Part shown: piece after piece, positions 1 to 64,000 of the stretch
How positions within the stretch are numbered: the first letter of the stretch is position 1
Layout: every line of letters begins with the position of its first letter
NCBI RefSeq assembly: GCF_005406125.1
Contig: NZ_BIXZ01000010.1
Span: 1 to 64,000, forward strand
DNA: 64,000 nucleotides
Reading direction: 5' to 3'
DNA from: Haloarcula mannanilytica
GTDB taxonomy: Archaea > Halobacteriota > Halobacteria > Halobacteriales > Haloarculaceae
Program-made: the position numbers and the translations under genes
Notes under the pieces: model-generated
Databases searched by the model: none
Told to the model about the DNA's origin: nothing
What the model saw: the letters and a program-made list of their open reading frames with translations, nothing else

Positions 1-78
1 TTCTCGCGGCTTTCCTTCGTCTATCTGCTCTTTGAGCTTGTAGAGTTCCTCAAGCGTGATCTCGTCGAGCCGACCCAT
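1..78 (-). CDS. N-terminus of a probable IS transposase/HTH protein, cut by window edge
   Basis: Reading the minus strand from the ATG at 78 gives 26 codons beginning MGRLDEITLEEL and running off the left edge. This acidic, helical start resembles the first helix of the HTH domain of haloarchaeal IS630-type transposases. That is an inference from a short stretch. It faces away from a gene whose 5' end is missing immediately to the right, as expected if an insertion sequence ends between about 78 and 120. The terminal inverted repeat cannot be defined because the other end lies outside the window. Confidence 0.45.
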   Translation of the reverse strand, partial: MGRLDEITLEELYKLKEQIDEGKPRE

Positions 79-110
79 TACCGGCTCTACAAAATCTATC
101 GGTAAATAAC

Positions 111-878
111 TTCCTTAATTACTATGAGGACTTCGGTGACGAGCAGCTGGACTATCAGGTCGTCGATGACGCGTTCCAAGCCGACGACGGTCGTGCTTTC
201 AGCATCCGTGAGTACGACCCGTGGGAGTTCGACACTCGTGTTGAAGCGAATCTCGACTGGGAGGAGAAATATCGAGGCTGCCATTTCGTCGAAGAATACG
301 GGAGCCACAATTGGAGCCAAGTACCAGGATATGCACATCCGGATGGGTACGAATACGAATACTGCTGGTGGTGCGGATCACGCCGGCGGTACGATCACGA
401 ACTAACCAGGTTCGTATACGACTACGAGGGTGTGCTCGCACCAGAGGTCGACATCGAAGTTCTTCGTGACGCTGTTATCCCCTATCCCGATGTTGCGGAC
501 GATTTTGACGACTGGAAGAACGGCGACTCGTTCGGTCGTGAACGGTCGTTTGAGGGAGCATTAGCAAACCGTACTGATGTCGCACCGTGTCGCGGACCAC
601 ACGGCATTCACGAATGGACGAGAAAGGAAGTCATCAAACGAAGGTACGATGATCGCGTTGACGTCGCGCTCTGGGAATGCCAGCACTGCCCTGTTCACCT
701 TCTCACGAACCATACCGGGCAGGGGGAGACAGAGGCGGCAATTCTGTTCGGAAAAGCTCCAAATCCGGATTGGGGATTGGACCACCTAAACGGAAATCCG
801 CGAAAGTGTAACAACCGCTCTCACCACGAACAGGCGGACTGGGACTATTGCCCGGACTGCTTTCAGATAGACCCATAG
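111..878 (+). pseudogene. 5'-truncated gene for a Cys-pair (zinc-binding-like) protein
   Basis: The frame ending with the TAG at 876-878 is open back to a stop at 57-59, but between 60 and 431 it has no ATG, GTG or TTG. The first possible start is GTG 432. The translated upstream part reads like genuine acidic haloarchaeal protein (YYEDFGDEQLDYQ, then CWWCGS), so the gene is longer than the GTG start would suggest and has lost its 5' end. Three CxxC pairs are visible (CWWC, CQHC, CPDC), suggesting zinc binding. I do not recognise the family. The likely cause of truncation is the insertion sequence end to the left. Confidence 0.6.
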
Positions 879-968
879 AGATCGTATTCAGAAGTAGAGA
901 AAATTAGCTTAGAGATCGAGGTAATGCACCTCTCATCAGGGAATTAGCCTAACAGTGCGTTGCCCGTG

Positions 969-976
969 TTTTATAC
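969..976 (+). promoter_or_regulatory. TATA box of the helicase gene
   Basis: TTTTATAC lies about 25-30 bases before the ATG at 1001. This puts transcription start at or next to the start codon, so the helicase mRNA is probably leaderless. Confidence 0.55.
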
Positions 977-1000
977 TACGGTAGCGTATCTTCCTCGACT

Positions 1001-3277
1001 ATGGAGGCCTACTTGGATTCAGTTACCGAGTCATTTCTTGAAGGCGACCATCAGCTCTCTCAACTGTCTGTCTCTACGTCTGTGATCGAGTCCGATGACT
1101 CTTGGAACCTCGAGGAACCGATTCCAGTCGGAGAGATCATCAATGCCTTTCGCGTCCAAAAGACACTGGTTCAGCAAGGTGGTCAAGTATTTATTCCTCT
1201 CCACGAAGATGAGTCGGCAGAGCTAACTGGAGAATATCTTATTTATCGCCGAGAAACTGATGAGACCCTACTTAGTGATGATTCTGACCCACATGAGCTA
1301 CACTTTCTGAATGGTAACACGGGCGGGGATGATTTCCGAGAGGTCAGAGAGGCTGAATCGACGTATCTAGCGTATCGAATGCGGTTCTGGCACTCTAGTT
1401 ATTCGCCATCTGAGCTACCCTCATACTTGCCTTCTGAGTATTTCGATGATCGTCCGCCACAACCACCACGGGAACTCTCGGCTGTTGCTCCCCTATCGGA
1501 TGATGAATATGACGACTTTATCGACGCAACGGAGCAGGCGATGGCGAATGAGTTGGAGGCGGAACGACGGTCTGTCTGGGACTCCAATAGAGGAATGTCT
1601 ATCGATAGACTGCAGCGGGAACAAGGCGGAGATGGAATCGCTTCTGCGGGATACTCCAGTTTAGCTGAGGATCGTATTTCTGTTTCAGCACCAGGTTCTG
1701 GAACGCACCGTAATCCAGTCCAATCGACTTACGGAATCCACGAGGGCAACATTGTCGGGGTTGCGTCAGGTGGTGATTCGAATTCGCCGATCGTACCGGG
1801 CATCGTTACGCGTGTCGGGTTGAGTGATTTCAACATAGAGCTTGATTGGGAGGCGACAACTCGGACTTCTCAAGCGAAGGATGATCTCCGACGGGCAGAC
1901 CGGGTTTCTGTTGCGATCCTCGACCGAAATATTGCTTTCCAGCGCGAGCGTTCGGCTTTCCGACAGATGGCCGACTCCAGTTCGGGCAAGCAGCTTCTAG
2001 CAGGTGATTCATCTCTCTCGTTCGATGCACCCCTATCGGTTTCACTGAATACTTCGCTCGAATTGAATTCCTACCAGCGTCGAGCAGCGATTAATGCTCT
2101 TCGAGCGGAGGATGCGTACTGTATTCATGGGCCACCAGGAACAGGAAAGACCCGAACACTAACAGCGGTCATCCAGTCGGCAGTCGAGTCGGGGGAACGT
2201 GTCTTAGTCTGTGCGCACTCAAATCAAGCAGTAGATAATCTGATCGCTGGAGAGAGCAGTCTGGATGACCTTGACGAGGAGTCACTCCACGGGATAATTC
2301 AAGCAGAAGGGTACCGAATGGCACGAATCGGCCGGAGAGACCAAATCACGTCTCGAGTTGTTTCCAGCCACTATGCAGATGAAGAGACGGACCGGGCTCA
2401 AATTGTTACAACGACGACCAACAGCGCAGATCGACTTGATCTGGCCCGATTTAGCTTGATTGTGGTTGATGAGGCAACGCAGGCGAGTATCCCAGCAACT
2501 GCAGTCCCGTTTCAGCTTGGATCAAAACTCGTGTTGGCTGGCGATCACAAGCAACTCCCGCCGTACCATTCTGCTGAAACCGCGTCAGATGAAGTGTTCT
2601 ATCCGTCGTTGTTTGAGCATATATTGGACCGATTCGGAGACGATGCGAAGACCACACTTAGAAGGCAATACCGAATGCACGAATCTATCGCCAATTTCTC
2701 TAATAAGGAGTTCTACGATGGGCTTTTGCTCCACGGCGAACCGAACAGATCGGCGACTATCTCCGGGTTACAACCGCTAGTTGGAATAAATATCTCCAAC
2801 CCGGAATCTGATCATGGGAATTCACGTGAAAACCCATCCGAGGCGGAGGTCGTCGTTGCACAAGTTCAGAGATCACTGAACGCTGGAGTTGATGCAAGTG
2901 ACGTTGGAGTGATCACGCCATATACTGGTCAGAAGGGTCTCGTAGAGAGTGAGCTAGCTTCAGAATTTGATACAGAGACAGCAGAGAAAATCAAGGTACA
3001 AACCATCGACTCCTTCCAAGGAGGTCAACGAGAGGTAATCATCGTCTCTTTTACGGTGAGTAATGACCGAAACAACTCTGGGTTCTTGGCGTTCCCAAAT
3101 GAGGGGCCTCGTAGATTGAACGTTGCACTCACTCGTGCAAAGAAGCGACTCGTATTAGTTGGTGATTGGGATACACTCTCCTCAATCGCTCCCCACCGCG
3201 ATACTTCTACAAGTTGTGCCGATCTGTATCGTCGTCTCTTGGACTATATCCACGAGCAAGGTAGGATGGTCGGGTAG
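1001..3277 (+). CDS. Superfamily 1 DNA2/NAM7/Upf1-like helicase
   Basis: A 758-residue protein. The C-terminal half is a complete SF1B helicase core: Walker A GPPGTGKT near residue 376, Walker B/motif II VVDEATQ near 488, motif III DHKQLPP, motif IV RRQYRMHE, motif V QTIDSFQGGQREV and motif VI NVALTRAKKRLVLVGD. The first 350 residues match no domain I recognise. Upf1/DNA2-like helicases unwind nucleic acid in repair or RNA turnover, and stand-alone versions with novel N-termini are common in defence islands; which applies here is unknown. It is a single gene with its own TATA box, and the minus-strand gene to its right converges on it. Base composition is more AT-rich than the conjugation genes. 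Confidence 0.85.
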   Translation: MEAYLDSVTESFLEGDHQLSQLSVSTSVIESDDSWNLEEPIPVGEIINAFRVQKTLVQQGGQVFIPLHEDESAELTGEYLIYRRETDETLLSDDSDPHELHFLNGNTGGDDFREVREAESTYLAYRMRFWHSSYSPSELPSYLPSEYFDDRPPQPPRELSAVAPLSDDEYDDFIDATEQAMANELEAERRSVWDSNRGMSIDRLQREQGGDGIASAGYSSLAEDRISVSAPGSGTHRNPVQSTYGIHEGNIVGVASGGDSNSPIVPGIVTRVGLSDFNIELDWEATTRTSQAKDDLRRADRVSVAILDRNIAFQRERSAFRQMADSSSGKQLLAGDSSLSFDAPLSVSLNTSLELNSYQRRAAINALRAEDAYCIHGPPGTGKTRTLTAVIQSAVESGERVLVCAHSNQAVDNLIAGESSLDDLDEESLHGIIQAEGYRMARIGRRDQITSRVVSSHYADEETDRAQIVTTTTNSADRLDLARFSLIVVDEATQASIPATAVPFQLGSKLVLAGDHKQLPPYHSAETASDEVFYPSLFEHILDRFGDDAKTTLRRQYRMHESIANFSNKEFYDGLLLHGEPNRSATISGLQPLVGINISNPESDHGNSRENPSEAEVVVAQVQRSLNAGVDASDVGVITPYTGQKGLVESELASEFDTETAEKIKVQTIDSFQGGQREVIIVSFTVSNDRNNSGFLAFPNEGPRRLNVALTRAKKRLVLVGDWDTLSSIAPHRDTSTSCADLYRRLLDYIHEQGRMVG

Positions 3278-3330
3278 ACTATCTCTGAAAACGAATACCA
3301 CAAATTAGTGCCATATGCCGATATGGGGAG

Positions 3331-4263
3331 CTACATTGGCTCTTCTACTTGGAGACTCATCGTAATTATATGCTCTAAGGTCTGGATTGAGTAGACATCT
3401 GTAGAACTGGACTGCTCTATTGCTTCTGACATCGGTTCTGCTATAGTTTGTCCGCCTTCTCGCCCCATAATCAGGTTGTAGATAAGATTCAAAATCACCT
3501 TCGACATCTGCTTGCACACCTCACTGTTCACATGGTAGAGGTTCAACTCAGCGTCGTAATGTCGGTCCCCGAGCGCCTCCGTCTGAAGTCTAAGGAAAAA
3601 GAAGCCCCATTGGTCCTGCTGTACAGCTTCCATGTCGTCTATTAGGTCTTCAACCTCGGTATCCAGCTGTCCGAAAAGCCCCTCTTCCCAAAGCCACTCA
3701 ATATCCGCCATCGTGACTGGTAGAACGCGAAATCCGTGCTTCAAATCATTCAGTAGCGGTCGGAATCCTCGCCAAAAATTGAGGGCAGCATTCGCAGCTG
3801 CGATATGTAGGTCGGGATCTTCAACGAAGTCTAATTCATTTGTTTCCTCGTCGTAGACTGCGGAACACCCTAAGAACTCTCGTGCGATCATCTCCCGGTC
3901 TGTTGCATCTATTTCGTCGATGACCTGCTCAAACTCAATTAGACCCTCCGGCTCCTCTGCTAAGCGGCTAACTGAAACCATCTCACCGTCATCAATTTCG
4001 ACTGTAAGCTCATCAAGAACACTAGTGATATCATATGTATAGGTATCCTCTTTCACCATCATCCACGGCTGCTCGGGGTTCCGTGTATTCACCGCGAACA
4101 GGTGGGCATATAGATCCGCTAATTGAGCCAAAATATAGAGAGAGTCCATCCCATCGTACCGATTGTAAGGGTTGAGTTTCTTGATTCGGTTATCCCAGTA
4201 GCCAAACGCGAAATTGCGGCGCCATAAATTTGCTAAAGGATTTTCCAAATCGAGGTCTTCCAT
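3331..4263 (-). CDS. Hypothetical acidic helical protein
   Basis: I do not recognise this 310-residue protein. It is acidic and apparently all-helical, with no signal peptide, membrane segment or cysteine pattern. I chose the ATG at 4263 (MEDLDLENPL) over an upstream in-frame ATG at 4335, because a clear TATA box at 4303-4310 would start transcription near 4280, downstream of the longer start. The extra 24 residues of the longer form are also atypical (hydrophobic, few acids). It converges with the helicase gene, and both are AT-rich relative to the replicon. Confidence 0.6.
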   Translation of the reverse strand: MEDLDLENPLANLWRRNFAFGYWDNRIKKLNPYNRYDGMDSLYILAQLADLYAHLFAVNTRNPEQPWMMVKEDTYTYDITSVLDELTVEIDDGEMVSVSRLAEEPEGLIEFEQVIDEIDATDREMIAREFLGCSAVYDEETNELDFVEDPDLHIAAANAALNFWRGFRPLLNDLKHGFRVLPVTMADIEWLWEEGLFGQLDTEVEDLIDDMEAVQQDQWGFFFLRLQTEALGDRHYDAELNLYHVNSEVCKQMSKVILNLIYNLIMGREGGQTIAEPMSEAIEQSSSTDVYSIQTLEHIITMSLQVEEPM

Positions 4264-4302
4264 ACTGATTCTCTGAAGTGATGCAGATACAAAGAATGAC
4301 TG

Positions 4303-4310
4303 TTTATATA
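4303..4310 (-). promoter_or_regulatory. TATA box deciding the start of the 3331-4263 gene
   Basis: On the minus strand this reads TATATAAA. Transcription would begin near 4280, leaving about 17 nt of leader before the ATG at 4263 and excluding the longer reading from 4335. Confidence 0.55.
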
Positions 4311-4334
4311 GTGGCTGGTAGATTTTGAGATGCA

Positions 4335-4502
4335 ATGTCTGACCTAATCGTCAAAGCAGCCGTGAAAGACGCACTCGCGGACAACAACGTCTCGGCAGAT
4401 TTCTACGACGCCCTCAACGAAGAGGTCGCCGAACTGCTCGACGACGCCGCAGAGCGTGCCGAGGCCAACGACCGAAAGACGGTCCAGCCCCGCGATCTGT
4501 AA
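4335..4502 (+). CDS. Small histone-fold protein, 55 aa
   Basis: ATG at 4335 opens a 55-codon frame starting MSDLIVKAAVKDAL and ending DRKTVQPRDL. The ending closely resembles the loop 2/helix 3 signature of archaeal histones (GRKTVKAEDI), and the preceding helix VSADFYDALNEEVAELL fits histone helix 2. Very small histone-like proteins of this kind occur in haloarchaea (the DUF1931-like group). It presumably dimerises through the fold; at 55 residues it lacks a full helix 1 plus loop 1. It lies 75 bases before xseA in the same direction. Confidence 0.65.
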   Translation: MSDLIVKAAVKDALADNNVSADFYDALNEEVAELLDDAAERAEANDRKTVQPRDL

Positions 4503-4577
4503 GCCTGCGTAACGCAGCCCACCCCGTCGCTCGAACGTAGCTTTTTGAGGTTCCTGTTCAGAAGTTAGGAAACGGAG

Positions 4578-5630
4578 ATGGCGGACGCACCGGATACCGA
4601 ACGGGAGGCGGTCGAACCCGATGCGAGAGAGGTCCTTAGCGTGTCCCAGCTGAACGACCGAATCGCGTCGGTCGTCCAGGACACGCCTGCCCTCAACGGC
4701 GTCCGCTGTATCGGGGAGGTCACTGACCTCCACCAAAACAACACGGCGCTTTACTTCACGCTCACCGACGGCGACGCCGAGCTCCCCTGTATGATCTGGG
4801 CGAACCGCTACCGGGAGATGGACGCCGATCTCGAGGACGGGACCGAAGTCATCCTCGAGGGCGATATCGATTACTGGGTCGAAGGTGGGAAAATCGATCT
4901 CAAACCGTGGGAGGTGATCGTCGTCGGCGACGGCGACCAGGCGGCTGCAGTCGAGCGACTGCGAAGCGAACTCGAAGAGCGTGGCTGGTTCGACGACGAG
5001 CAGAAACAGCAACCGCCGGCGTTCCCGGAGCGGGTCGGCGTCGTCACATCCCTGCGAGGAGACGCCCGGTACGACATCCAGAACGCAATTCACGTACAGG
5101 ACCCCACCGTCGACATCCTAGTGAAGGACGCAACCGTCCAGGGGTCGAACGCGCCGACGTCCATCGCGAACGGCATCCACCATCTCGACCGCTCGGAGGA
5201 CGTCGACGCCATCATCGTCGGCCGTGGCGGGGGGAGCGATTCGAACCTCCAAGCCTTCAACACCGAGCGGGTCGCGGAGGCGATTTTCACCGCGAATACC
5301 CCGGTGGTCACCGCGATTGGACACACCGATGACCGGCTCATCGCGGATCAGGTGGCGGACGTCGCGACGATCACGCCAACCGCCGCCGGCGAGTATATCG
5401 TAAACTCCCGCCAAGAGTTCCTTGCGAGTGAGATCGAGCCGCTGGAGCAACAGCTCGACGCCGCGTACGAGACCTTCCAGCAGGAGCACGAACACGAACA
5501 GGAACTCGCCGAAACAGTCGATGAAGCGACCGCACCCGAGGGCCTCCCACCGATTTACTACAAGGTCGCCATCGTAGTGCTGCTGTTGCTGTTGTTGGTC
5601 ATCACCGGGCTTTGGCTGGGGGTGATCTAA
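4578..5630 (+). CDS. xseA: Exonuclease VII large subunit with C-terminal membrane anchor
   Basis: A 350-residue protein. An N-terminal OB-fold (about residues 18-120, containing VLSVSQLNDRI and GEVTDLHQNNTALYFTL) is followed by the XseA catalytic core. Its signatures are VGVVTSLRGDARYDI, VDAIIVGRGGGSDSN, EAIFTANTPVVTAIGHTDD and ADVATITPTAA. The family degrades single-stranded DNA with XseB. The long coiled coil of bacterial XseA (about 450 aa) is reduced to a short helix, and the last 24 residues form a single hydrophobic segment (YYKVAIVVLLLLLLVITGLW), which would tether the enzyme to the membrane. xseB follows 2 bases later. Confidence 0.85.
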   Translation: MADAPDTEREAVEPDAREVLSVSQLNDRIASVVQDTPALNGVRCIGEVTDLHQNNTALYFTLTDGDAELPCMIWANRYREMDADLEDGTEVILEGDIDYWVEGGKIDLKPWEVIVVGDGDQAAAVERLRSELEERGWFDDEQKQQPPAFPERVGVVTSLRGDARYDIQNAIHVQDPTVDILVKDATVQGSNAPTSIANGIHHLDRSEDVDAIIVGRGGGSDSNLQAFNTERVAEAIFTANTPVVTAIGHTDDRLIADQVADVATITPTAAGEYIVNSRQEFLASEIEPLEQQLDAAYETFQQEHEHEQELAETVDEATAPEGLPPIYYKVAIVVLLLLLLVITGLWLGVI

Positions 5631-5632
5631 CC

Positions 5633-5812
5633 GTGGCAAACGACTCCGAAATTCACGATCGGCTAAGTCGCGTCGAGGAGATTATTGAGCAGCTCGATGC
5701 GGACGAATGCGACCTCGATGAAGGTACAGCCCTCCACGAGGAAGGGAAGGAACTCCTGAGGGAGGTGCGAGAGCTCCTCGACGAGGGAAGCGGCGAGGTT
5801 GTGGAGCTATAG
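5633..5812 (+). CDS. xseB: Exonuclease VII small subunit
   Basis: A 59-residue helical protein, ANDSEIHDRLSRVEEII onward, of the typical XseB size and heptad character, directly after xseA. The GTG at 5633, two bases after the xseA stop, is preferred over an in-frame upstream ATG at 5612 that would lie inside xseA. XseB regulates or activates XseA by wrapping around its helical arm. The shortened arm of this XseA implies a reduced contact surface. Confidence 0.75.
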   Translation: MANDSEIHDRLSRVEEIIEQLDADECDLDEGTALHEEGKELLREVRELLDEGSGEVVEL

Positions 5813-5832
5813 TAAGTGAGCGGAATCACACC

Positions 5833-5876
5833 CTTAACCAACAGAACTCTACCCCTACCGACAAGTGTTGGTTAAG
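5833..5876 (+). repeat. Dispersed inverted repeat, copy 1 (before conjugation operon)
   Basis: Arms CTTAACCAACA (5833-5843) and TGTTGGTTAAG (5866-5876) are perfect 11-base complements with a 22-base spacer. This is one of eight copies in the window; only the ten core bases of each arm are conserved and the spacers are unrelated. Here the repeat sits just upstream of the TATA-like box and the first gene of the conjugation operon. Confidence 0.9.
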
Positions 5877-5905
5877 TCTTTCTACGAGGGAAACAAGTAA
5901 TTAGG

Positions 5906-5914
5906 TTATAATTT
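5906..5914 (+). promoter_or_regulatory. TATA-like box of the conjugation operon
   Basis: TTATAATTT lies 30 bases after inverted-repeat copy 1 and about 110 bases before the ATG at 6022. Transcription would start near 5935. It is the only TATA-like sequence between xseB and the operon. Confidence 0.45.
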
Positions 5915-6021
5915 ACTCAACAAATTTGCAGTTCTTGCTGGCCAGAAAGCATTTAGGTATCATCCAGCTACCGCGCCAATATGTACCGGGACTGAGCCGG
6001 TGCATACCCATACCCGCATGT

Positions 6022-6300
6022 ATGATTACGAGGTCAGTCACCATCGAGGATATCGATGACCTGTACCTGATGTGGAACGACCACATCAACGCCTCCGCCC
6101 TCTATCGCCGCGCCCTCCGCGAGGAAATGGAAGTCCGCGGTGTTGATCCCGATGAACTCCGCGACCTCCTCGAACGGGCCCGCGAGCAGGGCTACACGCT
6201 CGAAGAGATCGCAGAGGACACCAACCGCTTCGACGACCTCCAGTCGCTCGTCGAAGAGCAGCAGAACCAGCCTACGGCTGGAGACGCCACCGATGATTAA
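6022..6300 (+). CDS. Hypothetical small acidic protein, first gene of the conjugation operon
   Basis: A 92-residue acidic helical protein: MITRSVTIEDIDDLYLM, then two helix-rich stretches ending in a Gln-rich tail. I placed the start at ATG 6022; a possible TTG at 5926 would add 32 non-acidic residues that do not look haloarchaeal. No domain is recognised. It is 6 bases from the next gene, so it is probably a component or regulator of the transfer apparatus. Confidence 0.6.
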   Translation: MITRSVTIEDIDDLYLMWNDHINASALYRRALREEMEVRGVDPDELRDLLERAREQGYTLEEIAEDTNRFDDLQSLVEEQQNQPTAGDATDD

Positions 6301-6306
6301 CCCGCT

Positions 6307-6726
6307 ATGTCACAGGACCAGACTCCCTCCGACCCTGAGCGTAGCGTCGAAAACCAGTCACCGCTGACCGGGAAGATCCCTCGGCAGGCAGCACTCACCG
6401 TCGTCCTCCTGAGCCTGTTCGCTGTCCAGCCGGTCGCCGCCCAGAGTAACGCGGTCTGTAGCGCAGACAACCTCCCGAGCATGATTGAGGGCTTCTTCCA
6501 GCTGACCACCGCGCTGGGGATCGTCGGCCTCGCCATCGTCTGGCAGGCTGACTCCCTCATCGAGATGTTCACCCTCAATCCCGAGCAGAAGAAGGGCCTC
6601 AAGCGCCACAAGCGCTCGGCGATGAAGTCCGCGGTCGTTCTCGTCGTGCTCGGCCCGCTCTATACAGTTGCCGGGTCGATGATGGGCCTCCCGCTGGCGC
6701 AGTGCGTCGACCTCGTCCCCTGGTAA
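6307..6726 (+). CDS. Pilin/VirB2-like small membrane protein of the transfer system
   Basis: 139 residues. A polar N-terminus precedes a signal-like hydrophobic segment ending QPVAAQ (about residues 28-47). Two further membrane segments follow (MIEGFFQLTTALGIVGLAIVW and AVVLVVLGPLYTVAGSMMG), separated by a basic loop (KKGLKRHKR). A cleavable leader plus two membrane helices with a positive loop is the architecture of VirB2/TrbC-type conjugative pilins. The assignment rests on topology and operon position, not on a sequence motif. Confidence 0.55.
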   Translation: MSQDQTPSDPERSVENQSPLTGKIPRQAALTVVLLSLFAVQPVAAQSNAVCSADNLPSMIEGFFQLTTALGIVGLAIVWQADSLIEMFTLNPEQKKGLKRHKRSAMKSAVVLVVLGPLYTVAGSMMGLPLAQCVDLVPW

Positions 6727-6754
6727 CCACCCTACAGTCCCCGTTGCGAGCCCT

Positions 6755-8488
6755 ATGAACCATCGAGAGCTCTCCGTGCTCATGGCCGGCTTGCTCGCGA
6801 CGAGCCTAGTCACGGGTATCGTCGCCGCTGACCCGCCACGACCAGGTACGGAGGGGAACGGGCTCACGGAAAACGAGTCGGCAACGCTGTGGTCACGTGA
6901 TGCGGACAACTACATCACCCAAGAGGAGTACCGCCAGCGCTACGGCGAGGACCGCTCCGCTGTCCATCAAGTCGCGAACGGGACGGACATTACGTTCAAA
7001 CGGCCGCCCGCGACAGCGGCGACGTGGACGCGGAACGACTTCGAGGACCTCGACGCCGCCGGCCCAGATACGTCCGTGCATCCGCCGCACGCGAACCTCG
7101 AGGACGGCGTCTTCATCGAAGATGCTCACGCAACGATCTTCGCGGTCCAGCCCTCCACTCGTGGACACCTCGAGTCCGGTGAAACCCCACTCTACATCGC
7201 GCCGAATGGGACGATGCGCGGGTTCGTTGATTACCGCGTTCGCGTACCCAACGGGAGCTCCTCCGGTAACACAACTATCTCGTGGTCGCTCACGGAGCAC
7301 GAAATTGAGGAAGTCCGGTTGAAAAAGGACGGTGAGACCATCGCGACCCAGGCTGGGTCCCACACGCCTGCCCTCGACTACCAGATCGAGGACGACTGGA
7401 GTGCGAATCTCACGCTGGAAGCGGAGATTAGCGTCCGGCTGAAGAAGACCGTCAGAACCGACCTAGGTGACCGGACAGACGTCGATGTCACCTACCGGAC
7501 AGAATCCCGAAACGTTTCGGACTCGATCGCCGTCGAGATCTACGACCTCTCGGCGTACCCCTACTACGCCGAGTATCCGAACGGCGACGCCGGCGTGGCC
7601 ATCTTCCAGTCGCGGCCGTGGCAGGGGTATGCGCTCACGGAGGACGGTGAGGCACGGGTCCGTGGCATCTGGCGGTTCTACACCGCTCGGAACACCAACT
7701 GGGATACGCTCATTCGGTCGAATCGCACGGATAGCGCCACCGTCGAGTCAGACGCGATTCCGGTGTACGTCCACGCCTATCCCTCTCGTATCGGGCCGCG
7801 TGCCGAGCCGGTTCGAGACGGGCCGGAACTCATCGAGACCTGGGGGACTGACCGCCCGTCGCCAGTCGGCACCATCGGTGAGAACATCAATATCGACATC
7901 GTCAACCAGTCGTACACGACGACGTACGGCGTCGCCGTTCGAGCCGATAACGTCGACCGAGAGGCCCTCCACGTTGCGGGAATCGTCCGGGGCGTGAATG
8001 CGTCAATCGTCGAGCCGGACGCCGGCTCCGAGCGGCAGCTCCGCCGCAGCAATCTCACTGTTGAGGTCATCCAGCAGAATCAGTCCCAAGCGACGCTCAG
8101 GGTCGAACTACGGGACAATCAAACTGGTGCGCCGATCGCGCTCGACGATAGCCGTCAGTATCCAATCGGCGGCACCACTCGGAACGGGTACATCACGGTC
8201 GCGGATCAGCGCGTCGAGACCAACGCCTCCGGGGTGGCGATCGTGACCATCGACGAACCGGGCATCTACACGGCTCGGTACCACCCTGGCTCGTGGATCG
8301 GCCACGACCCTGCGTACGTGAGTGATACCGCGACGGCCCGCTGGCACCCACTCGGGACGATCGACGGCTGGTTTGCGCTGGTGTTCGAGGTCGGCTGGCA
8401 GCTCCTGCCGTTCTTCGTGATGTTCTACGCTGGCAAACGCCTCCTGCGGATGCTCGGCCCAGAAGACATCTTCGGACAGAAACCATGA
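6755..8488 (+). CDS. Secreted, C-terminally anchored surface protein of the transfer system
   Basis: 577 residues. A signal peptide (MAGLLATSLVTGIVAADP) precedes a roughly 500-residue beta-rich ectodomain with many N-glycosylation sequons (NGT, NGSS, NTT, NLT, NQS). The protein ends in a single membrane helix (ALVFEVGWQLLPFFVMFYAG) and a short positive tail. A surface-exposed, type I membrane protein within a conjugation operon could act in mating-pair contact or as a pseudopilus base; that role is inferred. Its stop overlaps the next start (ATGA). Confidence 0.7.
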   Translation: MNHRELSVLMAGLLATSLVTGIVAADPPRPGTEGNGLTENESATLWSRDADNYITQEEYRQRYGEDRSAVHQVANGTDITFKRPPATAATWTRNDFEDLDAAGPDTSVHPPHANLEDGVFIEDAHATIFAVQPSTRGHLESGETPLYIAPNGTMRGFVDYRVRVPNGSSSGNTTISWSLTEHEIEEVRLKKDGETIATQAGSHTPALDYQIEDDWSANLTLEAEISVRLKKTVRTDLGDRTDVDVTYRTESRNVSDSIAVEIYDLSAYPYYAEYPNGDAGVAIFQSRPWQGYALTEDGEARVRGIWRFYTARNTNWDTLIRSNRTDSATVESDAIPVYVHAYPSRIGPRAEPVRDGPELIETWGTDRPSPVGTIGENINIDIVNQSYTTTYGVAVRADNVDREALHVAGIVRGVNASIVEPDAGSERQLRRSNLTVEVIQQNQSQATLRVELRDNQTGAPIALDDSRQYPIGGTTRNGYITVADQRVETNASGVAIVTIDEPGIYTARYHPGSWIGHDPAYVSDTATARWHPLGTIDGWFALVFEVGWQLLPFFVMFYAGKRLLRMLGPEDIFGQKP

Positions 8489-9315
8489 CTCAGGACAATC
8501 CCCACCTCAGTAGACGGACCGCCCTCCGAACAGTCGCCGGCGCCGCTCTCGTGAGCGTGGCCGGATGCCTCAACAGCGGCGATTCCCCAGGTGGCGGGAA
8601 CTCAACACCGTCTGATGAAGGAGGAGTCATCCAGCAAGTCACTGTAGAGGGGACAGAACTCGTCGTTGAATACTCCTCAGAGGGGGAAGTCGACCAGATC
8701 AACCTCGTCCAGCCGAATGGGGAGCTGTTCGGTCAGCGAGAAACCGCTGCTGGGTCACAACAGGTCTCTTTCGAGATCGGAACTTCATACGAGCCTGGAG
8801 AGTATACTGTCGTGGCTCTCAGCGGTGAAGAAACGATATCTGAGAGTTCCTCACTGATTCAGCCGGAAATTGGAATTCAAGAGGTCGGTCTTTACCGGAA
8901 TAACCCTGAGAAGCCGTGGGACGAAGTCTACGGAGATACCGAGACGGATCGGCTAAAGAACGGGGAAGCGTACGTCACCGTCGAAAACACCGGAAGCGGA
9001 CCAGGAGCGGTTGTTGAGTTAATTTTCTCCGGTGATGTTCCAAACCCGGTTGAAGATCCCCGAGGTAGCGGGATGTATGAAACCGAGCAGGTGGTGATCT
9101 CGCCGGGAGAAACGACCGACCTGTTCAGTAGTTCGTTCCCGTTTGGTTCCGAATCTGAGGAGGGAATGGGATGCTCCCCGGACGGGAACAGCGGCCAGTT
9201 CACCGTCACAGTCCGAACCCAGGTTGACGGCGACCAGGTGTCCGAATCCTTCGATGTACAGTACTCCGGATCCACGGAGATGAGTGACTGCGAGGTTTCA
9301 ATCACGGAGGCCTAA
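8485..9315 (+). CDS. Tat-exported lipoprotein of the transfer operon
   Basis: 276 residues. The N-terminus SRRTALRTVAGAALVSVAGC combines a Tat twin-arginine motif with a lipobox (SVAGC), so the mature protein is lipid-anchored at Cys 28 or so. The rest is predicted beta-rich, with Ser/Gly-rich linkers just after the cysteine and two CARDB-like stretches (VTVENTGSGPGAVVEL). It overlaps the preceding gene by 4 bases and lies 2 bases before the polytopic channel protein. It is probably an extracellular component of the mating channel. Confidence 0.7.
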   Translation: MTQDNPHLSRRTALRTVAGAALVSVAGCLNSGDSPGGGNSTPSDEGGVIQQVTVEGTELVVEYSSEGEVDQINLVQPNGELFGQRETAAGSQQVSFEIGTSYEPGEYTVVALSGEETISESSSLIQPEIGIQEVGLYRNNPEKPWDEVYGDTETDRLKNGEAYVTVENTGSGPGAVVELIFSGDVPNPVEDPRGSGMYETEQVVISPGETTDLFSSSFPFGSESEEGMGCSPDGNSGQFTVTVRTQVDGDQVSESFDVQYSGSTEMSDCEVSITEA

Positions 9316-9317
9316 CG

Positions 9318-10379
9318 ATGGTGGACCTGATAGACGTCGTTCTCGAGGGATTCAAAGACGTCGTCGATTGGTTCATCGGTCTGTTCATGGACGGGCTTCG
9401 GTCGGGGTATCAGACGCTGACCGAAGAGATGTTTGGCACTCCGACTCCCCAGACTGACGGGACGTTCATTTTCGGAGAACCAAGTAACGCCCCTTGGCCA
9501 GCAATCCAAGAAGGGCTCATCGGCGGCGAGATCATGTTGATTTCTCTGCTGCTACTCGTGATGAGCGTTCAGGGACGACACACCATCCGCATCTTCAATA
9601 TCGGGAGTGCGTACGAGGCTCGGAAGACCAAGAAGACTGCCTGGGTCGGAGCCTTTCTGATTATTACCTGGTACTGGATTGGGGCGCTCGCACTCTACCT
9701 TGTTGATGGGTTCACGATTGCCCTGATGCCGGAGCTGTCCTCGCTGGGCTCTGCTATGCTGCAGTTCATAACGGGGTCGATTACCAACCCCGGTCTTGGT
9801 CTCCTCTTTGCTCTTATCGGAGGAATTTCGATGTGGGCACTGGAGGCGCTGTTCTACATCCGGCAGATTCTCCTTTACGTCTACCTGTACGGGATGCCCA
9901 TCGCGTTCGCCGTCGCCTATGGCAACATTCCTGTCCTCTCTGATGTCGCGATGGGGTTCAGCAAACGGTTCGTCCCATTGGCCATCCTACCCCTGCCTGC
10001 GGCGATAGTACTCAAAGGATACGACCTACTCTACTCTGGAGGGACGTTGACGCCGGGATCAGCGTTCCTCAAGTATCTCGTTGCGGCTTCACTTCCCCTC
10101 GTTGCGCTCTATGTCACGTGGAAGACGTTCAAGTACGCGACCCCGCTGACGGCGAAGGTTCTCGGTGGTGCGACGAAGGGAGCGGCCCTCATCGGCGGTG
10201 TCGCCGCTGGGGCCTACATCGGCGGCGCCGGCGTCGCGACGACCGCGGCCCGGTGGGGACCGAAGGCCGCAGCGGGACACGCTGTGGCGCAGAAAGCTGC
10301 AGCCCGGGGCGCGAACAGCGACGAAGACAGCGGGACGCCGTCGTACCGGCGGACCGAGAACGATCCTGGAAGCTACTAA
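9318..10379 (+). CDS. Polytopic membrane protein, VirB6/TrbL-like
   Basis: 353 residues with roughly six to seven hydrophobic segments, including IMLISLLLLVMSV, AWVGAFLIITWYWIGALALYL, LGLLFALIGGISMWALEALFYI and ILLYVYLYGMPIAFAVAYG. A Gly/Ala-rich segment (GAALIGGVAAGAYIGGAG) and a polar tail follow. Size, topology and position between the pilin/surface genes and the VirB4 genes match the inner-membrane channel subunit VirB6/TrbL of type IV secretion systems. No sequence motif proves it. Confidence 0.6.
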   Translation: MVDLIDVVLEGFKDVVDWFIGLFMDGLRSGYQTLTEEMFGTPTPQTDGTFIFGEPSNAPWPAIQEGLIGGEIMLISLLLLVMSVQGRHTIRIFNIGSAYEARKTKKTAWVGAFLIITWYWIGALALYLVDGFTIALMPELSSLGSAMLQFITGSITNPGLGLLFALIGGISMWALEALFYIRQILLYVYLYGMPIAFAVAYGNIPVLSDVAMGFSKRFVPLAILPLPAAIVLKGYDLLYSGGTLTPGSAFLKYLVAASLPLVALYVTWKTFKYATPLTAKVLGGATKGAALIGGVAAGAYIGGAGVATTAARWGPKAAAGHAVAQKAAARGANSDEDSGTPSYRRTENDPGSY

Positions 10380-10385
10380 CAATCC

Positions 10386-11507
10386 ATGTCCATCGACCAA
10401 GACGCAGCCGCACGGCGCATCATGGACCAGTTCGGTGAGGAGAGTCGCATCCCCTACCTCAACATTGAGGAAGGCGACGTTGGCGTCCTGATCGCCTTCC
10501 CGATCGTCGGCCTGTTCATCGCCGGCCTCACCGGCATCGAATCACTCGCCCTCCCGTTCGTCGCAGGTGGCTTCGGGTTCGGCGTCGCGATCGTCTACGT
10601 CTCACCGGATCACCTCAATGCGTGGACGTGGACGAAAGACGTCTATCGCTACGTCAAGCGCCCCCAGATCACCTTCAGCGCCCCAGAGGAGGCCGACAGT
10701 AGTACCAACGAGACAGAGCGCAACGAAGGCGGGCTCGCGAACTACACGCCATTCAAGCCCGACGAGCGAACGCAGGACCTCACGAACATCGAACGAGCGT
10801 GGCCGGGCGCTGGCGCGATCCAGCGCGATGACGGGACGATGGAGGCGTTCATCGAGATCGACCCCGGCAATATGGACTTCGCGATGTCCGACGACTGGGC
10901 ACAGCTCCAGGACGCCGGCGAAGAGTTCGCCAACAAGGAACTGGACTCGAAACTCAAACTCCACGCCACGACCCGCTCGTTCCCGGTCGAACAGATCACG
11001 GAGAACATCGAGGACCGCCTGAACGACGAGGACGTCAAAGAGAACCCCATCTTCCGGGAACTCCTCGAAGAGTATCGGGAGACGCGGCCGAAGGAGATGC
11101 GCGAGCGGGGTATCCAGCAGGTGCGGTACTACATCGGCGTCGAGGTCACCCCGCTGGAGGTCTACGACCGCTTCCGGGACGAGGGCACACCGGCCGAGAA
11201 GCTCACCCAGTTCCCCGTCATCGGGTTCCTGTTCAACCCGTTCGTGACCCGCCGCGAGGACCTCACCGACGTCGAGCGCCGCGCACAGATGTTCGAGAAG
11301 CTCGACAGCCGGGTCAACGATGTGCGGTCAGAATTCATCCAGCAGGCGTCGGGCTGGTCCGCACGTCGGCTCAGCACGGTCGAACTCTTCGTGTTGAATA
11401 TGGACTTCTGGAACGGCCGCGAACACGAGTACGACGACGCAGAGAGCGTCGTTCGCGAACAACCCATCATCGGCCATTCGCGCAGGGAGGATGACCACGA
11501 TGCGTAA
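10386..11507 (+). CDS. PrgI-like membrane segment fused to a VirB4 N-terminal-like domain
   Basis: 373 residues. Two adjacent membrane helices near residues 32-75 (VGVLIAFPIVGLFIAGLTG and LALPFVAGGFGFGVAIVYV) resemble the small PrgI/VirB3 family. The soluble remainder (AFIEIDPGNMDFAM, HATTRSFPVEQ, VRYYIGVEVTPLEVY) looks like the N-terminal domain of VirB4/TraC proteins, which lacks the ATPase. The separate ATPase follows at once with a 17-base overlap. I infer that VirB3-like and VirB4 N-terminal functions are carried here apart from the motor. Homology would need a profile search to confirm. Confidence 0.5.
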   Translation: MSIDQDAAARRIMDQFGEESRIPYLNIEEGDVGVLIAFPIVGLFIAGLTGIESLALPFVAGGFGFGVAIVYVSPDHLNAWTWTKDVYRYVKRPQITFSAPEEADSSTNETERNEGGLANYTPFKPDERTQDLTNIERAWPGAGAIQRDDGTMEAFIEIDPGNMDFAMSDDWAQLQDAGEEFANKELDSKLKLHATTRSFPVEQITENIEDRLNDEDVKENPIFRELLEEYRETRPKEMRERGIQQVRYYIGVEVTPLEVYDRFRDEGTPAEKLTQFPVIGFLFNPFVTRREDLTDVERRAQMFEKLDSRVNDVRSEFIQQASGWSARRLSTVELFVLNMDFWNGREHEYDDAESVVREQPIIGHSRREDDHDA

Positions 11508-13725
11508 CCTCGTCCTCCAGACGGGCAGCGGAGCCGTCGACCAGCTCACAGAGTGGCTCACGAATCCAACCTCAGCTGAAGGTGCGGCTCTCTACATCCT
11601 GCTCGCGGTACTGGTCGGTATCGGCGGGAAATTCCTTTGGGACTGGTACACCGAAGACGACGAGGAAGAGGTCGAGTTTTCGGACCTCCTCGACGAGGAG
11701 ACCATCGAACAGGGCGCGGCCGAACGCCAGCTTCTCGACGACATCGCCGAATCACACAAGACGGTGACCGCGCCGGCGGCAATCGAGTGGGAAACGCGTG
11801 CGGCACGGGTCGGCGAACAGTGGACGACGACGCTGTACATCGCTGACTACTCGGACTACCCCAACGATGGCTACCTCTCCGAGCTCTTCGAGCTGACCGA
11901 CGTGCAGTTCGACCTGACGGCTCACATCATGCCGAAGAATCAGGAGCGGGCCCGGAACGAACTGCAGGACATCGCTGACGACCTTCAGGTGGATGCTGAC
12001 CTCGAACAGAGCGTCCGGAGTGCCTACCTGCAGGAACGCGCCAACGAGGCCGCAGCGACGTACAAGGCCGTCGAGAACGGCGCGAACGTCTTCGACCAAG
12101 GAATGTTCATCACGGTGCGGGCTGACGAGAAGGAGGACCTCCGCGACGCCGTCCAGAAGGTCAAGAGCGCTCTCCGTGACGACCCGGCGAACCTCACACC
12201 AAAGACGGCGATCTGTCGGCAGGATCTCGCCCTTCAGTCGGCCGCGCCTATCGGCGACAACGAGTTCGGGCGGACGTCGATTGCGCTCGGCGGCGCCGTC
12301 GGCGCGTTACTGTCTTCGCCGCACAACGCGACGATCCTCGAGGAAGGCGGGGTGGAGTTCGGGATTCACAAGGACAACCAGAGCCCGGTGGTCATCGACC
12401 CATTCGCCCGGGACAACGGGTACGCGATGTTCACCGTCGGCGACACCGGCTCGGGGAAGTCGTTCAGCTCGAAGCAGAACTTCATCCGGTCGATCGAGCA
12501 GAGCAAGGACCGTATCGGCATCATCCTCGAGCCGCTGAATAACTGGGCCGGCGTCGCGGAAGCGCTCGATGCCAAACGCATCACGGTCGGAGGGACGCTC
12601 GGACTGAACCCCTTGGAGATTCGGGAGACGCCCGAACACGTCCAGCGGGCGATGGGTGAAGACGCGAGCCCGTTCAACGAGAAGCTCGACGACGCGATGA
12701 GCTTCCTGACGAACTTCTTCGCCCTCCGCGGGATCTCGCTTGGCGACCGCCGGACGACGCTCGAACTCGGGCTCAAGCGGGCGTACAAGCGCAACGGGAT
12801 CACCGACGACATCTCGACGCACGACAACCCGAGTCCGACGATTCAGGATATGATGGACGTCTTCGAGGACATGGTCGACGAGCCCGAGGAGTTCGTCGTC
12901 CGGTCCGATGAGGAGGCGGGCAAGATCAAAGAGGACGCGACGTGGCTCCTTGACCAGCTCCGACCCTTCGAGGACGACGGTCGGCACGGCAACCTCGGCC
13001 AGGAGTCCGACTTCGATATCCGCGACGAGAAGGTGATCTACCTCGACCTCGCCCAGCAGGAGGGCAGCGTCGACAGCAGCACGGCGCTGACGATGCAGCT
13101 ACTCATCTCGCTGGTGTACGAGCGGGCGAAAGTCTCGGAGAAGGAGGTCGTGTTCTACATCGACGAGGCGCGCTACATCATGCAGGACGCCGCGAGCTTA
13201 GCGTTCCTTGAGACGGTGTTCCGCCACCACCGCCACCACGATCTCTCGATTCGGCTGGTCACGCAGACCGTCGACGAGTTCTTCGAGCACGCCGAGAGCG
13301 AGGCCATCCTCGACCAGTGTGCGGTCAAGCAGTTCCACCGCCTCGACGGGATGGACGAGGAGTGGGCCGACGAGTTCGGATTGAACTACGCGCAGATGCG
13401 GTTCGTTCAGGACGCCGTGCCCGGCAACGAGGACGCCGGCTTCTCCGAGGCGCTGGTGGGCGTCGACGGCGAGTGGCGCGGCATCCAGGTCAAAGCGATG
13501 CCCAAGGAGAAACAGGTCATCGACTTCGACCCGACCTCCCAAGTTCGGTCCTCGCTGCCTGGCGCCGGCGACGACGCCGTTGATACCGAGATGAAGGAGT
13601 TCCAGGACGAGCTCGAACATCGAGCAACGAACGGAACGAACGAAACGAGCGAACTGAACGAGGACTCAGACGCCGTCGAAGCTGAGCCAGACGGCGGGTC
13701 CACGGAGGGGACCAACGATGGCTGA
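11491..13725 (+). CDS. virB4: VirB4/TraC-type conjugative ATPase
   Basis: 744 residues. An N-terminal membrane helix (ALYILLAVLVGIGGKFLWDW) and an acidic stretch lead to a RecA-fold ATPase. Walker A is GDTGSGKSF near residue 316 and Walker B is VVFYIDEARYIM near 552; a downstream LVTQTVDEF motif is typical of VirB4/HerA motors. The family powers pilus assembly and substrate transfer at the cytoplasmic face of the channel. It overlaps its neighbours by 17 and 8 bases, so the genes are translationally coupled. The acidic Thr/Asn-rich tail is unremarkable for haloarchaea. Confidence 0.85.
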   Translation: MTTMRNLVLQTGSGAVDQLTEWLTNPTSAEGAALYILLAVLVGIGGKFLWDWYTEDDEEEVEFSDLLDEETIEQGAAERQLLDDIAESHKTVTAPAAIEWETRAARVGEQWTTTLYIADYSDYPNDGYLSELFELTDVQFDLTAHIMPKNQERARNELQDIADDLQVDADLEQSVRSAYLQERANEAAATYKAVENGANVFDQGMFITVRADEKEDLRDAVQKVKSALRDDPANLTPKTAICRQDLALQSAAPIGDNEFGRTSIALGGAVGALLSSPHNATILEEGGVEFGIHKDNQSPVVIDPFARDNGYAMFTVGDTGSGKSFSSKQNFIRSIEQSKDRIGIILEPLNNWAGVAEALDAKRITVGGTLGLNPLEIRETPEHVQRAMGEDASPFNEKLDDAMSFLTNFFALRGISLGDRRTTLELGLKRAYKRNGITDDISTHDNPSPTIQDMMDVFEDMVDEPEEFVVRSDEEAGKIKEDATWLLDQLRPFEDDGRHGNLGQESDFDIRDEKVIYLDLAQQEGSVDSSTALTMQLLISLVYERAKVSEKEVVFYIDEARYIMQDAASLAFLETVFRHHRHHDLSIRLVTQTVDEFFEHAESEAILDQCAVKQFHRLDGMDEEWADEFGLNYAQMRFVQDAVPGNEDAGFSEALVGVDGEWRGIQVKAMPKEKQVIDFDPTSQVRSSLPGAGDDAVDTEMKEFQDELEHRATNGTNETSELNEDSDAVEAEPDGGSTEGTNDG

Positions 13726-16700
13726 GTACCTGCGCGTCACACCGACATCCGAGCGGCTTGACCCGGAGAGTATCTCCCGAGTTCTCGACAGCCTCCACAA
13801 GCTGACCACGCCCGGCTCGTCGGGTCTCGGGGCGAAGCTGAACCCACTCCACAGTGAGACACCACCCCGGTTCGAGTTCCTCGCGATCAGTGATGGCCCG
13901 GACGACCCAGTAGAGTTCTTCTACGGGGCCGATGCGCACCTCGATACGCTCGAGAAGCGCCTCCGCTCCATCTATCCGGCCACGTTCGACATCGAGCGCG
14001 TCGACGTCGACGTCGCCGCTCGGCTCATTCAGCCAATCGAGCTCACACCCCAGGAATTCGTCGACCACTACGAGGCCGGGCGGCTGCAGTACGAGTTTGA
14101 CCCGGCAGAACAGTACGACATCGTCGACGAGGAATCAGGGGACTCCGAGACAGCCGAAGCCGACCCCGTTGTCGACGGCGGTACGGCAGCCACGAGGGTC
14201 CCCGATCATCACGTTACTGTCGGAGACTCAGCTCTCGAACTAGCGCCGCCCGATGCGCTTCCAGACGACGAGGAAGAGCGACGGGCCATCGAGAAGCCGA
14301 CGATGACACCGGCGGGAACGATTCTGGCTCGCCCGGCACAAGACGCTGTCTCGCCGCTCGGTGTCCGGTGGTGTGGCTCCGCGTCGCGGAAGCAGGACTG
14401 GATGACCTCGCTGACGCCGTTCACGGCAGAGGAAACGAACGGCGACCTCTCGTCCGTCGACGAACCGGGCGCGGCGCTGGCGTCGCTGATCGACCACCTG
14501 ATGGAGGCGACAGCGCCGACCGCGTTCCAGGTCGTCTTTCAACGGCGTGCCAGCTGGCAGTCCGACGCGGAGGTGCGGAAAGAGGATCTCGTCGACGGCC
14601 GCGACACGTTCTTCCAGGAGGTTGTCGGGTCGCTACTCGAAGTCGAGGACCAGCGGAGCGACCAGGACGACCGCCAGCTCAGCGAGGCCGTCGAGAAGCG
14701 CATCGAGTACATCGACGCGAAGAACGCCAAACGGTCGTTCACGGTCAACATCCGGGCCGTCGGCGTCCCCACCGACAACACCCGCGACGATCTCGATGGT
14801 CGGATGGACTCGCTCCTCCCGGTGTTCGACCCGCTTGATGGGCCGTTCTACGAGGTCGAGGGGCAACGCCTCCGGGACAGCGGCTTCCGTGAGAAAACGA
14901 AGGAGAAGAAGGCGCGGGCCGCTCTCCAGCGCCTCCTCAATCGCGAGTTGACGACGGGCCGGGGGAAGACCCGCCCCGAGCTGGTTCTCTGTGGGACGGA
15001 GCTCGCGAACTTCGTTCTCGTCCCCTCCTCCGAACAGCTGACCGTCGAAGGGACGCGGGGAACCAGGGCCGAACAGCAGAGTCGGAACCCGCTCCCGTGG
15101 CCGAATCCCGACTTGATCCAGCAGTTCCAGGACGGGATGGCCATCGGCTACGCACTCGACGAGAACGGTGAGCCACGGCCGGACCCCATCCGGATCCCGC
15201 CGGACCTATTGCCGACGCATTACGGCCGGTTCGCGTCGACGGGCGGCGGGAAGTCGAAGGCCATCATCAACGATGCGCTCTCCCTGCGCGAGTCGACGGG
15301 TGGCCCTGTCGTCCTCGTCGATCCGAAGGGGGACGGGATGTGTGAGAACTACCTGCGCTGCCACTACGAGCGGTTCGGGGGCCTCGACGATGTCTACCAC
15401 TTCCGCGTCCCCGAGACGATTCCCGCGTTCTCGTTCTTCGACATCCGCCCCGCACTCGAGGCGGGGCGGAACCGCGAGGACGCGATTCAGGACAAGGTCG
15501 ACCACTTCCACGACATCCTCCGGATGATTATGGGCCGCGAGCAGTACGGCCAGGCGTTCGTCGCGAACGAGATCCTCAGCTACCTCATCAAGGCGCTCTT
15601 CGACGAGGAGTACGGGAGCGACGTGTTCGGGCTGGACGATCTCTTCGCTGCTGCCCTCCGGATGCAGCGCGACCAGACGATTCCCCCGGTTTCAGCGGAC
15701 AACCAGAACATCGAGGAATCGCTGACGCGCCACTTCGCGAAGGACAACCACCAGTTCCAGGTGTCGATGGACGCCGTTGGGAATCGCCTCGACAAGCTCA
15801 AAGAAGACGCACATCTCCGGCGAATCTTCAGCCACGTCCCCGAGCAGAACGACGCCGGCGAGTACGTCGACAATCGCTTCGACTTCCGCGAGTTCCTCGA
15901 TGAGGATGCGACCATCATCTTCGACCTGGGAGACCTCCGCCCGGAGGCCCAGCGAGCGATTACTCTACTGCTGTTGAGCAACCTCTGGGACGCCGTGCAG
16001 GTGCGCCGGCGCGACGGCCAGACCGACTACGAGAAGCTCACGAACCTTATCATCGAGGAGGCGGCGCCGGTCGCGTCGACGAAACTGGTCTCCGAGCAGC
16101 TACTGCCGCAGGGCCGATCGTTCGGCCTGAGTATGGGGCTCGTGATGCAGTTCCCCGAGCAGGTGCGGAACCGGAACGAGCGAGCCTATGACGAGGTGCT
16201 GAACAACATCAAGACGAAGCTTATCGGGAACATCTCGATCGAGCGCGACCTAGCGGAGTCGCTTGCCCACGAGGACCTCAGCCCGACCGAACTCCGCAAC
16301 CGAATCAACACGCTCCCAAGTGGCGAGTGGATTGCGCAGCTCCCGAGTCCGTCGTTCGGGGAGACTGGTCCGCCGCCGTTTTCGTTAAAGCCGCTCCCGA
16401 TTGCGCCGGGGCATCCAGAAAGCGACCAGCCACTCACAGAGCCCCAGGAAGACCATTTCGAGTCCGTGTCCCGGCCACGGATGGTCGAACGGACACAGGC
16501 CCAGTACGGGCTGACAGAGCCGACTGAGTCGAGCACTGCCCCAGAGGAGACTGGCTGGGGGAGTTCGGGGACTGAGACGACGGGCTCAGCTGCCGACGGC
16601 GACTCAGGAACGGAACCGACGCAATCCGCGTTCATCAGCGAATCGACGACCGAGGACGCGTCGACGTCGACCACCCAGCCCGAGGCGGACAGCGACCCAG

Positions 16701-17542
16701 ATGCAGGCGAGGCAGCGATGAGCCCCCTGTTCGGGCAGGCCACCGAGACGGACGAGGAACCAACTGGTGACCAAGCAACGCAGCCGGAGAACGGGGCAAC
16801 ACCCGTTCAGGAAAGCAGCGTGCCCGTCCCCGATGACGAACTCCAACAACGCGGGCTCAGTCGAGACGACGTTCGGTTCCTGAATCGGGTCCTCGACGTG
16901 ATGAATCGAGAGGACGACGAGTACACGCTACTGGACAGGATGAGCCAGCTTCGGGACGAATACGACGACCTCCATATAGAGCGGCTCACAGAGCAGGATC
17001 TCCTGGAAGCGGACTCCGCGGCGGGGCGCAAGTACTACACCGTCCTCCCGGACGGTCGAGACCTCCTGGGGAGAGAATTGAAGGCGGGACCAGGAGCGGG
17101 CGATCTCGGCGAGAAAACGCCACACAAGGTTGGCGTCCGGCTCCTCGAGCTCTGGCTCCAGCAGCGGGATGACGTCGTTCGCGTGGAACCGTACTACGAA
17201 ACTGACGACAGCACGGTACTGGACGTGGCCGGCTTCGACGCGGACGGCGATCTCGTCTGGGCCGGCGAAGCAGAGCTCGCGAGTAACAACCGGCACGCCC
17301 CAGTCGAGGATTACGACAAACTCCGCGCGGTGGACGCCGACGCGATCTGGGCCTTCAACAATCGCGAGACGGCGCTCGATGTCCTGGATAGCCTTGCCGA
17401 CGCGGATCGGATCGAAGAGCGGGTCAGCGGGCGGGCGGCACGGTCGTTCGCGACCATCAGAGACGCCGTCGACGAGTTCGATGCTTCGGGGCTGACCACC
17501 GTTCGGGGCTTCAAAAATCTCGATCAAGAACTCAACCAATGA
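13718..17542 (+). CDS. Very large coupling-protein-like ATPase (VirD4/TraD/HerA class) with C-terminal nuclease-like domain
   Basis: 1274 residues, about twice a normal VirD4. Residues 1-480 have no recognised domain. The motor has Walker A FASTGGGKSK near residue 507, a VVLVDPKGDGMCENYL motif typical of coupling proteins near 530, and Walker B NLIIEEAAP near 778. A Ser/Thr/Glu-rich linker (about 900-1040) leads to a helical region and a C-terminal domain (about 1125-1274). There VLDVAGFDADGDLVWAGEAEL has the spacing of a PD-(D/E)xK nuclease core. No relaxase gene is visible nearby, so this tail is a candidate DNA-processing module. It overlaps the primase gene by 4 bases. Confidence 0.75.
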   Translation: MAEYLRVTPTSERLDPESISRVLDSLHKLTTPGSSGLGAKLNPLHSETPPRFEFLAISDGPDDPVEFFYGADAHLDTLEKRLRSIYPATFDIERVDVDVAARLIQPIELTPQEFVDHYEAGRLQYEFDPAEQYDIVDEESGDSETAEADPVVDGGTAATRVPDHHVTVGDSALELAPPDALPDDEEERRAIEKPTMTPAGTILARPAQDAVSPLGVRWCGSASRKQDWMTSLTPFTAEETNGDLSSVDEPGAALASLIDHLMEATAPTAFQVVFQRRASWQSDAEVRKEDLVDGRDTFFQEVVGSLLEVEDQRSDQDDRQLSEAVEKRIEYIDAKNAKRSFTVNIRAVGVPTDNTRDDLDGRMDSLLPVFDPLDGPFYEVEGQRLRDSGFREKTKEKKARAALQRLLNRELTTGRGKTRPELVLCGTELANFVLVPSSEQLTVEGTRGTRAEQQSRNPLPWPNPDLIQQFQDGMAIGYALDENGEPRPDPIRIPPDLLPTHYGRFASTGGGKSKAIINDALSLRESTGGPVVLVDPKGDGMCENYLRCHYERFGGLDDVYHFRVPETIPAFSFFDIRPALEAGRNREDAIQDKVDHFHDILRMIMGREQYGQAFVANEILSYLIKALFDEEYGSDVFGLDDLFAAALRMQRDQTIPPVSADNQNIEESLTRHFAKDNHQFQVSMDAVGNRLDKLKEDAHLRRIFSHVPEQNDAGEYVDNRFDFREFLDEDATIIFDLGDLRPEAQRAITLLLLSNLWDAVQVRRRDGQTDYEKLTNLIIEEAAPVASTKLVSEQLLPQGRSFGLSMGLVMQFPEQVRNRNERAYDEVLNNIKTKLIGNISIERDLAESLAHEDLSPTELRNRINTLPSGEWIAQLPSPSFGETGPPPFSLKPLPIAPGHPESDQPLTEPQEDHFESVSRPRMVERTQAQYGLTEPTESSTAPEETGWGSSGTETTGSAADGDSGTEPTQSAFISESTTEDASTSTTQPEADSDPDAGEAAMSPLFGQATETDEEPTGDQATQPENGATPVQESSVPVPDDELQQRGLSRDDVRFLNRVLDVMNREDDEYTLLDRMSQLRDEYDDLHIERLTEQDLLEADSAAGRKYYTVLPDGRDLLGRELKAGPGAGDLGEKTPHKVGVRLLELWLQQRDDVVRVEPYYETDDSTVLDVAGFDADGDLVWAGEAELASNNRHAPVEDYDKLRAVDADAIWAFNNRETALDVLDSLADADRIEERVSGRAARSFATIRDAVDEFDASGLTTVRGFKNLDQELNQ

Positions 17543-18423
17543 CTTGGCGACAGGCGACCCGCGAAGAGATTTACACCTACTACGCCGAGGAGTTCCCCCG
17601 CTATCTGGACGACCTACCGGAATTCATCACGGCGACCGGCCCGAAACAGTACGCCATCGCCTTCCGCGAGTCCCACCCGGTTCGCAAAGACGAGGTGCCG
17701 GACAAGGACTTCATCCGGCGGGATACGTGGCAAACAGATCCATCGGGGGACCGAACGACGCCCGAGTTCGACGACTTCGAGGACGTCGTCGAGTTCATTC
17801 GGCATCCAGCGCGCAACGACCCGCTGGGACGGAGCGAGTTCGCGCTTGCTGATCCAGAGGTGCTGGAGAAACCGGACCCACGGCCCGACGCCGTCTACTA
17901 CGCGCTGGATCACTGGGAACGTCCCTGGGTCCTCCTCGTCGACATCGACGCCAAAGAGATCGCCCGAGACCGAGCGGACGAGATGGTGTCGGCGGACCTC
18001 GACGATCGGGACGACGATGCGCTCCTCGACGCTGCGGGTATCCTCGACGCCGCTCCCAAGGGATATCCGTACGCCTTCGAAGATATCGACCGCGCCATCG
18101 AGTACGGGTTCGAGGTGCGCGATATCTTCGAGGACGATTTCGACGCCGAGGAAACGATGGTCGTCTACAGCGGGCAGGGTGTCCACGTCTACCTCCTCGA
18201 CTCTGACCCGGCGCACCGATACGACGAGCAGAGTCGCGAGGTGTTGAACGACCTCCTCCTCGAGACGTACGACATCCCCATCGACCCCGTCGTAACGGCC
18301 GACCGCCGGCGGGTCGCCCGTCTGCCCTACTCACTTCACGCCGACGTTTGTAGCATCGTTCAACCCATCGAGAGCCCGGCGTTCGACGTTCGGTCGGCGA
18401 CACCCGAGGTGATCGACGAATGA
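17539..18423 (+). CDS. priS: PriS-type archaeo-eukaryotic primase catalytic subunit
   Basis: 294 residues with the three catalytic motifs of the AEP superfamily in order. Motif I is LLVDIDAK (Asp 135 and 137), motif II is VVYSGQGVHVYLLD (the S-G-x-G-x-H signature near residue 212), and motif III is DPVVTADRRRVARLPYSLH near 255. These enzymes make primers. Its place as the penultimate gene of a conjugation operon suggests primer synthesis on transferred single strands. The start overlaps the coupling ATPase stop (ATGA), and its own stop overlaps the next gene in the same way. It is shorter than chromosomal PriS. Confidence 0.8.
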   Translation: MTWRQATREEIYTYYAEEFPRYLDDLPEFITATGPKQYAIAFRESHPVRKDEVPDKDFIRRDTWQTDPSGDRTTPEFDDFEDVVEFIRHPARNDPLGRSEFALADPEVLEKPDPRPDAVYYALDHWERPWVLLVDIDAKEIARDRADEMVSADLDDRDDDALLDAAGILDAAPKGYPYAFEDIDRAIEYGFEVRDIFEDDFDAEETMVVYSGQGVHVYLLDSDPAHRYDEQSREVLNDLLLETYDIPIDPVVTADRRRVARLPYSLHADVCSIVQPIESPAFDVRSATPEVIDE

Positions 18424-19943
18424 GCCCCAGTACGCCTACCGACGACGAGGACATGGCGTATCGAGTTGCAGCACTCCCGCTGGAGTACGGTGAGACCCGT
18501 ATCAACCAGCTGTTTACGCGTGGCTACAATCGATACGTCGTCGACGGCGAGGACCAACCCGAGGACCTCGTGAACGACATCGAGCGGTTCGGGACAGCGG
18601 CGTTCAAAGAGCAGGTTCGTACCGATGCCTCCGTGGAGCCGTTCGTCGACGAGCCGGGGACGCTCGCCGTGCTCGCGACGCTGAGTGCGATCTGTGTGAA
18701 AGAGCACCCGAAGTTCGAGCACGCGTCGCCCCGGAACATCCAGGTGCTCTACGACATCCGAGAGCTGTACGTCAACAATCTCGCCTCCCTCATCCGTGCT
18801 CGCGGTGACGGGGGGCTCCAGCAGGACATCGCAGACGTGCTCTACAGCAAGGAGCCCGGCGAGGATGGACCGCATCCCGGCCGGGTCTGTACGAGCATCA
18901 CAGAGTTGCCGGAGTTCGGGGATGGCCTGTACCTCGAAATCCCGATGGCGGCGGCATCACGCAAATGTCTCGTTCGGGAGGACGAGGCGTCGACGGGAAG
19001 TGACGATGGCGGAAAGATGCTGACACGAGTCAAAGACAACAAGCTGTACGTCCCGGTCGGTGATTTCGACAGCAAGTATCGGGACTACGCTGAGCGGGCG
19101 TTCAAGAAGCTCCTTCAGGTACAGGAGGATGGGCTCTCGGAGGAGCAGCTGACGTGGCTGACAACGAACGAGTCGGCCATCACGGAGCGGATCGACCGAT
19201 TCCTCGAGACCGGCCATCACGAGCGCATCTGGCGGAACTGGGACCGTGGCGAACGGACGATTCGAGTGCTCCGGCGAGCCCTGAGTGACGCCCCCGACGA
19301 CGTCGCCCAGAAAGGAGAGTTCCTTACAGCGAAAGAGCTCTATCGAGCGGTCGAGGCGTACGATGCCGGGGACGACTGGGAATCGTCTGTAACGGATTGG
19401 ATCTCGAGTCCGAGCAGTCTCGCCAAAACGTTGGCCGACCACGAGTCACATTCGGCGGTCACGATCGACCGCGACGGGCGCGTCAACACCTATCGAATCG
19501 GGCGGGCCGGAACCGGCGCCGAACAGATCGAGGTGAGAGAGATTGAGGATCTCTTCGAATTCCCCTGTATGGCGAATATGGAGGAGCGACTCCACGAGAA
19601 GAAGCCGGTTCGGAAGGATCTCTACAACTTCGCGCGGATGGTGATGTGGCTCCCGCAGTACCAAGACAGCAGCCTCGACGAAATCGTCGCGGACCTCAAG
19701 GACGTTTTCTCCCGGTGGCCGTGGTACGACGAGCAGGAGACCGAATACCAGGTCCGCTACGAGTTCTCGAACACGATCGACGGCGACACGCCGTTGCCGA
19801 TGAACTGCGATAACGACGATCTGCAGCGCTACTGTATCGGCCAGGACCAGTGCCCCTACTCGATCTGGGGCAGCCTTCCGTTCCCGGATGAGATGTACGA
19901 GCAGGTTGAGGAGGAGTCTGCCGGCCCCACTGAGCAATTCTAA
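18420..19943 (+). CDS. PriL-like primase large subunit with Fe-S-type C-terminal domain
   Basis: 507 residues. The C-terminal 130 residues follow the layout of the PriL iron-sulphur domain: FPCMANMEERL, a helix with NFARMVMWL, then MNCDNDDLQRYCIGQDQCPYSIW. This provides four cysteines (one early, three late) plus the C-terminal region that in PriL helps initiate primers. The N-terminal part is helical, and LPLEYGETRINQLFTRGYNRYV is compatible with a PriL N-terminus. Coupling by ATGA overlap to the PriS gene supports a heterodimer. It is the last gene of the operon; transcription presumably ends in the AT-rich stretch after 19943. Confidence 0.65.
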   Translation: MSPSTPTDDEDMAYRVAALPLEYGETRINQLFTRGYNRYVVDGEDQPEDLVNDIERFGTAAFKEQVRTDASVEPFVDEPGTLAVLATLSAICVKEHPKFEHASPRNIQVLYDIRELYVNNLASLIRARGDGGLQQDIADVLYSKEPGEDGPHPGRVCTSITELPEFGDGLYLEIPMAAASRKCLVREDEASTGSDDGGKMLTRVKDNKLYVPVGDFDSKYRDYAERAFKKLLQVQEDGLSEEQLTWLTTNESAITERIDRFLETGHHERIWRNWDRGERTIRVLRRALSDAPDDVAQKGEFLTAKELYRAVEAYDAGDDWESSVTDWISSPSSLAKTLADHESHSAVTIDRDGRVNTYRIGRAGTGAEQIEVREIEDLFEFPCMANMEERLHEKKPVRKDLYNFARMVMWLPQYQDSSLDEIVADLKDVFSRWPWYDEQETEYQVRYEFSNTIDGDTPLPMNCDNDDLQRYCIGQDQCPYSIWGSLPFPDEMYEQVEEESAGPTEQF

Positions 19944-20130
19944 AGCATAGACTCCCCGAATTTGTGGAACCCTAGATTGTGATTGGTTTGGCGACTCTGC
20001 TGAATAGAGAGTGCGGATCGACCATCGCGTTGAATCGCTAAGTACAGAAGAGACAGATATCGGCCAATCCAAGCGTCTTGCCGTTACTCAGATTCCGCCA
20101 TCTCCGAGAATTCAATCCGTACCCCCGTCT

Positions 20131-20829
20131 TCACTCGTCGTCACCTTCACCCAGTCCTTTCCGTTCAACTCGACCTTCTGATGCTCCGATTCCTACCTTT
20201 GTGATTCCTCCCGCAGCTCCCGCTGCGGTGATCGGTGCAACCATCCCCGAAGTCAAGAAAAATACAATCACGAAAGCAACTGCAGTCATCCCGACAGCGA
20301 TCTCATCCTCTGTTGCATCCGTCAACTCTCCAGCCTGTTTTGCCTTCAGAAAAATATGGTCGACAATCGTCACTGCAATCTCCCAGATACGGTCCTGATA
20401 CCAATCTCTGCCTTCCCACGATGTCTTATTGAGGATCCGTTCTTCCGGTGGTATCTCATGTGATGGATTTACAGGAGATGTGGTGGATGGTGTAGAGGTG
20501 GACGCCTTTCGTTGAGTTATTTGGATTGTGGCGAGGTCCGCCTGGATGCTCGGGGAGTCGATCTGTTGCAGTACGGAATTCAGTGTGTTCTCAAGATCGA
20601 CTATCGTAGAGACGGGGATGTCCAACTGGATCGGCTGGAAGGCGTTGTTGAGAGTGTAGATTGTTGAAGGAGACATGCCCACTTTCTGGGCTACTCGTGC
20701 CTTCCTCAGTTCCTCTTCGGGGAACGCCCGTTGAGCAGAGAGAACGATATCGATTACCTCAGAATCTAATTTGTATAGTGCCGCATCTAAACCGGAGAGA
20801 TCAGGAAGAGTTAGTCGTAGATCCACCAT
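20131..20829 (-). CDS. Hypothetical protein with one or two C-terminal membrane helices
   Basis: 232 residues, unrecognised. The first 60 residues contain an HTH-like stretch (ELRKARVAQKVGMSPSTIYTLNNAF). A Ser/Thr-rich linker follows, and the C-terminal third has a strong membrane segment (VGMTAVAFVIVFFLTSGMVAPITAAGAAGG) before a charged tail. A DNA-binding domain joined to a membrane segment could suggest a membrane-bound regulator, but this is speculation. It is convergent with the conjugation operon and AT-richer. Confidence 0.5.
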   Translation of the reverse strand: MVDLRLTLPDLSGLDAALYKLDSEVIDIVLSAQRAFPEEELRKARVAQKVGMSPSTIYTLNNAFQPIQLDIPVSTIVDLENTLNSVLQQIDSPSIQADLATIQITQRKASTSTPSTTSPVNPSHEIPPEERILNKTSWEGRDWYQDRIWEIAVTIVDHIFLKAKQAGELTDATEDEIAVGMTAVAFVIVFFLTSGMVAPITAAGAAGGITKVGIGASEGRVERKGLGEGDDE

Positions 20830-20865
20830 TGGCGGCAGTTTGCTGTGATTTCACATAAAGTTGAT

Positions 20866-21225
20866 TCAGTAGAAAACGCCAGAGTGGACTTCGCGTAGGC
20901 CGTCGACGAGATCCTGAACCTCGTTCTCCTCAGGATAGTACTCATATAGAAGATCGTCTCCGCCGGCATCGAGCAGCGATGTCTCTTCTTCGAGGATCGA
21001 TTTTCGTTCGTCCTCATCGTCGATTGTTATCTCAGCATAGAGCACTGAGATATCCTCCTCTGAAAGGTTGAAGTCCAGCTCGGCGTCGAACGTTTCTCCC
21101 TGAAACTCCAGTTCGCTATCGACGAAAAACCAGCCGATGTCGTCACCCATGTGCTGGTCGACCCAGATGTCGTGTTCCGTTTCCTCCTCGACTGCGTCCT
21201 CGAATTCGTCTACCTTATCGGACAT
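20866..21225 (-). CDS. Hypothetical acidic protein
   Basis: 119 residues from the ATG of MSDKVDEFEDAVEEE. An upstream in-frame ATG at 21297 adds 24 non-acidic residues and is less likely. It is strongly acidic (runs of Glu/Asp), with a Trp-rich start and no cysteines, membrane helix or known motif. It may share a transcript with the downstream minus-strand gene, 36 bases away. Confidence 0.5.
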   Translation of the reverse strand: MSDKVDEFEDAVEEETEHDIWVDQHMGDDIGWFFVDSELEFQGETFDAELDFNLSEEDISVLYAEITIDDEDERKSILEEETSLLDAGGDDLLYEYYPEENEVQDLVDGLREVHSGVFY

Positions 21226-21319
21226 GGAACGGGATTCAGGTGGGATATGTATGAAGGTATTTGTGAAACTGCTTCTTGAAAGCGAGCTATCATACATGTG
21301 TGCTCTGAACTGAGGAACA

Positions 21320-21892
21320 ATGCCACCCGAACCAGAGGGTCTTCCACTAACACTGCTGACTGGAGAATCACACGCTGTAATCTACGAGGCAAATGGGTTC
21401 GAGATCGTTCCTTGGTATCGCAAGGACTGGGGGTTCGAAGGGCCAGGAGTAGAATACTTCCCGAACTACGTAAAATCGCTGGTCAAGTACTACGAACGGC
21501 CCGAGGAGTTGTGGGACCAGGAGAAGTCCCACTTGGAACATCGTCCTATCTACGACCAAGAGGACCTCTCAGACATTTGGTTCGAACCGGAAACACTCCC
21601 AGACGAGCCAATAGCGGATCAGTCTGAGGTCGAGAAGCACCAACCTTTCTCGGTCATTATCGACGACGATGCTCCATTCCCTGACGATGAAACCCAGGTC
21701 CCCGACCATGAGGTCCGTATCGAGGACTCTGAAGGGGCGATCTGGTATCTGATTCAGGCAGATGAGTACGATGCGTACTACCGAGAAAACGAGGAGAAGG
21801 CACCAGAGGCAGTTGCGGATTTCACTACATCACTCCGCCTGATGTACGAGAAGCCCGAAGTCTTCGTAGCTCGCTACACTCCAGAAGAGTAA
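21320..21892 (+). CDS. Hypothetical acidic protein
   Basis: 190 residues, unrecognised. It is rich in Asp, Glu, Pro and aromatic residues (WYRKDWGFEGPGVEYFPNY) and has no membrane helix. It is divergent from the 20866-21225 gene, with about 95 bases between starts that must hold both promoters. No function can be suggested. Confidence 0.5.
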   Translation: MPPEPEGLPLTLLTGESHAVIYEANGFEIVPWYRKDWGFEGPGVEYFPNYVKSLVKYYERPEELWDQEKSHLEHRPIYDQEDLSDIWFEPETLPDEPIADQSEVEKHQPFSVIIDDDAPFPDDETQVPDHEVRIEDSEGAIWYLIQADEYDAYYRENEEKAPEAVADFTTSLRLMYEKPEVFVARYTPEE

Positions 21893-22503
21893 CCCCTTCA
21901 GATGAGTCGCTACGGACCTTAGTAGTGAATACCGGTGCTTGGCCAAAGGCAGAGTTGGGTTGGCCATCTTGTGGTGACCCTACCGCTTTCTCCATTAATG
22001 CGTAGTCCGCCTACCCATTTAAGTCCAATATCGGCGTAGTTGTAGGTAAGAACGTACACCTAATTAACGGCAATTTCTCTATCGAAAGCGCGAAACAAAC
22101 ATCGGCAGCATTCTGCATCAATCCCCTAATTTAGCAAGCCAGGCTTGTGAGTTAGGACGGTTTCAGCTGATCCGCTCCCCTCAGTATGTCGATGATTATA
22201 CTTCGGACTAGAATCAGATTCTTCTGAACCCCCGTCGAGCAATTCTCAGATGCTAACACGCCCGGAATTGATAGAATCGGGGGTATTTCACGATTAGAAG
22301 GGTCGAATCGGATGACCTCGAGAGACTTAGCACAGGTGAAGCAGCGGTCCCAAGAATCCAGATACGACCAAAATCACTTTCGTTACCCCACCGTCGAGCA
22401 ATTTCTGAAATCACAGCATTATCCTGAAACTCGTCGAGGTATCTTCTACGCTCTCAAATCGGCCCGACGATGTTCTTCTCCGATTTGATGGCGTGATATC
22501 GTC
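21893..22503. other. Gene-poor AT-rich stretch
   Basis: I find no convincing gene here. A 57-codon frame starting at about 22312 (MTSRDLAQVKQRS) is possible but has no ribosome-binding site or TATA box and is low-confidence. The motif CCGTCGAGCAATT occurs twice, near 22233 and 22390. The stretch may be decayed DNA between the conjugation module and the accessory genes. Confidence 0.4.
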
Positions 22504-22546
22504 TTGCATATCGCGGTTTTCGTCCAAAGAAAGAGGCGATATGCAA
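22504..22546 (+). repeat. Perfect 11-bp inverted repeat with 21-bp spacer, distinct sequence
   Basis: TTGCATATCGC (22504-22514) and GCGATATGCAA (22536-22546) are exact complements separated by 21 bases. The geometry (about 10-11 bp arms, 20-22 bp spacer) is that of the TTAACCAACA family, but the arm sequence differs. It lies about 115 bases before a stem-loop leader and the gene at 22708. Confidence 0.75.
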
Positions 22547-22660
22547 TGTGCGAAGGCCGCCGGCTCTCTCAGGCCGAGGGGCCGTCACAGAGAGAGTTGA
22601 GTAACGAGCGTATCAGATGTAGCGCATAGATTGACAGGGTGCGTTTCGGTGGTGTCTGTT

Positions 22661-22684
22661 GCCCCCGCGAGGGGGTGGCGGGGT
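22661..22684 (+). promoter_or_regulatory. Stem-loop leader element, copy 1
   Basis: The C-tract GCCCCC is followed by GCGAGGGGGTGGCGGGG, so the C-rich arm can pair with either of two G-tracts around a GGGTG core. The ATG at 22708 is 24 bases downstream. The T-tract seen in other copies is weak here. Confidence 0.5.
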
Positions 22685-22707
22685 ACATCACGTGCCCCCG
22701 ATAGACG

Positions 22708-23148
22708 ATGGCTTCGGAACGACGCAGCGAAACACGAGCAGCGCATCACGCAGCAAGTACTCCCGGCGGGGAAGCGCCGTGGGGAGCCCTCGAGATGACG
22801 GTTCCGACCGACCGGGATCACGCGTCGGTCGTCGCGCTCGTGGAGTGTGCCCTCGTCGAGGTCACGCACGAGGCCGTGGGCGCCGTTTTCGTCTCCCGGC
22901 AGATCGGACGGGCCACGCGGACGCAGTACGTCGCCGCCGACGACGTCGGCGAGCAGTTCCAGAAGCGGCACTTCGACAACCGGCTGGGCTGGCACGAGAC
23001 CACCGTCCCTCGACAAACCGTTCGCGACGAGCTTATCACCCAGCTCACGCGGTCGGCATCAACGACGGCGGAGCGGTCAGGTGAAGAAGCAGCCAGCGAG
23101 CCAGACACCTTCGTCGTGAAGCCAGTTCGAGAGCTCCGAACGCCGTAG
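22708..23148 (+). CDS. Hypothetical protein behind a stem-loop leader
   Basis: 146 residues, unrecognised. The core (residues 30-110) alternates predicted strands and helices (DHASVVALVECALVEVTHEAVGAVFVSRQIG); the ends are polar. I keep the ATG at 22708 because it has the usual spacing from the leader. An internal ATG at 22795 (MTVPTDRDHAS) is a fair alternative, since the first 29 residues are low in complexity. It is a single gene followed directly by inverted-repeat copy 2. Confidence 0.5.
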   Translation: MASERRSETRAAHHAASTPGGEAPWGALEMTVPTDRDHASVVALVECALVEVTHEAVGAVFVSRQIGRATRTQYVAADDVGEQFQKRHFDNRLGWHETTVPRQTVRDELITQLTRSASTTAERSGEEAASEPDTFVVKPVRELRTP

Positions 23149-23157
23149 CGGCTAGAC

Positions 23158-23199
23158 TTAACCAACATTCCGAACCGATACCGACACACTGTTGGTTAA
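23158..23199 (+). repeat. Dispersed inverted repeat, copy 2
   Basis: TTAACCAACA (23158-23167) and TGTTGGTTAA (23190-23199) are perfect ten-base arms with a 22-base spacer. The repeat is 100 bases upstream of the TATA box for the endonuclease-like gene at 23331. Confidence 0.9.
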
Positions 23200-23298
23200 A
23201 TCTGGGGTTGGATCCACTCCCTCGCCCCCACCCACCGCCCGACTCCTCGAGTGAATGAATCCTGGCGACCGGTCGACTCGAACGGCCGTCGCGACGGG

Positions 23299-23304
23299 TT
23301 TTAT
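23299..23304 (+). promoter_or_regulatory. TATA box of the endonuclease-like gene
   Basis: TTTTAT centred about 29 bases before the ATG at 23331 predicts an essentially leaderless mRNA. Confidence 0.45.
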
Positions 23305-23330
23305 CGGGCCGCTACTCCTCGAGAGCGAGT

Positions 23331-23876
23331 ATGGTCGTCGTCGAGGAGGTCACCAAACTGAGCGAGCGCCGTACCCAAACCTCGTCCGAGGCGTTTCCGG
23401 ACGATGCGCTGGCGTCGATTCGGTCGGCCGTCGAGGCCGTCCCAGCAAGCGTCTTCGACGGCTCGACGAAGCACACAGAGGTCGGCGGCTTCGATGCCGC
23501 GATCGCCGACGGGCTCTCGCAGTACGAGTACGAAGGGGACGCCGCCGGCGGCTACAACCCGAACTGTAAGCTCTGGTCGCATCAGGGGTTTAACTACAGC
23601 GTCGATCTCTACGACGCCGACGCCCGCATCGCCATCGAGGTCGAGAAGAGCGAGCGGAAGAACGTCAGCGACGACCTCCTCAAGTTCCAGAAAGGCTACC
23701 GCACACAGAAGGACGGCCGCCCGAAGATCGAGTTCGGCTGCCTTATCGTGCCGGTGAACTACCTCGGGCGGCACAACCTCTACCAGCACAGCCTGACCAA
23801 ACTCGACTTCATGAAGGGCGTCCTGTTCATCGACGACGTCGCCGTCATCGGCTACCGCGACCCACGGCCGGACTGA
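23331..23876 (+). CDS. BglII/BstYI-like restriction endonuclease fold protein
   Basis: 181 residues. The segment VDLYDADARIAIEVEKSERK carries the acidic and basic residues of a PD-(D/E)xK active site (Asp 92, Glu 103, Glu 105, Lys 106). The following LLKFQKGY and hydrophobic strand (GCLIVPVNYL) resemble the BglII/BstYI type of type II restriction endonuclease. Such enzymes cut DNA at short palindromes and normally need a partner methyltransferase. None is visible in the window, so it may be orphaned, be protected by another modification, or have changed role. It starts a short plus-strand run led by inverted-repeat copy 2. Confidence 0.6.
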   Translation: MVVVEEVTKLSERRTQTSSEAFPDDALASIRSAVEAVPASVFDGSTKHTEVGGFDAAIADGLSQYEYEGDAAGGYNPNCKLWSHQGFNYSVDLYDADARIAIEVEKSERKNVSDDLLKFQKGYRTQKDGRPKIEFGCLIVPVNYLGRHNLYQHSLTKLDFMKGVLFIDDVAVIGYRDPRPD

Positions 23877-23949
23877 TGCCCTCCAACTGGGCTGTTTGTC
23901 GGCGCCGGGAGGCGTGCAGCGCGCGACAGCGTGCGCAGCGTGATTCACC

Positions 23950-24240
23950 ATGCCTGGTCCCGATCCTCACGACGACACGAGTAGCGACTACGAACGGTTC
24001 GAGAAGGAACAGCTCGCCCAGGACCGCGACGCTACCCGGGTTGACACGGCGGACATCGACGACGCATCTGCGCAGAACCTGGTCAGCGAGCTCATCGACG
24101 CGGACGTCGTCACGCTGGTTCCCGAGGACCAAGTTCTGGTTCACGAACCGAGCGGTACCGCGTTCGACTCATCGACGCAGCTGGCCGTCTTCCACCGTGG
24201 CTGGACGGCCGGCCGCGACGCCGACGGGGAGGGCGAGTGA
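23950..24240 (+). CDS. Hypothetical acidic protein
   Basis: 96 residues, no domain recognised. It has an acidic helical N-terminus (YERFEKEQLAQDRDATR), then a short beta-rich part (VTLVPEDQVLVHEPSGTAFDS). The stop overlaps the start of the next gene in a TGATG arrangement, so the two are translationally coupled and probably act together. Confidence 0.6.
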   Translation: MPGPDPHDDTSSDYERFEKEQLAQDRDATRVDTADIDDASAQNLVSELIDADVVTLVPEDQVLVHEPSGTAFDSSTQLAVFHRGWTAGRDADGEGE

Positions 24241-24575
24241 TGCAGCAGACCCTCGTCGGCTGTGCGTTCTGCGACGCGCCGCCCGGTACCGAGACTGGCG
24301 AAGCCCACACTTGGGGGCAGGACGAGCGGGTCACCCACCCGATCTGTGTCGACTGTGCGATTCAGACGCGGCCGGATCCCGACGAACGCGACCACGTCGC
24401 CTGTGACGGCTGTGGGCTGGTCGTCGACACGCTCGCAGCGCTCACGCGCTTCCGGGTCGAACTGGGGCACCTGGAAGGCCCGATACAGCTGTGTGCCCGC
24501 TGTAGTCCGGGTGGTCTCGCGACGTACTGGACGCGCGATCTCGAGGAGCATCTCGTCGCGACGCCGGCGGAGTGA
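24240..24575 (+). CDS. Zinc-finger protein with multiple CxxC pairs
   Basis: 111 residues with four Cys pairs: CAFC, CVDC, CDGC and CARC. This fits two zinc-binding knuckles, as in many small haloarchaeal accessory proteins of unknown function. The ATG at 24240 overlaps the upstream stop. Its role could be DNA or protein binding; there is no catalytic motif. Confidence 0.65.
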   Translation: MQQTLVGCAFCDAPPGTETGEAHTWGQDERVTHPICVDCAIQTRPDPDERDHVACDGCGLVVDTLAALTRFRVELGHLEGPIQLCARCSPGGLATYWTRDLEEHLVATPAE

Positions 24576-24592
24576 CCCCAACACTCTTTACT

Positions 24593-24624
24593 GATTCGCT
24601 GTAAACTGTAATCAAGAACGAATC
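24593..24624 (+). promoter_or_regulatory. Possible operator of the HTH-PIN pair
   Basis: GATTCG (24593-24598) and CGAATC (24619-24624) form a 6-bp inverted repeat with a 20-base spacer. It spans the only TATA-like sequence (GTAAACTGTAAT) and abuts the GTG at 24625. Autoregulation by the HTH protein is a reasonable guess; the arms are short. Confidence 0.35.
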
Positions 24625-25224
24625 GTGTCACGCACCTCAAACCGCGCCGACGGCGACATCGTCCAGGACTTCCTCTCGGTCGCGGACCTCCTCGAGGAGC
24701 CACAGCTCGCCCAGCTGTACGCCTACCTTGCTCGTGAGGGTGAGATGACCGTCCAAGACGTGATGGACGACCTCGAACTCGCTCAGGGGACGGCATACAG
24801 CTACGTCAACCGGCTCGTCGACGCCGGCGTCGTCGACGTCACCGATGACGAACAGCCCCGCCGGTACGCCGCCCGGGAGATTGACCTGACTGTGACGACG
24901 GCCGCCGGCGACCGCGAGTACACGATCACGCCGGCGCTCATCGACGCCGTTGGCCGACGCGAGACGGACGCGGACATCGATACCTACATCGACCGCCACG
25001 GCGTCGCCGGTCTCGCGACGGCGCTCACCTACGCGGTCGCTCGCGAACGCGGTGAGGTGACCCACCGGCTGATGTCCGACGACCTCGATATCTCCCCGCT
25101 GGCCGCGGAGATGATCCTCCAAGCGCTCCGGCCCGTCGTCCACGAGCACTACGACATCGAGGCGGCAGGAGCGTCGCTCGAGGAGTTGGATATCGACGAC
25201 GACGTCTCCGCTGACGACGCGTGA
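24625..25224 (+). CDS. Winged-helix HTH regulator, likely antitoxin partner of a PIN protein
   Basis: 199 residues. An N-terminal winged helix is clear: QLYAYLAREGEMTVQDVMDDLELAQGTAYSYVNRLVDAGVV followed by the wing RRYAAREIDLTV. The C-terminal half is helical and acidic. The gene starts with GTG, probably leaderless, and its stop overlaps the start of the PIN-domain gene (GTGA). A DNA-binding protein translationally coupled to a PIN nuclease is the usual layout of VapBC-like modules, although this regulator is larger than classical VapB. Confidence 0.7.
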   Translation: MSRTSNRADGDIVQDFLSVADLLEEPQLAQLYAYLAREGEMTVQDVMDDLELAQGTAYSYVNRLVDAGVVDVTDDEQPRRYAAREIDLTVTTAAGDREYTITPALIDAVGRRETDADIDTYIDRHGVAGLATALTYAVARERGEVTHRLMSDDLDISPLAAEMILQALRPVVHEHYDIEAAGASLEELDIDDDVSADDA

Positions 25225-25724
25225 GCCGGCTCCACATCGCCGACACCGGCCTGTTTGTCGCGATGGGACAGCCGTCGAACAGTCGCTACCAAGCAGTGCG
25301 GCGATTCGCCCGGCTGAACGACGTTACCTTCGTCCTGCCCGAACGGGTGTACGAAGAGCTGACCGTCGACGACCCCGACGTCGAGGACGTGCCAGTCGAC
25401 GCCGCGATCGACGAGGGATGGGCGACGGTGGCGGCGCCGCTCGAGTTCTCCGAGCCGATCTTCTCGCGGGTGATGGACGGCGTCCAGCGGTACATCGCGA
25501 ACGCCGATGACCGGCCCGCGGACGAGGTCGAACGGGCGGACGCCGCACTTGCGGCCCTTGCTGCTCAGGAGCTCAGCGCGGGAGCGGTGATGGAGGTGTA
25601 CATCTACACGACCGATATCGCGGCCGGCGAAGGCGCTGAAACCGTGCTCGCGAGCGAGGGGTACGGTGACTCGGTGACGTTCGTGAACGGCTTCCGATTC
25701 ATCGAGGAGCTGGTTTCGTCGTAG
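25221..25724 (+). CDS. PIN-domain-like nuclease (possible toxin)
   Basis: 167 residues. The start SRLHIADTGLFVAMGQ has the first PIN aspartate (Asp 8) followed by an active-site-like helix. Further acids in order are in LPERVYEEL, in EVERADAALAAL and in IYTTDIAA, matching the spread of the four PIN carboxylates. PIN proteins cleave RNA and are toxins in VapBC pairs. Overlap with the upstream HTH gene supports a toxin-antitoxin or regulator-nuclease pair. Confidence 0.65.
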   Translation: MSRLHIADTGLFVAMGQPSNSRYQAVRRFARLNDVTFVLPERVYEELTVDDPDVEDVPVDAAIDEGWATVAAPLEFSEPIFSRVMDGVQRYIANADDRPADEVERADAALAALAAQELSAGAVMEVYIYTTDIAAGEGAETVLASEGYGDSVTFVNGFRFIEELVSS

Positions 25725-25787
25725 TGAGGGATAGGGACGGAAGGAGACGCATCTTACCAAGATTTGTGGTCGCTCAGCATCTCCCCC

Positions 25788-26570
25788 TTATTCGATTCCA
25801 AGTACCATCGCTACAAGAGCGACCAGAAATAGACCAGCAACAACCGTCGCTTCGAACCACGAAAACGCAGAAGATGCAGCTAACCCCGCTTGAAGCTCAC
25901 TTGCAGCACCAACGAGTGCGCCGCCGATGAGCACGAGTACAAAGAGGCCAACGATGAGGCGAACATCGACCTGACCACGTTGGCTGGATGCTGCAGCATC
26001 GTTTTCTTTCCATGTACGTAGTGATTCGCCAGTCAACCGCCAATAGACGACGTATTCAGTAACAATCGTAGCAAGCTGCGTTCCACCCCCGACGAACCAC
26101 GCTGCTCCACCACCACCTGCGATGGCGTATCCCCACACGAGCAGTACATCCGCAAAGGGATCGACCGGCGTTGCTGCGAGTGCTGTACTCAAGCTCGTGA
26201 AGATGAGGGCAAACCCGGTGAGGAGGATATACATTCCCAGTCGGCGGGTCATTGCAAACTGGTCTCGGATTAGGTCAAAGGCGTGAACAAGGCGGTCGAT
26301 TTCAGGCGGAACTACGTCTCGCCGTTCATCTGGATGCAGATCCCAAACGAGAACGCTGCCGATTTTCTGTGACTGGACTCGATTCTCGAGTTCGAGCTCG
26401 TCTAATCGGTTCTCGACTCCCTGTCGAGACATATCTACTGCATCGGCGATATCCTGGGTTCCCATCGCGATACGGTCATTCTCACGGAGGACGTTCAGGA
26501 TCTGCTCATCTGGAACCTCCTTTCGGTCATTCGTCGAGACGAGGTCGACGAGAAGTGAGCGTAGTGTCAT
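25788..26570 (-). CDS. Membrane protein with N-terminal winged helix
   Basis: 260 residues. Residues 1-75 form a winged helix (ILNVLRENDRIAMGTQDIADAVDMSRQGVENRLDELELENRV). Four hydrophobic segments follow: MYILLTGFALIFTSLSTALA, VWGYAIAGGGGAAWFVGG, LIVGLFVLVLIGGALVGAA and VVAGLFLVALVAMVLGI. The start at 26570 overlaps the stop of the upstream small membrane gene (ATGA). A longer frame from 26726 would run through that gene and is rejected. The pair could be a membrane-bound regulator with a partner. Confidence 0.65.
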   Translation of the reverse strand: MTLRSLLVDLVSTNDRKEVPDEQILNVLRENDRIAMGTQDIADAVDMSRQGVENRLDELELENRVQSQKIGSVLVWDLHPDERRDVVPPEIDRLVHAFDLIRDQFAMTRRLGMYILLTGFALIFTSLSTALAATPVDPFADVLLVWGYAIAGGGGAAWFVGGGTQLATIVTEYVVYWRLTGESLRTWKENDAAASSQRGQVDVRLIVGLFVLVLIGGALVGAASELQAGLAASSAFSWFEATVVAGLFLVALVAMVLGIE

Positions 26571-26770
26571 ACAACCTCCGAGATGACGGCACCGGCTGCA
26601 GCTGCAGCGGCCGTTACGAGGACAACGATACCGACGAGGACGTAGACGATCCCCCAGAAGCTGAGATCGATCAGCCCCGTCGTACCCAGAGCGCTCCCGA
26701 ACAGGAGGAAAATGAATCCCCCGCACACTAGCGCGATAGCGCCCTCGGCGGCATCAAGCAGGTCACTCAT
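26567..26770 (-). CDS. Small two-helix membrane protein
   Basis: 67 residues from the ATG of MSDLLDAAEGAIALV, with two hydrophobic segments (ALVCGGFIFLLFGSALG and IVYVLVGIVVLVTAAAAAAGAV). A GTG at 26824 would extend it by 18 residues, but a TATA-like box (AATATACG on the minus strand near 26830) places transcription start after that codon. It is coupled to the winged-helix membrane protein by overlap. Confidence 0.55.
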   Translation of the reverse strand: MSDLLDAAEGAIALVCGGFIFLLFGSALGTTGLIDLSFWGIVYVLVGIVVLVTAAAAAAGAVISEVV

Positions 26771-26834
26771 CTGGACATCACCCGGTTTTGATTCGAGTAC
26801 GTTAATCGCATCGTTCAGTAACACGTATATTCCG

Positions 26835-27270
26835 GGGTTACAAAGGTCATATCGACCGTTTTCGTGATTTTACGGTCTGGATTGGACTGGGGATAGACGA
26901 AGTGGCTCTTTGCCCCTGCAAACACCGTGTTGGTCCAGAGCAAACCGCATGAAGGCACCGTGATAGACGGTTCACGACTAATTGATGAAAGCCCTCGTCC
27001 GCTCGACGTCCCGCGACCACCGCTGCGCGCCTCGTCCCTGCGGTGCTTGCGGGGTCGGGGGACGGCCGAGGCGGCCTCGCCCTTTCTGAGTCCGCCAGGC
27101 CGGTAGATGGTTCACTGAGCGACATAGCCGGCTGAACAGGTGTGTACGTAGCGGCCCGCCCCGCTCGCCGCTGCCGCCCTCCGCGTCGCTCGCGACCGAC
27201 CATTCCGGGCGTGCGGGCGCTCTCCGCACCGCCCGCGCCCGTTCCGGGCTAAAATGAATGTGCCCTCGGC
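26835..27270. other. GC-rich stretch without a gene
   Basis: No reading frame here looks coding: translations are Arg/Pro-rich on both strands. Composition is highly GC-rich and repetitive (many CGC and GCG runs). It precedes the block of hairpins at 27271-27516. Confidence 0.5.
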
Positions 27271-27516
27271 GCCAGCGGGTAAGCGCGAGGGGTTGCGCAG
27301 CGTGGCTGCTCACCCCCCACGCTTACTCCGCTGGCCGCTCGCTCCGGGCGGGTCGGCGCGCGGTGCTGGTTGGGGCCACCTCATGCAGGCGCGCTCTCGC
27401 TCGCGCCCGGTAGGGCGCTCGCGAAGGCGCGAGCGAGAGCGCGCAGATGGTTCTGTCGGTCGTTGTCGTCGGAAAACCGCGATGTAGTAGCATCGCGGAG
27501 TCGGCGCGTGAGCGCC
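27271..27516 (+). other. Cluster of four large stem-loops upstream of the ssDNA-binding protein
   Basis: Four inverted repeats follow one another. Arms 27271-27285 and 27320-27335 match over about 15 bp with one bulge. Arms 27389-27407 and 27426-27444 match perfectly over 19 bp. CCGCGATG (27477-27484) pairs with CATCGCGG (27491-27498) around a 6-base loop. GGCGC (27503-27507) pairs with GCGCC (27512-27516) around a GTGA loop. Nothing here encodes protein. The density of structure could mark a transfer origin, a single-strand initiation site or a structured RNA; the sequence does not say which. Confidence 0.6.
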
Positions 27517-27538
27517 TTCGGAATCTGGTGTGATTCCA

Positions 27539-28405
27539 ATGTCTAGTAACAACGCTAGCGGAAAGGTCGTTTCGGTCGATGAACAGGCATTCGAGAAAGC
27601 GGGCGGTCAGGCCGTCGATGAAGACGGCTTCCCGGTCGTCGACGAGACGCCGGAGTTCGAGGCGACGGTCGAGCAGGAGACGCAGGCGAAGGTGGATGCG
27701 AACCACCCGGACGGAATCGCGGACACGAGCCAGGAACGGATTCACGGTGTCACCCTCGAACAGGAGGAGCGCATTCGGGCGCGGGAAGCGGAACTGGAGC
27801 GCATCAGTGCCCAGGCCGAGCTGGGAACGCAGGACGGTCGCGAGCAGCGCACGCGAGAGGTCGTCAGCGAGCAGTGTGGTCGTGACGAGCCGGCGCCGGC
27901 GGAGCGCACGGACCCCCGGGAGAAGCTGACGCAAGACGAACTCGCGGAGGTCAACGAGCAAGCAATGCGGATCAGCGACGAAGTGCAGGGCGGCTGGTCG
28001 AGAGCGGTCGCCGCGAAGCAACTGGCCGAAAAGGTGCAGCGCGGTCAGGACATCACGAAGGCGGTACTGGAAACCCTCGAAGAACTGAAGGCGGCGCCGG
28101 GGGCGATCGTGCCCATCGCGGACGTGCCGGACGTCCCGGTCGGTGAGGTGACGGTCGAAGGTGAAATCACGCAACTCTGGGATCCAAGTGATACATCCAT
28201 CTCTCAGGTCGGGCTAATCGAGGACGACAGTGGAAAAATCAAGTTCACGATTTGGGAGAAATCCCGGAAAACGGTCGTGAGCGAAGGTGAGACGGTCCGG
28301 TTCCGGGCCGTCAAGAAGAACTGGTACCAGGGACGGTGCAGCATCGCCATCACGGGCTGGAGCAGAATCGAATTCCCAGAGCGCGGTCGGTGGTGGGAAG
28401 AGTAG
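27539..28405 (+). CDS. RPA-like OB-fold single-stranded DNA-binding protein
   Basis: 288 residues. A long, charged, helical N-terminal region (to about residue 185) precedes an OB-fold: VPVGEVTVEGEITQLWDPSDTSISQ, GLIEDDSGKIKFTIWEKS, VVSEGETVRFRAVKKNWYQGRCSIAI. This matches haloarchaeal RPA-type nucleic-acid-binding modules. It probably coats single-stranded DNA during replication or transfer. The ATG at 27539 is preferred over an upstream codon at 27530 because it fits the acidic N-terminus. It stands alone after the hairpin block. Confidence 0.75.
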   Translation: MSSNNASGKVVSVDEQAFEKAGGQAVDEDGFPVVDETPEFEATVEQETQAKVDANHPDGIADTSQERIHGVTLEQEERIRAREAELERISAQAELGTQDGREQRTREVVSEQCGRDEPAPAERTDPREKLTQDELAEVNEQAMRISDEVQGGWSRAVAAKQLAEKVQRGQDITKAVLETLEELKAAPGAIVPIADVPDVPVGEVTVEGEITQLWDPSDTSISQVGLIEDDSGKIKFTIWEKSRKTVVSEGETVRFRAVKKNWYQGRCSIAITGWSRIEFPERGRWWEE

Positions 28406-28420
28406 GCAAGCGCGGCGCCG

Positions 28421-28429
28421 TTCTTTTTT
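28421..28429 (+). terminator. T-tract terminator after the ssDNA-binding protein gene
   Basis: TTCTTTTTT follows the stop by about 16 bases, immediately after GCGCGGCGCCG. Oligo-T tracts terminate archaeal transcription. The next 150 bases contain no gene. Confidence 0.5.
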
Positions 28430-28586
28430 CGTGTGTGCCGGACCGGCCCTGACCCCGCCGCCCCACCCTCCGCTCCGTGCTCGCTTCGCTGCGCGCGCAG
28501 CCACGACCTTCGTAAACAGCCAATCACGTCATAACCCGTCCATGCTCCGACAGTCAAGGAGATGAATTCGGAGGGATTGTTGTGGT

Positions 28587-28910
28587 TCAGTCCGTGTTTT
28601 GGTACAGCCGGAAGCCGCTGACAGCGCATCCGAGGAAGGCAATTCCTTCCCAAACTAGAATCTCGATTAGGCCAGTGGTGACAGCTCGCCGCACTGAGGT
28701 GATTCCCCAGAGAGCGGTTGTTCGGCGTAGACTTATCGCTCCCACTGTTTTGATGGCTTCTACTGGTGAGACACCGAGGAGTGCTGATCCGGCGAAGGTG
28801 AGTACTACGAGAAGAGCTAATTGCTGGCGGCCGAACTGGAAGAAGTTGCCGACGGCACTACTGAGATAGGTGTTGATGACGTATCGAATTGTCCCGAGGA
28901 CACCCACCAT
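28587..28910 (-). CDS. Small membrane protein downstream of the metalloprotease
   Basis: 107 residues, unrecognised. Two hydrophobic segments (LALLVVLTFAGSALLGV and ILVWEGIAFLGCAVSGF) flank a basic stretch (SLRRTTALWGITSVRR). It lies 57 bases downstream of the protease gene on the same strand and probably belongs to the same transcript. The whole block to 32011 is AT-richer than the rest of the window, suggesting joint acquisition. Confidence 0.5.
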   Translation of the reverse strand: MVGVLGTIRYVINTYLSSAVGNFFQFGRQQLALLVVLTFAGSALLGVSPVEAIKTVGAISLRRTTALWGITSVRRAVTTGLIEILVWEGIAFLGCAVSGFRLYQNTD

Positions 28911-28967
28911 TTCTTACTTGTCCCATTTCAGACTGAATCGCATAAATTTTCTCACGGATGCAGGGTT

Positions 28968-29624
28968 CTATTGGCCGCCGATCCCTCGCTTACGTGCGAT
29001 CCAGAGAATCAATGATTCGGGCGGGTACTGGATTCGGAGGCGGATCTTGTGAAGGAGTCCAGCATCGGATTCTTCCTTGACCTCGTCAAGTACGGATCGA
29101 TACTGTGATCGTCCGATCTTGGAGATCGCAAAGAGTTCGGCCATTGTCTCATCGATCCAGCAAACAGCTACGAACGGAAGTATGGCGGCGATAGTGATCC
29201 CGATCCCTATAATCAGGTAGGCAGGTAGCATCACCGTAGAGGGTGCGAACTGGAAAGCTGCAACGAGTGTGCGTGGTAAGGCCATTATCCCGGCGAGGAA
29301 GAGCAGGCCGAATGTTAGGTAGAATGCCCAGAATAGGGCCCTCCCGATGAATCCCATCTGGTCGTGGCCAACCTCATGCAGAAAGACGTAGTCGACGACA
29401 TCTACTGAGAAGTCCTCCTTGGCTTGTTCGTTCATCAAGAAGGTGCCGAGCGGAGAGTAGTCTCCCATCCGTTTGCTCTCGTCGTGGAACCAGTACACGG
29501 TCCGTGAGATCCCGCTGGCAGAGTATTCCCCGGTTTCGGTGACTCCTCCCCGGTTCTTTGCGTAGAGTCGAGTCAGCCCGGACTGTATTTTCCCGAACAC
29601 GACCACGTAGCACCGTCTTGGCAA
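28968..29624 (-). CDS. M48-like membrane zinc metalloprotease
   Basis: 218 residues. The zinc motif HEVGH (residues 83-87) is preceded by a strand (VVDYVFL) and followed by membrane segments (ALFWAFYLTFGLLFLAGIMAL and MLPAYLIIGIGITIAAILPFVAV). After them, WIDETMAELF (residues 157-164) supplies the downstream Glu ligand of the M48/HtpX type. The active site would face the cytoplasm. TTG at 29624 is used; a TATA-like TTTAAATA about 22 bases upstream makes it nearly leaderless. The GTG at 29606 is an alternative. Neighbouring HEPN and nuclease genes suggest a defence island. Confidence 0.65.
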   Translation of the reverse strand: MPRRCYVVVFGKIQSGLTRLYAKNRGGVTETGEYSASGISRTVYWFHDESKRMGDYSPLGTFLMNEQAKEDFSVDVVDYVFLHEVGHDQMGFIGRALFWAFYLTFGLLFLAGIMALPRTLVAAFQFAPSTVMLPAYLIIGIGITIAAILPFVAVCWIDETMAELFAISKIGRSQYRSVLDEVKEESDAGLLHKIRLRIQYPPESLILWIARKRGIGGQ

Positions 29625-29690
29625 ATGTATATGAGAAGCTGGTATTTAAACGAACTGACGGTGATGGTCACCGGATTCCTGAGCCTTTGG

Positions 29691-31457
29691 TTACGTGAGC
29701 GGACCGCCGTTGACGTAGAGATATTTGGATGGATGGCCGAATTTCGCTACGAAAGGGGTGGGTCTGAGCTGGTAGCCGATCCGGAGGATGTCTACTATTG
29801 GCATGACGGCGTTGATGTGGTGGTCCTGTCCTATCCGCAGGTGACCGTGCGCTGTCCGGTTTCTCATGTTGCCGTCGGCGGTTTCTCCGGTTTTCTCGTT
29901 GTACGCGTACTCGATGTATTCCTGAAATTCCTCTCCTGCGTGGGTGTCGATCTGGGATATGAGTGGTGTGAGTGTTCTTGTACCGGTACCGCCGTCCATT
30001 TGCCGGACTACGTCGTCTCCGAGATCGTTCAGTAGTTCGTAGAGGGTTGATTCAAGTCGGGGGATGCTGATGTGGATGGAGGCTGCGTATTCTTTGTCAA
30101 AAAGGTGGTTGACGGCATCCGTAAGGTACCAGATGGTGTGGTTGGAAAGCCCCGAGATCATGTTCAGTAGACGGAAGAAGTCCCGTTCCCGAAGCCATCC
30201 TTCTTCGATCAGTCTGATCACCGCTCCGGAGATCACTACATGGGATTGGAGTAGGTCTTGAGCGTAGTCCTGAGTGATGTCGTCGTCAGGACCGACCTGA
30301 GTGAGGTGGCCTGACAGCTGCGGGTGAAGGTTGTCTACGTGATCGATGAGCGAGAAGTCCTCCGGGTCCTGTTCTCCGAACGGTGGGAGCAGCTCGAACT
30401 CGTTTACAAGCCAGTAGAGTGCCTTCGTAGGGTTGTCGTAGACTGCGATATTTTTGAAAATGTCCTGAAGAGTTTCTGACTGTGCTTTCAGCGTTCCTGG
30501 GGCTGCTTTCTGGATTTTCTGCCCGGAGTTCTTCAGCTCTCGTCCGCCTTCCCGGATCGAGTCCTGCATCTCGTTCTTCCACTCCACCTTCTCATCGTCG
30601 TCCAGCGTTTCGGATACGATCGGGTCACGAAGAGCCTCGTCGATTATATTACCTTTCAGTAAGGCGTCTCGCTCGCCTTGTGTTTCGACGTATCGCCAGT
30701 ATTCTTCCGTGTATCTCCGTTTAAGATCGGCGTCGTGGATATCGAGTGCTCTTCCGATCTCGATGGCTTTTCCCAGGAAATCGCGGCAGGCGTTCTGGTC
30801 GGTGACGTTCTCCCCCAGTTCGTCGTCTTCCTGTCTATACCGGTTCGCACGGACGATGCAAATCACAAAGAGCCGTTGGAGTAGACCTCGGTCGAAGGAT
30901 TTGTCAGGGCCCGTGTGTTCGAGTACGAGGTCTATCGTTTCCTCGAATCCTGTTCTCGTGCCTTTCTCCTCTTCGTAGTATCTGTCGTCCAAGAAGTCGA
31001 CGGCGGTGGAGAGTTCAGACGAGTTGTCGTGAGATAGTTTGGCTTGGAGGGCGACCAGTTCCTGAAGAGATCTGACGATGATCGAATCGTGCTCCTCCCT
31101 TAGTCCCTGCTGAAGAGATTTGCTGAGGAGATGTTTCGCGGCTCGTGCGTGGTCGTATGATCCATTGTTGACCTTCCACTGGCGCAGGGCTTCGATTGCT
31201 GCTATCAGAGGGTGGAGATGGGATATCGGCCCTAAGTTTTCTGGGATCTTCTCGTTCGCTGTCTCTGGGTTGTCGTCGATGAACCGGATAAAGATCTCTA
31301 AGTCGGAGGTGAAGCTAAAGGCTTCTCTGGGTTCTTCTTCAGCCTTCTCCCAATGTTCCTGTATAGTCTCTGTAGAAGGCACGTAGACGTACATCAGCGC
31401 TTGATTTTCATTATATCTTCCGTAGGTGTTTACTGATCTGGATTGTCTTCTGTCCAC
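29691..31457 (-). CDS. DUF4209-type protein with RNxxxHG motif (HEPN-like RNase candidate)
   Basis: 588 residues. A long all-helical N-terminal region is followed by a C-terminal domain carrying RNRTAHG (Arg 532 to Gly 538). This matches the invariant RNxxxHG signature of DUF4209. The R-N-x-x-x-H pattern is also the catalytic motif of HEPN ribonucleases, so RNA cleavage during an abortive response is plausible; that is inference. The upstream nuclease-like gene and the downstream protease lie on the same strand. A second possible start is the Met at residue 22 (MYVYVPSTETI). Confidence 0.65.
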   Translation of the reverse strand: MDRRQSRSVNTYGRYNENQALMYVYVPSTETIQEHWEKAEEEPREAFSFTSDLEIFIRFIDDNPETANEKIPENLGPISHLHPLIAAIEALRQWKVNNGSYDHARAAKHLLSKSLQQGLREEHDSIIVRSLQELVALQAKLSHDNSSELSTAVDFLDDRYYEEEKGTRTGFEETIDLVLEHTGPDKSFDRGLLQRLFVICIVRANRYRQEDDELGENVTDQNACRDFLGKAIEIGRALDIHDADLKRRYTEEYWRYVETQGERDALLKGNIIDEALRDPIVSETLDDDEKVEWKNEMQDSIREGGRELKNSGQKIQKAAPGTLKAQSETLQDIFKNIAVYDNPTKALYWLVNEFELLPPFGEQDPEDFSLIDHVDNLHPQLSGHLTQVGPDDDITQDYAQDLLQSHVVISGAVIRLIEEGWLRERDFFRLLNMISGLSNHTIWYLTDAVNHLFDKEYAASIHISIPRLESTLYELLNDLGDDVVRQMDGGTGTRTLTPLISQIDTHAGEEFQEYIEYAYNEKTGETADGNMRNRTAHGHLRIGQDHHINAVMPIVDILRIGYQLRPTPFVAKFGHPSKYLYVNGGPLT

Positions 31458-31561
31458 ATATATCCGATATGCTGCTTAGTTCTTAGGCTATTGTCGTAAA
31501 ACGTGGGAATATGGTATGGGCAAGAATCCAGCTGATGAAAGTGGGCGTCTTGAGACCGCTG

Positions 31562-32011
31562 TTACAACTCTTCATAGTATACTTCCCCGGATTCTCTGAT
31601 CTGCTCCACTTCGTCGTCCTCGATTGAACTCTGTGGGATATAGCTCCACACTTCGACATCGTCCATCAGGCCACCGTAGTGGTCGACGTAGTATTCGGCG
31701 AAACTTTTGCCGTCGCTGTCTCTGAAGTCGTCTTGTATCACGATCATTTTCCGTTCTGCTTCAACGCGGCTCAGAAATAGCAGAGTCTCGTTCAGAGTGG
31801 ATATCTTGGCAGGAGGAATATCTTCGCCATTAACCCAAGTGTAGCTCTTGCATTCGATGACGATCTCTCCATCTTTCGAGACCGAATCGAACTTATGGAC
31901 TTGTTCTTGACCGACTCGCCATTCCTTTTCCCGGAAGAAACTCCGTCCGAAATACTGCTCAAAGTAGCGATTTACCCGGTCTTCGAATGCTCTCCAGTCG
32001 ACCCGCTCCAT
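31562..32011 (-). CDS. PD-(D/E)xK nuclease-like protein
   Basis: 149 residues. The motif FDSVSKDGEIVIECKSYTW has the nuclease core spacing (Asp 42, Glu 53, Lys 55), preceded by a helix beginning FEDRVNRYFEQYF, as in Mrr/REase-like folds. The C-terminal half has a strand RKMIVIQDD and an acidic tail. It is the first gene of the minus-strand AT-rich block shared with the HEPN and protease genes. No methyltransferase is nearby. Confidence 0.6.
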   Translation of the reverse strand: MERVDWRAFEDRVNRYFEQYFGRSFFREKEWRVGQEQVHKFDSVSKDGEIVIECKSYTWVNGEDIPPAKISTLNETLLFLSRVEAERKMIVIQDDFRDSDGKSFAEYYVDHYGGLMDDVEVWSYIPQSSIEDDEVEQIRESGEVYYEEL

Positions 32012-32149
32012 AGAGCTATCTCAAATATCCTGGAACAATAAAATGGCACATATTTTGAGTAGTAGACTGCTTGCTATATACGGTGTCTCGTGTTGAGCGA
32101 GGTCTTCTGCGCCCGGAATAGGCACTTCAGTCCCGCGTAGAGTCTATTT

Positions 32150-32170
32150 ACCCCTGAATGGGTGAGGGGC
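32150..32170 (+). promoter_or_regulatory. Stem-loop leader element, copy 2 (before tfb)
   Basis: CCCC (32151-32154) and GGGG (32166-32169) enclose the 11-base loop TGAATGGGTGA. It lies 39 bases before the ATG at 32209 and argues against the upstream ATG at 32158, which falls inside the element. Confidence 0.6.
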
Positions 32171-32208
32171 GCGCCGAACTGGCGGGTTCCCGAAACACGG
32201 TGAGACCG

Positions 32209-33135
32209 ATGGCAACCAGAGACATCTACGAGAGCGGATTCGACGAGGACGTCCGAACGGAATCAAGTGCGAACCAATGCCCCGAGTGCGACGGCCGAGT
32301 CACCACGAACGCGGTCGAAACGGTCTGCGAGGACTGTGGCCTGGTCATCGACGAACAGCGCATCGATCACGGGCCGGAGTGGCGGGCGTACGACGACAAG
32401 GAGCGCGAGCGAACGGGTGCTCCACTCACTGCGGCCCGCCACGATCACGGCCTGTCGACGGAAATCGGTCGGGGTACCGACGCGAACGGGAACGAGATCT
32501 CCGGGCAGAAGCGACGGCGACTCGCTCGGATGCGCCGTGAGCAGACACGTGGTCGCTGGCGGTCGAAAGCGGAACGGAATCTCGCCCACGGGCTGGGCGA
32601 AGTGCGTCGGTTAGCGAGTGCCCTCGAACTCTCCGATTCGGTCCGCGACCAGGCGTGTCAGCTCTTCCGGAGCGCCCAGAACGAAGATCTGCTTCGAGGC
32701 AGATCCATCGAGGCCATCGCCGCGGCCAGCGTCTACGGAGCCTGCCGGTGCAACGGTCTCTCGCGGTTATTGGACGACGTCAGCGAGATGGCCCGCGTTG
32801 CGGAGTCACGGGTCACGAACGCGTACAAAACGCTGAACGAAGAGCTGGGCCTTCCCGCCGAGCCCGTCTCCCCCAGCATGTTCGTGCCGCGCCTCGCCTC
32901 GGACCTCGAGTGTCCGGACAGGATCCGACAGCGGGCCCGAACGCTCGCGGAGCAGGCCGAGGAGCGCGGCGTCACGACGGGCGTCCACCCGGCCGGATTC
33001 GCCGCGGCCTGCCTCTACAAGGCCGGTCACGAGGAGGGCCGATGGCTGACGCAATCCGAGGCCGCGGACGTGGCGAACGCCTCGAAGGCGACTGTCCGGG
33101 CACACCGGGATACGTTGGAGAAACAGGTCGCCTGA
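32209..33135 (+). CDS. tfb: Transcription initiation factor B (TFB)
   Basis: 308 residues. The N-terminal zinc ribbon has CPEC (Cys 24, 27) and CEDC (Cys 40, 43). The B-finger region reads EWRAYDDKERERTGAP. Two cyclin repeats follow, starting about 125 (RLASALELSDSVRDQACQLF) and about 225 (RLASDLECPDRIRQRARTL), the second ending in a helix-turn-helix (TQSEAADVANASKATVRAHRD). TFB recruits RNA polymerase to TATA-TBP complexes. Haloarchaea use several TFBs, and this copy may adjust promoter choice on the element. The start was set by the leader element and the GGTGAG site 5 bases before the ATG. Confidence 0.9.
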   Translation: MATRDIYESGFDEDVRTESSANQCPECDGRVTTNAVETVCEDCGLVIDEQRIDHGPEWRAYDDKERERTGAPLTAARHDHGLSTEIGRGTDANGNEISGQKRRRLARMRREQTRGRWRSKAERNLAHGLGEVRRLASALELSDSVRDQACQLFRSAQNEDLLRGRSIEAIAAASVYGACRCNGLSRLLDDVSEMARVAESRVTNAYKTLNEELGLPAEPVSPSMFVPRLASDLECPDRIRQRARTLAEQAEERGVTTGVHPAGFAAACLYKAGHEEGRWLTQSEAADVANASKATVRAHRDTLEKQVA

Positions 33136-33229
33136 GGCAGATCACTGTCTCTCCGTCTGTACTGTACATCGTTCTATCCACGCTACGATTTAAACACGAA
33201 GACGAGCCATGTTCTCTGTAGACTACTCC

Positions 33230-34111
33230 ATGAACGGTCGTTACTCCGACTTCGAGGAACTGCGGCCGACCGGCGAGGCGTCCCACGTACCGGATACGAG
33301 GCTGGACGACGTGTGTGAAGGTGACCCCCGACGGCAACGCGTCGCAACGAGCTCTGGTGGCTATCCCGATGCGCCGACGGTCACCGACGGCGAGTGCCGG
33401 TCCTGTGGGACGTCAGTCCCAGACGGCCAGACGAAATGCCGATTCTGCCTCACTAACCATCTCGGAAATGACGCGAATAGCACGGGCGAGACAGCGTCGA
33501 CGACGGTCCTCGGCATCGTCCACCTAGTCGTCGAATCGACCACGTTCTACGGCGCCGTCGCGAAGGGCGGCGCCGCGGCGAACCTCCTCTCTGCCAGCGA
33601 GGCGGAGCCGGCCGTCGACGACTACACACTCATCTACGACCTCGACGAGGCGCCGGCGCGCCAGCTGGCCGAGCAATGGCCCTCACTCCCTGAAGCGGTA
33701 CAGGTGTCGTCAGAGGAGGGAGAGCAGCTTCTCAGTGCCGCCCGTGACCAGACTGGGTGGCACGGGCAGGAAGCGTCGGAGGGTCAGGAGCAGGCCCCGA
33801 CGCGGCTCTACGACCAGCGAGGGAACGGCATCCGCGACGAATCGCGTCTCGCAACGATCCTCGACGACGCCGACGACGCGGTGTGGCTGGTTCCAGCGAT
33901 CGCGCTGACCGAATCTCCTGCCGAGGCTGTGGCTGATCGCCAGGTATCGTCGGTGCCGACGACGCAGAACCTCGACTGTCAAACCTGTGGTCGGACGACC
34001 GACCATCGGTTCAAGACCCACGAGTCGGTCCCAGATGAGGCGTGGTCGGGACAACCAATCTGGGAGTGCCAGGTGTGTGGCTCGGCTCGTTACGGCCCCA
34101 GTCTCGAGTAG
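33230..34111 (+). CDS. Hypothetical protein with two zinc ribbons
   Basis: 293 residues. An N-terminal CRSCGTSVPDGQTKCRFC ribbon and a C-terminal CQTCGRTT...CQVCGS ribbon flank a middle region without known motifs. A TATA-like TTTAAAC near 33190 would start transcription around 33215, so the ATG at 33230 (MNGRYSDFEELRP) is preferred to the one at 33209. It follows tfb in the same direction but has its own promoter. The paired ribbons suggest nucleic-acid or protein binding. Confidence 0.6.
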   Translation: MNGRYSDFEELRPTGEASHVPDTRLDDVCEGDPRRQRVATSSGGYPDAPTVTDGECRSCGTSVPDGQTKCRFCLTNHLGNDANSTGETASTTVLGIVHLVVESTTFYGAVAKGGAAANLLSASEAEPAVDDYTLIYDLDEAPARQLAEQWPSLPEAVQVSSEEGEQLLSAARDQTGWHGQEASEGQEQAPTRLYDQRGNGIRDESRLATILDDADDAVWLVPAIALTESPAEAVADRQVSSVPTTQNLDCQTCGRTTDHRFKTHESVPDEAWSGQPIWECQVCGSARYGPSLE

Positions 34112-34130
34112 GGTCAGTGCTGGGAGTGAA

Positions 34131-34172
34131 TTAACCAACACCATGCGAGTAGCGTCGAGGTTCGTTGGTTAA
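34131..34172 (+). repeat. Dispersed inverted repeat, copy 3
   Basis: TTAACCAACA (34131-34140) and CGTTGGTTAA (34163-34172); one outer mismatch, 22-base spacer. It lies about 50 bases upstream of a stem-loop leader and the gene at 34250. Confidence 0.85.
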
Positions 34173-34222
34173 GGCCGTGATCTCCTGCAAGCCCGACGCC
34201 AGTCTCGATGGGGAGTCTTTCC

Positions 34223-34244
34223 GCGCCGGCGAGCGGTGAGGCGC
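34223..34244 (+). promoter_or_regulatory. Stem-loop leader element, copy 3
   Basis: GCGCC (34223-34227) pairs with GGCGC (34240-34244) around the 12-base loop GGCGAGCGGTGA, preceded by a short T-tract (GTCTTT). The loop's GGTGA lies 11 bases before the ATG at 34250 and could itself be the ribosome-binding site. The element overlaps the frame of the alternative ATG at 34208, so 34250 is preferred. Confidence 0.6.
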
Positions 34245-34249
34245 TTCCG

Positions 34250-34438
34250 ATGGAGCAAGAGTTCAAACAGGGCTACCGGATGCACCGCGTACTCAGCAAT
34301 CTCAACCGACTCGACGTCGATCGATTGGACGACGCGGATCGAGAGCGAGTCGAGACCGCGAGAGACCTCCTGGAGGAGGTGAGCCTTCTCACTCGGCCGG
34401 GCGACGGAGCCGGGGCGGACGCCCACGCAGATTCCTAA
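34250..34438 (+). CDS. Small helical hypothetical protein
   Basis: 62 residues: MEQEFKQGYRMHRVLSNLNRL, then an amphipathic helix (DDADRERVETARDLLEEV) and an acidic tail. No domain is recognised. The start was chosen from the leader element and the GGTGA site; the ATG at 34208 would give a Ser/Ala/Pro-rich extension. Confidence 0.55.
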   Translation: MEQEFKQGYRMHRVLSNLNRLDVDRLDDADRERVETARDLLEEVSLLTRPGDGAGADAHADS

Positions 34439-34485
34439 CTGGCGTCGCCGAACACGCCCAGGGAGGCAGATCTCGCGTCGGTTTA

Positions 34486-34512
34486 TCGCCCCCGATAGGG
34501 GTGCGGGGGCGA
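34486..34512 (+). promoter_or_regulatory. Stem-loop leader element, copy 4
   Basis: TCGCCCCC (34486-34493) pairs perfectly over 8 bp with GGGGGCGA (34505-34512) around the loop GATAGGGGTGC. This is the longest stem in the family. The ATG at 34530 is 17 bases after it. Confidence 0.75.
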
Positions 34513-34529
34513 CCCCGTGAAGTCCAGAC

Positions 34530-34910
34530 ATGGCGACACTGCAAGCTGCGACGACGTCGACTGGCGCGATCGTATCGGATCCGCAGGCAGTCCGCGAGCT
34601 CTGTGAGAGCTACTGCTTCGGGACGCTCGACTGGGAAGTGACCGAAGACGGAGAGCTCACCATCTGGGGGTACGACGACTTCGAGGTGTACGAGGCGCGG
34701 GAGAACGGCCTGCCGGACTACGAAGGCGGGATCGTGACCCACGAATTCCTGCGAGAACTCGCCGACCATCTCGAAGCTGACGAGGAACTCGATATCCAGA
34801 CAGCGGGGTTCACCAAGTGCCGCTTTCCCGTGCTGGCGAAGCGGTACGTCGTTCGCGACGACGAAGTTCTCCACGCGGACCTCAGTTCCCCCGACCCGAT
34901 CGACGAGTAG
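34530..34910 (+). CDS. Hypothetical acidic protein
   Basis: 126 residues, single domain by appearance, with strands (GTLDWEVTEDGELTIWGYDDFEVYE) and a helix (THEFLREL ADHLEADEEL). No family is recognised and no catalytic motif stands out. It stands alone between two stem-loop leaders, a pattern typical of the one-gene cassettes in this part of the window. Confidence 0.6.
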   Translation: MATLQAATTSTGAIVSDPQAVRELCESYCFGTLDWEVTEDGELTIWGYDDFEVYEARENGLPDYEGGIVTHEFLRELADHLEADEELDIQTAGFTKCRFPVLAKRYVVRDDEVLHADLSSPDPIDE

Positions 34911-34920
34911 AGTTGTTCGT

Positions 34921-34940
34921 CCCCCGGGAGGGGTGCGGGG
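34921..34940 (+). promoter_or_regulatory. Stem-loop leader element, copy 5
   Basis: CCCC (34921-34924) pairs with GGGG (34937-34940) around a loop containing GGGAGGGGTGC; the inner AGGGG offers an alternative pairing. A conventional GAGGTGATT ribosome-binding site follows, before the ATG at 34978. Confidence 0.6.
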
Positions 34941-34977
34941 CGATCCAGTCGCGGTCGCCCCGTGAGGTGATTGCTCG

Positions 34978-35640
34978 ATGGGACACCGCGCACTCGTTGC
35001 GTATGAACGCACAGACGGACAGTACACGCTCCACTACAGCCATTGGGGCGCAGCGAACCTGAAGCTCAAGCACCGAATCTCGGCTGAGTCGCCGTTCGGT
35101 GGCGACGACACCGACTCCACGTGGGCGAAACAGCTCCTCGCAGAGCTTGCCGATGGGCTCGAGGCAGATGCCGTCGACGGCTACCTCGCCGGCGAGAATC
35201 GTCCGTCGTCGGTCGTCGAGCCGAAGCCCCGCGCTACCGGGCTCACCCTCGACGAGATCGTCGCTGACCATCTCGACTACCTCCACCACGAGGCGTTCTT
35301 CGTGGTGTCGACGACGTTCGAGGTGACCGCCTATCGGACGCTGTGGTTCGGCCTCCAGTACGACTCGGAGACGGTCGAACAAGGAGAAACAGTCGGGAAC
35401 GGCGCGCTTGCGACGGTGCGCTGGTACGACGGCGAGCCGGTCGGCGATGGCCACCTGCAGGGACAGTTCGCGGCACTCAAAGACGTCGTCGGCGATATGC
35501 TCGACAAGGGCGTCTTCACGCCGTCGACCGCGAGACAGTACCTGAAACGGAAGCTAGCCGAGCGAGTCGGAGACCGACAGGAGCTGCTCATTCCGACCGG
35601 AGAATCACCCTTCGAGAAGGCGATCCTCAACCACTCCTAG
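34978..35640 (+). CDS. Hypothetical protein
   Basis: 220 residues. The start MGHRALVAYERTDGQYTLHYSHWG and the later VVSTTFEVTAYRTLWFGLQYDSE are predicted beta-rich; the C-terminus is helical and more basic (YLKRKLAERVGDRQEL). The start has a strong GAGGTGATT site 6 bases upstream. Family not recognised. The AT-richer HEPN insertion begins just downstream. Confidence 0.6.
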   Translation: MGHRALVAYERTDGQYTLHYSHWGAANLKLKHRISAESPFGGDDTDSTWAKQLLAELADGLEADAVDGYLAGENRPSSVVEPKPRATGLTLDEIVADHLDYLHHEAFFVVSTTFEVTAYRTLWFGLQYDSETVEQGETVGNGALATVRWYDGEPVGDGHLQGQFAALKDVVGDMLDKGVFTPSTARQYLKRKLAERVGDRQELLIPTGESPFEKAILNHS

Positions 35641-35651
35641 TTCGATCTGCT

Positions 35652-35711
35652 TCGTGGCAGCTGCAGTTTTTCAAAAGTCGGAATGGGTGAGCCCCGCCAA
35701 AGGCTCGTGAT
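35652..35711 (+). repeat. Left direct repeat flanking the HEPN gene (decayed leader copy)
   Basis: These 60 bases align without gaps with 37717-37776, about 47 of 60 identical, including GTTTTTCA, GAGCCCCGCCA and AGGCTCGTGAT. This left copy has lost the outer stem that the right copy keeps and has no gene directly after it. Confidence 0.7.
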
Positions 35712-35875
35712 AGGGCGCGTGGCACTCCCACCAGTTCGTCGGACAGGAAACCCGAAGAGACAACCAACTGCCCTTAGGTTAGCGTGGGAAGCCACCGACA
35801 AGAGTCGTGGGAGGATATTACTTCTGAGCCGGGAAGGCAGGGTTTCAACAAAAGCCTCTCGGCCACAACCATTCG

Positions 35876-37495
35876 TCACTGGAGAGTGTTCCTAAGTGCC
35901 CCAAACTCGAGAGGCATAGCAGGCAACTCGCGGCTGGGCTTCCGTTCCTCTTCGAGATTGACGGCGAAGGCAAGGTAGATGAGTGCTGCTCGGGTTTTCC
36001 GCAGCATCGTGACTGCTTTCGTCTCGAATTCGTCTCGTGACATCTTCGTCGCTAATTCATCCGTAAAATGGCCCGCTGGTCGCTCCGTTGTCTCCCACCC
36101 CGTGAGTTTCACATACCGGTGCTCGACACCATTCCGCAGTTCAGTAAGCTCTCGGCCCGCCAAATCCAGCGAGTTCTCTATCCGTAGCGAATCATCTCGC
36201 AGGTCCTTACTCAACCAGTACAGTCCTCGAAGCGGTAGGTTCGCCCGGCCTGAAAATTTCTCTTGCAGAGTACTCCCGTGCCGGTTCTGGAACCAGATGT
36301 CGGTAAATGAGACGTCCTCCGTATCGCGGCCGCATTCGAAATAGTAGTTGATGAACTGCGCGATCTTATCGAACAGAGAGTACGCTGTCCGGAGCGCAAT
36401 CTTCAGCTGCTCACCATACACGGAGTGAACGGGGTAATCCAGCGTATTCGTCAGAGAGACCTCCTTATCTGCGAAGTGCGGGCCGTCAGGGTGACTCCCC
36501 TGGTACAGCAAATACCGGGCAGTCACGTACTCCTCGACCAAGTGATTCCATAATCCAAGACAGGTCACAATTCGTTCCGTCCGAGCGTCCAGTAGCTGGC
36601 CAAGATGGAGTGTATCTTGAGCAGCAATCGGCTCGTCCGTTACATCGTTCAGCGTGTTCAGAAAGAGACGATGCCGGAGACCCCACCGTCGATACGCTCG
36701 CTCCTCGTCGCTGTCCCCGAGGTCACTCTCCTCGAAGTCAAGAATCTCATCAGATGGGGGTGAAGACTTGAACTCGGCTGTGATTCGGGTTTGATACCGG
36801 TCGAACTGCTGGAGCGTTTTCTCGGGCGAGAGGCCTACGAGGCGGTCCATCTTTGCCTTCTCTATTTCATCGTACGCTTTCTTCAGCAGAACCGCACGAT
36901 GCCCCTCGTCGTAGTCATGCCTCCCGTACGTGTAGAAGCCGATGCCGCGTTGACCCCGGGCAGGGAAGAAGTACGGTTGGCGGATTAACGCCTCATTCCA
37001 GAAGTCGAACGCCTCGACGAACCGCCCGATGGTCGAATACAGATTCCCTAGGTTCGTGAACGACCGCCATTGTTCTAGTGGCGAGAGTTCGTCTACGGTA
37101 TCTTCCTGAATTGCGAGGCGATAGTGCCGGATAGCGTGTTCCCGGTCGGTGTTCTCCCAGAGCCATTCGTCGCCCCGGTCGGCCTCCAAGGACATCCGGT
37201 TCGAATATGCTGTGCCGAGCCGGTAGTTCAACATTCCGCGGAGCTCGGCATCAAGCGAGGACGGGTCCAGGTCTTTGGCGAGGTCAATCCCTGCGGAGAT
37301 CGCGATTCGACTGTCGATGTCGGCGCCGTGGTCAACGAGCCAGCCGATAACCCTAAGTTGATTGCGAGAAGAGAGATTCTCGACTGACTCGACCATTTTC
37401 AGGCGGTCGATGACCTCCTCCCGATATTCGGGAAGCAGATCCTGGAGTGACCGGACCTCTAAAGCTGTCAGACGAGACGTTTGCTCTGCTTCCAC
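35876..37495 (-). CDS. LA2681-type HEPN protein with N-terminal TPR-like repeats
   Basis: 539 residues. The first half is helical and TPR-like (EQWRSFTNLGNLYSTIGRFVEAFDFWNEALI). The C-terminal half has signatures I associate with LA2681-family HEPN proteins: ARYLLYQGS, FADKEVSLTNTLDYP, KIALRTAYSLFDKIAQFINYYF and LRGLYWLSKDL. It then has ELRNGVEHRYVKL, where Arg 454 to His 459 is the HEPN RNxxxH motif. HEPN proteins are commonly ribonucleases in defence. The gene is on the opposite strand to its neighbours, is AT-richer, and sits between directly repeated leader sequences, so it looks like inserted cargo. Confidence 0.75.
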   Translation of the reverse strand: MEAEQTSRLTALEVRSLQDLLPEYREEVIDRLKMVESVENLSSRNQLRVIGWLVDHGADIDSRIAISAGIDLAKDLDPSSLDAELRGMLNYRLGTAYSNRMSLEADRGDEWLWENTDREHAIRHYRLAIQEDTVDELSPLEQWRSFTNLGNLYSTIGRFVEAFDFWNEALIRQPYFFPARGQRGIGFYTYGRHDYDEGHRAVLLKKAYDEIEKAKMDRLVGLSPEKTLQQFDRYQTRITAEFKSSPPSDEILDFEESDLGDSDEERAYRRWGLRHRLFLNTLNDVTDEPIAAQDTLHLGQLLDARTERIVTCLGLWNHLVEEYVTARYLLYQGSHPDGPHFADKEVSLTNTLDYPVHSVYGEQLKIALRTAYSLFDKIAQFINYYFECGRDTEDVSFTDIWFQNRHGSTLQEKFSGRANLPLRGLYWLSKDLRDDSLRIENSLDLAGRELTELRNGVEHRYVKLTGWETTERPAGHFTDELATKMSRDEFETKAVTMLRKTRAALIYLAFAVNLEEERKPSRELPAMPLEFGALRNTLQ

Positions 37496-37716
37496 GGTTA
37501 ACGGTCGAGAGCAGGGTGGCGGTTTATTCGATACATGTGCTCCGGGTTCGCTGTCTCGAGGGGGATGTCCATTTCAGTCAATACAATTTCATAATACTGT
37601 CGTGCGATTTTGTATTAGTACTGCTGCAATTCACATCGTAGAGGATGTGAAGTCTGATAGAGTTACGTAGCTACCTACTAAAGACCAGATTAATATTACT
37701 TCCTTATCAATTTGTC
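37496..37716. other. AT-rich flank of the inserted HEPN gene
   Basis: No gene seen. It must hold the HEPN promoter on the minus strand. It contains AT-rich patches (TTAATATTACTTCC near 37690) unlike the surrounding cassettes. Confidence 0.4.
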
Positions 37717-37776
37717 TCGTAGCAACTGCTGTTTTTCAGGGGCAGGAAGGACCGAGCCCCGCCATAGGCTCGTGAT
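37717..37776 (+). repeat. Right direct repeat flanking the HEPN gene (contains stem-loop leader copy 6)
   Basis: This is the intact partner of 35652-35711. After GTTTTTCA, the arms GGGGC (37739-37743) and GCCCC (37756-37760) enclose a 12-base loop AGGAAGGACCGA. The arms are reversed in composition relative to other copies (G-rich first), a strong covariation. The ATG at 37780 follows. Confidence 0.7.
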
Positions 37777-37779
37777 TTG

Positions 37780-38202
37780 ATGACCGATGAAACAGCTGAT
37801 GATTTCTTCGACGACTGCGAGTTAGATCCCGAGGCGGTCCTCGGGACACACACCTTCGAAGATGTCCTGTTCACTGACGAGACAGAAACCCCGGTGAACG
37901 TGCTGACCGGCGAGACACCGGCACATTCGCAAGCAACCGTCGAGGAAGCGAAGGAGTTCGCTGCGAGTATCGACACAGAGACGCCCCAGATCGCGCTCCC
38001 CGCATCCGTCGAGTCGCAGGTCGAAACACAGAGCAAGCCCTACACAGCGGCCGCGTTCTTCCACTTCAAGGCGACAGGCTCGCTCGAACGCCACCGCGCC
38101 TACCATGCCGCCTACAAGGCGGACGCGTTCTCGGTCGATTTCGAGGCTGACTACGCGTCGGGCGACCTGACCATCACTGTTGAACGAGCGGACGAACCCT
38201 GA
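37780..38202 (+). CDS. Hypothetical acidic protein
   Basis: 140 residues, very acidic N-terminal half (DETADDFFDDCELDPEAV), no recognised domain. ATG 37780 is used; a TTG at 37777 is possible. The C-terminal half (YTAAAFFHFKATGSLERHRAYHAAYKADAF) is less acidic and helical. A single cassette between leaders. Confidence 0.55.
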   Translation: MTDETADDFFDDCELDPEAVLGTHTFEDVLFTDETETPVNVLTGETPAHSQATVEEAKEFAASIDTETPQIALPASVESQVETQSKPYTAAAFFHFKATGSLERHRAYHAAYKADAFSVDFEADYASGDLTITVERADEP

Positions 38203-38232
38203 GAATCCGCCGTCACGAGGAGAGTTTTTCGA

Positions 38233-38255
38233 GCGCCGGCGATGGGTGCCGGCGC
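38233..38255 (+). promoter_or_regulatory. Stem-loop leader element, copy 7
   Basis: After GTTTTTC, GCGCCGG (38233-38239) pairs perfectly with CCGGCGC (38249-38255) around the 9-base loop CGATGGGTG, the shortest loop of the family. It comes 51 bases before the ATG at 38307. Confidence 0.8.
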
Positions 38256-38306
38256 AGCTGGAGCGAGCAACGATTCCCGGTGCGTCGGCGTTTCGAGGTG
38301 TTCGAG

Positions 38307-38798
38307 ATGCATATGGTGATTTACGCACTGGTAGAGGCATCGACGCACGACGACGCGCTGGCCACCGGAAAGACGGTGTTCGACCGACTGGTCGGCGCGG
38401 ACCCACACGCCGGCGCCGTCTTCGATTACTATGTGACCTTCGACGAGGAGGACACGTCCGTTGCGGGGAAGGCACGATGGGGGGAGTTGCCGACGGCAGC
38501 CCCCGTCGACTCCGATGACGGCGAAGACCTGCTCGAGCGTGGCTGGGAGGCGACGAAGGAAGAATTCGAGCGTAATCTCGACCGGGTGAAGGAGGCCATC
38601 GAGGAACTCTCCGACGAGGAGATCATGCGCGACGAGGACCTCGCCCGGCACGCCTTCCACAAGGTAGGTGCGTACGACGGCCCGACGATCTTCCTGTACA
38701 CCGAACACGGAACCGGCATTCGCCACCGTGGACAACTGGATCGACTCCTCGAGGAGAGTGAAGAGCTCTGGATCGTACCCGCTGACGTCCACTTCTGA
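38307..38798 (+). CDS. Hypothetical acidic protein
   Basis: 163 residues, MHMVIYALVEASTHDDALATG onward. A GAGGTG site 6 bases before the ATG at 38307 decides the start against a GTG at 38280. The pattern is strand-helix-strand followed by a long acidic helix (WEATKEEFERNLDRVKEAIEEL) and a C-terminal beta part. Family not recognised. It may be co-transcribed with the zinc-ribbon gene 4 bases later. Confidence 0.6.
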   Translation: MHMVIYALVEASTHDDALATGKTVFDRLVGADPHAGAVFDYYVTFDEEDTSVAGKARWGELPTAAPVDSDDGEDLLERGWEATKEEFERNLDRVKEAIEELSDEEIMRDEDLARHAFHKVGAYDGPTIFLYTEHGTGIRHRGQLDRLLEESEELWIVPADVHF

Positions 38799-38801
38799 AT
38801 A

Positions 38802-39167
38802 ATGCCTCGCATCACCAACTGGCGACGCGAGAGCCGCTCGCCGACGCTTGCGTATCGGAACACCGAGACCGGTGCGCGAGCCGTCCTGCATCGAGCGCCG
38901 GATTCCTACCGGTACACGTGGCGCGGGGTGATTCTCGTCGACGGCTACCCGGTCTGGTCGCGGGATTACGAGACGAAGGATGCGACATCGTTCCGTGACG
39001 AACTCCGGGAGCGGCCCACCCCGGAACTCAGCTGTCCGGAGTGTCCGAACGACGACGTTCGCGTCGGCGAGAAGGCAGCAGACGGGGCGAAAATCCAGCG
39101 ATGGTACGACTGCCCCGACTGTGGGTACGAAGCCCCCTCACGCATCGTCTACGGCGCCGAACGGTGA
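38802..39167 (+). CDS. Small protein with C-terminal zinc ribbon
   Basis: 121 residues. The N-terminal half is basic for this genome (ITNWRRESRSPTLAYRN) and beta-rich; the C-terminal half is a zinc ribbon, CPECPNDDVRVGEK followed by WYDCPDCGYEAP. Such ribbons resemble those of RNA polymerase and transcription factor subunits. It starts 4 bases after the previous stop, so it is likely co-translated. Confidence 0.65.
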   Translation: MPRITNWRRESRSPTLAYRNTETGARAVLHRAPDSYRYTWRGVILVDGYPVWSRDYETKDATSFRDELRERPTPELSCPECPNDDVRVGEKAADGAKIQRWYDCPDCGYEAPSRIVYGAER

Positions 39168-39196
39168 GTGAGTGAGCGGTGGGCGCTGTTTTTCGG

Positions 39197-39219
39197 CCGG
39201 GCACGAGGTGGTGGCCCGG
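39197..39219 (+). promoter_or_regulatory. Stem-loop leader element, copy 8
   Basis: Directly after GTTTTTCGG, CCGGGC (39197-39202) pairs with GCCCGG (39214-39219) around ACGAGGTGGTG. It comes 21 bases before the ATG at 39241 and overlaps the frame of an upstream ATG at 39172, which is therefore rejected as start. Confidence 0.75.
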
Positions 39220-39240
39220 GACGACCGGGTGAGTCAACCT

Positions 39241-39636
39241 ATGACCCTCGAAGTACATGACCGACACAGTAAGGCGCTGTTCGAGTTGCTCTGGTGCCCC
39301 GTCTGCGGGCAGGAGGTCTTCACTCACATCCCCTTCGAGGGGGTGTTCTGCAAGAACTGCAACACCCAGGTTGAACTCCAAGAATCCCGAGAAACACGCG
39401 GCTACGAGGAGGCCGTGCTCGCCTGCTTCGATTCTACCACGACCTGGAACATTCACGTCGACGAAAAACTGCGTCGCGGCCTGCCTGATGGGTCGGCCCG
39501 CGTGAAGATCCTCGGCGCACCGGGCGCCTACAAGGTCGACTGGTGGAGTCCAGAGCCGGGTGAGGACTGGGAACCTGTAGAGCGCGGCGAGTTCGACGAC
39601 GTCGCGGAGCCGGACGAGGTGTCACATCTAGCGTAG
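39241..39636 (+). CDS. Zinc-ribbon hypothetical protein
   Basis: 131 residues, MTLEVHDRHSKALFELLW onward. A ribbon is formed by CPVCGQEVFTHIP and CKNCNTQVEL near residues 18-40. The rest is beta-rich and acidic. A GGGTGAG site precedes the ATG by about 8 bases. Function unknown; the paired-Cys architecture matches the neighbouring ribbon gene. Confidence 0.6.
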   Translation: MTLEVHDRHSKALFELLWCPVCGQEVFTHIPFEGVFCKNCNTQVELQESRETRGYEEAVLACFDSTTTWNIHVDEKLRRGLPDGSARVKILGAPGAYKVDWWSPEPGEDWEPVERGEFDDVAEPDEVSHLA

Positions 39637-39793
39637 AAAGGCAGGACAAGGACGGGGGTTATTACGGGCGACACACATCGCAATCGGCGCATCCACGAGT
39701 TGATCGCTCGCCGAAAGTCAACTCCGAGTTTCGATTTCTGAATATTAGCGGCGCTCAATACAGATTACGTCGGAACAGAAGAGTGACCGATTG

Positions 39794-40135
39794 TTACTGA
39801 GGGCCACGAATCCGCCGTTGAGCTCGAGAATCCAGTACCTGCCGGGCATAGAGTGAATCCTTTCGGTCGCTTTCCGCGACCCATTCAAACGCTTGGCGAG
39901 AAATTTGTTTCATCAGTAGCTCACCGTTTTCGATTTTCCACCCAAACGGTTCTTTAGGATCTAATCCCCGCTCTCGAAGTATTTCATCGTCCACACGTAG
40001 AGCCATTACGAGGTCGTCCCCGTATTCAGCTGCTTGTTCCGGGCTCAGCACCAAGTTATCGAGGAGTCCATCGCTGTTCGGCTTGGGCGTCATCCACTCG
40101 ACGGTCCACTCATCTCCGACCGGCTTGGAAGGCAT
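39794..40135 (-). CDS. Hypothetical protein
   Basis: 113 residues from MPSKPVGDEWTVEWMTPKP. No domain recognised; the C-terminus is basic (SLYARQVLDSRAQRRIRG). It stands alone on the minus strand in an AT-richer patch, with about 180 bases on each side that carry no gene. Probably cargo. Confidence 0.5.
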   Translation of the reverse strand: MPSKPVGDEWTVEWMTPKPNSDGLLDNLVLSPEQAAEYGDDLVMALRVDDEILRERGLDPKEPFGWKIENGELLMKQISRQAFEWVAESDRKDSLYARQVLDSRAQRRIRGPQ

Positions 40136-40313
40136 ACCTGTAGAATAATCGTTGCTCGATAAAATGGACAGGGGAACACAGGTTCGTATTAGAATGAAGA
40201 GTTTGCGCTCTGAGCAGATAGATTTCAGAGGCGAGAGATCATCAACATCCTCGGGAGATTTTTGAATACCGTCGAACCTGGGGCGAGAGGAAAACGATTC
40301 GACACCTTGGCCC

Positions 40314-41678
40314 TCAGATTACGCCTCCGAGTGCGAGCATGCCAAGCAGTAGTACAACTGCAGTAACTACCCCACCAGCCGTGAGGACCTTGTTCTCCAT
40401 CGCCTTCTCGTGGATGGGCATGGCGGCGTACTCCTCGCGGAACGCCTCGAGGTTCTCCTCGTCGTAGAAGTACTTCGTCTTCAGCGCGAACCGCTCGGTC
40501 ACCGCACAGCCCGTACAGACCGGCTCGCCTTCCAGCCGCTCCGTTTTGATGTGACTGGAGCAGGCGATAGCCCCGCAGTTCGGACAGTAGGTGTACTTCT
40601 CGTCGCCGCCGCTCGTGTCACAATGGACGCAGCGGTGGATGCCATCCTCAGCTGTCACTCGTGACGGACCTGCCGCGTAGTACTCGTAGGGGTAGGTGTA
40701 CTCCTGGAGGCCGGTCGTGTGCCGAACCTCGGGGAGGTATACGGGCTCGATCGACTGCACGGAGATGTCCGAGCGGTTCGGCTCGCAGGTCTTGTTGTAG
40801 GTTACGTTGTTGTCGCCGGTGTAGGTGACCGTCGTCGTGTGGTGCTGCTGGAGTCGCTCGACGGCCCACTCCTTATACTCCGTTTGGGTCTGCCCGAACC
40901 GGCGCTCCTCAACGTCGTCGAACACCTCTCCGAACTGCTCGGCGTCGACGTCGACCGTCGCGTGAAGGTTCTCGGTGACCAGCGTTGCGACGTCCTCGTC
41001 CGCGACCTGTGGCTGCCCGCGTTCGGCGTGGGCGACGAATCGCGATCGGTCGTTGATCCGGTGGATGACGCCCACCGACGTCTCGAAAACGGCGTTCGTG
41101 TCCGCGGTGACCGCGACCACCGGCCGGAACGTCACCGATGAGTGTGGGTCTGGGAGGTCGGCGGCCTCGATGTTCTCGACGTCGCGGAACGCCTCTTCGA
41201 CGGGTGTGTCGACGTCGGCAGCCGGGTCGTAGGGACGTAGCGTTTCGTCGCAGAGAATCTCGATGCGACCGTTGTAGAGGTCGAGGCCGATCTCGTCGGC
41301 GATCTCCCGGAGGTCCTCGCCGTCGAGCAGCTCGATTGGATGGGGATCGTCATTCTGCTGGAGGCGGTCGGCGTACTCCTGGGCGGGATTCGTGAACCGG
41401 CCGGTCGTGACGACCATCCCGCGTTTGGGGCCGTCGAAGTCGAACGTCGCGATCGCCGAGTGGAGCTTCTGGACGACCGGCCGTCCGACCGTCCCCGTAT
41501 GCTTGCACTCGACGATGATCGCGCGCCGCGTGCCGTCGACGACCTCCTCCATGATGACGTCGCGACCCTCGTCAGCCGTGCGGTCGGCCTGGCGGACGTT
41601 CTCGTAGCCGAGGTTCCGGAACACGTCCTCCATCACGTCCTCGAACTCGAACCCCGAGAGATCGTCCAGTACAGCCAT
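40314..41678 (-). CDS. Mrr-like nuclease with zinc ribbon and C-terminal membrane anchor
   Basis: 454 residues. An N-terminal Mrr_cat-type domain begins LSGFEFEDVMEDVFRNLGYE, with catalytic Asp 40 (EGRDV), Glu 57 and Lys 59 (IVECKH) and then VVQKLHSAIATFD. A middle domain is unassigned. A double zinc ribbon follows (CVHC, CPNCGAIACSSH, CTGCA). The last 25 residues are a membrane helix (VLTAGGVVTAVVLLLGMLAL). Mrr-type enzymes cut modified or foreign DNA; a membrane-tethered version could act on incoming DNA. ATG 41678 is used over a TTG two codons earlier. Confidence 0.75.
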   Translation of the reverse strand: MAVLDDLSGFEFEDVMEDVFRNLGYENVRQADRTADEGRDVIMEEVVDGTRRAIIVECKHTGTVGRPVVQKLHSAIATFDFDGPKRGMVVTTGRFTNPAQEYADRLQQNDDPHPIELLDGEDLREIADEIGLDLYNGRIEILCDETLRPYDPAADVDTPVEEAFRDVENIEAADLPDPHSSVTFRPVVAVTADTNAVFETSVGVIHRINDRSRFVAHAERGQPQVADEDVATLVTENLHATVDVDAEQFGEVFDDVEERRFGQTQTEYKEWAVERLQQHHTTTVTYTGDNNVTYNKTCEPNRSDISVQSIEPVYLPEVRHTTGLQEYTYPYEYYAAGPSRVTAEDGIHRCVHCDTSGGDEKYTYCPNCGAIACSSHIKTERLEGEPVCTGCAVTERFALKTKYFYDEENLEAFREEYAAMPIHEKAMENKVLTAGGVVTAVVLLLGMLALGGVI

Positions 41679-41749
41679 CCTCAATTATATGGACAGTACG
41701 TTGCAACTGCCAAATACGTTGCCGAACGCTGCGCCGTCCTGTTTGTTGA

Positions 41750-41772
41750 ACCCCTGAGAGGGGTGCGGGGGT
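41750..41772 (+). promoter_or_regulatory. Stem-loop leader element, copy 9
   Basis: ACCCC (41750-41754) can pair with GGGGT (41768-41772), or internally as CCCCT-GAG-AGGGG. The loop core is GAGAGGGGTGC. It comes 23 bases before the ATG at 41796. Confidence 0.65.
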
Positions 41773-41795
41773 CACCGAACCGCCCGCGAGCAACG

Positions 41796-42482
41796 ATGAA
41801 CGGGAATGTACCTGTAGCAAGTTCGGAATCGGTTCCAGTAGCATCGGCCGCTCAGTCTCACCGAGACGCAGTCGAGTACGTCGGCTTCCGTGTCGACGGC
41901 CAAGCTGTCGTGCTGAACCTCTCGGAGCATCGGCGACTCTCCCTCGAGCGCAGTCTGGACCTCGTCAACCACAGTCCGAGCGGGTTCGAGTGGGGGTACA
42001 GTGGTAGCGGGCCTGCCCAGCTCGCGTGCGCGCTCCTTCTCGACTACTACGACGATGAACAGTTCACCCGTGAGCACTACATCGCGTTCCGGAATCAGGT
42101 GGTCTCACAGCTGGAGTGCGACGGTGCAGCGGCGTGTTGGCACCTCACTGGCGAGGAGATCGACGCCGCGATGGCGACCCTTACCGACGACGTCGTCGCG
42201 CTCGCGGACGGCGGACGGCCGTCACCGTCGCTCCCCGAGAACTGGCGAACCGTCTCTCGCCCGGACCGGCGGGTCTTCCAGCGCGCTGATCGCGACCACT
42301 ACATCGTACTCGGGGATGGAACCGACGAGTGGCTGGTCGTGCTCTGCAGCCAGGGCGACCGTGCATATCCTGCTCCGCTCGCACATCGGACGGTTGCCGA
42401 GGATGCTGACGTAGAACGGGTAATCCAGGAACTCGCCGAAGAGAGCAACAACCTCATCGAACCCCCGGAGGGGGAGCACTGA
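41796..42482 (+). CDS. DUF6166-domain protein
   Basis: 228 residues. Residues about 30-110 carry the DUF6166 signature: VLNLSEHRRLSLERSLDLVNHSP, then GFEWGYSGSGPAQLACALLLDYY and FRNQVVSQLE. DUF6166 proteins are frequent on plasmids and phages, role unknown. A much longer open frame back to 41340 is antisense to the Mrr-like gene and rejected; the leader supports ATG 41796. The stop forms TGATG with the next start. The last codons (EPPEGEH) also form a CCCCC-GGA-GGGGG hairpin. Confidence 0.7.
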   Translation: MNGNVPVASSESVPVASAAQSHRDAVEYVGFRVDGQAVVLNLSEHRRLSLERSLDLVNHSPSGFEWGYSGSGPAQLACALLLDYYDDEQFTREHYIAFRNQVVSQLECDGAAACWHLTGEEIDAAMATLTDDVVALADGGRPSPSLPENWRTVSRPDRRVFQRADRDHYIVLGDGTDEWLVVLCSQGDRAYPAPLAHRTVAEDADVERVIQELAEESNNLIEPPEGEH

Positions 42483-42613
42483 TGGAGACGCTTCGACTGG
42501 CGCGAGCCACCCACCAGCTCCTCGAACGTGGTGTCGAGGCGCTCGAGAAACTCGGGCGCGAACTGGAGCGATACAACGACCGACAGGAGCGCACCGACGA
42601 CACCGACTCGTGA
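42482..42613 (+). CDS. Small helical protein coupled between DUF6166 and GNAT-like genes
   Basis: 43 residues: METLRLARATHQLLERGVEALEK, continuing as an amphipathic helix with an acidic tail. Its ATG overlaps the DUF6166 stop (TGATG), and its TGA overlaps the next GTG start (GTGA). Strict coupling on both sides and consistent codon use support a real gene despite the size. It may be a helical adaptor. Confidence 0.55.
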   Translation: METLRLARATHQLLERGVEALEKLGRELERYNDRQERTDDTDS

Positions 42614-43272
42614 CCGAAACTCACTCTCTAGACCAAATACGGAGTACCGGCTTCCAGTATACGCCTACCCCCGAGGGGTGCTCGTGTCCCATCCATCGCG
42701 ACGGCCAGCCAGTCACGGCGCCGCTCGGTTTGCGGTTCGCAGAGCGGGTCCATATCGAATCGATCCCGCGCCATGTCGCCGGCGCGATCTACGAAGCACA
42801 CCATTCCTATATGGACGATGTCCCCCGGACGAATCTCGTCCATCACGGACTCTGTTACCAGAACCAGCTACTAGGTGCGATTACGTGGCGCTATCCGCTG
42901 ATTCGCTCGCTGGAGTACGAGGGGGCGCGATTCGAGGGCGACGAAATCGTCGAGGCAGCACGGATTTGCATCGGTGTCGATTTCCCCAATCTCGCCTCTG
43001 CCGCCCTCGCCCAGTCGATGGAACGGTTCGTGCGTCGGCACGGCCAGCGACGAGGCGTTCGGCTCCTGCTGACGTTCGTGCGAGCCGACTTCGACGGCTC
43101 GATGATCAAAGCGCTCAGAGACAAGGGCTGGCACTGTGCCGGTAAAACAGAGCCGGGTCAGGCTGGCAACCGACCAGACAAGCAGATCCGAGAGCAGCCG
43201 AAGTGGCGGTTTCTCTGCGAAGTCTCATCTGAATCAGACCGGGAACAGGCGCCACTCAATCGGTGGTCATGA
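42610..43272 (+). CDS. GNAT-fold protein resembling Mom-type DNA modification enzymes
   Basis: 220 residues. The order of motifs (AGAIYEAHHSYM, then GLCYQNQLLGAITWR, EAARICIGVDFPNLASAALAQSME, LLLTFVRADFDGSMIKALRDKGWHCAG) follows the GNAT-like Mom family of phage Mu-type viruses, which modify adenine in DNA. Family membership is inferred from pattern and is uncertain; an ordinary acetyltransferase is the alternative. It is the last gene of a three-gene overlapping operon. DNA modification would suit a transferable element carrying nucleases. Confidence 0.5.
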   Translation: MTETHSLDQIRSTGFQYTPTPEGCSCPIHRDGQPVTAPLGLRFAERVHIESIPRHVAGAIYEAHHSYMDDVPRTNLVHHGLCYQNQLLGAITWRYPLIRSLEYEGARFEGDEIVEAARICIGVDFPNLASAALAQSMERFVRRHGQRRGVRLLLTFVRADFDGSMIKALRDKGWHCAGKTEPGQAGNRPDKQIREQPKWRFLCEVSSESDREQAPLNRWS

Positions 43273-43758
43273 CGACTGTCCCACGCGGCGGTCTTCAAGG
43301 AACTGTTGCATCCGTTCGAGTGCTGCCTGTGCCTCCGCACGGTTCTCTTGTAAGTTCGACACGGTCGGCTCCGGGAGCCCCAATTCATCGGCCAAGAGAA
43401 CCAGCCGGTCAAGGAGCGTGATTTCTAGTCGCTCGTTGATCATCCCGATACTGATTACGTCGAGATCTCGGAGGTCGTCGTCTTCGACATCGAGGACAAA
43501 TTGATCTTTCTCCGCGAGCAGCCCCTCCATAATTGGACTGCCCTGTTCGCGCGGTTCCATATCGAGCGTCGCGAAGATAGCCTCAATCCGGTCGATCTGG
43601 TCGACCGTATCACCTTCGTGGCCGCCGAAGATGGCCCGAACCTCGTCGCTCGCTGCGGCGGCAGCAAGATCGCTATGAAGATCGAGGATTTCGATTTCGG
43701 CGTGATAGAGTTTCTGGAGTTCCCGATCGAAGAGTTCCCGCTTGGATGTGATGGACAT
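43267..43758 (-). CDS. DUF892/YciF-like ferritin-fold protein
   Basis: 163 residues, four-helix type: ELFDRELQKLYHAEIEILDLH, then helices with DQIDRIEAIFATLDM, IGMINERLEITLLDRLVLLADEL and ENRAEAQAALERMQQFLE. The pattern matches DUF892 (YciE/YciF), a stress-linked family of the ferritin superfamily; not every metal ligand can be assigned by eye. It follows the next gene on the same strand with a 5-base gap, so the two form an operon. It overlaps the GNAT-like gene's 3' end by 6 bases. Confidence 0.65.
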   Translation of the reverse strand: MSITSKRELFDRELQKLYHAEIEILDLHSDLAAAAASDEVRAIFGGHEGDTVDQIDRIEAIFATLDMEPREQGSPIMEGLLAEKDQFVLDVEDDDLRDLDVISIGMINERLEITLLDRLVLLADELGLPEPTVSNLQENRAEAQAALERMQQFLEDRRVGQSS

Positions 43759-43763
43759 CTCTA

Positions 43764-44354
43764 TCAGACCTCCTCCGAATCGTCCTCGAGCAATTGATCG
43801 CGCAGACAGTCTTGCACGACGTCGGTATCGACAGCCCCACTCTCCATCAGGAGGTAGAGGCTGCCGGCGGACATCGGCTCGTCCGAGTGGAGGTCCTCAA
43901 GGAGCTCCGGGATTCCCACATCTGTGGCTTCAATATCCAGGGATACCGAATCGACAAGCAGACCATCCCGATGGCCGGCTCGTCGAAGCGCTGCCGTGAA
44001 CAGCCGCTCAGGAACCGTCCCCTGCGACACCTGCCCGTCGCGCATCAAGGTGGCGATGCCCACCGTCCGGAGAAGAAACGCGAGGCCGTCGCGAACGCCC
44101 GCCTGGAGATCTTCATCCGCATTCTGCCACTGCTGCCCCCCATCCACTACTTCACCGAAAATTTCGCGCCACTCGTCGTCGTCCAACTCGTCGAGCAAAA
44201 TCGAAAAATCCAGCATAGAGTTGTAGACGCGCTCACGGATATCTCGCCGGCGCTGATAGCGCTGCTGCTTCGCGTGTTGTCCGTCGTACACCTTCTCACC
44301 GGTCAACCACCGACGGTCTTCGGTGGTGAGCATCGCGTTCTTGCGGCCGGTCAT
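43764..44354 (-). CDS. Hypothetical protein with basic N-terminal helix
   Basis: 196 residues. The start AMLTTEDRRWLTGEKVYDGQH followed by QQRYQRRRDIRERVYNSMLDF is a recurring N-terminal pattern in small haloarchaeal accessory proteins. The rest is acidic and helical. A GAGG-type site precedes the ATG at 44354; the inner ATG at 44333 is an alternative. Function unknown; co-transcribed with the DUF892 gene. Confidence 0.55.
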   Translation of the reverse strand: MTGRKNAMLTTEDRRWLTGEKVYDGQHAKQQRYQRRRDIRERVYNSMLDFSILLDELDDDEWREIFGEVVDGGQQWQNADEDLQAGVRDGLAFLLRTVGIATLMRDGQVSQGTVPERLFTAALRRAGHRDGLLVDSVSLDIEATDVGIPELLEDLHSDEPMSAGSLYLLMESGAVDTDVVQDCLRDQLLEDDSEEV

Positions 44355-44457
44355 ATACCCCTCGATGAGTGACAGCAGTAAAAACCCGTCCGAAAGTAAA
44401 TCGGAGATACTACACGACTAGAGAAATATTATTTACCCCGTGGCGAGATAGCCGTCT

Positions 44458-44532
44458 ATGAGTCGTATCGTGTCTCGGTTGGAACCACCTGCCACCAGCG
44501 GCACTACGGGGGTGTTCAGAAACGGTGACTGA
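44458..44532 (+). CDS. Possible 24-codon leader peptide of chrA
   Basis: ATG at 44458 opens a 24-codon frame (MSRIVSRLEPPATSG...) whose TGA overlaps the GTG start of chrA in another frame. A TATA-like AATATTATTT near 44427-44436 places transcription start about at this ATG. The transcript would begin with this peptide and chrA would be reached by coupling. It could also be non-coding leader. Confidence 0.4.
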   Translation: MSRIVSRLEPPATSGTTGVFRNGD

Positions 44533-45883
44533 CGTCGAAGCAGCCAGTGCTGTAGATGACTACAGCGGACGATCGAGCCCTGCAAAACTCGTCGAGATTG
44601 CGCGCTACTTCCTGTTCATCGGTATCGTCGGATTCGGCGGGCCACTTGTCCACATCGCCATGATGGAGGACGATCTGGTCGGTGAAGACTCACGAGGATG
44701 GACTGATGAGTCGATCTTCATGGAGGGGCTGGCGATCTGCAACATGCTCCCCGGACCGGCGTCGACGCAGCTCGGCATCTTCATGGGGTGGATTCGCGCC
44801 GGTAATCCGGGAGCGATCGTCGCCGGCTTCTTCTTTATGCTCCCGACGTTCATCCTCGTGGTCTTCTTCTCGTGGCTGTACTTCGCGTATCAGACATTGC
44901 CAGCTGTCGAAGCCGCCTTCTACGGAATCAATCCGGTCGTCATCGGACTCATCGTCGGTGCCGCCTACTCGATGGCTCAGAGCGCCCTTGCTGACGGGCA
45001 GTCACACGCCGAGTTTGACATCGGGTCGGATACCTGGTCGGTGGACTTCCTGCTGGTAGCACTACTGGTTGCCGCGACCGTCGCGACAGCCACACTGAAT
45101 CCGAACCCCGTCCTCGAGTTCATTGTTGCTGGACTCATCGCTGTCGCGCTCTATCGGTCGGACTGGGTGCGGGCGAATGTGAAACGAATCGCCGCTGCCG
45201 GCGTCGTAACAGCCATCGTCGGTGGCCTGTACGCGCTCCGAAATCGCGTACTCGACCTGGTAGGCCCTCGAGTTCGGGCGGCGATCGAGGCCAGTCCGCT
45301 CTGGGGACTCGCGCTCGGTCTCTGGGCGAATCCGTGGGTGAAGCTGTTCCTGTTTATGATCTATACAGGGTCATTCATCTACGGTGGCGGACTCGTCCTC
45401 ATCCCGTTCATCGAAAAGTACGTCGTCAACGAGTTCGCGTGGTTGACTGCACGGGAGTTCGTCGACGGCATCGCCATCGGCCAGCTATCCCCCGGTCCCG
45501 TCGTGATGACGACGGCGTTTGTCGGCTACAAGTTGTTGCTAGACGTTTCCGGCGGTGTCGTGTGGATTGCGATTCTCGGAGCGCTGGTCGCCACGATTGG
45601 CGCGTTCGGCCCATCCTTCGTTTTCATCATGGGCTTCTTCCCGTATTTTGCGCGAGTCCGAGAGAACGACATCATTCAGACGGCGCTAACGGGTGTCAAC
45701 GCTGCTGTCGTCGGTGCGATCCTCGGCGCGACCGTCACACTCGCGGCAGAGTCGTTCGTCGACGTCTTCACCGTCGCCCTCGCCGTCGTGACGTTCGGGC
45801 TGTTCGTCCGCGGGACGCACGCCGCATACCTGATTCTCGGCGGCGGCGGAGTCGGCATGACATGGTACTTCCTCGTCCTATGA
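44525..45883 (+). CDS. chrA: CHR-family chromate transporter
   Basis: 452 residues with two homologous halves, as in long-chain ChrA. First half: ARYFLFIGIVGFGGPLVHIAMM and ICNMLPGPASTQLGIFMGW. Second half: IYGGGLVLIPFIEKYVVNEFAW and GIAIGQLSPGPVVMTTAFVGYKLL. These G-F-G-G-P and L-P-G-P motifs are diagnostic. About ten to twelve membrane helices are apparent. ChrA exports chromate; some members may move other anions. The GTG at 44525 is used. It is followed 64 bases later by an MFS gene in the same direction, probably one cargo unit. Confidence 0.85.
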   Translation: MTDVEAASAVDDYSGRSSPAKLVEIARYFLFIGIVGFGGPLVHIAMMEDDLVGEDSRGWTDESIFMEGLAICNMLPGPASTQLGIFMGWIRAGNPGAIVAGFFFMLPTFILVVFFSWLYFAYQTLPAVEAAFYGINPVVIGLIVGAAYSMAQSALADGQSHAEFDIGSDTWSVDFLLVALLVAATVATATLNPNPVLEFIVAGLIAVALYRSDWVRANVKRIAAAGVVTAIVGGLYALRNRVLDLVGPRVRAAIEASPLWGLALGLWANPWVKLFLFMIYTGSFIYGGGLVLIPFIEKYVVNEFAWLTAREFVDGIAIGQLSPGPVVMTTAFVGYKLLLDVSGGVVWIAILGALVATIGAFGPSFVFIMGFFPYFARVRENDIIQTALTGVNAAVVGAILGATVTLAAESFVDVFTVALAVVTFGLFVRGTHAAYLILGGGGVGMTWYFLVL

Positions 45884-45947
45884 GTCAGGCACCGCCAATC
45901 AGGTACGGAAACGCAAGCACGCAATTGAGTTCAGCAGGATTCCGAGT

Positions 45948-47312
45948 ATGAGTCAGGAGCAAGTCACGGTTGAGACGGACGAATCGGGACCGCTAGACAC
46001 ATTCCGGCAGTTCTTCGCGTTGAAGCGAGACGTACTGGTGCTGTCGCTGGCGATGTTCGCCTTTAGTCTCGGTTTCCAGATGACTAGTCGGTTTCTCCCC
46101 AAGTACATGGTCGCGCTTGGCGCATCTGGGTTCGTGGTCGGTCTGTTCGGGACTGTCGGGAACATCATTTCAGCTGTGTTTCCGTATCCGGGCGGGGCTA
46201 TTTCGGACCGCATCGGATCCCGCTACGCACTGACCCTCTTCGGGTTGATTTCGACGCTCGGCTTCGGTGTCTGGTTGGTCGCGCCGAATCTCGGAGCGTT
46301 CGCCGTCGCCGGCGTGACGATCCAGCCGTGGATCTGGATCTTCGTCGGCCTGCTGCTTGCGCAGGGGTGGAAGTCATTCGGACTCGGAGCGACGTTTGCA
46401 GTCGTCAAGCAGGCGACCGACCCCTCACAGCTGGCCGCAGGCTTCGCCAGTACGGAGACATTCCGCCGGACGGCGTTCCTCATCGGGCCGGTGCTTGCGG
46501 CCGTCCTCATCGGCTTCCATCCGGACTTCACAGTGAGCTTCCAGTACGTGCTCGCGGTAGCGGTCGTCTTCGGTATCGTCGGAACGGTCGCCCAGCACCT
46601 CCTTTACGATGCCAGTGAGGACTCCCTCGGTAATTCGTTCGAGGGGGTCGCCCAGATCAGACACGACCTGCGGAATATGCCTGCCCCACTCCGTCCACTG
46701 TTGGTCGGAGATACGCTCGTCCGGTTCGCTAACGGGATGGTGTACGTCTTCTTCGTGCTGGTGATCACCCAGTTCTACCAGGTCGGCTTCGAGACGACTG
46801 TTTCGCTGGCTAGCTTCTCGTATGCGATCGATCTCTCACCAGAGGCATTCTTCGGGTATCTGCTGGGTGTGGAGATGCTGATCGCGCTGTTGATCATGGC
46901 GCCAGCAGCGAAAATCGCTGAGCGGGTCGGCCTCAAGCCGATTGTCGCGCTGGGGTTCGCAGTGTACGCGTTGTTTCCGGTCGTCCTAATCGGCGGGCCA
47001 GAGGTCCTTGCTCCGGTGATGCCGCTGCAGTGGGCGATGGTCCTCATTTTCGCGTTCTCCGGGCTGCGGTTCGCGGGGCTGCCCTCCCACAAAGCGTTGA
47101 TCGTCGGCCCTGCTGAAGCTGGCGCCGCCGGACGCGTCACCGGGACCTACTATCTCCTCAGGAACACCGTCGTCATTCCGAGTGCTGCGCTGGGCGGCTA
47201 CCTGTGGGAGTTCGTCAGTCCGGAAATTGCATTCACGATCGCAGCAGCTATCGGCGTCGTCGGAACGGGGTATTTCCTCGCCTTTGGGAAAGAGTTCGAA
47301 GCCTACGTCTGA
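45948..47312 (+). CDS. MFS transporter
   Basis: 454 residues with about twelve membrane helices. After the second segment, GAISDRIGSRYALTLFG is the MFS motif A (G-x-x-S-D-R-x-G-x-R), and AKIAERVGLKPIVALGF is the related loop in the second half. Substrate cannot be told. Location behind chrA suggests export of a toxic ion or drug as a joint resistance cargo. No regulator is adjacent. Confidence 0.8.
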   Translation: MSQEQVTVETDESGPLDTFRQFFALKRDVLVLSLAMFAFSLGFQMTSRFLPKYMVALGASGFVVGLFGTVGNIISAVFPYPGGAISDRIGSRYALTLFGLISTLGFGVWLVAPNLGAFAVAGVTIQPWIWIFVGLLLAQGWKSFGLGATFAVVKQATDPSQLAAGFASTETFRRTAFLIGPVLAAVLIGFHPDFTVSFQYVLAVAVVFGIVGTVAQHLLYDASEDSLGNSFEGVAQIRHDLRNMPAPLRPLLVGDTLVRFANGMVYVFFVLVITQFYQVGFETTVSLASFSYAIDLSPEAFFGYLLGVEMLIALLIMAPAAKIAERVGLKPIVALGFAVYALFPVVLIGGPEVLAPVMPLQWAMVLIFAFSGLRFAGLPSHKALIVGPAEAGAAGRVTGTYYLLRNTVVIPSAALGGYLWEFVSPEIAFTIAAAIGVVGTGYFLAFGKEFEAYV

Positions 47313-47366
47313 ACTCGTCTTGTCTTCTTCTCAACTGTGAGTGAAAACCAGACATCGGGAAGACGT

Positions 47367-47406
47367 TTAACCAACAGAGCGGTGGTTTCATCGATATGTT
47401 GGTTAA
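47367..47406 (+). repeat. Dispersed inverted repeat, copy 4
   Basis: TTAACCAACA (47367-47376) and TGTTGGTTAA (47397-47406), perfect arms, 20-base spacer (the shortest). It stands 15 bases before the stem-loop leader at 47422 and can be read with it as one module. Confidence 0.9.
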
Positions 47407-47421
47407 CGTGGTGTTGTTTTT

Positions 47422-47447
47422 GCGCCCGGGAGAGGGGCGCAGGGCGC
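47422..47447 (+). promoter_or_regulatory. Stem-loop leader element, copy 10 (two alternative pairings)
   Basis: After GTTTTT, GCGCCC (47422-47427) can pair perfectly with GGGCGC at 47435-47440 or at 47442-47447. The outer form has a 14-base loop with GAGAGGGGCG. A GAGGTGACTGCG site precedes the ATG at 47499. Confidence 0.75.
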
Positions 47448-47498
47448 GAGACGAGGCAGGCGGCCGTCGATGAGCGTTCCTGCGTCGAGGTGACTGCG

Positions 47499-47693
47499 AT
47501 GAAAGACCCAGAGTCCAGAACCATCTTCGCCGGCGTCGATGGACGTACCGACACCGAACTACCAGAGTGGTACCGAGAGCGACACGGGGATGCAGACCCT
47601 GTGACCTTCGCCGAGGCGATTCGCGATCTTCCGCAGGCCGTCGGCAGGTTGAGAGTTTATAACGCATTACGGAGGAACCGCGGAGGGAGGTGA
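47499..47693 (+). pseudogene. Truncated paralogue of the 48870 gene N-terminus
   Basis: 64 codons. MKDPESRTIFAGVDGRTDTEL and the next 25 residues closely match the first 50 residues of the gene at 48870 (MKDPETATVFAGLDGRTDTEL). After AIRDLPQAV the similarity stops and the frame ends in a basic tail. The start, ribosome-binding site and leader are intact, so a short peptide may still be made. The loss of the remaining 330 residues coincides with the HNH endonuclease gene just downstream, which suggests disruption by that gene. Confidence 0.65.
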
Positions 47694-47700
47694 CGGAGCT

Positions 47701-48528
47701 TTGACCGACCATATTTGTGACTACTGTGGCGAGTCGTTTGCAACCTCCAACGAATTGGGCGGCCACGTAACCGCTGCCCATCGTCGCGACCAGATCGTAA
47801 CGGACGCAGACCTAATTCTCGACGATATTCGGCGTGTTGCAGACGAATTAGGAAAGCCGCCGACAGCGAAGGAGATGAGCGAGCATGGTGAATACTCCCA
47901 GCGCGTCTGCCAGAACAAATTCGGGAGTTGGAATGAGGCGCTTCATGAGGCTGGCTACGTTCCAAATCGGAAATTCCGACTCACTGATCAGGATCTACTG
48001 GATGAAATCGACCGCCTTGCAGAGAAGTTCGGTCGCCCACCATCGAGCGGTGAAATTAATCAAGTGGGAAAGTATCACAAGTGTACGTATCTCGAACGAT
48101 TCGGCGGGTGGGAAGAGGCACTCAACGAAGCAGGCTATCTGCAACCGAGATCGTATCAAGACTCCACGGAGATCCCCTACGGACCGAATTGGCTTGAGCA
48201 GCGGCAACGAGCCTTAGAACGGGATGACTTCGAGTGTCAAACGCCCTGGTGCGATGTAACCCAAATAGAGCATCAAGATCAGGTCGGGAAGGAACTCTAC
48301 GTTCATCACATTATTCCGCGGAACTTTTTCTACGGGTCGGACGACCAGTTCGACTACCAGCAGGCCAATGCCCTCTCAAATCTGGTGACTGTCTGTGCGA
48401 AACACCATCTAGTGTGGGAGGCTGTCGCTCCACAGCGATTAGATGTGCTAGCCTACGAGAGACAACCTAGGGCGAGCGCCCCCGCGGATCGCGTTTCTCT
48501 ACCCCCAGAGGGAGGTGAGGGGGACTGA
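47701..48528 (+). CDS. HNH homing-type endonuclease with zinc finger and two HNH-associated repeats
   Basis: 275 residues. An N-terminal C2H2-like finger (CDYCGESFATSNELGGHVTAAH) is followed by two copies of the roughly 55-residue homing-endonuclease-associated repeat (IRRVADELGKPPTAKEMSEHG... FGSWNEALHEAGY and IDRLAEKFGRPPSSGEINQVG... FGGWEEALNEAGY). An HNH nuclease core comes last (YVHHIIPRNFFYG... NLVTVCAKHH). The TTG start follows a GGAGGTGA site overlapping the upstream stop. Such enzymes cut specific sites and spread themselves. The 3' end also forms stem-loop leader copy 11. Confidence 0.8.
   Translation: MTDHICDYCGESFATSNELGGHVTAAHRRDQIVTDADLILDDIRRVADELGKPPTAKEMSEHGEYSQRVCQNKFGSWNEALHEAGYVPNRKFRLTDQDLLDEIDRLAEKFGRPPSSGEINQVGKYHKCTYLERFGGWEEALNEAGYLQPRSYQDSTEIPYGPNWLEQRQRALERDDFECQTPWCDVTQIEHQDQVGKELYVHHIIPRNFFYGSDDQFDYQQANALSNLVTVCAKHHLVWEAVAPQRLDVLAYERQPRASAPADRVSLPPEGGEGD
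48502..48523 (+). promoter_or_regulatory. Stem-loop leader element, copy 11 (inside the upstream CDS end)
   Basis: CCCCC (48502-48506) pairs with GGGGG (48519-48523) around AGAGGGAGGTGA. It overlaps the last codons of the HNH gene (LPPEGGEGD) and comes 22 bases before the ATG at 48546. Confidence 0.6.
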
Positions 48529-48545
48529 CTCCCCTCGTGGTCGCT

Positions 48546-48794
48546 ATGGAAGACATTGAGCCCCATACAGACGAGGATATCCCGATTCCAGAGCGAGACG
48601 CAGTAACGCCGAATGAGCGACTCCACTGGCACCTCACAAACGCTCTCGTGAGCGCTGAATCTCCAGAGACGACAGCGCATCTCCGAGAAGCGCTCTCAGT
48701 GTACCAAGACCTCCCGCCGACGCCCCTCGTCGAGTGTCCGCTCTGTGGAAAAGTCGGGCTTCCGGAGCGGATTCGTACCCACGAGTGCCAGTAG
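48546..48794 (+). CDS. Small hypothetical protein with C-terminal C2H2-like finger
   Basis: 82 residues. Helical N-terminal two thirds (NERLHWHLTNALVSAE), then CPLCGKVGLPERIRTHEC, a probable zinc finger at the C-terminus. ATG 48546 is used; a GTG at 48537 would add three residues. Function unknown. A single-gene cassette between two leaders. Confidence 0.6.
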   Translation: MEDIEPHTDEDIPIPERDAVTPNERLHWHLTNALVSAESPETTAHLREALSVYQDLPPTPLVECPLCGKVGLPERIRTHECQ

Positions 48795-48813
48795 CCGCTG
48801 TAGCGTCGTTTTT

Positions 48814-48837
48814 TGCGCCATAATGGGTGGAGGCGCA
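48814..48837 (+). promoter_or_regulatory. Stem-loop leader element, copy 12
   Basis: After GTTTTT, TGCGCC (48814-48819) pairs with GGCGCA (48832-48837) around ATAATGGGTGGA. A GGAGGATG site and the ATG at 48870 follow. Confidence 0.8.
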
Positions 48838-48869
48838 GATCAGAACGCATCGCGCCTTCGGAGGATGTT

Positions 48870-50027
48870 ATGAAAGACCCAGAGACAGCGACGGTCTTCG
48901 CAGGACTCGATGGGAGAACTGACACCGAACTACCCGAGTGGTACGCCGAGCAACATGGCGAACCCGATCCGATCAGCTTCAGTGCGGCGATTCGAGAGCT
49001 TCCACAGGCAGTCGACACGGCAGTCGCGTATCGCAATCCATACACCGACGAGTGGGTCGAGACGGAGCGGTTCAACGCAATCGTCGAGCCGTCCCGGTTA
49101 CAAGCAGAAGCAGGCGGCGACACCGGGACGGAGTCACTATTTCACATCCCGACTGACTCGTACTCGATCATCAACCCGGTCGACGTCTACGGGCCGCTGG
49201 AGGAGGTCCTCCGCGAGGAGACCATCGACGGAACGTCGCTGGGTGACGTGATGTTCGGCGAAATCCGGCGTTACCGGGGTGGCGGCGAGGTCCACATGGA
49301 TATCATGTTCGACGGCCTCGAGGTGCGCCTCCCCGGCCGGTCGGACCCGATCACGATGGGCGTCACGTCGGGCTACGACTTCTTCGGCGAGCACGCGGTC
49401 TACGTCGAGGGCTTCGCTCAGGACGGCTACTGTTTGAACACGATGCGCTCGCTCACCGACAAGGAGGTCATCAAGCACGTCGGCGACGTGCGGAACTTCC
49501 GAACCTGGTGGGAGGAGCTCCTCGCACAGGTCGAACTCGTCGCCGACGACCTCTTCGAGTTCATCCGGGACGCCCAGGACATCGACCTCGACTTCTCGGA
49601 GCTTCCGTTCACCGTCACGGAGTTCTACACCCTGCTGGGCTTCCCGGACTACCTGGCCGAACGCGCCGCGAGCGATGCGGAGGCCAACGCAGCCTCTCCC
49701 GTCGAGATCGACATGTGGACGCTGCATTCCGGCGCGACGTACGCGCTGACCCACTTCTTCCAGGGCAAGGAAGGCGCGTCGCTGGACGGCTACGTCCGGA
49801 CGGCCAACGACATTCTGTTCAATCCGGAGGGCACCATCAAGCGCGTCGAACGGGCCTATGAAGAGCAGCTGGAGGCGGACGGCGACAACGGGACACAGGC
49901 GTCTCTCGCCGGCGAACGGGCGCTCGCGAGCATCGAGCGGGTCAGCGACGACCTACAGGAGAAGGTCGATCAGTTCGAGGAGCGCGAGGATGCACTCCGC
50001 GAGCGGTTCCAAGAGGCGATGGCCTGA
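48870..50027 (+). CDS. Hypothetical plasmid-type protein (DUF932-like)
   Basis: 385 residues. After the MKDPETATVFAGLDGRT start come VAYRNPYTDEWVETERFNAIV, then SYSIINPVDVYGPLEEVLREE and an RRYRGGGEVHMDIMFDG strand pair. This is reminiscent of DUF932 plasmid/phage proteins, but I cannot confirm the family. The C-terminal 60 residues are coiled-coil-like (RVSDDLQEKVDQFEEREDALRERFQ). The start is fixed by a GGAGG site two bases before the ATG and by the leader. A truncated paralogue lies 1.4 kb upstream. Confidence 0.6.
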   Translation: MKDPETATVFAGLDGRTDTELPEWYAEQHGEPDPISFSAAIRELPQAVDTAVAYRNPYTDEWVETERFNAIVEPSRLQAEAGGDTGTESLFHIPTDSYSIINPVDVYGPLEEVLREETIDGTSLGDVMFGEIRRYRGGGEVHMDIMFDGLEVRLPGRSDPITMGVTSGYDFFGEHAVYVEGFAQDGYCLNTMRSLTDKEVIKHVGDVRNFRTWWEELLAQVELVADDLFEFIRDAQDIDLDFSELPFTVTEFYTLLGFPDYLAERAASDAEANAASPVEIDMWTLHSGATYALTHFFQGKEGASLDGYVRTANDILFNPEGTIKRVERAYEEQLEADGDNGTQASLAGERALASIERVSDDLQEKVDQFEEREDALRERFQEAMA

Positions 50028-50066
50028 AGCCGCGACGATGAGCTAGTCGTCTGGTCTGTTTTCTCT

Positions 50067-50084
50067 CCCTCAAGAGGTGGAGGG
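50067..50084 (+). promoter_or_regulatory. Stem-loop leader element, copy 13 (compact)
   Basis: After GTTTTC, CCCT (50067-50070) pairs with AGGG (50081-50084) around CAAGAGGTGG. The loop's GAGGTG is about 15 bases before the ATG at 50093, so here the loop may itself be the ribosome-binding site. Confidence 0.6.
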
Positions 50085-50092
50085 CGATCAAG

Positions 50093-50314
50093 ATGGAGAA
50101 CTCCACGGACAGCGATGGGAGTGACGACAACTTCCCACCCGAGAAGCGCCTTGAAGCACCGAATTATCGACTAATCGAGGCCGGAATCGCGACGATCCCC
50201 GACATGGAGACACTCCGAGAGTGCGTTGCGTACGAGAACGCACACCAGAACCGGACCCAGATTTTGCGTCGCCTCCAGTGGAAAGCCGAAGAGTTGCGTG
50301 AGAGTGAGGAGTAG
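50093..50314 (+). CDS. Small hypothetical protein
   Basis: 73 residues. Acidic start, then helical (YRLIEAGIATIPDMETLRECVAYENAHQNRTQILRRLQWKAEELR). No recognised domain. It has one compact leader upstream and is followed 9 bases later by inverted-repeat copy 5. Confidence 0.55.
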   Translation: MENSTDSDGSDDNFPPEKRLEAPNYRLIEAGIATIPDMETLRECVAYENAHQNRTQILRRLQWKAEELRESEE

Positions 50315-50323
50315 CGACCTGTC

Positions 50324-50365
50324 TTAACCAACTGTCGGAGCAAGGCACCATCCTGTGTTGGTTAA
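50324..50365 (+). repeat. Dispersed inverted repeat, copy 5
   Basis: TTAACCAACT (50324-50333) and TGTTGGTTAA (50356-50365); one mismatch at the inner edge, 22-base spacer. It is followed 24 bases later by stem-loop leader copy 14. Confidence 0.85.
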
Positions 50366-50389
50366 CGTCGAGTAGATCCCGTTTTTCGG

Positions 50390-50410
50390 GCCCCGGAAGG
50401 GGCGCGGGGC
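50390..50410 (+). promoter_or_regulatory. Stem-loop leader element, copy 14 (two alternative pairings)
   Basis: After GTTTTTCGG, GCCCC (50390-50394) can pair with GGGGC at 50399-50403 or at 50406-50410. The ATG of the HNH gene is 103 bases away, by far the longest gap of the family, so the leader's original gene may have been displaced. Confidence 0.7.
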
Positions 50411-50513
50411 GGCCAGCAGCGGCCTCGCGAGGTCAGTCGTTACAGAGACACGAGCACTGACATTCAAATACCAAGCCGGGACCAAACTGAGTGACTCAAT
50501 CACCTCACAAATC

Positions 50514-51731
50514 ATGGGCAACAAGCTGTATTCAAACAAAGAACTCCTCAATCGCCTCCAGCAATTCGCTTCAGAGCTTGGTCGACCCCCATCACTGAAT
50601 GAGATGAATGCGTCCGGACCGCATGCTGCAAAGACATACACGGACCGGTTCGGCTCGTGGAATAAAGCCCTCAAGACTGCCGGACTTGAGACCGGCACAA
50701 ACGAACCAAACGGGAGACCGGCGACACGGAAAGATGATCTGCTAGAGGATCTCAAGTCTGTTGCCGAAACCGTCGGAGAGGCACCATCTGAGCGGAGCTA
50801 CAGCGATCACGGAGAGTATTCGGTGAAAACATACTGTAAGCGGTTCGGCGGCTGGAATTCGGCGCTCCGGGCAGCTGATCTCGAATCCAACGTTGAGCTG
50901 AATCTTTCTGAAGAAAAACTCATTACCGCGTTACAAGAGTTCGCTGAGGAACTGGACCGACCACCCACGACAGACGAGATGGATCAAGATGGGCCGTACA
51001 CAACGGGCCCATACAAGCGGGTCTTCGGACATTGGAATCAAGCTCTTCGGCAGGCTGGGTTGGAGGTTAACTATCCACGGAATGTGAGTGAGGAGGATCT
51101 ACTCTCTGAACTCCAGAGATTAGCCCAAGAGCTGGGACATATCCCCCGGCGAGATGAGATGCGAGATCAGGGAAAATGGGGTGGAGCAATCTACCAGGAT
51201 CGATTCGGCTCTTGGAACGAGGCTCTGGCAGCCGCTGGCTTCGAGCCAAATTCCCGGTGGCGAATTCCACGGGAAGAGTTGATAGCCGAACTACGAGCCC
51301 TTACGAATGAACTGGGCCATCCGCCGACAACAACTGAAATGAACGAACACGGGAACTTCACAATCGATCCGTATCACCGCGAATTTGGAGGTTGGCGAAC
51401 GGCACTTCAGGCGGCTGATCCAGATTACCTAGAAAACTACCGCCAATCAGATACTGAGACAATTCCGTTTGGTTCGGGTTGGTCACAGATTCGTGAAGAA
51501 ATTATTGCGCGTGACAACGAAGCTTGTCTTCGCTGCGGTATGAGTCGCGAAGCTCACCGTGAGAGGTTCGGGCGTGACCTCCCAGTTCACCACCGGATTC
51601 CCCGACGACGATTCTACAATCACCCAGACCGGTCAGTGGAGGAGTCAAACGTTCCGAGTAACCTCCTGACACTCTGTATTCCGTGCCATCGGCGTCTCGA
51701 ACGGATGCCAGTTCAACCAGTGGTTGAGTAA
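50514..51731 (+). CDS. HNH endonuclease with five HNH-associated repeats
   Basis: 405 residues. Five tandem repeats of about 55-65 residues share the pattern L...L...ELGRPPS..EM...G......Y...FGSWN.AL..AG (starting near residues 6, 72, 134, 193 and 252). An HNH domain follows: CLRCGMSREAH, DLPVHHRIPRRRFYNH and NLLTLCIPCHRRLE. The repeats are probably DNA-reading units, so five repeats imply a longer recognition site than the two-repeat enzyme at 47701. It is probably a mobile homing endonuclease inserted after an orphaned leader. Confidence 0.8.
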   Translation: MGNKLYSNKELLNRLQQFASELGRPPSLNEMNASGPHAAKTYTDRFGSWNKALKTAGLETGTNEPNGRPATRKDDLLEDLKSVAETVGEAPSERSYSDHGEYSVKTYCKRFGGWNSALRAADLESNVELNLSEEKLITALQEFAEELDRPPTTDEMDQDGPYTTGPYKRVFGHWNQALRQAGLEVNYPRNVSEEDLLSELQRLAQELGHIPRRDEMRDQGKWGGAIYQDRFGSWNEALAAAGFEPNSRWRIPREELIAELRALTNELGHPPTTTEMNEHGNFTIDPYHREFGGWRTALQAADPDYLENYRQSDTETIPFGSGWSQIREEIIARDNEACLRCGMSREAHRERFGRDLPVHHRIPRRRFYNHPDRSVEESNVPSNLLTLCIPCHRRLERMPVQPVVE

Positions 51732-51854
51732 TATTTGACCTTGATGGAAAGCTCGGTAGGCGATAGGTCGTGGACTGCGTACTGAGTACACTGCGCATAC
51801 ATAATGACGGTAACGAGGATGTAGACGTGGTCTATACGTACAGGCGACGTCGCT

Positions 51855-52106
51855 TCATTGCTCAGCAAGCCTCTCAAGTAAGGGTTTGACGGCTTCTTGG
51901 TCTGATTTCCAGTCGTCTTCAGACCGGATGACATACTTTTGTTGGCGCTTCCAACGGTCTCCATTCTGTTTCCAGAGATAAATACCGATCTCGCGCCCAC
52001 TAAATCCGTTATACAGCACCACAGCTTTCCACCACTCGCTCGATTTGAAGATAGTCCTGCCCTCAAGAACTTCTAACTGCTCGTGAGTTGGGAATTCGTC
52101 AGGCAT
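51855..52106 (-). CDS. Partner of an RHH-type regulator, possible toxin
   Basis: 83 residues: MPDEFPTHEQLEVLEGRTIFK, then WWKAVVLYNGFSGREIGIYLWKQ and a basic/acidic tail. No known toxin fold is obvious; the size, beta-rich centre and position are toxin-like. It overlaps the upstream regulator gene by 8 bases. The Met at 52106 is preferred to 52130. Confidence 0.45.
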   Translation of the reverse strand: MPDEFPTHEQLEVLEGRTIFKSSEWWKAVVLYNGFSGREIGIYLWKQNGDRWKRQQKYVIRSEDDWKSDQEAVKPLLERLAEQ

Positions 52107-52446
52107 TGGCTTCACCCTCAAGTTTCTCAACGACGCGGTTGGCGGTCAACTCCGCGATCAGGGCTGCAGATCCTTGGGAGGTATCGTCCATCTCTTTTAG
52201 CAATTCTTTGAAGTTGACTTGATCCTGGAGTTCACGGGCCTTTTCCGCGAGTTCTTCTTGATCCTCACGACTCATCGATCCCAACTCTTCAATCGTTGTG
52301 CCCCAGCTCGGGATGCGGGGCCGAGGGTCGTGATAGGCGTCCAGAAGATGATTGAGATAGCCGTCCCACGTGGAATTGTCAGGCTTTGAATTGATTAGAC
52401 GTTCGTGTGTGTCCGGACTGACTTTGATGTTTTTACGGTCTGCCAT
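52099..52446 (-). CDS. Probable ribbon-helix-helix antitoxin/autoregulator
   Basis: 115 residues. The N-terminus MADRKNIKVSPDTHERLINSK has the beta-strand/helix layout of RHH DNA-binding proteins (KxIxVSxxTHxRL). A helical partner-binding region follows (EELAEKARELQDQVNFKELLKEM). The start at 52446 is used rather than 52542, because the region between holds repeated TGTATCCCA motifs that look like its operator and the promoter. Overlap with the downstream small gene supports a toxin-antitoxin-like pair. Confidence 0.6.
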   Translation of the reverse strand: MADRKNIKVSPDTHERLINSKPDNSTWDGYLNHLLDAYHDPRPRIPSWGTTIEELGSMSREDQEELAEKARELQDQVNFKELLKEMDDTSQGSAALIAELTANRVVEKLEGEANA

Positions 52447-52508
52447 TGTATCCCATCTGTATCCCAGAGTGGAGGCTACAAGTAATTTGGGATAATATTG
52501 TATCCCAA
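52447..52508 (-). promoter_or_regulatory. Operator of the RHH pair: four TGTATCCCA-type sites
   Basis: TGTATCCCA occurs at 52447-52455, 52458-52466 and 52499-52507; the first two are 11 bases apart, one helical turn. An inverted copy completes TTGGGATA-ATATTG-TATCCCAA at 52487-52508, a perfect 8-bp palindrome. The sites begin right at the start codon of the regulator, as expected for autorepression by an RHH protein. Confidence 0.7.
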
Positions 52509-52730
52509 GTTCAGCCAGTGGGACATAGAATCGATTAGCCAATTAGATTCTCCCAGATAGGGTACGGCCTTCGCTCAGCACAACCACCGTATTTTTGACC
52601 TCGTTTGTGTCAGTTTTCTCCACATAGCGTCTACTTGCCGCCAGTGTAAGGGAGGAGGGCCATCTACTCACTATGAAGCCAGGAACCGTCGCGCAGAACC
52701 CCTTTAGCGGGTGAGCGACTACACAGGGTA

Positions 52731-53492
52731 ATGGACGAGTCGCCCGCAGCACAGTCGCAATCTCGCATCTACACGGCGCCGCGAACGGATGTCTCGCAGA
52801 ATCAGGGCAAGTTCCGGATTCACTTCAATTTCCCCGGCCACGCCGTTCCCGACCACGACGACCACGGCTACGGCCCGCTGGCGACCGTCGTGGAGTCGTT
52901 CATGGACCCCGGAACCCTGATTCGGATGCACCAGCACCGCAACGAGGAGATCATCTCGTGGGTCCCCGAGGGCGTGATGCGCCACGACGACCGTCAGGGC
53001 AACCAGCTGGTCACCGATTTCGATCACCTAATGGTGATGAACGCTGGTAGCGGCTTCTGGCACGCTGAGGAGACCCTCGCGGACGACCCGCCCCTGCGGA
53101 TGCTCCAGATATTCGTGCGGCCGCATAGCCTCGACCTCGAGCCCGGCATCCAGCACGAGCCGATCCCGAACCCGGTCGCCGGCGAGTGGCGCCACCTGTT
53201 CGGGCCCGAGGGGAGCGAGGCCCCGCTATCCGTTCGGAATGACGTCGACTGCTACGACTGCCGGCTCACGGACGGGGCAACGACGACGCTCCCGTCCCGA
53301 CCGGGCCGGCACACCTACCTATATGTCTTCGATGGCGCCGTCGAGATCGGGGATGAACCGGTCGGGTACACTGAGAGCGCCCTCGTGACCGGCGACGACG
53401 TGGCCGTTACTGCAACCGAGGACGCCACAATCGTCGCGTTCAGCATCAATCCCGACGCGCCGGTCACGCGCCAGGGGACCATCGGCCGCTGA
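52731..53492 (+). CDS. Pirin-family cupin protein
   Basis: 253 residues. The N-terminal cupin has the pirin metal motif (MDPGTLIRMHQHRNEEIISWVPEG) and ends in MNAGSGFWHAEET; the C-terminal cupin includes FVRPHSLDLEPGIQHEPI and YVFDGAVEIGDEPV. Pirins bind iron; members are quercetinases or transcription cofactors. The gene is GC-rich and unrelated to mobility, probably cargo. A weak CCCCTTTAGCGGGTGAG just upstream may be a degenerate leader. Confidence 0.8.
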   Translation: MDESPAAQSQSRIYTAPRTDVSQNQGKFRIHFNFPGHAVPDHDDHGYGPLATVVESFMDPGTLIRMHQHRNEEIISWVPEGVMRHDDRQGNQLVTDFDHLMVMNAGSGFWHAEETLADDPPLRMLQIFVRPHSLDLEPGIQHEPIPNPVAGEWRHLFGPEGSEAPLSVRNDVDCYDCRLTDGATTTLPSRPGRHTYLYVFDGAVEIGDEPVGYTESALVTGDDVAVTATEDATIVAFSINPDAPVTRQGTIGR

Positions 53493-53524
53493 GACACCGG
53501 TGTACCGACTGTGAGTTGTTTTTC

Positions 53525-53546
53525 GCCCCCCTGAGAGGGTGAGGGC
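53525..53546 (+). promoter_or_regulatory. Stem-loop leader element, copy 15
   Basis: After GTTTTTC, GCCC (53525-53528) pairs with GGGC (53543-53546) around CCCTGAGAGGGTGA; CCCT-GAG-AGGG is an alternative inner hairpin. A separate AGGTGATT site precedes the GTG at 53580. Confidence 0.65.
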
Positions 53547-53579
53547 TTCAGCCGAAGTCCTCGCAATCAGGTGATTCCC

Positions 53580-53927
53580 GTGAGCCAACAACAGTCACCG
53601 AGAGATGTCTCGATCGACGACATTCCTGTCGATATCGACAACACGCAATCAGCGGAGGTCGATCCCGCCGACGTCCCGGCCGAAATCGAATCCATCACCC
53701 GTGGGCTCGCCGGTGAGCAGCCGCCGACGAATCCCATAGTGGTTCTCAAGGCGGCCCGGTGGTGGTACATTCACGGCAAGGGCGGCACGGATCCCGCCTT
53801 CCAGTGGGCCATCGAGTGGGCGCGTCATCTTGCGACCGACACGCCCAGTGACGTCGAGCGGTTCGACGAGTTCCTCGAGTACCTCGTCACGGTCGGCTTT
53901 GCAGACGAACGCCACGAGCTCCGCTGA
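53580..53927 (+). CDS. Hypothetical acidic protein
   Basis: 115 residues from a GTG with an AGGTGATT site 4 bases upstream. Acidic disordered start, then a helical core (VVLKAARWWYIHGKGGTDPAF, EWARHLATD, RFDEFLEYLVTVGFADE). Not recognised. It precedes the ArdC-like gene and might be part of the same unit, although each has its own leader. Confidence 0.55.
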   Translation: MSQQQSPRDVSIDDIPVDIDNTQSAEVDPADVPAEIESITRGLAGEQPPTNPIVVLKAARWWYIHGKGGTDPAFQWAIEWARHLATDTPSDVERFDEFLEYLVTVGFADERHELR

Positions 53928-53948
53928 CCGACAGCGCGGTTTTTTGAA

Positions 53949-53968
53949 CGCCCCTGAGGGGTGCGGCG
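53949..53968 (+). promoter_or_regulatory. Stem-loop leader element, copy 16
   Basis: After GTTTTTTGAA, CGCC (53949-53952) pairs with GGCG (53965-53968) around CCTGAGGGGTGC; CCCC-TGA-GGGG is an alternative. It comes 46 bases before the ATG at 54015, and the upstream frame from 53961 that overlaps it is rejected. Confidence 0.65.
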
Positions 53969-54014
53969 CGGTCTGAACAGACGCAGTCGCCGTGAACTTG
54001 ATTCGGTGAACACA

Positions 54015-54962
54015 ATGGCTACGACTAGTAACTCGTCGGTCTCCTTCGAGGAGACCGACACGCGAGACGACGAGATGAACAGTACGATCGAACAGTGGAT
54101 CGATGAACTTGTCGCCGGCGTCGACGACGCGCAGGCTAGCGAGGAGTTCCAGGAGTGGCTCGACGTCCAGAGTCGCTTCCACGACTACTCCTACCGGAAC
54201 ACGCTCCTCATCAAGCAGCAGTGCCCCGAGGCGAGCCGGGTGGCGGGCTACCGGACGTGGCAAGAGGAGTTCGACCGGCACGTCAAGGAGGGCGAGTCGG
54301 CCATCTGGATCTGGGCGCCGATCATCACCAAACAGTGCCCGGAATGCGAGAACTCGCCGAGCTACCATGAGGACAGTGACTGTGAGTACGACGAGACGCC
54401 GCCCGAGGAGTGGTCCGAGGGCCTGGTCGGGTTCAAGCCCGCACCGGTGTTCGATGTCTCCCAGACCGAGGGCGAGCCACTTCCCGACTTAGACACGGAA
54501 GCGACCGGCGACGCCGGCGACCTCGTCGAACGGTTGACTGCCGCCGCTGATGAGCTCGGCGTGACGGTGCGAATTGTTCCAGCCGAGGAGTGGACGCACG
54601 GCGAGGCGAAGGGCATCTGCGAGCAGCTGAGTCTCGTCGATATGCAGCCGCGTGTCGAGGTGCGTGATCGGGAGAACGACGCTGATCTCGCCCGGACGCT
54701 GGTTCACGAGTACGCGCACGCCCTGCTCCACTTCGACGTCGACGACGATACGGAGCGGTCGAAACGCGAAGTCGAGGCCGAAGCCGTCGCGTACGTCGTC
54801 GGGCGGTACTGCGGGCTCGACACCAGTGGGTCAGCGTTCTACCTCGCAGCCTGGGAGTCGGACAATCCCGAGGTCGTTCGCGAGCGGCTCGGACGGATTA
54901 GTTCAACAGCAGAAGAGCTCATCGACGTGCTCGAAGGCGAATCCTCGTCCCAACCCAGTTAA
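54015..54962 (+). CDS. ArdC-like antirestriction protein
   Basis: 315 residues. An N-terminal ArdC-type ssDNA-binding domain is followed by a zinc metallopeptidase domain. The N-terminal part reads SEEFQEWLDVQSRFHDYSYRN, then NTLLIKQQCPEASRVAGYRTW and SAIWIWAPI. It carries a Cys/His insert (CPECENSPSYHEDSDC). The peptidase motif LVHEYAHALLHF is near residue 230, followed by KREVEAEAVAYVV with the third ligand. This ArdC layout protects incoming single-stranded plasmid DNA from host restriction. It suits a conjugative element with a TrwC-independent transfer system. Confidence 0.8.
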   Translation: MATTSNSSVSFEETDTRDDEMNSTIEQWIDELVAGVDDAQASEEFQEWLDVQSRFHDYSYRNTLLIKQQCPEASRVAGYRTWQEEFDRHVKEGESAIWIWAPIITKQCPECENSPSYHEDSDCEYDETPPEEWSEGLVGFKPAPVFDVSQTEGEPLPDLDTEATGDAGDLVERLTAAADELGVTVRIVPAEEWTHGEAKGICEQLSLVDMQPRVEVRDRENDADLARTLVHEYAHALLHFDVDDDTERSKREVEAEAVAYVVGRYCGLDTSGSAFYLAAWESDNPEVVRERLGRISSTAEELIDVLEGESSSQPS

Positions 54963-55000
54963 CCAACAGGGTGATGGATTCCTTCCGCTCTGTTGGTTAA
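54959..55000 (+). repeat. Dispersed inverted repeat, copy 6
   Basis: TTAACCAACA (54959-54968) and TGTTGGTTAA (54991-55000), perfect, 22-base spacer. Its first bases include the ArdC stop codon. Stem-loop leader copy 17 begins 8 bases after it. Confidence 0.9.
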
Positions 55001-55008
55001 GTTTTTTC

Positions 55009-55034
55009 TGCGCCCGCCGAGGGGCGGAGGCGCA
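55009..55034 (+). promoter_or_regulatory. Stem-loop leader element, copy 17 (two alternative pairings)
   Basis: After GTTTTTTC, TGCGCC (55009-55014) pairs with GGCGCA (55029-55034) around CGCCGAGGGGCGGA. An inner CGCCC/GGGCG pairing (55011-55015 with 55022-55026) excludes it. It comes 16 bases before the ATG at 55051. Confidence 0.75.
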
Positions 55035-55050
55035 TTCAGATCTCCGTCGA

Positions 55051-55869
55051 ATGATGACTGAACCAAATCTCACGACGGTCCTTGAGGAAGCCGAGCACGT
55101 TGCCGAGCAGCACGACCAGGTCGCTCGAACGACAGACAACCAAGCTCACGAGTACCTCCGATACGCCGTCCTCCGGGTGCTTGAAGGCGAGGCGAATCAC
55201 CTCCCAGCAGACTGGACGCCGATCGACGGCGTGACCGTCGGTTACGGCAGCGACGACGCGATGTTCGACAGTTGGAGCGCCAGCGAAGACTGGTGGGAGA
55301 CCGTCCCGCCGCAGGAGGCGTGTACCCGCTTCCGGGTGTTCTTCCCGGACGACCACCAGACGGTCCCCCGGGTCATCGTCGACGTGATGGCCACGCTCGG
55401 TGCCTGGCGCGTCTGGACCGGGAGCGCAGCCGCGTGCGGCTCCTACGACCATCGCGAGCGCCGCGAAGTCCACTACCTGTGGCCGGAAGGCCATCCGGTC
55501 GAGGAAGTGCTCCACGAGCGGCTCAGGGGGCCTGCGGAAGCCCTCGCTCCCGACGGTGGCCGAACGGGCGATGTTCGCGACCGACTGGTCGTCGACGAGA
55601 ACGCACAGTTGGAGGACGATCTTGAGCCCCGCACGAAGCGTGCCGTCGCCGAAGCGATGGACGTCTCACTCCTCTCGAAGGGTGGCCGCTACGAGGTACA
55701 GTCTGCGTCCGGGAACCGGTACGAAGTCGACGTCATCGACGAATCGTGTACCTGTCCTGACTGGCAGCAACGTTCACCCGAAGGCGGCTGCAAGCACCTG
55801 CGCCGCGTCGATCACGAGATCAAACGGGGCCGCGTTCCCCGACCAGACGGCCGCCTTCCCTCCCCGTAG
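55051..55869 (+). CDS. SWIM zinc-finger protein
   Basis: 272 residues. The C-terminus carries a SWIM finger: YEVDVIDESCTCPDWQQ then GGCKHLRRVDHEI (C-x-C-xn-C-x-H). The N-terminal 190 residues are acidic and unassigned. SWIM fingers bind DNA or proteins and occur in recombination factors and plasmid proteins. A longer frame from 54652 runs through ardC and is rejected; leader and inverted repeat support ATG 55051 (or the next codon but one, 55054). Confidence 0.7.
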   Translation: MMTEPNLTTVLEEAEHVAEQHDQVARTTDNQAHEYLRYAVLRVLEGEANHLPADWTPIDGVTVGYGSDDAMFDSWSASEDWWETVPPQEACTRFRVFFPDDHQTVPRVIVDVMATLGAWRVWTGSAAACGSYDHRERREVHYLWPEGHPVEEVLHERLRGPAEALAPDGGRTGDVRDRLVVDENAQLEDDLEPRTKRAVAEAMDVSLLSKGGRYEVQSASGNRYEVDVIDESCTCPDWQQRSPEGGCKHLRRVDHEIKRGRVPRPDGRLPSP

Positions 55870-55880
55870 TCGTGGTCAGA

Positions 55881-56684
55881 CTACTCCACGGGACGGACTG
55901 TGTCGCCATCCCGACGGACCCGGTCGAACGTTGAGAGATACGCAATCCGGTCGTAAACCTCCTCGTCATCCAGCTCCAGTTCCGCGGCCAGTTCGTCGAC
56001 GGTCATCGGTTCATCGAGTGCCTGGAGGACTTCGAGCCCCCGGTAGTACCTATTCGTGAGCTCTTGGACGTGGCCCTCGATCGGCGTGGTCACTCCGTAC
56101 CGCTCCTCGAGTTCGACCAGGGCCTCGTTCGCGAACGTGGCGAACTGATCGTCACCTAGGCGTTCGATCTGGGCTTCGAGCTCAGCCTGGACGACGTCGT
56201 AATCGAGGCCGGCCTGCACGAGCATATTCATGTCCTCGATGTCGTCGTCGCGGCCTGCGATCGCCTTGAACAGGAAGATATCCTCGTTGCTGACCAGCCG
56301 GACCGTCAGTCGATCCGTGTCGAGGAACTGCTCGCTGCGCTGTTGCATCCCGTCGGTGAGCACGAGCTTGTTCGCGACCTGCTGGTTGAAGATGTCGAGG
56401 CGACACCCATCGTCGTTCTCGACGCAGCTCGTCGCGCCAAGCGCCCGGTAATCTGGATCCAGCGACTGGACCTCCGCATACCCGAGGTCCATCAGGACCG
56501 CCCACAGCTGACCGTACGCGTCGCCATCTGGGACGACCAGGTCGATATCTTTCGTCGCCCCCTTGAGGTCGCGCAGCGACATCGCGCCACCACCGATCAG
56601 GTAGACCGTGAGCGGTTCAGATAGCCCGTTCCCGATTCGCTGGAATTCGTTCTCGATGTACTCGCGTCCGAATGTTGGTCTCAT
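55881..56684 (-). CDS. AbiEii-like nucleotidyltransferase (probable toxin)
   Basis: 267 residues. The minimal nucleotidyltransferase signature is clear: YLIGGGAMSLRDLKGATKDIDLVV (Gly 31-33, Ser 36, Asp 46 and Asp 48), followed by the strand CRLDIF with the third acid. The rest is helical and ends in a winged-helix-like tail (MTVDELAAELELDDEEVYDRIAYL). The layout fits DUF6036/AbiEii-type enzymes, which act as toxins by modifying RNA. It overlaps the upstream HTH gene by 4 bases (ATGA), the classical AbiEi-AbiEii order. Confidence 0.7.
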   Translation of the reverse strand: MRPTFGREYIENEFQRIGNGLSEPLTVYLIGGGAMSLRDLKGATKDIDLVVPDGDAYGQLWAVLMDLGYAEVQSLDPDYRALGATSCVENDDGCRLDIFNQQVANKLVLTDGMQQRSEQFLDTDRLTVRLVSNEDIFLFKAIAGRDDDIEDMNMLVQAGLDYDVVQAELEAQIERLGDDQFATFANEALVELEERYGVTTPIEGHVQELTNRYYRGLEVLQALDEPMTVDELAAELELDDEEVYDRIAYLSTFDRVRRDGDTVRPVE

Positions 56685-57607
56685 TGTGGTAGTGGCACCT
56701 CGTAGTCAGCCGCCAGTTTCTGAAACTCGTCCCACTCCGGGAGCCGGTCGTCGTCGACCTCGCCGTGCGTCTCGAGGTAGCGGAGCAGGGCGCCGATTTC
56801 GTCTTCGAGACCATACTTCGCCGCCTGCTCTCGGAGGTCCGCCTCGTCGACGTCGACGTGGCTGAGCAGGAGGAGACAGTACGAGCGGTGGCGGCTGCCG
56901 TCGTCGATCAGTAGTGTGTGACAGCAAAGTTCCGCCGGTGAGACTGCGTCGAGATCCTCGGAGTAGAAGTAGTAGCGGTGGCCGGTGAGTAGGAACTGGA
57001 GGTCATAGGCTGCAAATCGAGCGAGGCCGGTTTCGTGGAACGCCTCCGCGTCGATCTCCGTCTCGGTCTGGGTGAGGAATTCGTCGTAGTCTTCCCAGAG
57101 AATCGTGCCCTTCGGGGCGACGGCTTCGAGGCGCTGGCGATGTAGATGGTGTGCGAGTTCACGGGCGAACTCGTGGAGGCGGTCGAAGTCGGCGTTGAAG
57201 TCATAGTGACCGTCGGCTGTCCCGACGAGACCTCGGTCGCGAAGCCGCTTGAGGACGCGGTTAACCGTGTTGCGGTAGTTGTCGCTCCGGTCGGCGAGCT
57301 CGGAGACGGTTCGCGGCTGGTCGAGGTAGTACAGCACCTCGAGTGCCTTGCCGGTCAGCAGCTCGGGGAACTCGATGTGGGAGTGCTGGCGGACGAGGTC
57401 CTGATAGAGTTCGACGGCGCGAGCATCCGACGGGACGACTCGTTTTCGCCGGCCGTCGCGTTCCGTGTAGACGAGCCCCCTCTCGACGAGGTCGGCGACG
57501 GCACGAGAGAGGTAGCTCTCGCTGTGGTCGAGCTTCGCCGCGAGTTCGGAGATCGTGTCGCCGCGGTCGACCGTGGCGAGGACCTCGAGTTCGATGCGCC
57601 GGAGCAC
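56681..57607 (-). CDS. Winged-helix regulator, probable antitoxin (AbiEi role)
   Basis: 308 residues with two winged helices. The first (residues 1-60) is RIELEVLATVDRGDTISELAAKLDHSESYLSRAVADLVERGLV. The second (about 85-135) is EVLYYLDQPRTVSELADRSDNYRNTVNRVLKRLRDRGLV. The C-terminal half is acidic with no recognised domain. It is coupled to the nucleotidyltransferase gene. The promoter lies inside a nested palindrome (57611-57658), consistent with autoregulation. Transcription start is predicted at the start codon, so the mRNA is probably leaderless. Confidence 0.7.
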   Translation of the reverse strand: MLRRIELEVLATVDRGDTISELAAKLDHSESYLSRAVADLVERGLVYTERDGRRKRVVPSDARAVELYQDLVRQHSHIEFPELLTGKALEVLYYLDQPRTVSELADRSDNYRNTVNRVLKRLRDRGLVGTADGHYDFNADFDRLHEFARELAHHLHRQRLEAVAPKGTILWEDYDEFLTQTETEIDAEAFHETGLARFAAYDLQFLLTGHRYYFYSEDLDAVSPAELCCHTLLIDDGSRHRSYCLLLLSHVDVDEADLREQAAKYGLEDEIGALLRYLETHGEVDDDRLPEWDEFQKLAADYEVPLPQ

Positions 57608-57610
57608 GGT

Positions 57611-57658
57611 GTAACATAGTAAGAAACTTACATATAAAGAAGTTTCGAGTAGTGTTAC
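57611..57658 (-). promoter_or_regulatory. Nested palindromic operator over the TATA box of the AbiE-like pair
   Basis: Outer arms GTAACA (57611-57616) and TGTTAC (57653-57658) and inner arms GAAACTT (57623-57629) and AAGTTTC (57640-57646) share exactly the same centre. The TATA box (CTTTATATGT on the minus strand) occupies the middle, about 27 bases from the start codon at 57607. The same centre could also serve the plus-strand gene at 57747. Confidence 0.75.
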
Positions 57659-57691
57659 AGACAGAGAAGAACAAGAGCTTGCTCCATCGTC

Positions 57692-57732
57692 TTAACCAAC
57701 AAAACTATGGGAAGAGAGACCGTGTTGGTTAA
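57692..57732 (+). repeat. Dispersed inverted repeat, copy 7
   Basis: TTAACCAACA (57692-57701) and TGTTGGTTAA (57723-57732), perfect, 21-base spacer. Only 14 bases separate it from the ATG at 57747, too few for a promoter to lie between, so here the repeat is probably transcribed. Confidence 0.9.
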
Positions 57733-57746
57733 CACGGAGAGAGTCG

Positions 57747-58070
57747 ATGTCCTACGAACCACCGTCCCCACCGGCGAACCTCCCGGCGGAGCTCGTCAAC
57801 ACGCTCAACGAAGCCACATCGGAGCATCTTCGGGACGTTGCCAGCTACGCCGAGGCGTTGGCCGAATACAAGGAGCGTGAAGCTCGTCTCGAGGAGGAAG
57901 CGGACGACGCCGACGTCGAGGAGCGCCCCGATGACCTCCCAGACGACGTGCCGGCCAAGGCGACGATCACGATCAAGGAGATCAACGACAACCGCTACTA
58001 CTACTGGCAGTGGCGGGAAGGCGATTCGGTGACGTCGAAGTACAAAGGGCCGGTGAATCCCGACGAGTAG
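57747..58070 (+). CDS. Small hypothetical protein (DUF6788-like)
   Basis: 107 residues. A helical acidic middle (YAEALAEYKEREARLEEEADD) precedes a C-terminal module ATITIKEINDNRYYYWQWREGDSV, continuing to YKGPV. This resembles the short DUF6788-type module (K-E-I-x-x-x-x-Y-Y-Y-x-Q-W-R-E-G). Function unknown. A GGAGAG-type site lies upstream. It is the last plus-strand gene before the origin region. Confidence 0.6.
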   Translation: MSYEPPSPPANLPAELVNTLNEATSEHLRDVASYAEALAEYKEREARLEEEADDADVEERPDDLPDDVPAKATITIKEINDNRYYYWQWREGDSVTSKYKGPVNPDE

Positions 58071-58127
58071 ACGAGATGGAACTGTAGCCTGATGTTCGTT
58101 TCAATGTGATTCGTAGCGTAGCAGATG

Positions 58128-58288
58128 ACACCCCCCAGAGTGTGAATGGGATTGATTTACCCGACACCCCTCGGTGTGAATGGGCTACCAACCGTCGCTC
58201 TCTGAGGAGGTTTCTCGTCGAAAGAACCCATAGAAACACATGGATAGATTACGCCTCGTTTACCCCCACACCCCTCAGTGTGAATGGT
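58128..58288 (+). repeat. Origin-recognition-box-like repeats, left cluster (three copies)
   Basis: Copies at 58128-58150, 58164-58184 and 58268-58288 share ACACCCC(C)-TC/AG-GGTGTGAATGG; the second is exactly ACACCCCTCGGTGTGAATGG. All three point the same way, towards the Orc1/Cdc6 gene's 3' end. The motif itself contains the short dyad ACACC...GGTGT. Confidence 0.85.
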
Positions 58289-58608
58289 CCACCACCCAAG
58301 GTACCGCGATTAAGAAGCCCTTAACACCAGAAGTCCTCACGCCGTAGGGCGGGTTCTCGCCTCAGTGGCGAAGCTTCGGCTTCGGTACAAGGCCTCGCCT
58401 TTCAAAATACGTCTACTCGGAGGGCTGTTTCAACTGCAGTATAATAAAGATAACTACAACTGCGGTGCGGTGCAGTAGCGGAGCGGGTCAGCTACCGTGG
58501 CAGAACGTGTAAGCCGCTCTCCGTCCATGATAGGTCCTCAGACGGACGACACAGCTTCTACGGGTCGAGTCCGGCTCCGTCTTTACAACAGTCGTGACCT
58601 ATGGGGGA

Positions 58609-58633
58609 CCATTCACACCGAGGGGTGGGGGTG
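58609..58633 (-). repeat. Origin-recognition-box-like repeat, inverted copy
   Basis: CCATTCACACCGAGGGGTGG is the reverse complement of the left-cluster motif. It ends at the Orc1/Cdc6 stop codon and faces the three direct copies across the AT-rich patch. Confidence 0.8.
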
Positions 58634-59902
58634 TCACCATCCCATCAACGTCTGGAGTTCCGGCGTCGAGTTGATCAGTCCAGTTCGTGTACTCTCGACG
58701 TCTCCTTGGAGCGAATACGACCTGAACTTCCCCTGATCTCCACCTTCCTTCTTTTTCGATTCGAGAACTCCTGTCGTCACGTGTTTGTTCAGAAGCTCAA
58801 GCGCACGATTATACCCCTTGGGCTCTACTTCGACATCCCGTGCTACTGTTTGGTATACCTCGTGAATCTCTGACGTCCGGAACCATTCTTTCTCCGGGTT
58901 ATTCCGGTCAAGACGTGTGAGAGCGAACAGGAGTAATTTCCCGGACAACGGAGTCCCTTTCACCATCTCCATAAAGAGTTCAACTTCGACGAGTTCGTCA
59001 GCCTCGAGAACGTGATCCGCGGTCACGATATCGTCGCCTTCTTCGTCGGCGATCTCGCCCGCATTCCGGAACAATCGGACTGCGCGTCGAGCGTCTCCGT
59101 GTTCTTCAGCTGCGAGTTCAGCTGTAGTTGGAATCACCTCGTCATCAAGGACACCGTCGTAAAATGCGTCCCGTCGATTTTCGAGGATTGCGATGAGCTG
59201 GTCTTCTTCGTACGGTGTGAACGTTCGGTGTTCTGGCTGGAGAGTCGATTGAACCCGTGATTCGATTTCTCCTTTGAATTCGATGTCGTTCGAAATCCCG
59301 ATTGTTACGACTGGGAAGTCAACGTCGTCTTTTGATTGTGTCCGGGATAGCGTGTAGAGGACTTCGTTGACTTCTCCGTGCTTGTCGATTTCATCGATGA
59401 TGACGACAAGACCGCCAGAGAACTCCCTCTGAACAACGGGCCACAATTTCCGATCCCGATAATGTTCAGCTGAGAGACCTTGATAAGGGACATCGAGCGG
59501 GTTCTCTGCTTTCGCGTTCACCTGCTCTGCGATCTTTCGGAAAGTGGAGGTATACGTAGAGATGGGGTCCGGGTTAATGTAGGCAGTAACGATCGGGGAG
59601 TCCGTTCCTTCGGTTGCTGCTTCGAGCCGCTCACAGACGTGTCTTGCAACTAGTGTCTTCCCCGTCCCGGTTTCGCCCCACTCCAAGACGTTATCCGGGA
59701 CGCTATTTGTCCGCATCTTTCGGAGATTCTTGGCCAGGAACGTGATATGGTCGTCTCGTCCGACAATTCGATTGGCGTCAGGAACGTTATCGATCTCGAG
59801 CAACCACGGTTTCTCAAAAATATCCGATTCGTCTTCCTCATCCCCTTCATCGACGTTTAAAATCTCGTCGACGGTTGTTTGCGTGGAATCGTCGTTTGGC
59901 AT
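58634..59902 (-). CDS. cdc6: Orc1/Cdc6 replication initiator
   Basis: 422 residues. The AAA+ core has Walker A GETGTGKT (residues 76-83) and Walker B LVVIIDEID (Asp 170, Glu 171). Sensor-like SNDIEFKGEI and the arginine-finger region DARRAVRLFRNAGEIA follow, and a winged helix ends the protein. It binds origin repeats and loads the helicase. The Met at 59902 is chosen because a TATA box on the minus strand (CCTATATG near 59931) predicts a transcript starting there; an ATG at 59923 lies too close to it. It is flanked on both sides by the origin-box repeats. Confidence 0.9.
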   Translation of the reverse strand: MPNDDSTQTTVDEILNVDEGDEEDESDIFEKPWLLEIDNVPDANRIVGRDDHITFLAKNLRKMRTNSVPDNVLEWGETGTGKTLVARHVCERLEAATEGTDSPIVTAYINPDPISTYTSTFRKIAEQVNAKAENPLDVPYQGLSAEHYRDRKLWPVVQREFSGGLVVIIDEIDKHGEVNEVLYTLSRTQSKDDVDFPVVTIGISNDIEFKGEIESRVQSTLQPEHRTFTPYEEDQLIAILENRRDAFYDGVLDDEVIPTTAELAAEEHGDARRAVRLFRNAGEIADEEGDDIVTADHVLEADELVEVELFMEMVKGTPLSGKLLLFALTRLDRNNPEKEWFRTSEIHEVYQTVARDVEVEPKGYNRALELLNKHVTTGVLESKKKEGGDQGKFRSYSLQGDVESTRTGLINSTPELQTLMGW

Positions 59903-59927
59903 GAGCGGACCAATTCGCCCCATTCAC

Positions 59928-60021
59928 ATATAGGTTGTCCACCCTCGGTGTGATTGATTAACCTCCATTCACACTCCGGGGGGTGTTCCATTGAGCAAGG
60001 CCCCCCCAGAGTGTGAATGGG
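59928..60021 (+). repeat. Origin-recognition-box-like repeats, right cluster
   Basis: Copies occur at 59939-59955 (direct, CCACCCTCGGTGTGA), 59964-59986 (inverted, CCATTCACACTCCGGGGGGT) and 60000-60021 (direct, CCCCAGAGTGTGAATGGG). A partial inverted copy (CCATTCACATATAGG) at 59928 overlaps the TATA box of the initiator gene, which suggests that Orc1/Cdc6 represses its own promoter. Confidence 0.8.
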
Positions 60022-60076
60022 ATCAACCTCGTCGCCCACTTGTGGTTTGCTCGTCTCAAGTGCCATCTGAGACTAC

Positions 60077-62242
60077 TCATCCGTTCCGGGCTGCTGTAAA
60101 CTCCGTCAGCTCCACCTCTCGTGTCTCTGCGAGTCTCCGTCGAATGTCTGTACGATCCCACCCGAGGGGCAACAGTACGCTCTCAACCGCTCTGACCAGC
60201 TGCGTCTCGTAGTAGGTAGCGTCGTAGGTCTCGATCTCCTCGTGCGCGAGGGCGACCCGGTCTCGCGAGGATTTCTCGTCGTCGACGACTACGTACTCGA
60301 TATCTTGGCCCGGGTGGACTGCCAGGTCCTGCTCGCGAGCTCGCTTCAAAGCCGCCACGTTCTGGGTATTCTGTGAGTAGCCTTCCAAGGGCTTGGAGAC
60401 ACGATTCCGTTCGACGAGCCGCTCTACTGCTACGTTGCCCGCCTGCAGTTCGTCGATTGCTCGTTCGAGACGTCCGAGCACCGCGTCCGGTGACCGCGTA
60501 GCATCGAGCCGGTCGAGACAGTCCCGCTGGATGTCCTCGATGAACGGCGGGGTTGAGCGTTGCCGAGCTTCGATACCGCGTATCTTGAAGTCGTCGTCGC
60601 CGGCGACCTTCCCGAAGTACTTCGTCAACGCCCCGGCGTCGCTCTCGCGCTGCGGGACGAACGCGACCCAGCCGTAGTGGGCTTCGTGTTCGAGCCGAAT
60701 CTCGACGGTCTCCGTGATCTCTGTCGCAAGCGCCTCGAGGTCCTCGCGATCCTCGTCGTCGACGTCAGGATCGGGCGTCACCCAGATGGAGTCGACAATA
60801 CCATGGACGACGCGCCAACCGCCGGCTTCCAGCTGCTGTTTCGCAGTCAGCAGAATTTCGCGAGCATACGCGTTGATCGCCTCGTGACACTCGATGCGAC
60901 CGAACTTCGCATTGCTGAACCCCTGATACCCGAAGCAGGCGACGAGGATCCACTTCAGCGCACCTGACCGCCCTTCGAGTTCGGCCAGTCGGTCCTCGTC
61001 GGGGTCGTCTCGCTCTTTCTCGCGACGGATGGCCGCCTTGATCTCGTCACGAGCGTCGATGATGGGTTGGAGGACGTCGACGAGATAGCCGCGGTCGTCG
61101 CAGATCGAGTACCCGAGGCCGGGAACATCCTCGCGGTCGTCGTGGCAGTCACATCGAATGACGTCGGGTGAGACGTTTCGCGTACAGATGATGTTCGGGT
61201 ACAGCGAGGAGAAGTCGAGCTCGTGGACGTTCTCGTGGACGCCGACCTCGGGCACGAAGATGAAGCCGCCACGGTCGGCGTCGTGGAGCGTCCCCATCGG
61301 CTTGTAGCACTCGTGGCGCCAGGAGTTCCACGGTACGAGGACACCACGTTCGTGGGCTTCACAGATCTGGATCGCCGTCAGCACGTTCCCGATCGACGCC
61401 CACGCGAGCTCCTGAACGGGCTTTTTCGAGCGCGACACGAGGTCGAGGACGCCGTCGAGGTTCGTCTCCCCGTAGAAGAACGTGTTCGACTCGTCGATGA
61501 TCGCCCGCCCGGGGACGTTGTACCGTGCCGGCGAGTGACCGACGCGACCGTAGCTTGCGTAGGTCGACGCACCGGCGAGTTGCTGATAATCGACGTCCGG
61601 CCACCGACTCAGCGAGAAATCGTCGACGCCGGAGTCCGTCGCCATCTCGTACAGCGTCGGGATAATCTCACTCGTCGAACAGACCAAGATGTCCGGATTG
61701 TGCTTTTCGAGCGCTGCTTGCACGGCATTCAAGAGCTCTGTCGGCGAGCCAGTTACAGTATTGCCGGCCACCGTCAGTTCTTCATAGATGTCGTTGCTCG
61801 TTTCGGTCACCGGAACGCTGAGCCGGAGCGTCGACAGTTCGCTGGCTGGCGTCGGATCGGCGCCGGTCTCCAGACAGTACCGGAACTCTCGCGAGAAGTC
61901 GACGTTGAAACAGGCGATATCCCCGACTGGATAGGCCGACAGCTGACGCGCTTGCCGGGCGAGTGGAGTGACGCGGTCGATGTGGACGACGTCGACGGCG
62001 AGGACGGCCTCCTCGTCCCGTCGAAAGCCCGGCCGTCGCGCAACCATCTCGGTCGCGACGACATCTGGGTGCTGGTCGTACACCGACTGGAATGTCGTGA
62101 GGTCGAGGTCGGACGCTGGGTCGCGAGCGGCGACGTAGAAGCGTGGGGTGTAGTCATCGCGCTCGGTCGCGACGGTGCCGTCGGCGGTTGCCTCCCACTC
62201 CAGGACGCGGCCGTCGTCCAGAAAGTCGATACTGAACGGCAT
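60077..62242 (-). CDS. polB: Family B DNA polymerase, compact replicon-encoded form
   Basis: 721 residues. Motif A is LDFSSLYPNII (near residue 343). Motif B is LKWILVACFGYQG (near 430), with the usual N-S replaced by V-A. Motif C is HGIVDSIWV (near 484), where the first Asp of DTDS is Ile but the second, catalytic Asp remains. The exonuclease motifs are not recognisable: CFNVDFSREF and NPDILVCSTSEI lack the D-x-E and N-x3-D residues. Polymerase activity is plausible but proofreading is not. It is shorter than chromosomal PolB. It is the last gene of an operon with the RecA-like gene; an overlapping GTG at 62248 is an alternative start. Confidence 0.8.
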   Translation of the reverse strand: MPFSIDFLDDGRVLEWEATADGTVATERDDYTPRFYVAARDPASDLDLTTFQSVYDQHPDVVATEMVARRPGFRRDEEAVLAVDVVHIDRVTPLARQARQLSAYPVGDIACFNVDFSREFRYCLETGADPTPASELSTLRLSVPVTETSNDIYEELTVAGNTVTGSPTELLNAVQAALEKHNPDILVCSTSEIIPTLYEMATDSGVDDFSLSRWPDVDYQQLAGASTYASYGRVGHSPARYNVPGRAIIDESNTFFYGETNLDGVLDLVSRSKKPVQELAWASIGNVLTAIQICEAHERGVLVPWNSWRHECYKPMGTLHDADRGGFIFVPEVGVHENVHELDFSSLYPNIICTRNVSPDVIRCDCHDDREDVPGLGYSICDDRGYLVDVLQPIIDARDEIKAAIRREKERDDPDEDRLAELEGRSGALKWILVACFGYQGFSNAKFGRIECHEAINAYAREILLTAKQQLEAGGWRVVHGIVDSIWVTPDPDVDDEDREDLEALATEITETVEIRLEHEAHYGWVAFVPQRESDAGALTKYFGKVAGDDDFKIRGIEARQRSTPPFIEDIQRDCLDRLDATRSPDAVLGRLERAIDELQAGNVAVERLVERNRVSKPLEGYSQNTQNVAALKRAREQDLAVHPGQDIEYVVVDDEKSSRDRVALAHEEIETYDATYYETQLVRAVESVLLPLGWDRTDIRRRLAETREVELTEFTAARNG

Positions 62243-62244
62243 CG

Positions 62245-62550
62245 TCACGGGTTCGCGTCCGGTGGGGCACTCTCTTGATCATCGCGTGCTGCGACCGCAG
62301 CTTCGAGCTCCTCGAGGCGTTCCTCGTGGTCGTCGAGGCGGGCCTCCTGTTCGAGATCGATGCTGAGCAGCGCCGGCAGCAGCGGATTTTGGTGGTTCAA
62401 CAGCCCGCTCGCGTCGGCGTGCTCGCGGGCGTACTCGAACAGCCGGTCGAAGCGCGGCTGGTCGCGACGCCGCAGTGCCCGGCGGAACTCCGCCCACCGC
62501 TCTTCGATGGCCCGGAGCGCATCCCGGTACGTCGGGTTTGTGCGCCCCAT
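62245..62550 (-). CDS. Small helical protein between RecA-like gene and polB
   Basis: 101 residues, MGRTNPTYRDALRAIEERWAEF onward, all-helical, with a coiled-coil-like C-terminus (LEQEARLDDHEERLEELEAAVA). The ATG at 62550 directly follows the upstream stop; a start at 62583 would overlap it. It ends at the polB start. It may be an accessory subunit of the polymerase. Confidence 0.6.
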   Translation of the reverse strand: MGRTNPTYRDALRAIEERWAEFRRALRRRDQPRFDRLFEYAREHADASGLLNHQNPLLPALLSIDLEQEARLDDHEERLEELEAAVAARDDQESAPPDANP

Positions 62551-62552
62551 CG

Positions 62553-63497
62553 CTATCGGCCTCCTGTCCCGGTCGCGGTCCACGCATCGAGCAAGGGATT
62601 CGCGGTGGCCGTCACAGTCTCACCGTCAGCGGTGACGCCCGTCCCGACACCCTCCGGCGTCGGCGTTGACGGCGCCGGTGTCGTCGGTTCCACGCCGACC
62701 TGCGTGGCGCGTGCCGCGAGCAGCTGCCGCCAGTACGCGAACGTCGTCTGGTAGTACGCGCCGTCGTCAACGGGATAGACGAGCGTCTCGAAGTCCTCAC
62801 CGACGACCCGTGGCCCCATCCGCGTCTGCTCGCACTCGAGGTGGTGGTCGGCGACCGTCGCGACTGGCTCGGTGAATTCGTTTCGTTCGTTTCGCGTAAC
62901 GAGTACCGGGATATCGTACCCCTCGGCGTAGGTCGCCAGCCGGGCGAGAGTTCGAGCCTGGAGAGTTTTCGCGTGGGTCTCGCTGAGGGTATCGTCGGCG
63001 CGGTACTGGGCGTCGACGGCCGGCGCGACGATGAGGGCGGGTGTATGGGGCGACGTGCCCTCGTCACGACTTGGTGCCCCTCGACCGGTCGCCCCGGCGT
63101 CGGTGGTGGACATCTGGATTGACTTGTTCACTGCCGTCGGAAGATCACAGACAGCGCCGTAGTGCTGGTAGGCGGTGAATCCGCGTGCCACGTGGATTCG
63201 GTTGAGCAACCGTTGACTGGGCGCGATCTGAGCGAGTGTCGTCGTCGTCGCGTGTCCGTTTGCGTCGACCCAGAAGGCGGGTCCGTCGTGCAGGAGGAGA
63301 TGGTCGAGCACGAGCGACTGCAGGATCGGGACACCGCGGCCTCCCTCGACGTCGAGCAGCGTGATGCCGTCGCCGAGTGACGGCAACAACATCTCGTTCG
63401 TAGCTGGATCGGCCTGGTCAGCGAGGGACCGATTGCGGTCAGCACCCCGAGTTGGCTGGTCCACCGCTAATCGGTTCGACGTTGTGTGTTCTCCCAT
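62553..63497 (-). CDS. Degenerate RecA/RadA-like protein
   Basis: 314 residues. The order of elements follows a RecA fold: GDGITLLDVEGGRGVPILQSLVLDHLLLHDGPAFWVDANG, then helix SQRLLNRIHVARGFTAYQHY, strand PALIVAPAV and a loop (IPVLVTRNERN). At the P-loop position the sequence is EGGRGVPILQ, lacking G-K-T/S, so ATP hydrolysis is unlikely. Such RecA-like proteins may act as polymerase or recombination mediators. It heads the operon leading into polB. Confidence 0.55.
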   Translation of the reverse strand: MGEHTTSNRLAVDQPTRGADRNRSLADQADPATNEMLLPSLGDGITLLDVEGGRGVPILQSLVLDHLLLHDGPAFWVDANGHATTTTLAQIAPSQRLLNRIHVARGFTAYQHYGAVCDLPTAVNKSIQMSTTDAGATGRGAPSRDEGTSPHTPALIVAPAVDAQYRADDTLSETHAKTLQARTLARLATYAEGYDIPVLVTRNERNEFTEPVATVADHHLECEQTRMGPRVVGEDFETLVYPVDDGAYYQTTFAYWRQLLAARATQVGVEPTTPAPSTPTPEGVGTGVTADGETVTATANPLLDAWTATGTGGR

Positions 63498-63653
63498 ATT
63501 CGATTAGAGGTCAACGTTCCCGATAAGCCGCGGCGTGTCGCTTCCGCGTTTCAGGGAACTCGACTTGATCCCCTCCAATCCCGGTACAGTCCCGAGTAGT
63601 CTCCGTTTGGATCCTGTTTCCGAGAATAGTTCCTGAATCCAGCGTTCTCCGTG

Positions 63654-63694
63654 TTAACCAACAACCGCCCGATTGACGCCGGCGTGTTGGTTAA
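63654..63694 (+). repeat. Dispersed inverted repeat, copy 8
   Basis: TTAACCAACA (63654-63663) and TGTTGGTTAA (63685-63694), perfect, 21-base spacer. It lies between the divergent RecA-like gene and the partial plus-strand gene at 63770. Confidence 0.9.
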
Positions 63695-63769
63695 ACCTCC
63701 ACAGCTGTAGTCTCGAGCCTGACTGCTCGGAATGTTAATGCTCAACGCCACGTTGGAAGAGGTGCTCTA

Positions 63770-64000
63770 TGAGCTACCCACGAACCCACGTCGACCACCG
63801 AAACCCCGATCACCACGAGTCAATGCACCCAACTCGAAATATCGTGAATGCCCACGTTGTTGCCGGGGAATTTCTCACTTCGCGGTACCACGAGGCGCTT
63901 CAAACTGTTCTCCATCCCCTCGGCGAGTCTTTGGACACCAAAGACCAACATGCGCTCAACGACCTTGGCATCGTCCATGCTACTGGTTCCTTGAACGAGC
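63770..64000 (+). CDS. N-terminus of a hypothetical protein, cut by window edge
   Basis: ATG 63770, six bases after a GAGGTG site, opens a frame of 77 codons running off the right edge: MSYPRTHVDHRNPDHHESMHP, later EALQTVLHPLGESL. It is His-rich at the start and then helical. Family not recognised. It is the first gene after inverted-repeat copy 8. Confidence 0.55.

Follow-up and report, generated by a model that had tools for sequence, protein, structure and literature searches.

The four genes D, C, B and A, which are flanked by an OB-fold gene on the left and a TFB gene on the right in the 64,000-nucleotide stretch of Haloarcula mannanilytica DNA analysed here (the window), are probably hotspot cargo of a haloarchaeal plasmid, put together from no fewer than three modules that are independent of one another (D-C, B and A), with B most likely functioning on its own. 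The slot itself serves as a cargo hotspot in a family of haloarchaeal plasmids that is widespread. Judged from its motif, family and location, one of the cargo genes, B, probably encodes an RNA-cutting virus-defence protein, and what speaks for a defence role of the D-C-B-A cargo as a whole is its location.

Results

Layout and plasmid setting of the island

The window belongs to a contig of 106 kb in a haloarchaeal genome of 4.2 Mb, and its plasmid backbone is common to 173 PLSDB records, haloarchaeal by name wherever names are listed; those backbone records that were opened are typed MPF_T. A sequence-only reading of this DNA had described four consecutive AT-rich genes on the minus strand (28587-32011), and this description was borne out. 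Four open reading frames, all on the minus strand, were found at exactly these coordinates (Table 1), and the GC content of the cargo (28510-32130) amounted to 51.9%, as compared to 62.7% for the OB-fold gene, 66.8% for the TFB gene and 59.3% for the whole window. However, low GC is nothing peculiar to the D-C-B-A island because in 47 of the 48 filled slots the cargo has a lower GC content than the adjoining OB-fold gene. Likewise, the common strand is no proof of an operon, since a TATA-like box (judged by eye) lies about 25-35 nt upstream of C, of D and of A. Pfam OB-fold matches of the OB-fold gene are below cut-off, and PLSDB records name this gene as well. In public records, the start of the TFB gene is placed at about window position 32209.

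Table 1. Coordinates of the island genes, the slot flanks and the junctions in the window.
Feature	Coordinates	Strand	Description
OB-fold gene	27530..28405	+	Left slot flank; 'DNA-binding protein / replication factor A'; plasmid backbone
Element X	28424..28509	+	Conserved noncoding element of about 85 bp directly after the OB-fold gene; ends at the cargo junction (...CGCTGCGCGCGCAGCCACGACC)
D	28587..28910	-	107-aa membrane protein, 2 predicted TM segments
C	28968..29624	-	218-aa membrane M48-like metalloprotease; HEVGH, downstream E159
B	29691..31457	-	588-aa DUF4209-type HEPN protein; RNRTAHG at residue 532
A	31562..32011	-	149-aa PD-(D/E)xK/Mrr-like protein
Right cargo junction	32117..32157	.	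Upstream of TFB; less sharp than the left junction
TFB gene	32158..33135	+	Right slot flank; TFIIB-family transcription factor (Pfam TFIIB, E=4e-35; PLSDB annotation)

The OB-TFB slot carries exchangeable cargo

The two flanking proteins, OB-fold and TFB, served to define the slot at 52 loci, which represent 51 distinct plasmids, one of them occurring twice; L185 is one more. Slot size at the 52 loci ranges from 161 bp to about 14 kb. Empty versions of about 170 bp occur at L159, L167, L175 and L184, and the filled slots hold 224 predicted cargo genes that fall into 146 families. PADLOC results were mapped one by one for 30 cargo proteins. They include Avs2 (E=0) in L137, an archaeal Aga-REase together with a short pAgo (1e-170 and 3e-145) in L142 with genes of the same families in L139 and L160, LmuB (6e-34) in L180 and L177 with members of the L180-type family in L133 and L178, a CBASS cyclase (4e-161) in L162, the SIR2 protein PDC-S25 (7e-65) in L135, PDC-M26A (1e-46) in L176, a PifA/QatA-like KAP protein (2e-18) in L153, E1-E2/ThiF (4e-11) in L183, a Dsr1-like AAA protein in L182 and TGT in L140. 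When family members are counted and the slots that bear B are excluded, at least 17 filled slots hold a defence-matching gene. The cargo is not all defence, and what is claimed here is the presence of hallmark systems and not a measured enrichment. The slot has the properties of a hotspot, that is constant flanks, variable cargo, empty versions and many known defence genes.

Another variable position exists on the same plasmid. A second HEPN protein, LA2681-like (Pfam, E=1e-63) and with TPR, is encoded at 35876-37495 on the minus strand of the window, in a slot that is occupied by a DUF3883 protein or a P-type ATPase in sister plasmids. The gene at 40314-41684, also on the minus strand, belongs to cluster 24, which is shared with restriction-endonuclease-like proteins elsewhere, and a 'restriction endonuclease' is encoded at a comparable position in sister plasmids. 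A further DUF4209 protein is encoded by a sister plasmid, Natrinema pJ7-1 (NC_018225.1:25656-27446), where it occupies another slot.

Cargo begins at a conserved noncoding element

In 26 of the 27 compared copies with unrelated cargo, similarity stops at window positions 28508-28510, at the end of element X. X matches 109 PLSDB plasmids and is better conserved than the OB-fold gene in distant plasmids (96.5% for X and 75.8% for the OB-fold gene in L181). Cargo attaches at a fixed point right after X, and in the present case it stacks at the X side, because D-C-B lie between X and an older or separate A-TFB block. No Rfam match was obtained at the slot up to E=1, and a stable hairpin at X was rejected, as folding was no better than for shuffled sequences (z=0.97). 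One copy of X is present at the left end of the slot; no copy was detected between D-C, B and A, and an integron-like cassette array was rejected since there is no recombination site between these modules. A second conserved element, Y (...CCGGGCTTTCGCCAC), replaces X in some empty slots (L159, L167 and L184). Certain filled slots contain X at their left and Y at their right side, and the loci with Y also include L161, L163, L165, L171 and L172.

About 14 slots open, after X, with a homing-endonuclease-like gene of one of two unrelated kinds; in six of these slots, a second copy of X comes after that gene. HNH proteins carrying PF18780, the 'homing endonuclease associated repeat' (lowest E 5e-75), were found in L138, L144, L145, L147, L152, L163, L177, L178 and L182, and LAGLIDADG proteins (E 3e-10) come first after X in L143, L148, L149, L153 and L156. 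The slot of the window has no homing endonuclease gene. As two unrelated endonucleases share one position, breaks at the X junction are suggested to drive gene conversion of the slot. A more elaborate proposal, that X and the free-standing HNH or LAGLIDADG enzymes form a mobility device for immunity, in which empty alleles of sister plasmids would be cut at the X junction, repair would copy the entire slot, and defence genes would hitch-hike between plasmids and stack at X, is put forward tentatively and is rather doubtful.

A is an orphan nuclease-like gene and C-D a putative protease module

The assignment of A to the PD-(D/E)xK nucleases is weak: the residues D42...E53-C-K55 form a D...ExK motif, and the Mrr_cat match is sub-cut-off (E = 0.017; 15.7 bits versus a curated cut-off of 21). 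No relative of A was found in the other 291 haloarchaeal genomes or in the PDB; one plasmid protein has 90.6% identity to it. A appears to be an orphan nuclease-like gene. Comparisons of A, C and D with PADLOC, Pfam and NCBIfam gave nothing confident, IMG/VR yielded no relatives of A, B or C, and neither A nor B was found in phage records.

Relatives of C occur in 24 of 292 haloarchaeal genomes. The HEVGH motif of the proposed M48-like protease C was confirmed, and H83, E84 and H87 of that motif and the downstream glutamate E159, the expected zinc ligand, are invariant in 18 relatives. C itself has no Pfam peptidase match; its relative L096 scores 25.9 bits against M48 (PF01435), for which the cut-off is 20.3. 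Among solved structures, small gluzincins are the nearest, together with a weak resemblance to CAAX protease 1. With M48 gluzincin membrane proteases of the HtpX/Ste24 CAAX type, C and its relatives share the HExxH motif, the downstream glutamate and several TM segments, but C is highly divergent from them. D is found in four of the 292 genomes, next to C every time and nowhere else. From these patterns we infer that C and D form a module of a membrane metalloprotease and a small membrane protein that is separate from B. In L133 and L178, the slot contains Lamassu (LmuB-like) genes as well as relatives of C, and in L178 (G097) C survives merely as a fragment with an internal stop.

B is probably a single-gene HEPN ribonuclease

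Of the 292 genomes analysed from the class, 24 have relatives of B, distributed over 16 of 77 genera of haloarchaea, and their identity to B is about 20-33% except in Haloferax (96%) and Natronomonas (82-83%). The RNRTAHG sequence noticed in B corresponds to the conserved R-x4-6-H catalytic motif of HEPN proteins (RNxxxHG), and 20 of the 21 relatives aligned have a C-terminal R-N-x3-H-G, the exception being a broken open reading frame. This part of the earlier description stands. B itself has no Pfam match; 17 of the 21 relatives match DUF4209 (PF13910) at E ≤ 0.1, and two of five relatives tested exceed the curated cut-off. Nineteen of the 21 relatives match PDC-S39 of PADLOC (best E 5e-23), a single-gene phage-defence candidate that is itself unproven, and B matches it only at E=0.0039 over its C-terminal part. 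DUF4209 has been assigned to the HEPN superfamily as predicted catalytic RNases, with restriction-modification contexts noted (Anantharaman et al., 2013; PMC3710099). B and its relatives resemble this C6orf70/DUF4209 branch in the C-terminal R-N-x3-H-G motif, in occurring as solo or TPR-fused proteins and in their restriction-modification contexts, but B scores under the Pfam threshold and some relatives have extra HTH or helix-hairpin-helix tails. A single-sequence AlphaFold model of B was all-helical and poor (mean pLDDT 39.5), and comparison of a B profile with the PDB gave nothing beyond weak TPR matches in the middle of the profile. A restriction-modification system was rejected for the island, as no methylase lies between the slot borders in the window. 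The TFB gene of both Haloferax plasmids is split by an inserted N6-methylase-like gene of 853 aa (L029:10577-13814 and L030:10996-14233), which is no part of the module.

The genes adjoining relatives of B vary between loci, which argues that B acts as a one-gene unit; the clearest repeated neighbourhood is a cluster of DUF499, DUF1156-methylase and helicase genes. Rhomboid-like membrane proteins adjoin two divergent relatives on the same strand (L031:7458-8285, at a distance of 22 bp, and L044:10931-11845, at 222 bp), and relatives of B possibly have a habit of combining HEPN with membrane proteases. Motif, family and location make a single-gene RNase that acts by abortive infection the most likely identity of B.

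A non-antiviral role, in which B would be an addiction-type toxin or would process RNA, C-D would be a protease for membrane quality control, and all would be kept for plasmid stability, is unlikely. M48 proteases such as HtpX do perform membrane quality control, as this explanation would have it for C-D. HEPN proteins are also known to act as toxins (PMC3710099), but no conserved antitoxin partner was found next to B among the neighbours of its relatives, some of these relatives adjoin defence genes, and the slot is occupied by many known defence genes.

The four genes do not travel together

Among the 292 genomes, B and C are adjacent in three only, namely in the window and in two Haloferax copies that are about 95% identical, and D-C-B occur together in just these three nearly identical copies. 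Both Haloferax copies align to 27001-31432 and 32029-32246 of the window, so that A is skipped. The reverse situation is seen in plasmid 2 of Haloplanus sp. HW8-1, which aligns to 27001-28514 and to 31561-33135 (A-TFB) and lacks D-C-B; here, A is the sole cargo between the same two flanks, the OB-fold gene and TFB. G224 aligns to 28527-29747, that is to D, C and 57 nt of B, and Natronomonas aligns to B only (29704-31460). In Haloplanus GX21, a C with 69% identity occupies the OB-TFB slot, and neither B nor D is there, and in G061 (L049) a relative of B with about 24% identity is found in the OB-TFB slot, which is devoid of C, D and A. D-C-B is a travelling set of recent origin, and across divergent haloarchaeal genomes and plasmids the four components are not kept together.

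These distributions bear on whether B, C and D could form one defence system, in which the membrane protease C, aided by D, would sense or transmit envelope stress and release or activate the HEPN RNase B, with A as a bystander. We consider this quite improbable. The three genes do adjoin on one strand at about 95% identity in three plasmids, the 57 nt of B beside D-C in G224 look like the remainder of a deletion of B, and a loose functional link is possible since three plasmids keep the set and G224 retains the stub. The rhomboid-like proteins beside two relatives could mean that B keeps membrane proteases near, but there are just two such neighbours and the protease types are unrelated. Moreover, 21 other B-bearing genomes and Natronomonas have no adjacent C, 21 other C-bearing genomes have no adjacent B, and C and D each have an upstream TATA-like box of their own. 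The proposal of the sequence-only reading, that all four genes form one new multi-component defence system, draws on the common strand, the low GC and the signatures of nuclease, RNase and protease, but it was rejected as extremely improbable because A, B, C and D-C occur apart in the genomes and plasmids described above, the very outcome that this reading had named as its refutation. The suggested link to defence as such is retained in part, through the location of the island in a slot that also holds Avs2, short Argonaute, Lamassu, CBASS and SIR2 genes and through the PDC-S39 matches of the relatives of B, though not as a single combined system.

Discussion

Exchangeable hotspot cargo made of independent modules is thus the preferred explanation for the island, and the scattered genomic distribution of the genes counts in its favour. 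Comparison of sister plasmids demonstrates that different, often defence-related genes fill the OB-TFB slot. As judged from motif, family and location, the helical, TPR-like N-terminal part of B may sense infection and its C-terminal HEPN domain, with RN-x3-HG, may cut RNA, upon which the infected cell would stop growing. For C and D, action on some substrate at the membrane is proposed, A would be a small nuclease, and the plasmid may gain through protection of its host or exclusion of rivals.

Bacterial mobile elements are known to have defence hotspots (PMC9122126; PMC8649781). The OB-TFB slot resembles those of P2/P4 elements (PMC9122126) and the cargo regions of Tn7-like elements (PMC8649781) in its conserved flanks, its exchangeable defence-rich cargo and its empty versions. 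It differs from them in its archaeal plasmid backbone, in the one sharp junction at a conserved noncoding element and in that homing endonucleases can come first in the cargo. Haloarchaeal plasmid-vesicle plasmids (apHPVs) likewise carry antiviral systems near their core region, but a single OB-TFB slot is not described in the accessible text of that study (PMC10818511). The accessible part of a 2026 survey of archaeal immunity emphasises unproven single-gene candidates and does not describe the slot either (PMC12988326). In the open-access journal articles covered, we found no description of the OB-TFB slot or of homing endonucleases at its border.

Archaeal immunity is sparsely catalogued, and a slot with fixed borders is a ready trap for candidate defence genes. 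Any uncharacterised gene between the OB-fold gene and TFB becomes a defence candidate, which makes location-based discovery testable in archaea, and the homing endonucleases at the junction hint at a concrete and testable route by which immune genes may be swapped among plasmids.

Follow-up and report, generated by a model that had tools for sequence, protein, structure and literature searches.

A haloarchaeal RNA leader family with mutually exclusive pairings, a candidate bistable switch of plasmid-type elements

Bacterial attenuators and translational riboswitches are leaders with alternative pairing. Archaea have very few known natural RNA switches, and the fluoride riboswitch of Thermococcus kodakarensis was called, as of 2021, the only experimentally determined natural archaeal riboswitch in PMC8241225 (as excerpted), where start-codon masking by a synthetic riboswitch is also described as functional in Haloferax volcanii. 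This organism is reported to make no use of Shine-Dalgarno pairing in its 5′ UTRs (PMC3986360, abstract). Two further systems are close to the leaders described here. Frpo promoters drive leading-region genes in bacteria (PMC11541004, as excerpted), and intergenic termination in H. volcanii uses a T stretch and ends at a C, with 95% effectiveness in one tested case (PMC7237163, as excerpted). In the literature searched, which leaves most subscription journals outside its scope, a string search gave no occurrence of the present leader sequence, titles and abstracts held no description of such leaders, and DUF6735 was not mentioned.

The window, i.e., the whole stretch of 64,000 nucleotides that was analyzed, is contig C10 of a 4.2-Mb genome in 33 contigs. 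Its gene neighborhood is haloarchaeal in kind, harboring genes for a TrbL/VirB6-like protein, TFB, Cdc6, an ArdC-like protein, DUF6735, and DUF6166. From 5′ to 3′, the leader consists of a U-rich tract, a C-rich segment (C1), a purine-rich loop, two G-rich segments (G1, GGGGYG, and G2), a loop, a second C-rich segment (C2), and the start codon (Table 1).

Table 1. Segments of the 47422 leader, leader copies, and palindromes in the window. R1 and R2 are the covariance models described in the text; shuffles are those of the chance test.
Feature	Position	Strand	Basis or remark
U-rich tract TTTTT, 5′ side of leader	47417..47421	+	sequence
Segment 1 (C1), GCGCCC	47422..47427	+	sequence/pairing
Segment 2 (G1), GGGCGC, first partner of C1	47435..47440	+	sequence/pairing
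Segment 3 (G2), second partner of C1	47442..47449	+	UUGCGCCC/GGGCGCGA, 47420-47427 with 47442-47449
Segment 4 (C2), UCCUGC, pairs with GCAGGG 47439-47444	47478..47483	+	start codon ATG 47499
Leader copy 5′ of TFB (TFIIB) gene, start 32209	32139..32196	+
Leader copy 5′ of 126-aa gene, start 34530; C1-G2 UCGCCCCCG/CGGGGGCGA	34477..34521	+	7/2000 shuffles
Leader copy 5′ of DUF6735 gene, start 34978	34909..34966	+
Leader copy; C1-G2 GCGCCGG/CCGGCGC, 38233-38239/38249-38255	38222..38284	+	R1 E 0.013, R2 E 0.00047
Leader copy 5′ of DUF6166 gene, start 41796	41739..41790	+
Leader copy, start 48546	48490..48539	+	R2 E 0.0003
Leader copy	48805..48861	+	weak in R1 (E 0.16); modeled folds
Leader-like copy directly 5′ of 73-aa gene, start 50093	50063..50093	+
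Leader copy 5′ of HNH-repeat gene, start 50514 (unusually distant)	50378..50431	+
Leader copy 5′ of 115-118-aa gene	53515..53566	+
Leader copy 5′ of ArdC-like gene, start 54015; weakest C1-G2 alternative	53937..53996	+
Leader copy 5′ of 271-aa gene, start 55054	55001..55051	+
Palindromes	5834-5875, 23158-23199, 34131-34172, 47367-47406, 50324-50365, 54959-55000, 57692-57732, 63654-63694

Similar to attenuators, four complementary segments are found in a short leader directly before a gene, and pairing of segments 1 and 3 excludes both 1:2 and 3:4. In contrast to attenuators and riboswitches, no ligand domain or aptamer, leader peptide, or hairpin-plus-U terminator is recognized in the haloarchaeal leader, its U-rich tract lies 5′ of the hairpins, and the same leader is found on many unrelated genes of one element. 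It shares with the T. kodakarensis fluoride riboswitch the nature of a structured archaeal mRNA leader but matches no Rfam family and is carried by plasmid-type haloarchaeal genes. A search of the whole window against Rfam 15 yielded no match at the gathering score; two sub-threshold matches belong to unrelated families, and nothing relevant is found at E ≤ 5 in 32000–57000. The likeness to Frpo/ssi (PMC11541004, as excerpted) lies in repeated hairpins before the one-strand genes of a conjugative element, anti-defense genes included; however, the haloarchaeal helix is one of sense RNA, located about 10 nt 5′ of the start codon and without promoter elements. Haloarchaeal T-stretch terminators (PMC7237163, as excerpted) similarly have a T run that is often followed by C, whereas in the leaders conserved hairpins follow within 20 nt and then the start codon, and the run is of at most 3 in 27 of 72 copies.

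The original prediction named seven leader hairpins with two competing pairings each. These sites are almost certainly copies of one cis-acting RNA leader family. A loose pattern scan of the window gives nine clear + strand copies between 32 and 55 kb, each 5′ of an open frame, and copies beyond those named earlier lie at 32151, 34489, 38233, 48502, 48812, and 50063. The pairings predicted at 47422 and 50390 are exact to the base: the C1 of the former faces GGGCGC both as G1 and at 47442–47447, and in the latter GCCCC (50390–50394) is accompanied by GGGGC at 50399–50403 and 50406–50410. Two competing stems are also present at 55009, UGCGCC (55009–55014) with GGCGCA (55029–55034) and CGCCC (55011–55015) with GGGCG (55022–55026). 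The alternatives at 53525 are partly one bulged stem and not rivals, and the inner CCCC/GGGG alternative claimed for 53949 is CGCC/GGCG only.

Chance was assessed by randomizing the base order of each leader's second-tract window in 2000 shuffles and counting those that pair C1 as well as the real sequence does. The counts are 9 for 41750, 26 for 47422 (C1-G2 pairing of −17.9 kcal/mol), 120 for 55009, 145 for 34921, 477 for 53525, 717 for 50390, and 1629 for 53949. On these counts, the claim that a second G-tract is unlikely by chance holds clearly at 41750 and 47422 and marginally at 34921 and 55009, and it fails at the remaining three of the seven sites taken singly. For the family as a whole, the second pairing is above chance in the composition-controlled permutation described below.

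One helix is missing in some copies (50063, 38222, and 53937). A G2-C2 helix was looked for in the 50063 copy and not found, and that of the 38222 copy is of 3 bp only. The 48805 copy has C1-G2 as UUUGCGCC/GGCGCAGA (48812), then G2-C2 as GGAGGCGC/GCGCCUUC, with scant C1-G1 pairing. Two related leader-like repeats, 35642–35711 and 37707–37776, are 76% alike and both end in GAGCCCCGCCAWAGGCTCGTGAT; C1-G2 is lost in the first, while in the modeled fold of the second (variant 37729) the C1 and G2 letters are exchanged such that GGGGC pairs with GCCCC.

A covariance model built from the nine window copies (R1) gives 24 matches at E ≤ 0.07 in its own genome, mainly clustered on contigs C10, C9, C1, C12, and C13, and matches in 35 of 60 genomes of relatives at E ≤ 0.01. 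The refined model R2, built on 150 matches (116 distinct), extends at E ≤ 0.001 to 241 of 391 genomes of the haloarchaeal class and to 67 of 86 genera. Of 196 genomes sampled across the phylum, 33 are matched, 27 of which are within the order; each of the six outside it has only one match, a weak one (E 1.5e-4 to 0.001) near background. Three G+C-rich actinobacterial genomes give 0, 1, and 2 weak model matches at E ≤ 0.01. An exact 20-base pattern is found, among the matches listed, in Halorubrum, Haloarcula, Haloferax, Natrinema, Halosimplex, and other named haloarchaea; its presence in Streptomyces and others, again among the matches listed, is probably due to chance. A virus origin of the leaders was considered and rejected, an exact pattern match being found in one viral contig. 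DNA similar to 34850–35640 is present in 77 plasmid records. An open frame follows 382 of 419 distinct leaders from longer loci, and these frames form 36 blastp groups (17 single), a few of which look like false matches in coding regions.

The position of the leaders can be read from three annotated plasmids, those of Natrinema sp. J7-2 (pJ7-1), Halorubrum hochsteinianum, and Halobacterium hubeiense, all of which are MPF_T per PLSDB. Across the whole plasmids, 36 of 36 matches are on one strand, with 10 to 14 per plasmid, and restriction, helicase, and other cargo genes are often on the opposite strand. The three plasmid stretches contain 30 matches at E ≤ 0.05, of which 23 end at most 30 nt from the start of an annotated CDS, two overlap a start, one is 76 nt off, and four have no annotated CDS after them. 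A long open frame on the same strand ends at most 200 nt upstream in 93 of 155 non-redundant leaders; many leaders are therefore intercistronic.

The element's own TFB (32158–33132) is located behind a leader copy, and at that place the Halobacterium hubeiense plasmid encodes a TFB and a TATA-box-binding protein (L266 16–942 and 1401–1961). A conserved plasmid gene beside TFB (33209–34108) strongly matches the NCBIfam entry “biosurfactant protein 1” (MBSP1, E 9e-140), a name that may not reflect the role of the gene on the plasmid. Proteins of the defense/anti-restriction type in the leader-bearing region are HEPN_LA2681 (35876–37492, − strand) and the ArdC-like protein (54015–54959, + strand); 42610–43269 (+ strand), with a weak Mom-family match below the Pfam cut-off, is of the same type. 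The window also contains eight perfect palindromes of the form TTAACCAAC(N22-24)GTTGGTTAA, whose arms begin 31–33 bp from one another, or about three helical turns. Their own genome has 18 such sites (eight on C10, eight on C9, and one each on C12 and C15) and none of the reversed control pattern, and three of them are directly 5′ of leader copies. They may serve these elements as an operator or a partition site. The cdc6 gene is flanked by repeats (58128–58294, 58602–58634, and 59965–60020) that have CACCCCTCAGTGTGAATGG-like cores, occur in both orientations, and are probably origin-recognition repeats.

Covariation was examined in 72 leaders of less than 80% identity. They derive from 106 clusters, reduced to 80 by a start-codon and T-tract filter and to 78 by removal of two register duplicates, six of the 78 being dropped by eye as non-members for a poor T tract or coding matches. 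The start codons of the 72 were assigned by the analyst, and the annotated plasmids lend them independent support. The statistics rest on a scan that selected for a T-rich tract, a C- or CG-rich block, and GGYG, so that these features are built into the set; the T frequency of 82–86% at positions −20 to −18, counted from the Y in GGYG, is to be read with the T-rich stretch that the scan demanded there. The G2-C2 helix is present in 67 of the 72 leaders and ends at a median of 10 nt (10th–90th percentile 8–19) 5′ of the start codon. No uniform motif 3′ of C2 was found in this set.

In the permutation test, the best uninterrupted helix between two segments is compared between native leaders and leaders with segments permuted across the set, and the reversed-strand score is subtracted as a composition control. 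At three levels (72 leaders, 37 at 65% identity, and 19 at 58%), G2-C2 affords z values of −6.9, −3.8, and −1.9 (the last with 149 of 5000 permutations) and C1-G2 affords −5.2, −3.3, and −2.9 (0, 3, and 15 of 5000), values that are not exact probabilities since the leader types are related by descent. The best supported partner of the second G-tract is thus the downstream C2, which was absent from the original prediction, although G2 can also pair with C1, as predicted. The second G-tract is kept in homologous leaders, so that the refutation named in the original prediction, its loss there, does not occur, and it coevolves with C1 across leader types. Permuted inside gene families, G2-C2 is still strong (z −4.4 to −6.4), whereas C1-G2 declines from −2.4 to −2.9 when raw to −0.5, −1.2, and −1.5 when composition-controlled. 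The support for C1-G2 therefore rests on differences between leader types, which perhaps number about ten; examples are ACGUCCCG/CGGGACGU in L042, UCGUCCCG/CGGGACGA in L065, and UUGCGCCUG/CAGGCGCGG in L109.

Raw permutation without composition control gave C1-G2 z values of −6.3 and −7.7, but the reversed-C1 control itself reached −3.8, and hence these values are not relied on; raw permutation on all 78 leaders has the same direction. Counts of double base changes within families are likewise uninformative, because the control pairings (26 double changes vs 109 lost pairs for the reversed strand and 35 vs 77 for an unrelated loop) are not separated from C1-G2 (52 vs 167). For C1-G1, with z values of 0.4, 1.0, and 0.3 at the three levels, complementarity is invariant and does not covary. 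A separate test compared the Y of GGYG with the base that directly precedes the C run and supports C1-G1 at that one position: where Y is C, the opposite base is G in 19 of 20 leaders, and where Y is T, it is G in 28, A in 14, and T in 8 (Fisher p 0.0016, G vs not-G).

With mismatches allowed in the helices, G-U vs A-C/C-A pairs number 22/1 in G2-C2, 6/1 in C1-G1, and 1/0 in C1-G2. The G2-C2 count indicates that the sense strand folds, as RNA. The pair types of C1-G2 are silent on RNA vs DNA; the helix is almost free of G-U pairs, although an RNA helix might be expected to have some. By sequence comparison, the leaders form one family, directly 5′ of start codons on the strand of the gene, with a sense-RNA G2-C2 helix and a C1 that can pair with G1 or G2, pairing with G2 excluding G2-C2. 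The real contest is between C1-G2 and C1-G1 plus G2-C2. Since C1-G2 and G2-C2 are mutually exclusive, the idea of a bistable leader is supported in part; the covariation of C1-G2 within gene families is weak.

Folding was modeled with energies for standard salt, not molar KCl. Truncation of the leaders 3′ of G2 leaves C1-G2 as the dominant pairing in 42 of 72 and C1-G1 in 30. Among full leaders, the dominant helix is G2-C2 in 55 (accompanied by C1-G1 in 40) and C1-G2 in 10, with other folds in 7; the 48805 copy is anchored two bases off in this tally, so that its folds stand but its zone counts are rough. The chimera, two-state, and accessibility counts cover 69 leaders, since three whose start codon is distant were excluded. 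Before C2 is made, C1-G2 is dominant in 41 of 69 native leaders, compared with a mean of 29.4 in chimeras (sd 2.8, maximum 34; 40 permutations). In full leaders, G2-C2 is favored by a median of 2.9 kcal/mol and C1-G2 is favored in 11 of 69, and the two states are within 3 kcal/mol in 34. Modeled accessibility of the start codon is equal in both states (0.51 and 0.53), which counts against simple start-codon occlusion. The GGGYG core has a mean unpaired probability of 0.40 with C1-G2 vs 0.16 with G2-C2 and is higher with C1-G2 in 59 of 69 leaders, in line with the predicted difference in exposure of a GGGTG core.

On balance, both of the exclusive folds are probably used. As the RNA emerges, C1 would pair first with G1 or G2, and on emergence of C2, G2 would shift to it, affording two hairpins in tandem, C1-G1 and then G2-C2, about 10 nt 5′ of the start codon. 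A putative trans-acting factor, of plasmid or host origin and common to all copies, would stabilize one of the states and thereby determine jointly how much each core gene of the element is expressed, probably by reading the GGGYG core exposed under C1-G2. That the factor is shared is suggested by the many copies on one element; a regulated switch with such a common factor is proposed tentatively. The candidate controlled steps are ribosome loading, 5′-end stability, and processing or termination at the U-rich tract, with 5′-end protection or processing at the tract being preferred and ribosome loading placed after them. Taken as a whole, this account of the leader as a regulated RNA of the downstream gene is the best explanation at hand and is plausible, albeit short of probable.

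There is a considerable possibility that the leader is instead static. Constitutive tandem hairpins, C1-G1 and G2-C2, would then serve as a nuclease barrier (5′ or intercistronic) or as a spacer, and C1-G2 would be a by-product of two G-rich arms. The rank of G2-C2 as the strongest helix, the C1-G1 plus G2-C2 fold modeled in 40 of 72 full leaders, the weakness of C1-G2 within families, and the intercistronic position of many leaders (93 of 155) all fit such an element. It accounts less well for a C1-G2 pairing that exceeds both composition-controlled permutation between types (z −5.2, −3.3, and −2.9) and chimeras, and for the 48805 copy and the 37729 variant, which have a strong C1-G2 and almost no C1-G1.

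A slightly less likely possibility is that the upstream transcript ends at the U-rich tract, which would be a haloarchaeal T-stretch terminator recognized by aCPSF1, and that the hairpins directly 3′ of the tract shield the new 5′ end or control the choice of termination or read-through. In a methanogen, U-tracts are bound by aCPSF1 (PMC8716108, as excerpted), and the tract is T-stretch-like; processing at the tract with hairpins guarding the 5′ end is therefore a serious alternative. The longest T run is of at least 5 in 38 of 72 leaders and at least 4 in 45, and C follows it in 33, but it is of 3 in 24 leaders and of 2 in three. Moreover, the tract is also found where no upstream gene is seen ending nearby (62 of 155), and RNA 3′ of a terminator cannot act until the polymerase has passed.

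A DNA element, either an Frpo-like single-stranded-DNA promoter or a T-rich tract acting as TATA box, with a palindromic operator between the tract and the start site, is improbable. The checked plasmids are MPF_T, their leaders are on one strand with an ArdC-like gene among those preceded, and C1-G2 is nearly without G-U; in addition, 60 of 72 tracts contain TTWT, which has been proposed as the TATA motif of haloarchaea (PMC4983044). A CGAAA-like, A-rich BRE motif is found upstream in only 1 of 72, so that a haloarchaeal promoter of TATA plus BRE was rejected, as was an Frpo-type promoter, given the same BRE count and, as judged from sequence, the absence of an A+T peak at any constant distance upstream. 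The acceptance of G-U but not A-C in G2-C2 (22 vs 1), which fits sense RNA, and the tight spacing to the start codon also stand against DNA. Chance, whereby G+C-rich leaders yield functionless G-tract pairs, is very improbable and may apply to single copies such as 53937, three of the seven named sites being unremarkable singly; it is refuted for the family by the family-wide permutation and chimera tests, the 67 of 86 genera, the association with strand and start codon, and the 0 to 2 weak matches in each of the three actinobacterial genomes.

For the preferred reading, a regulated leader with two folds, the wider consequence would be a plasmid-wide archaeal RNA regulon, in which one bistable leader stands before a dozen or so core genes of haloarchaeal conjugative-type elements and answers to one shared factor. 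Such a regulon is a speculative proposal; its core genes would include those for TFB, the ArdC-like protein, DUF6735, and DUF6166, switched together at the RNA level. The leader family is compact, is found in most sampled haloarchaeal genomes, has clear segments to mutate, and has relatives in culturable genera. The leaders mark the core genes of these elements apart from defense and metabolic cargo and allow the coordination of genes on archaeal mobile elements to be tested directly.
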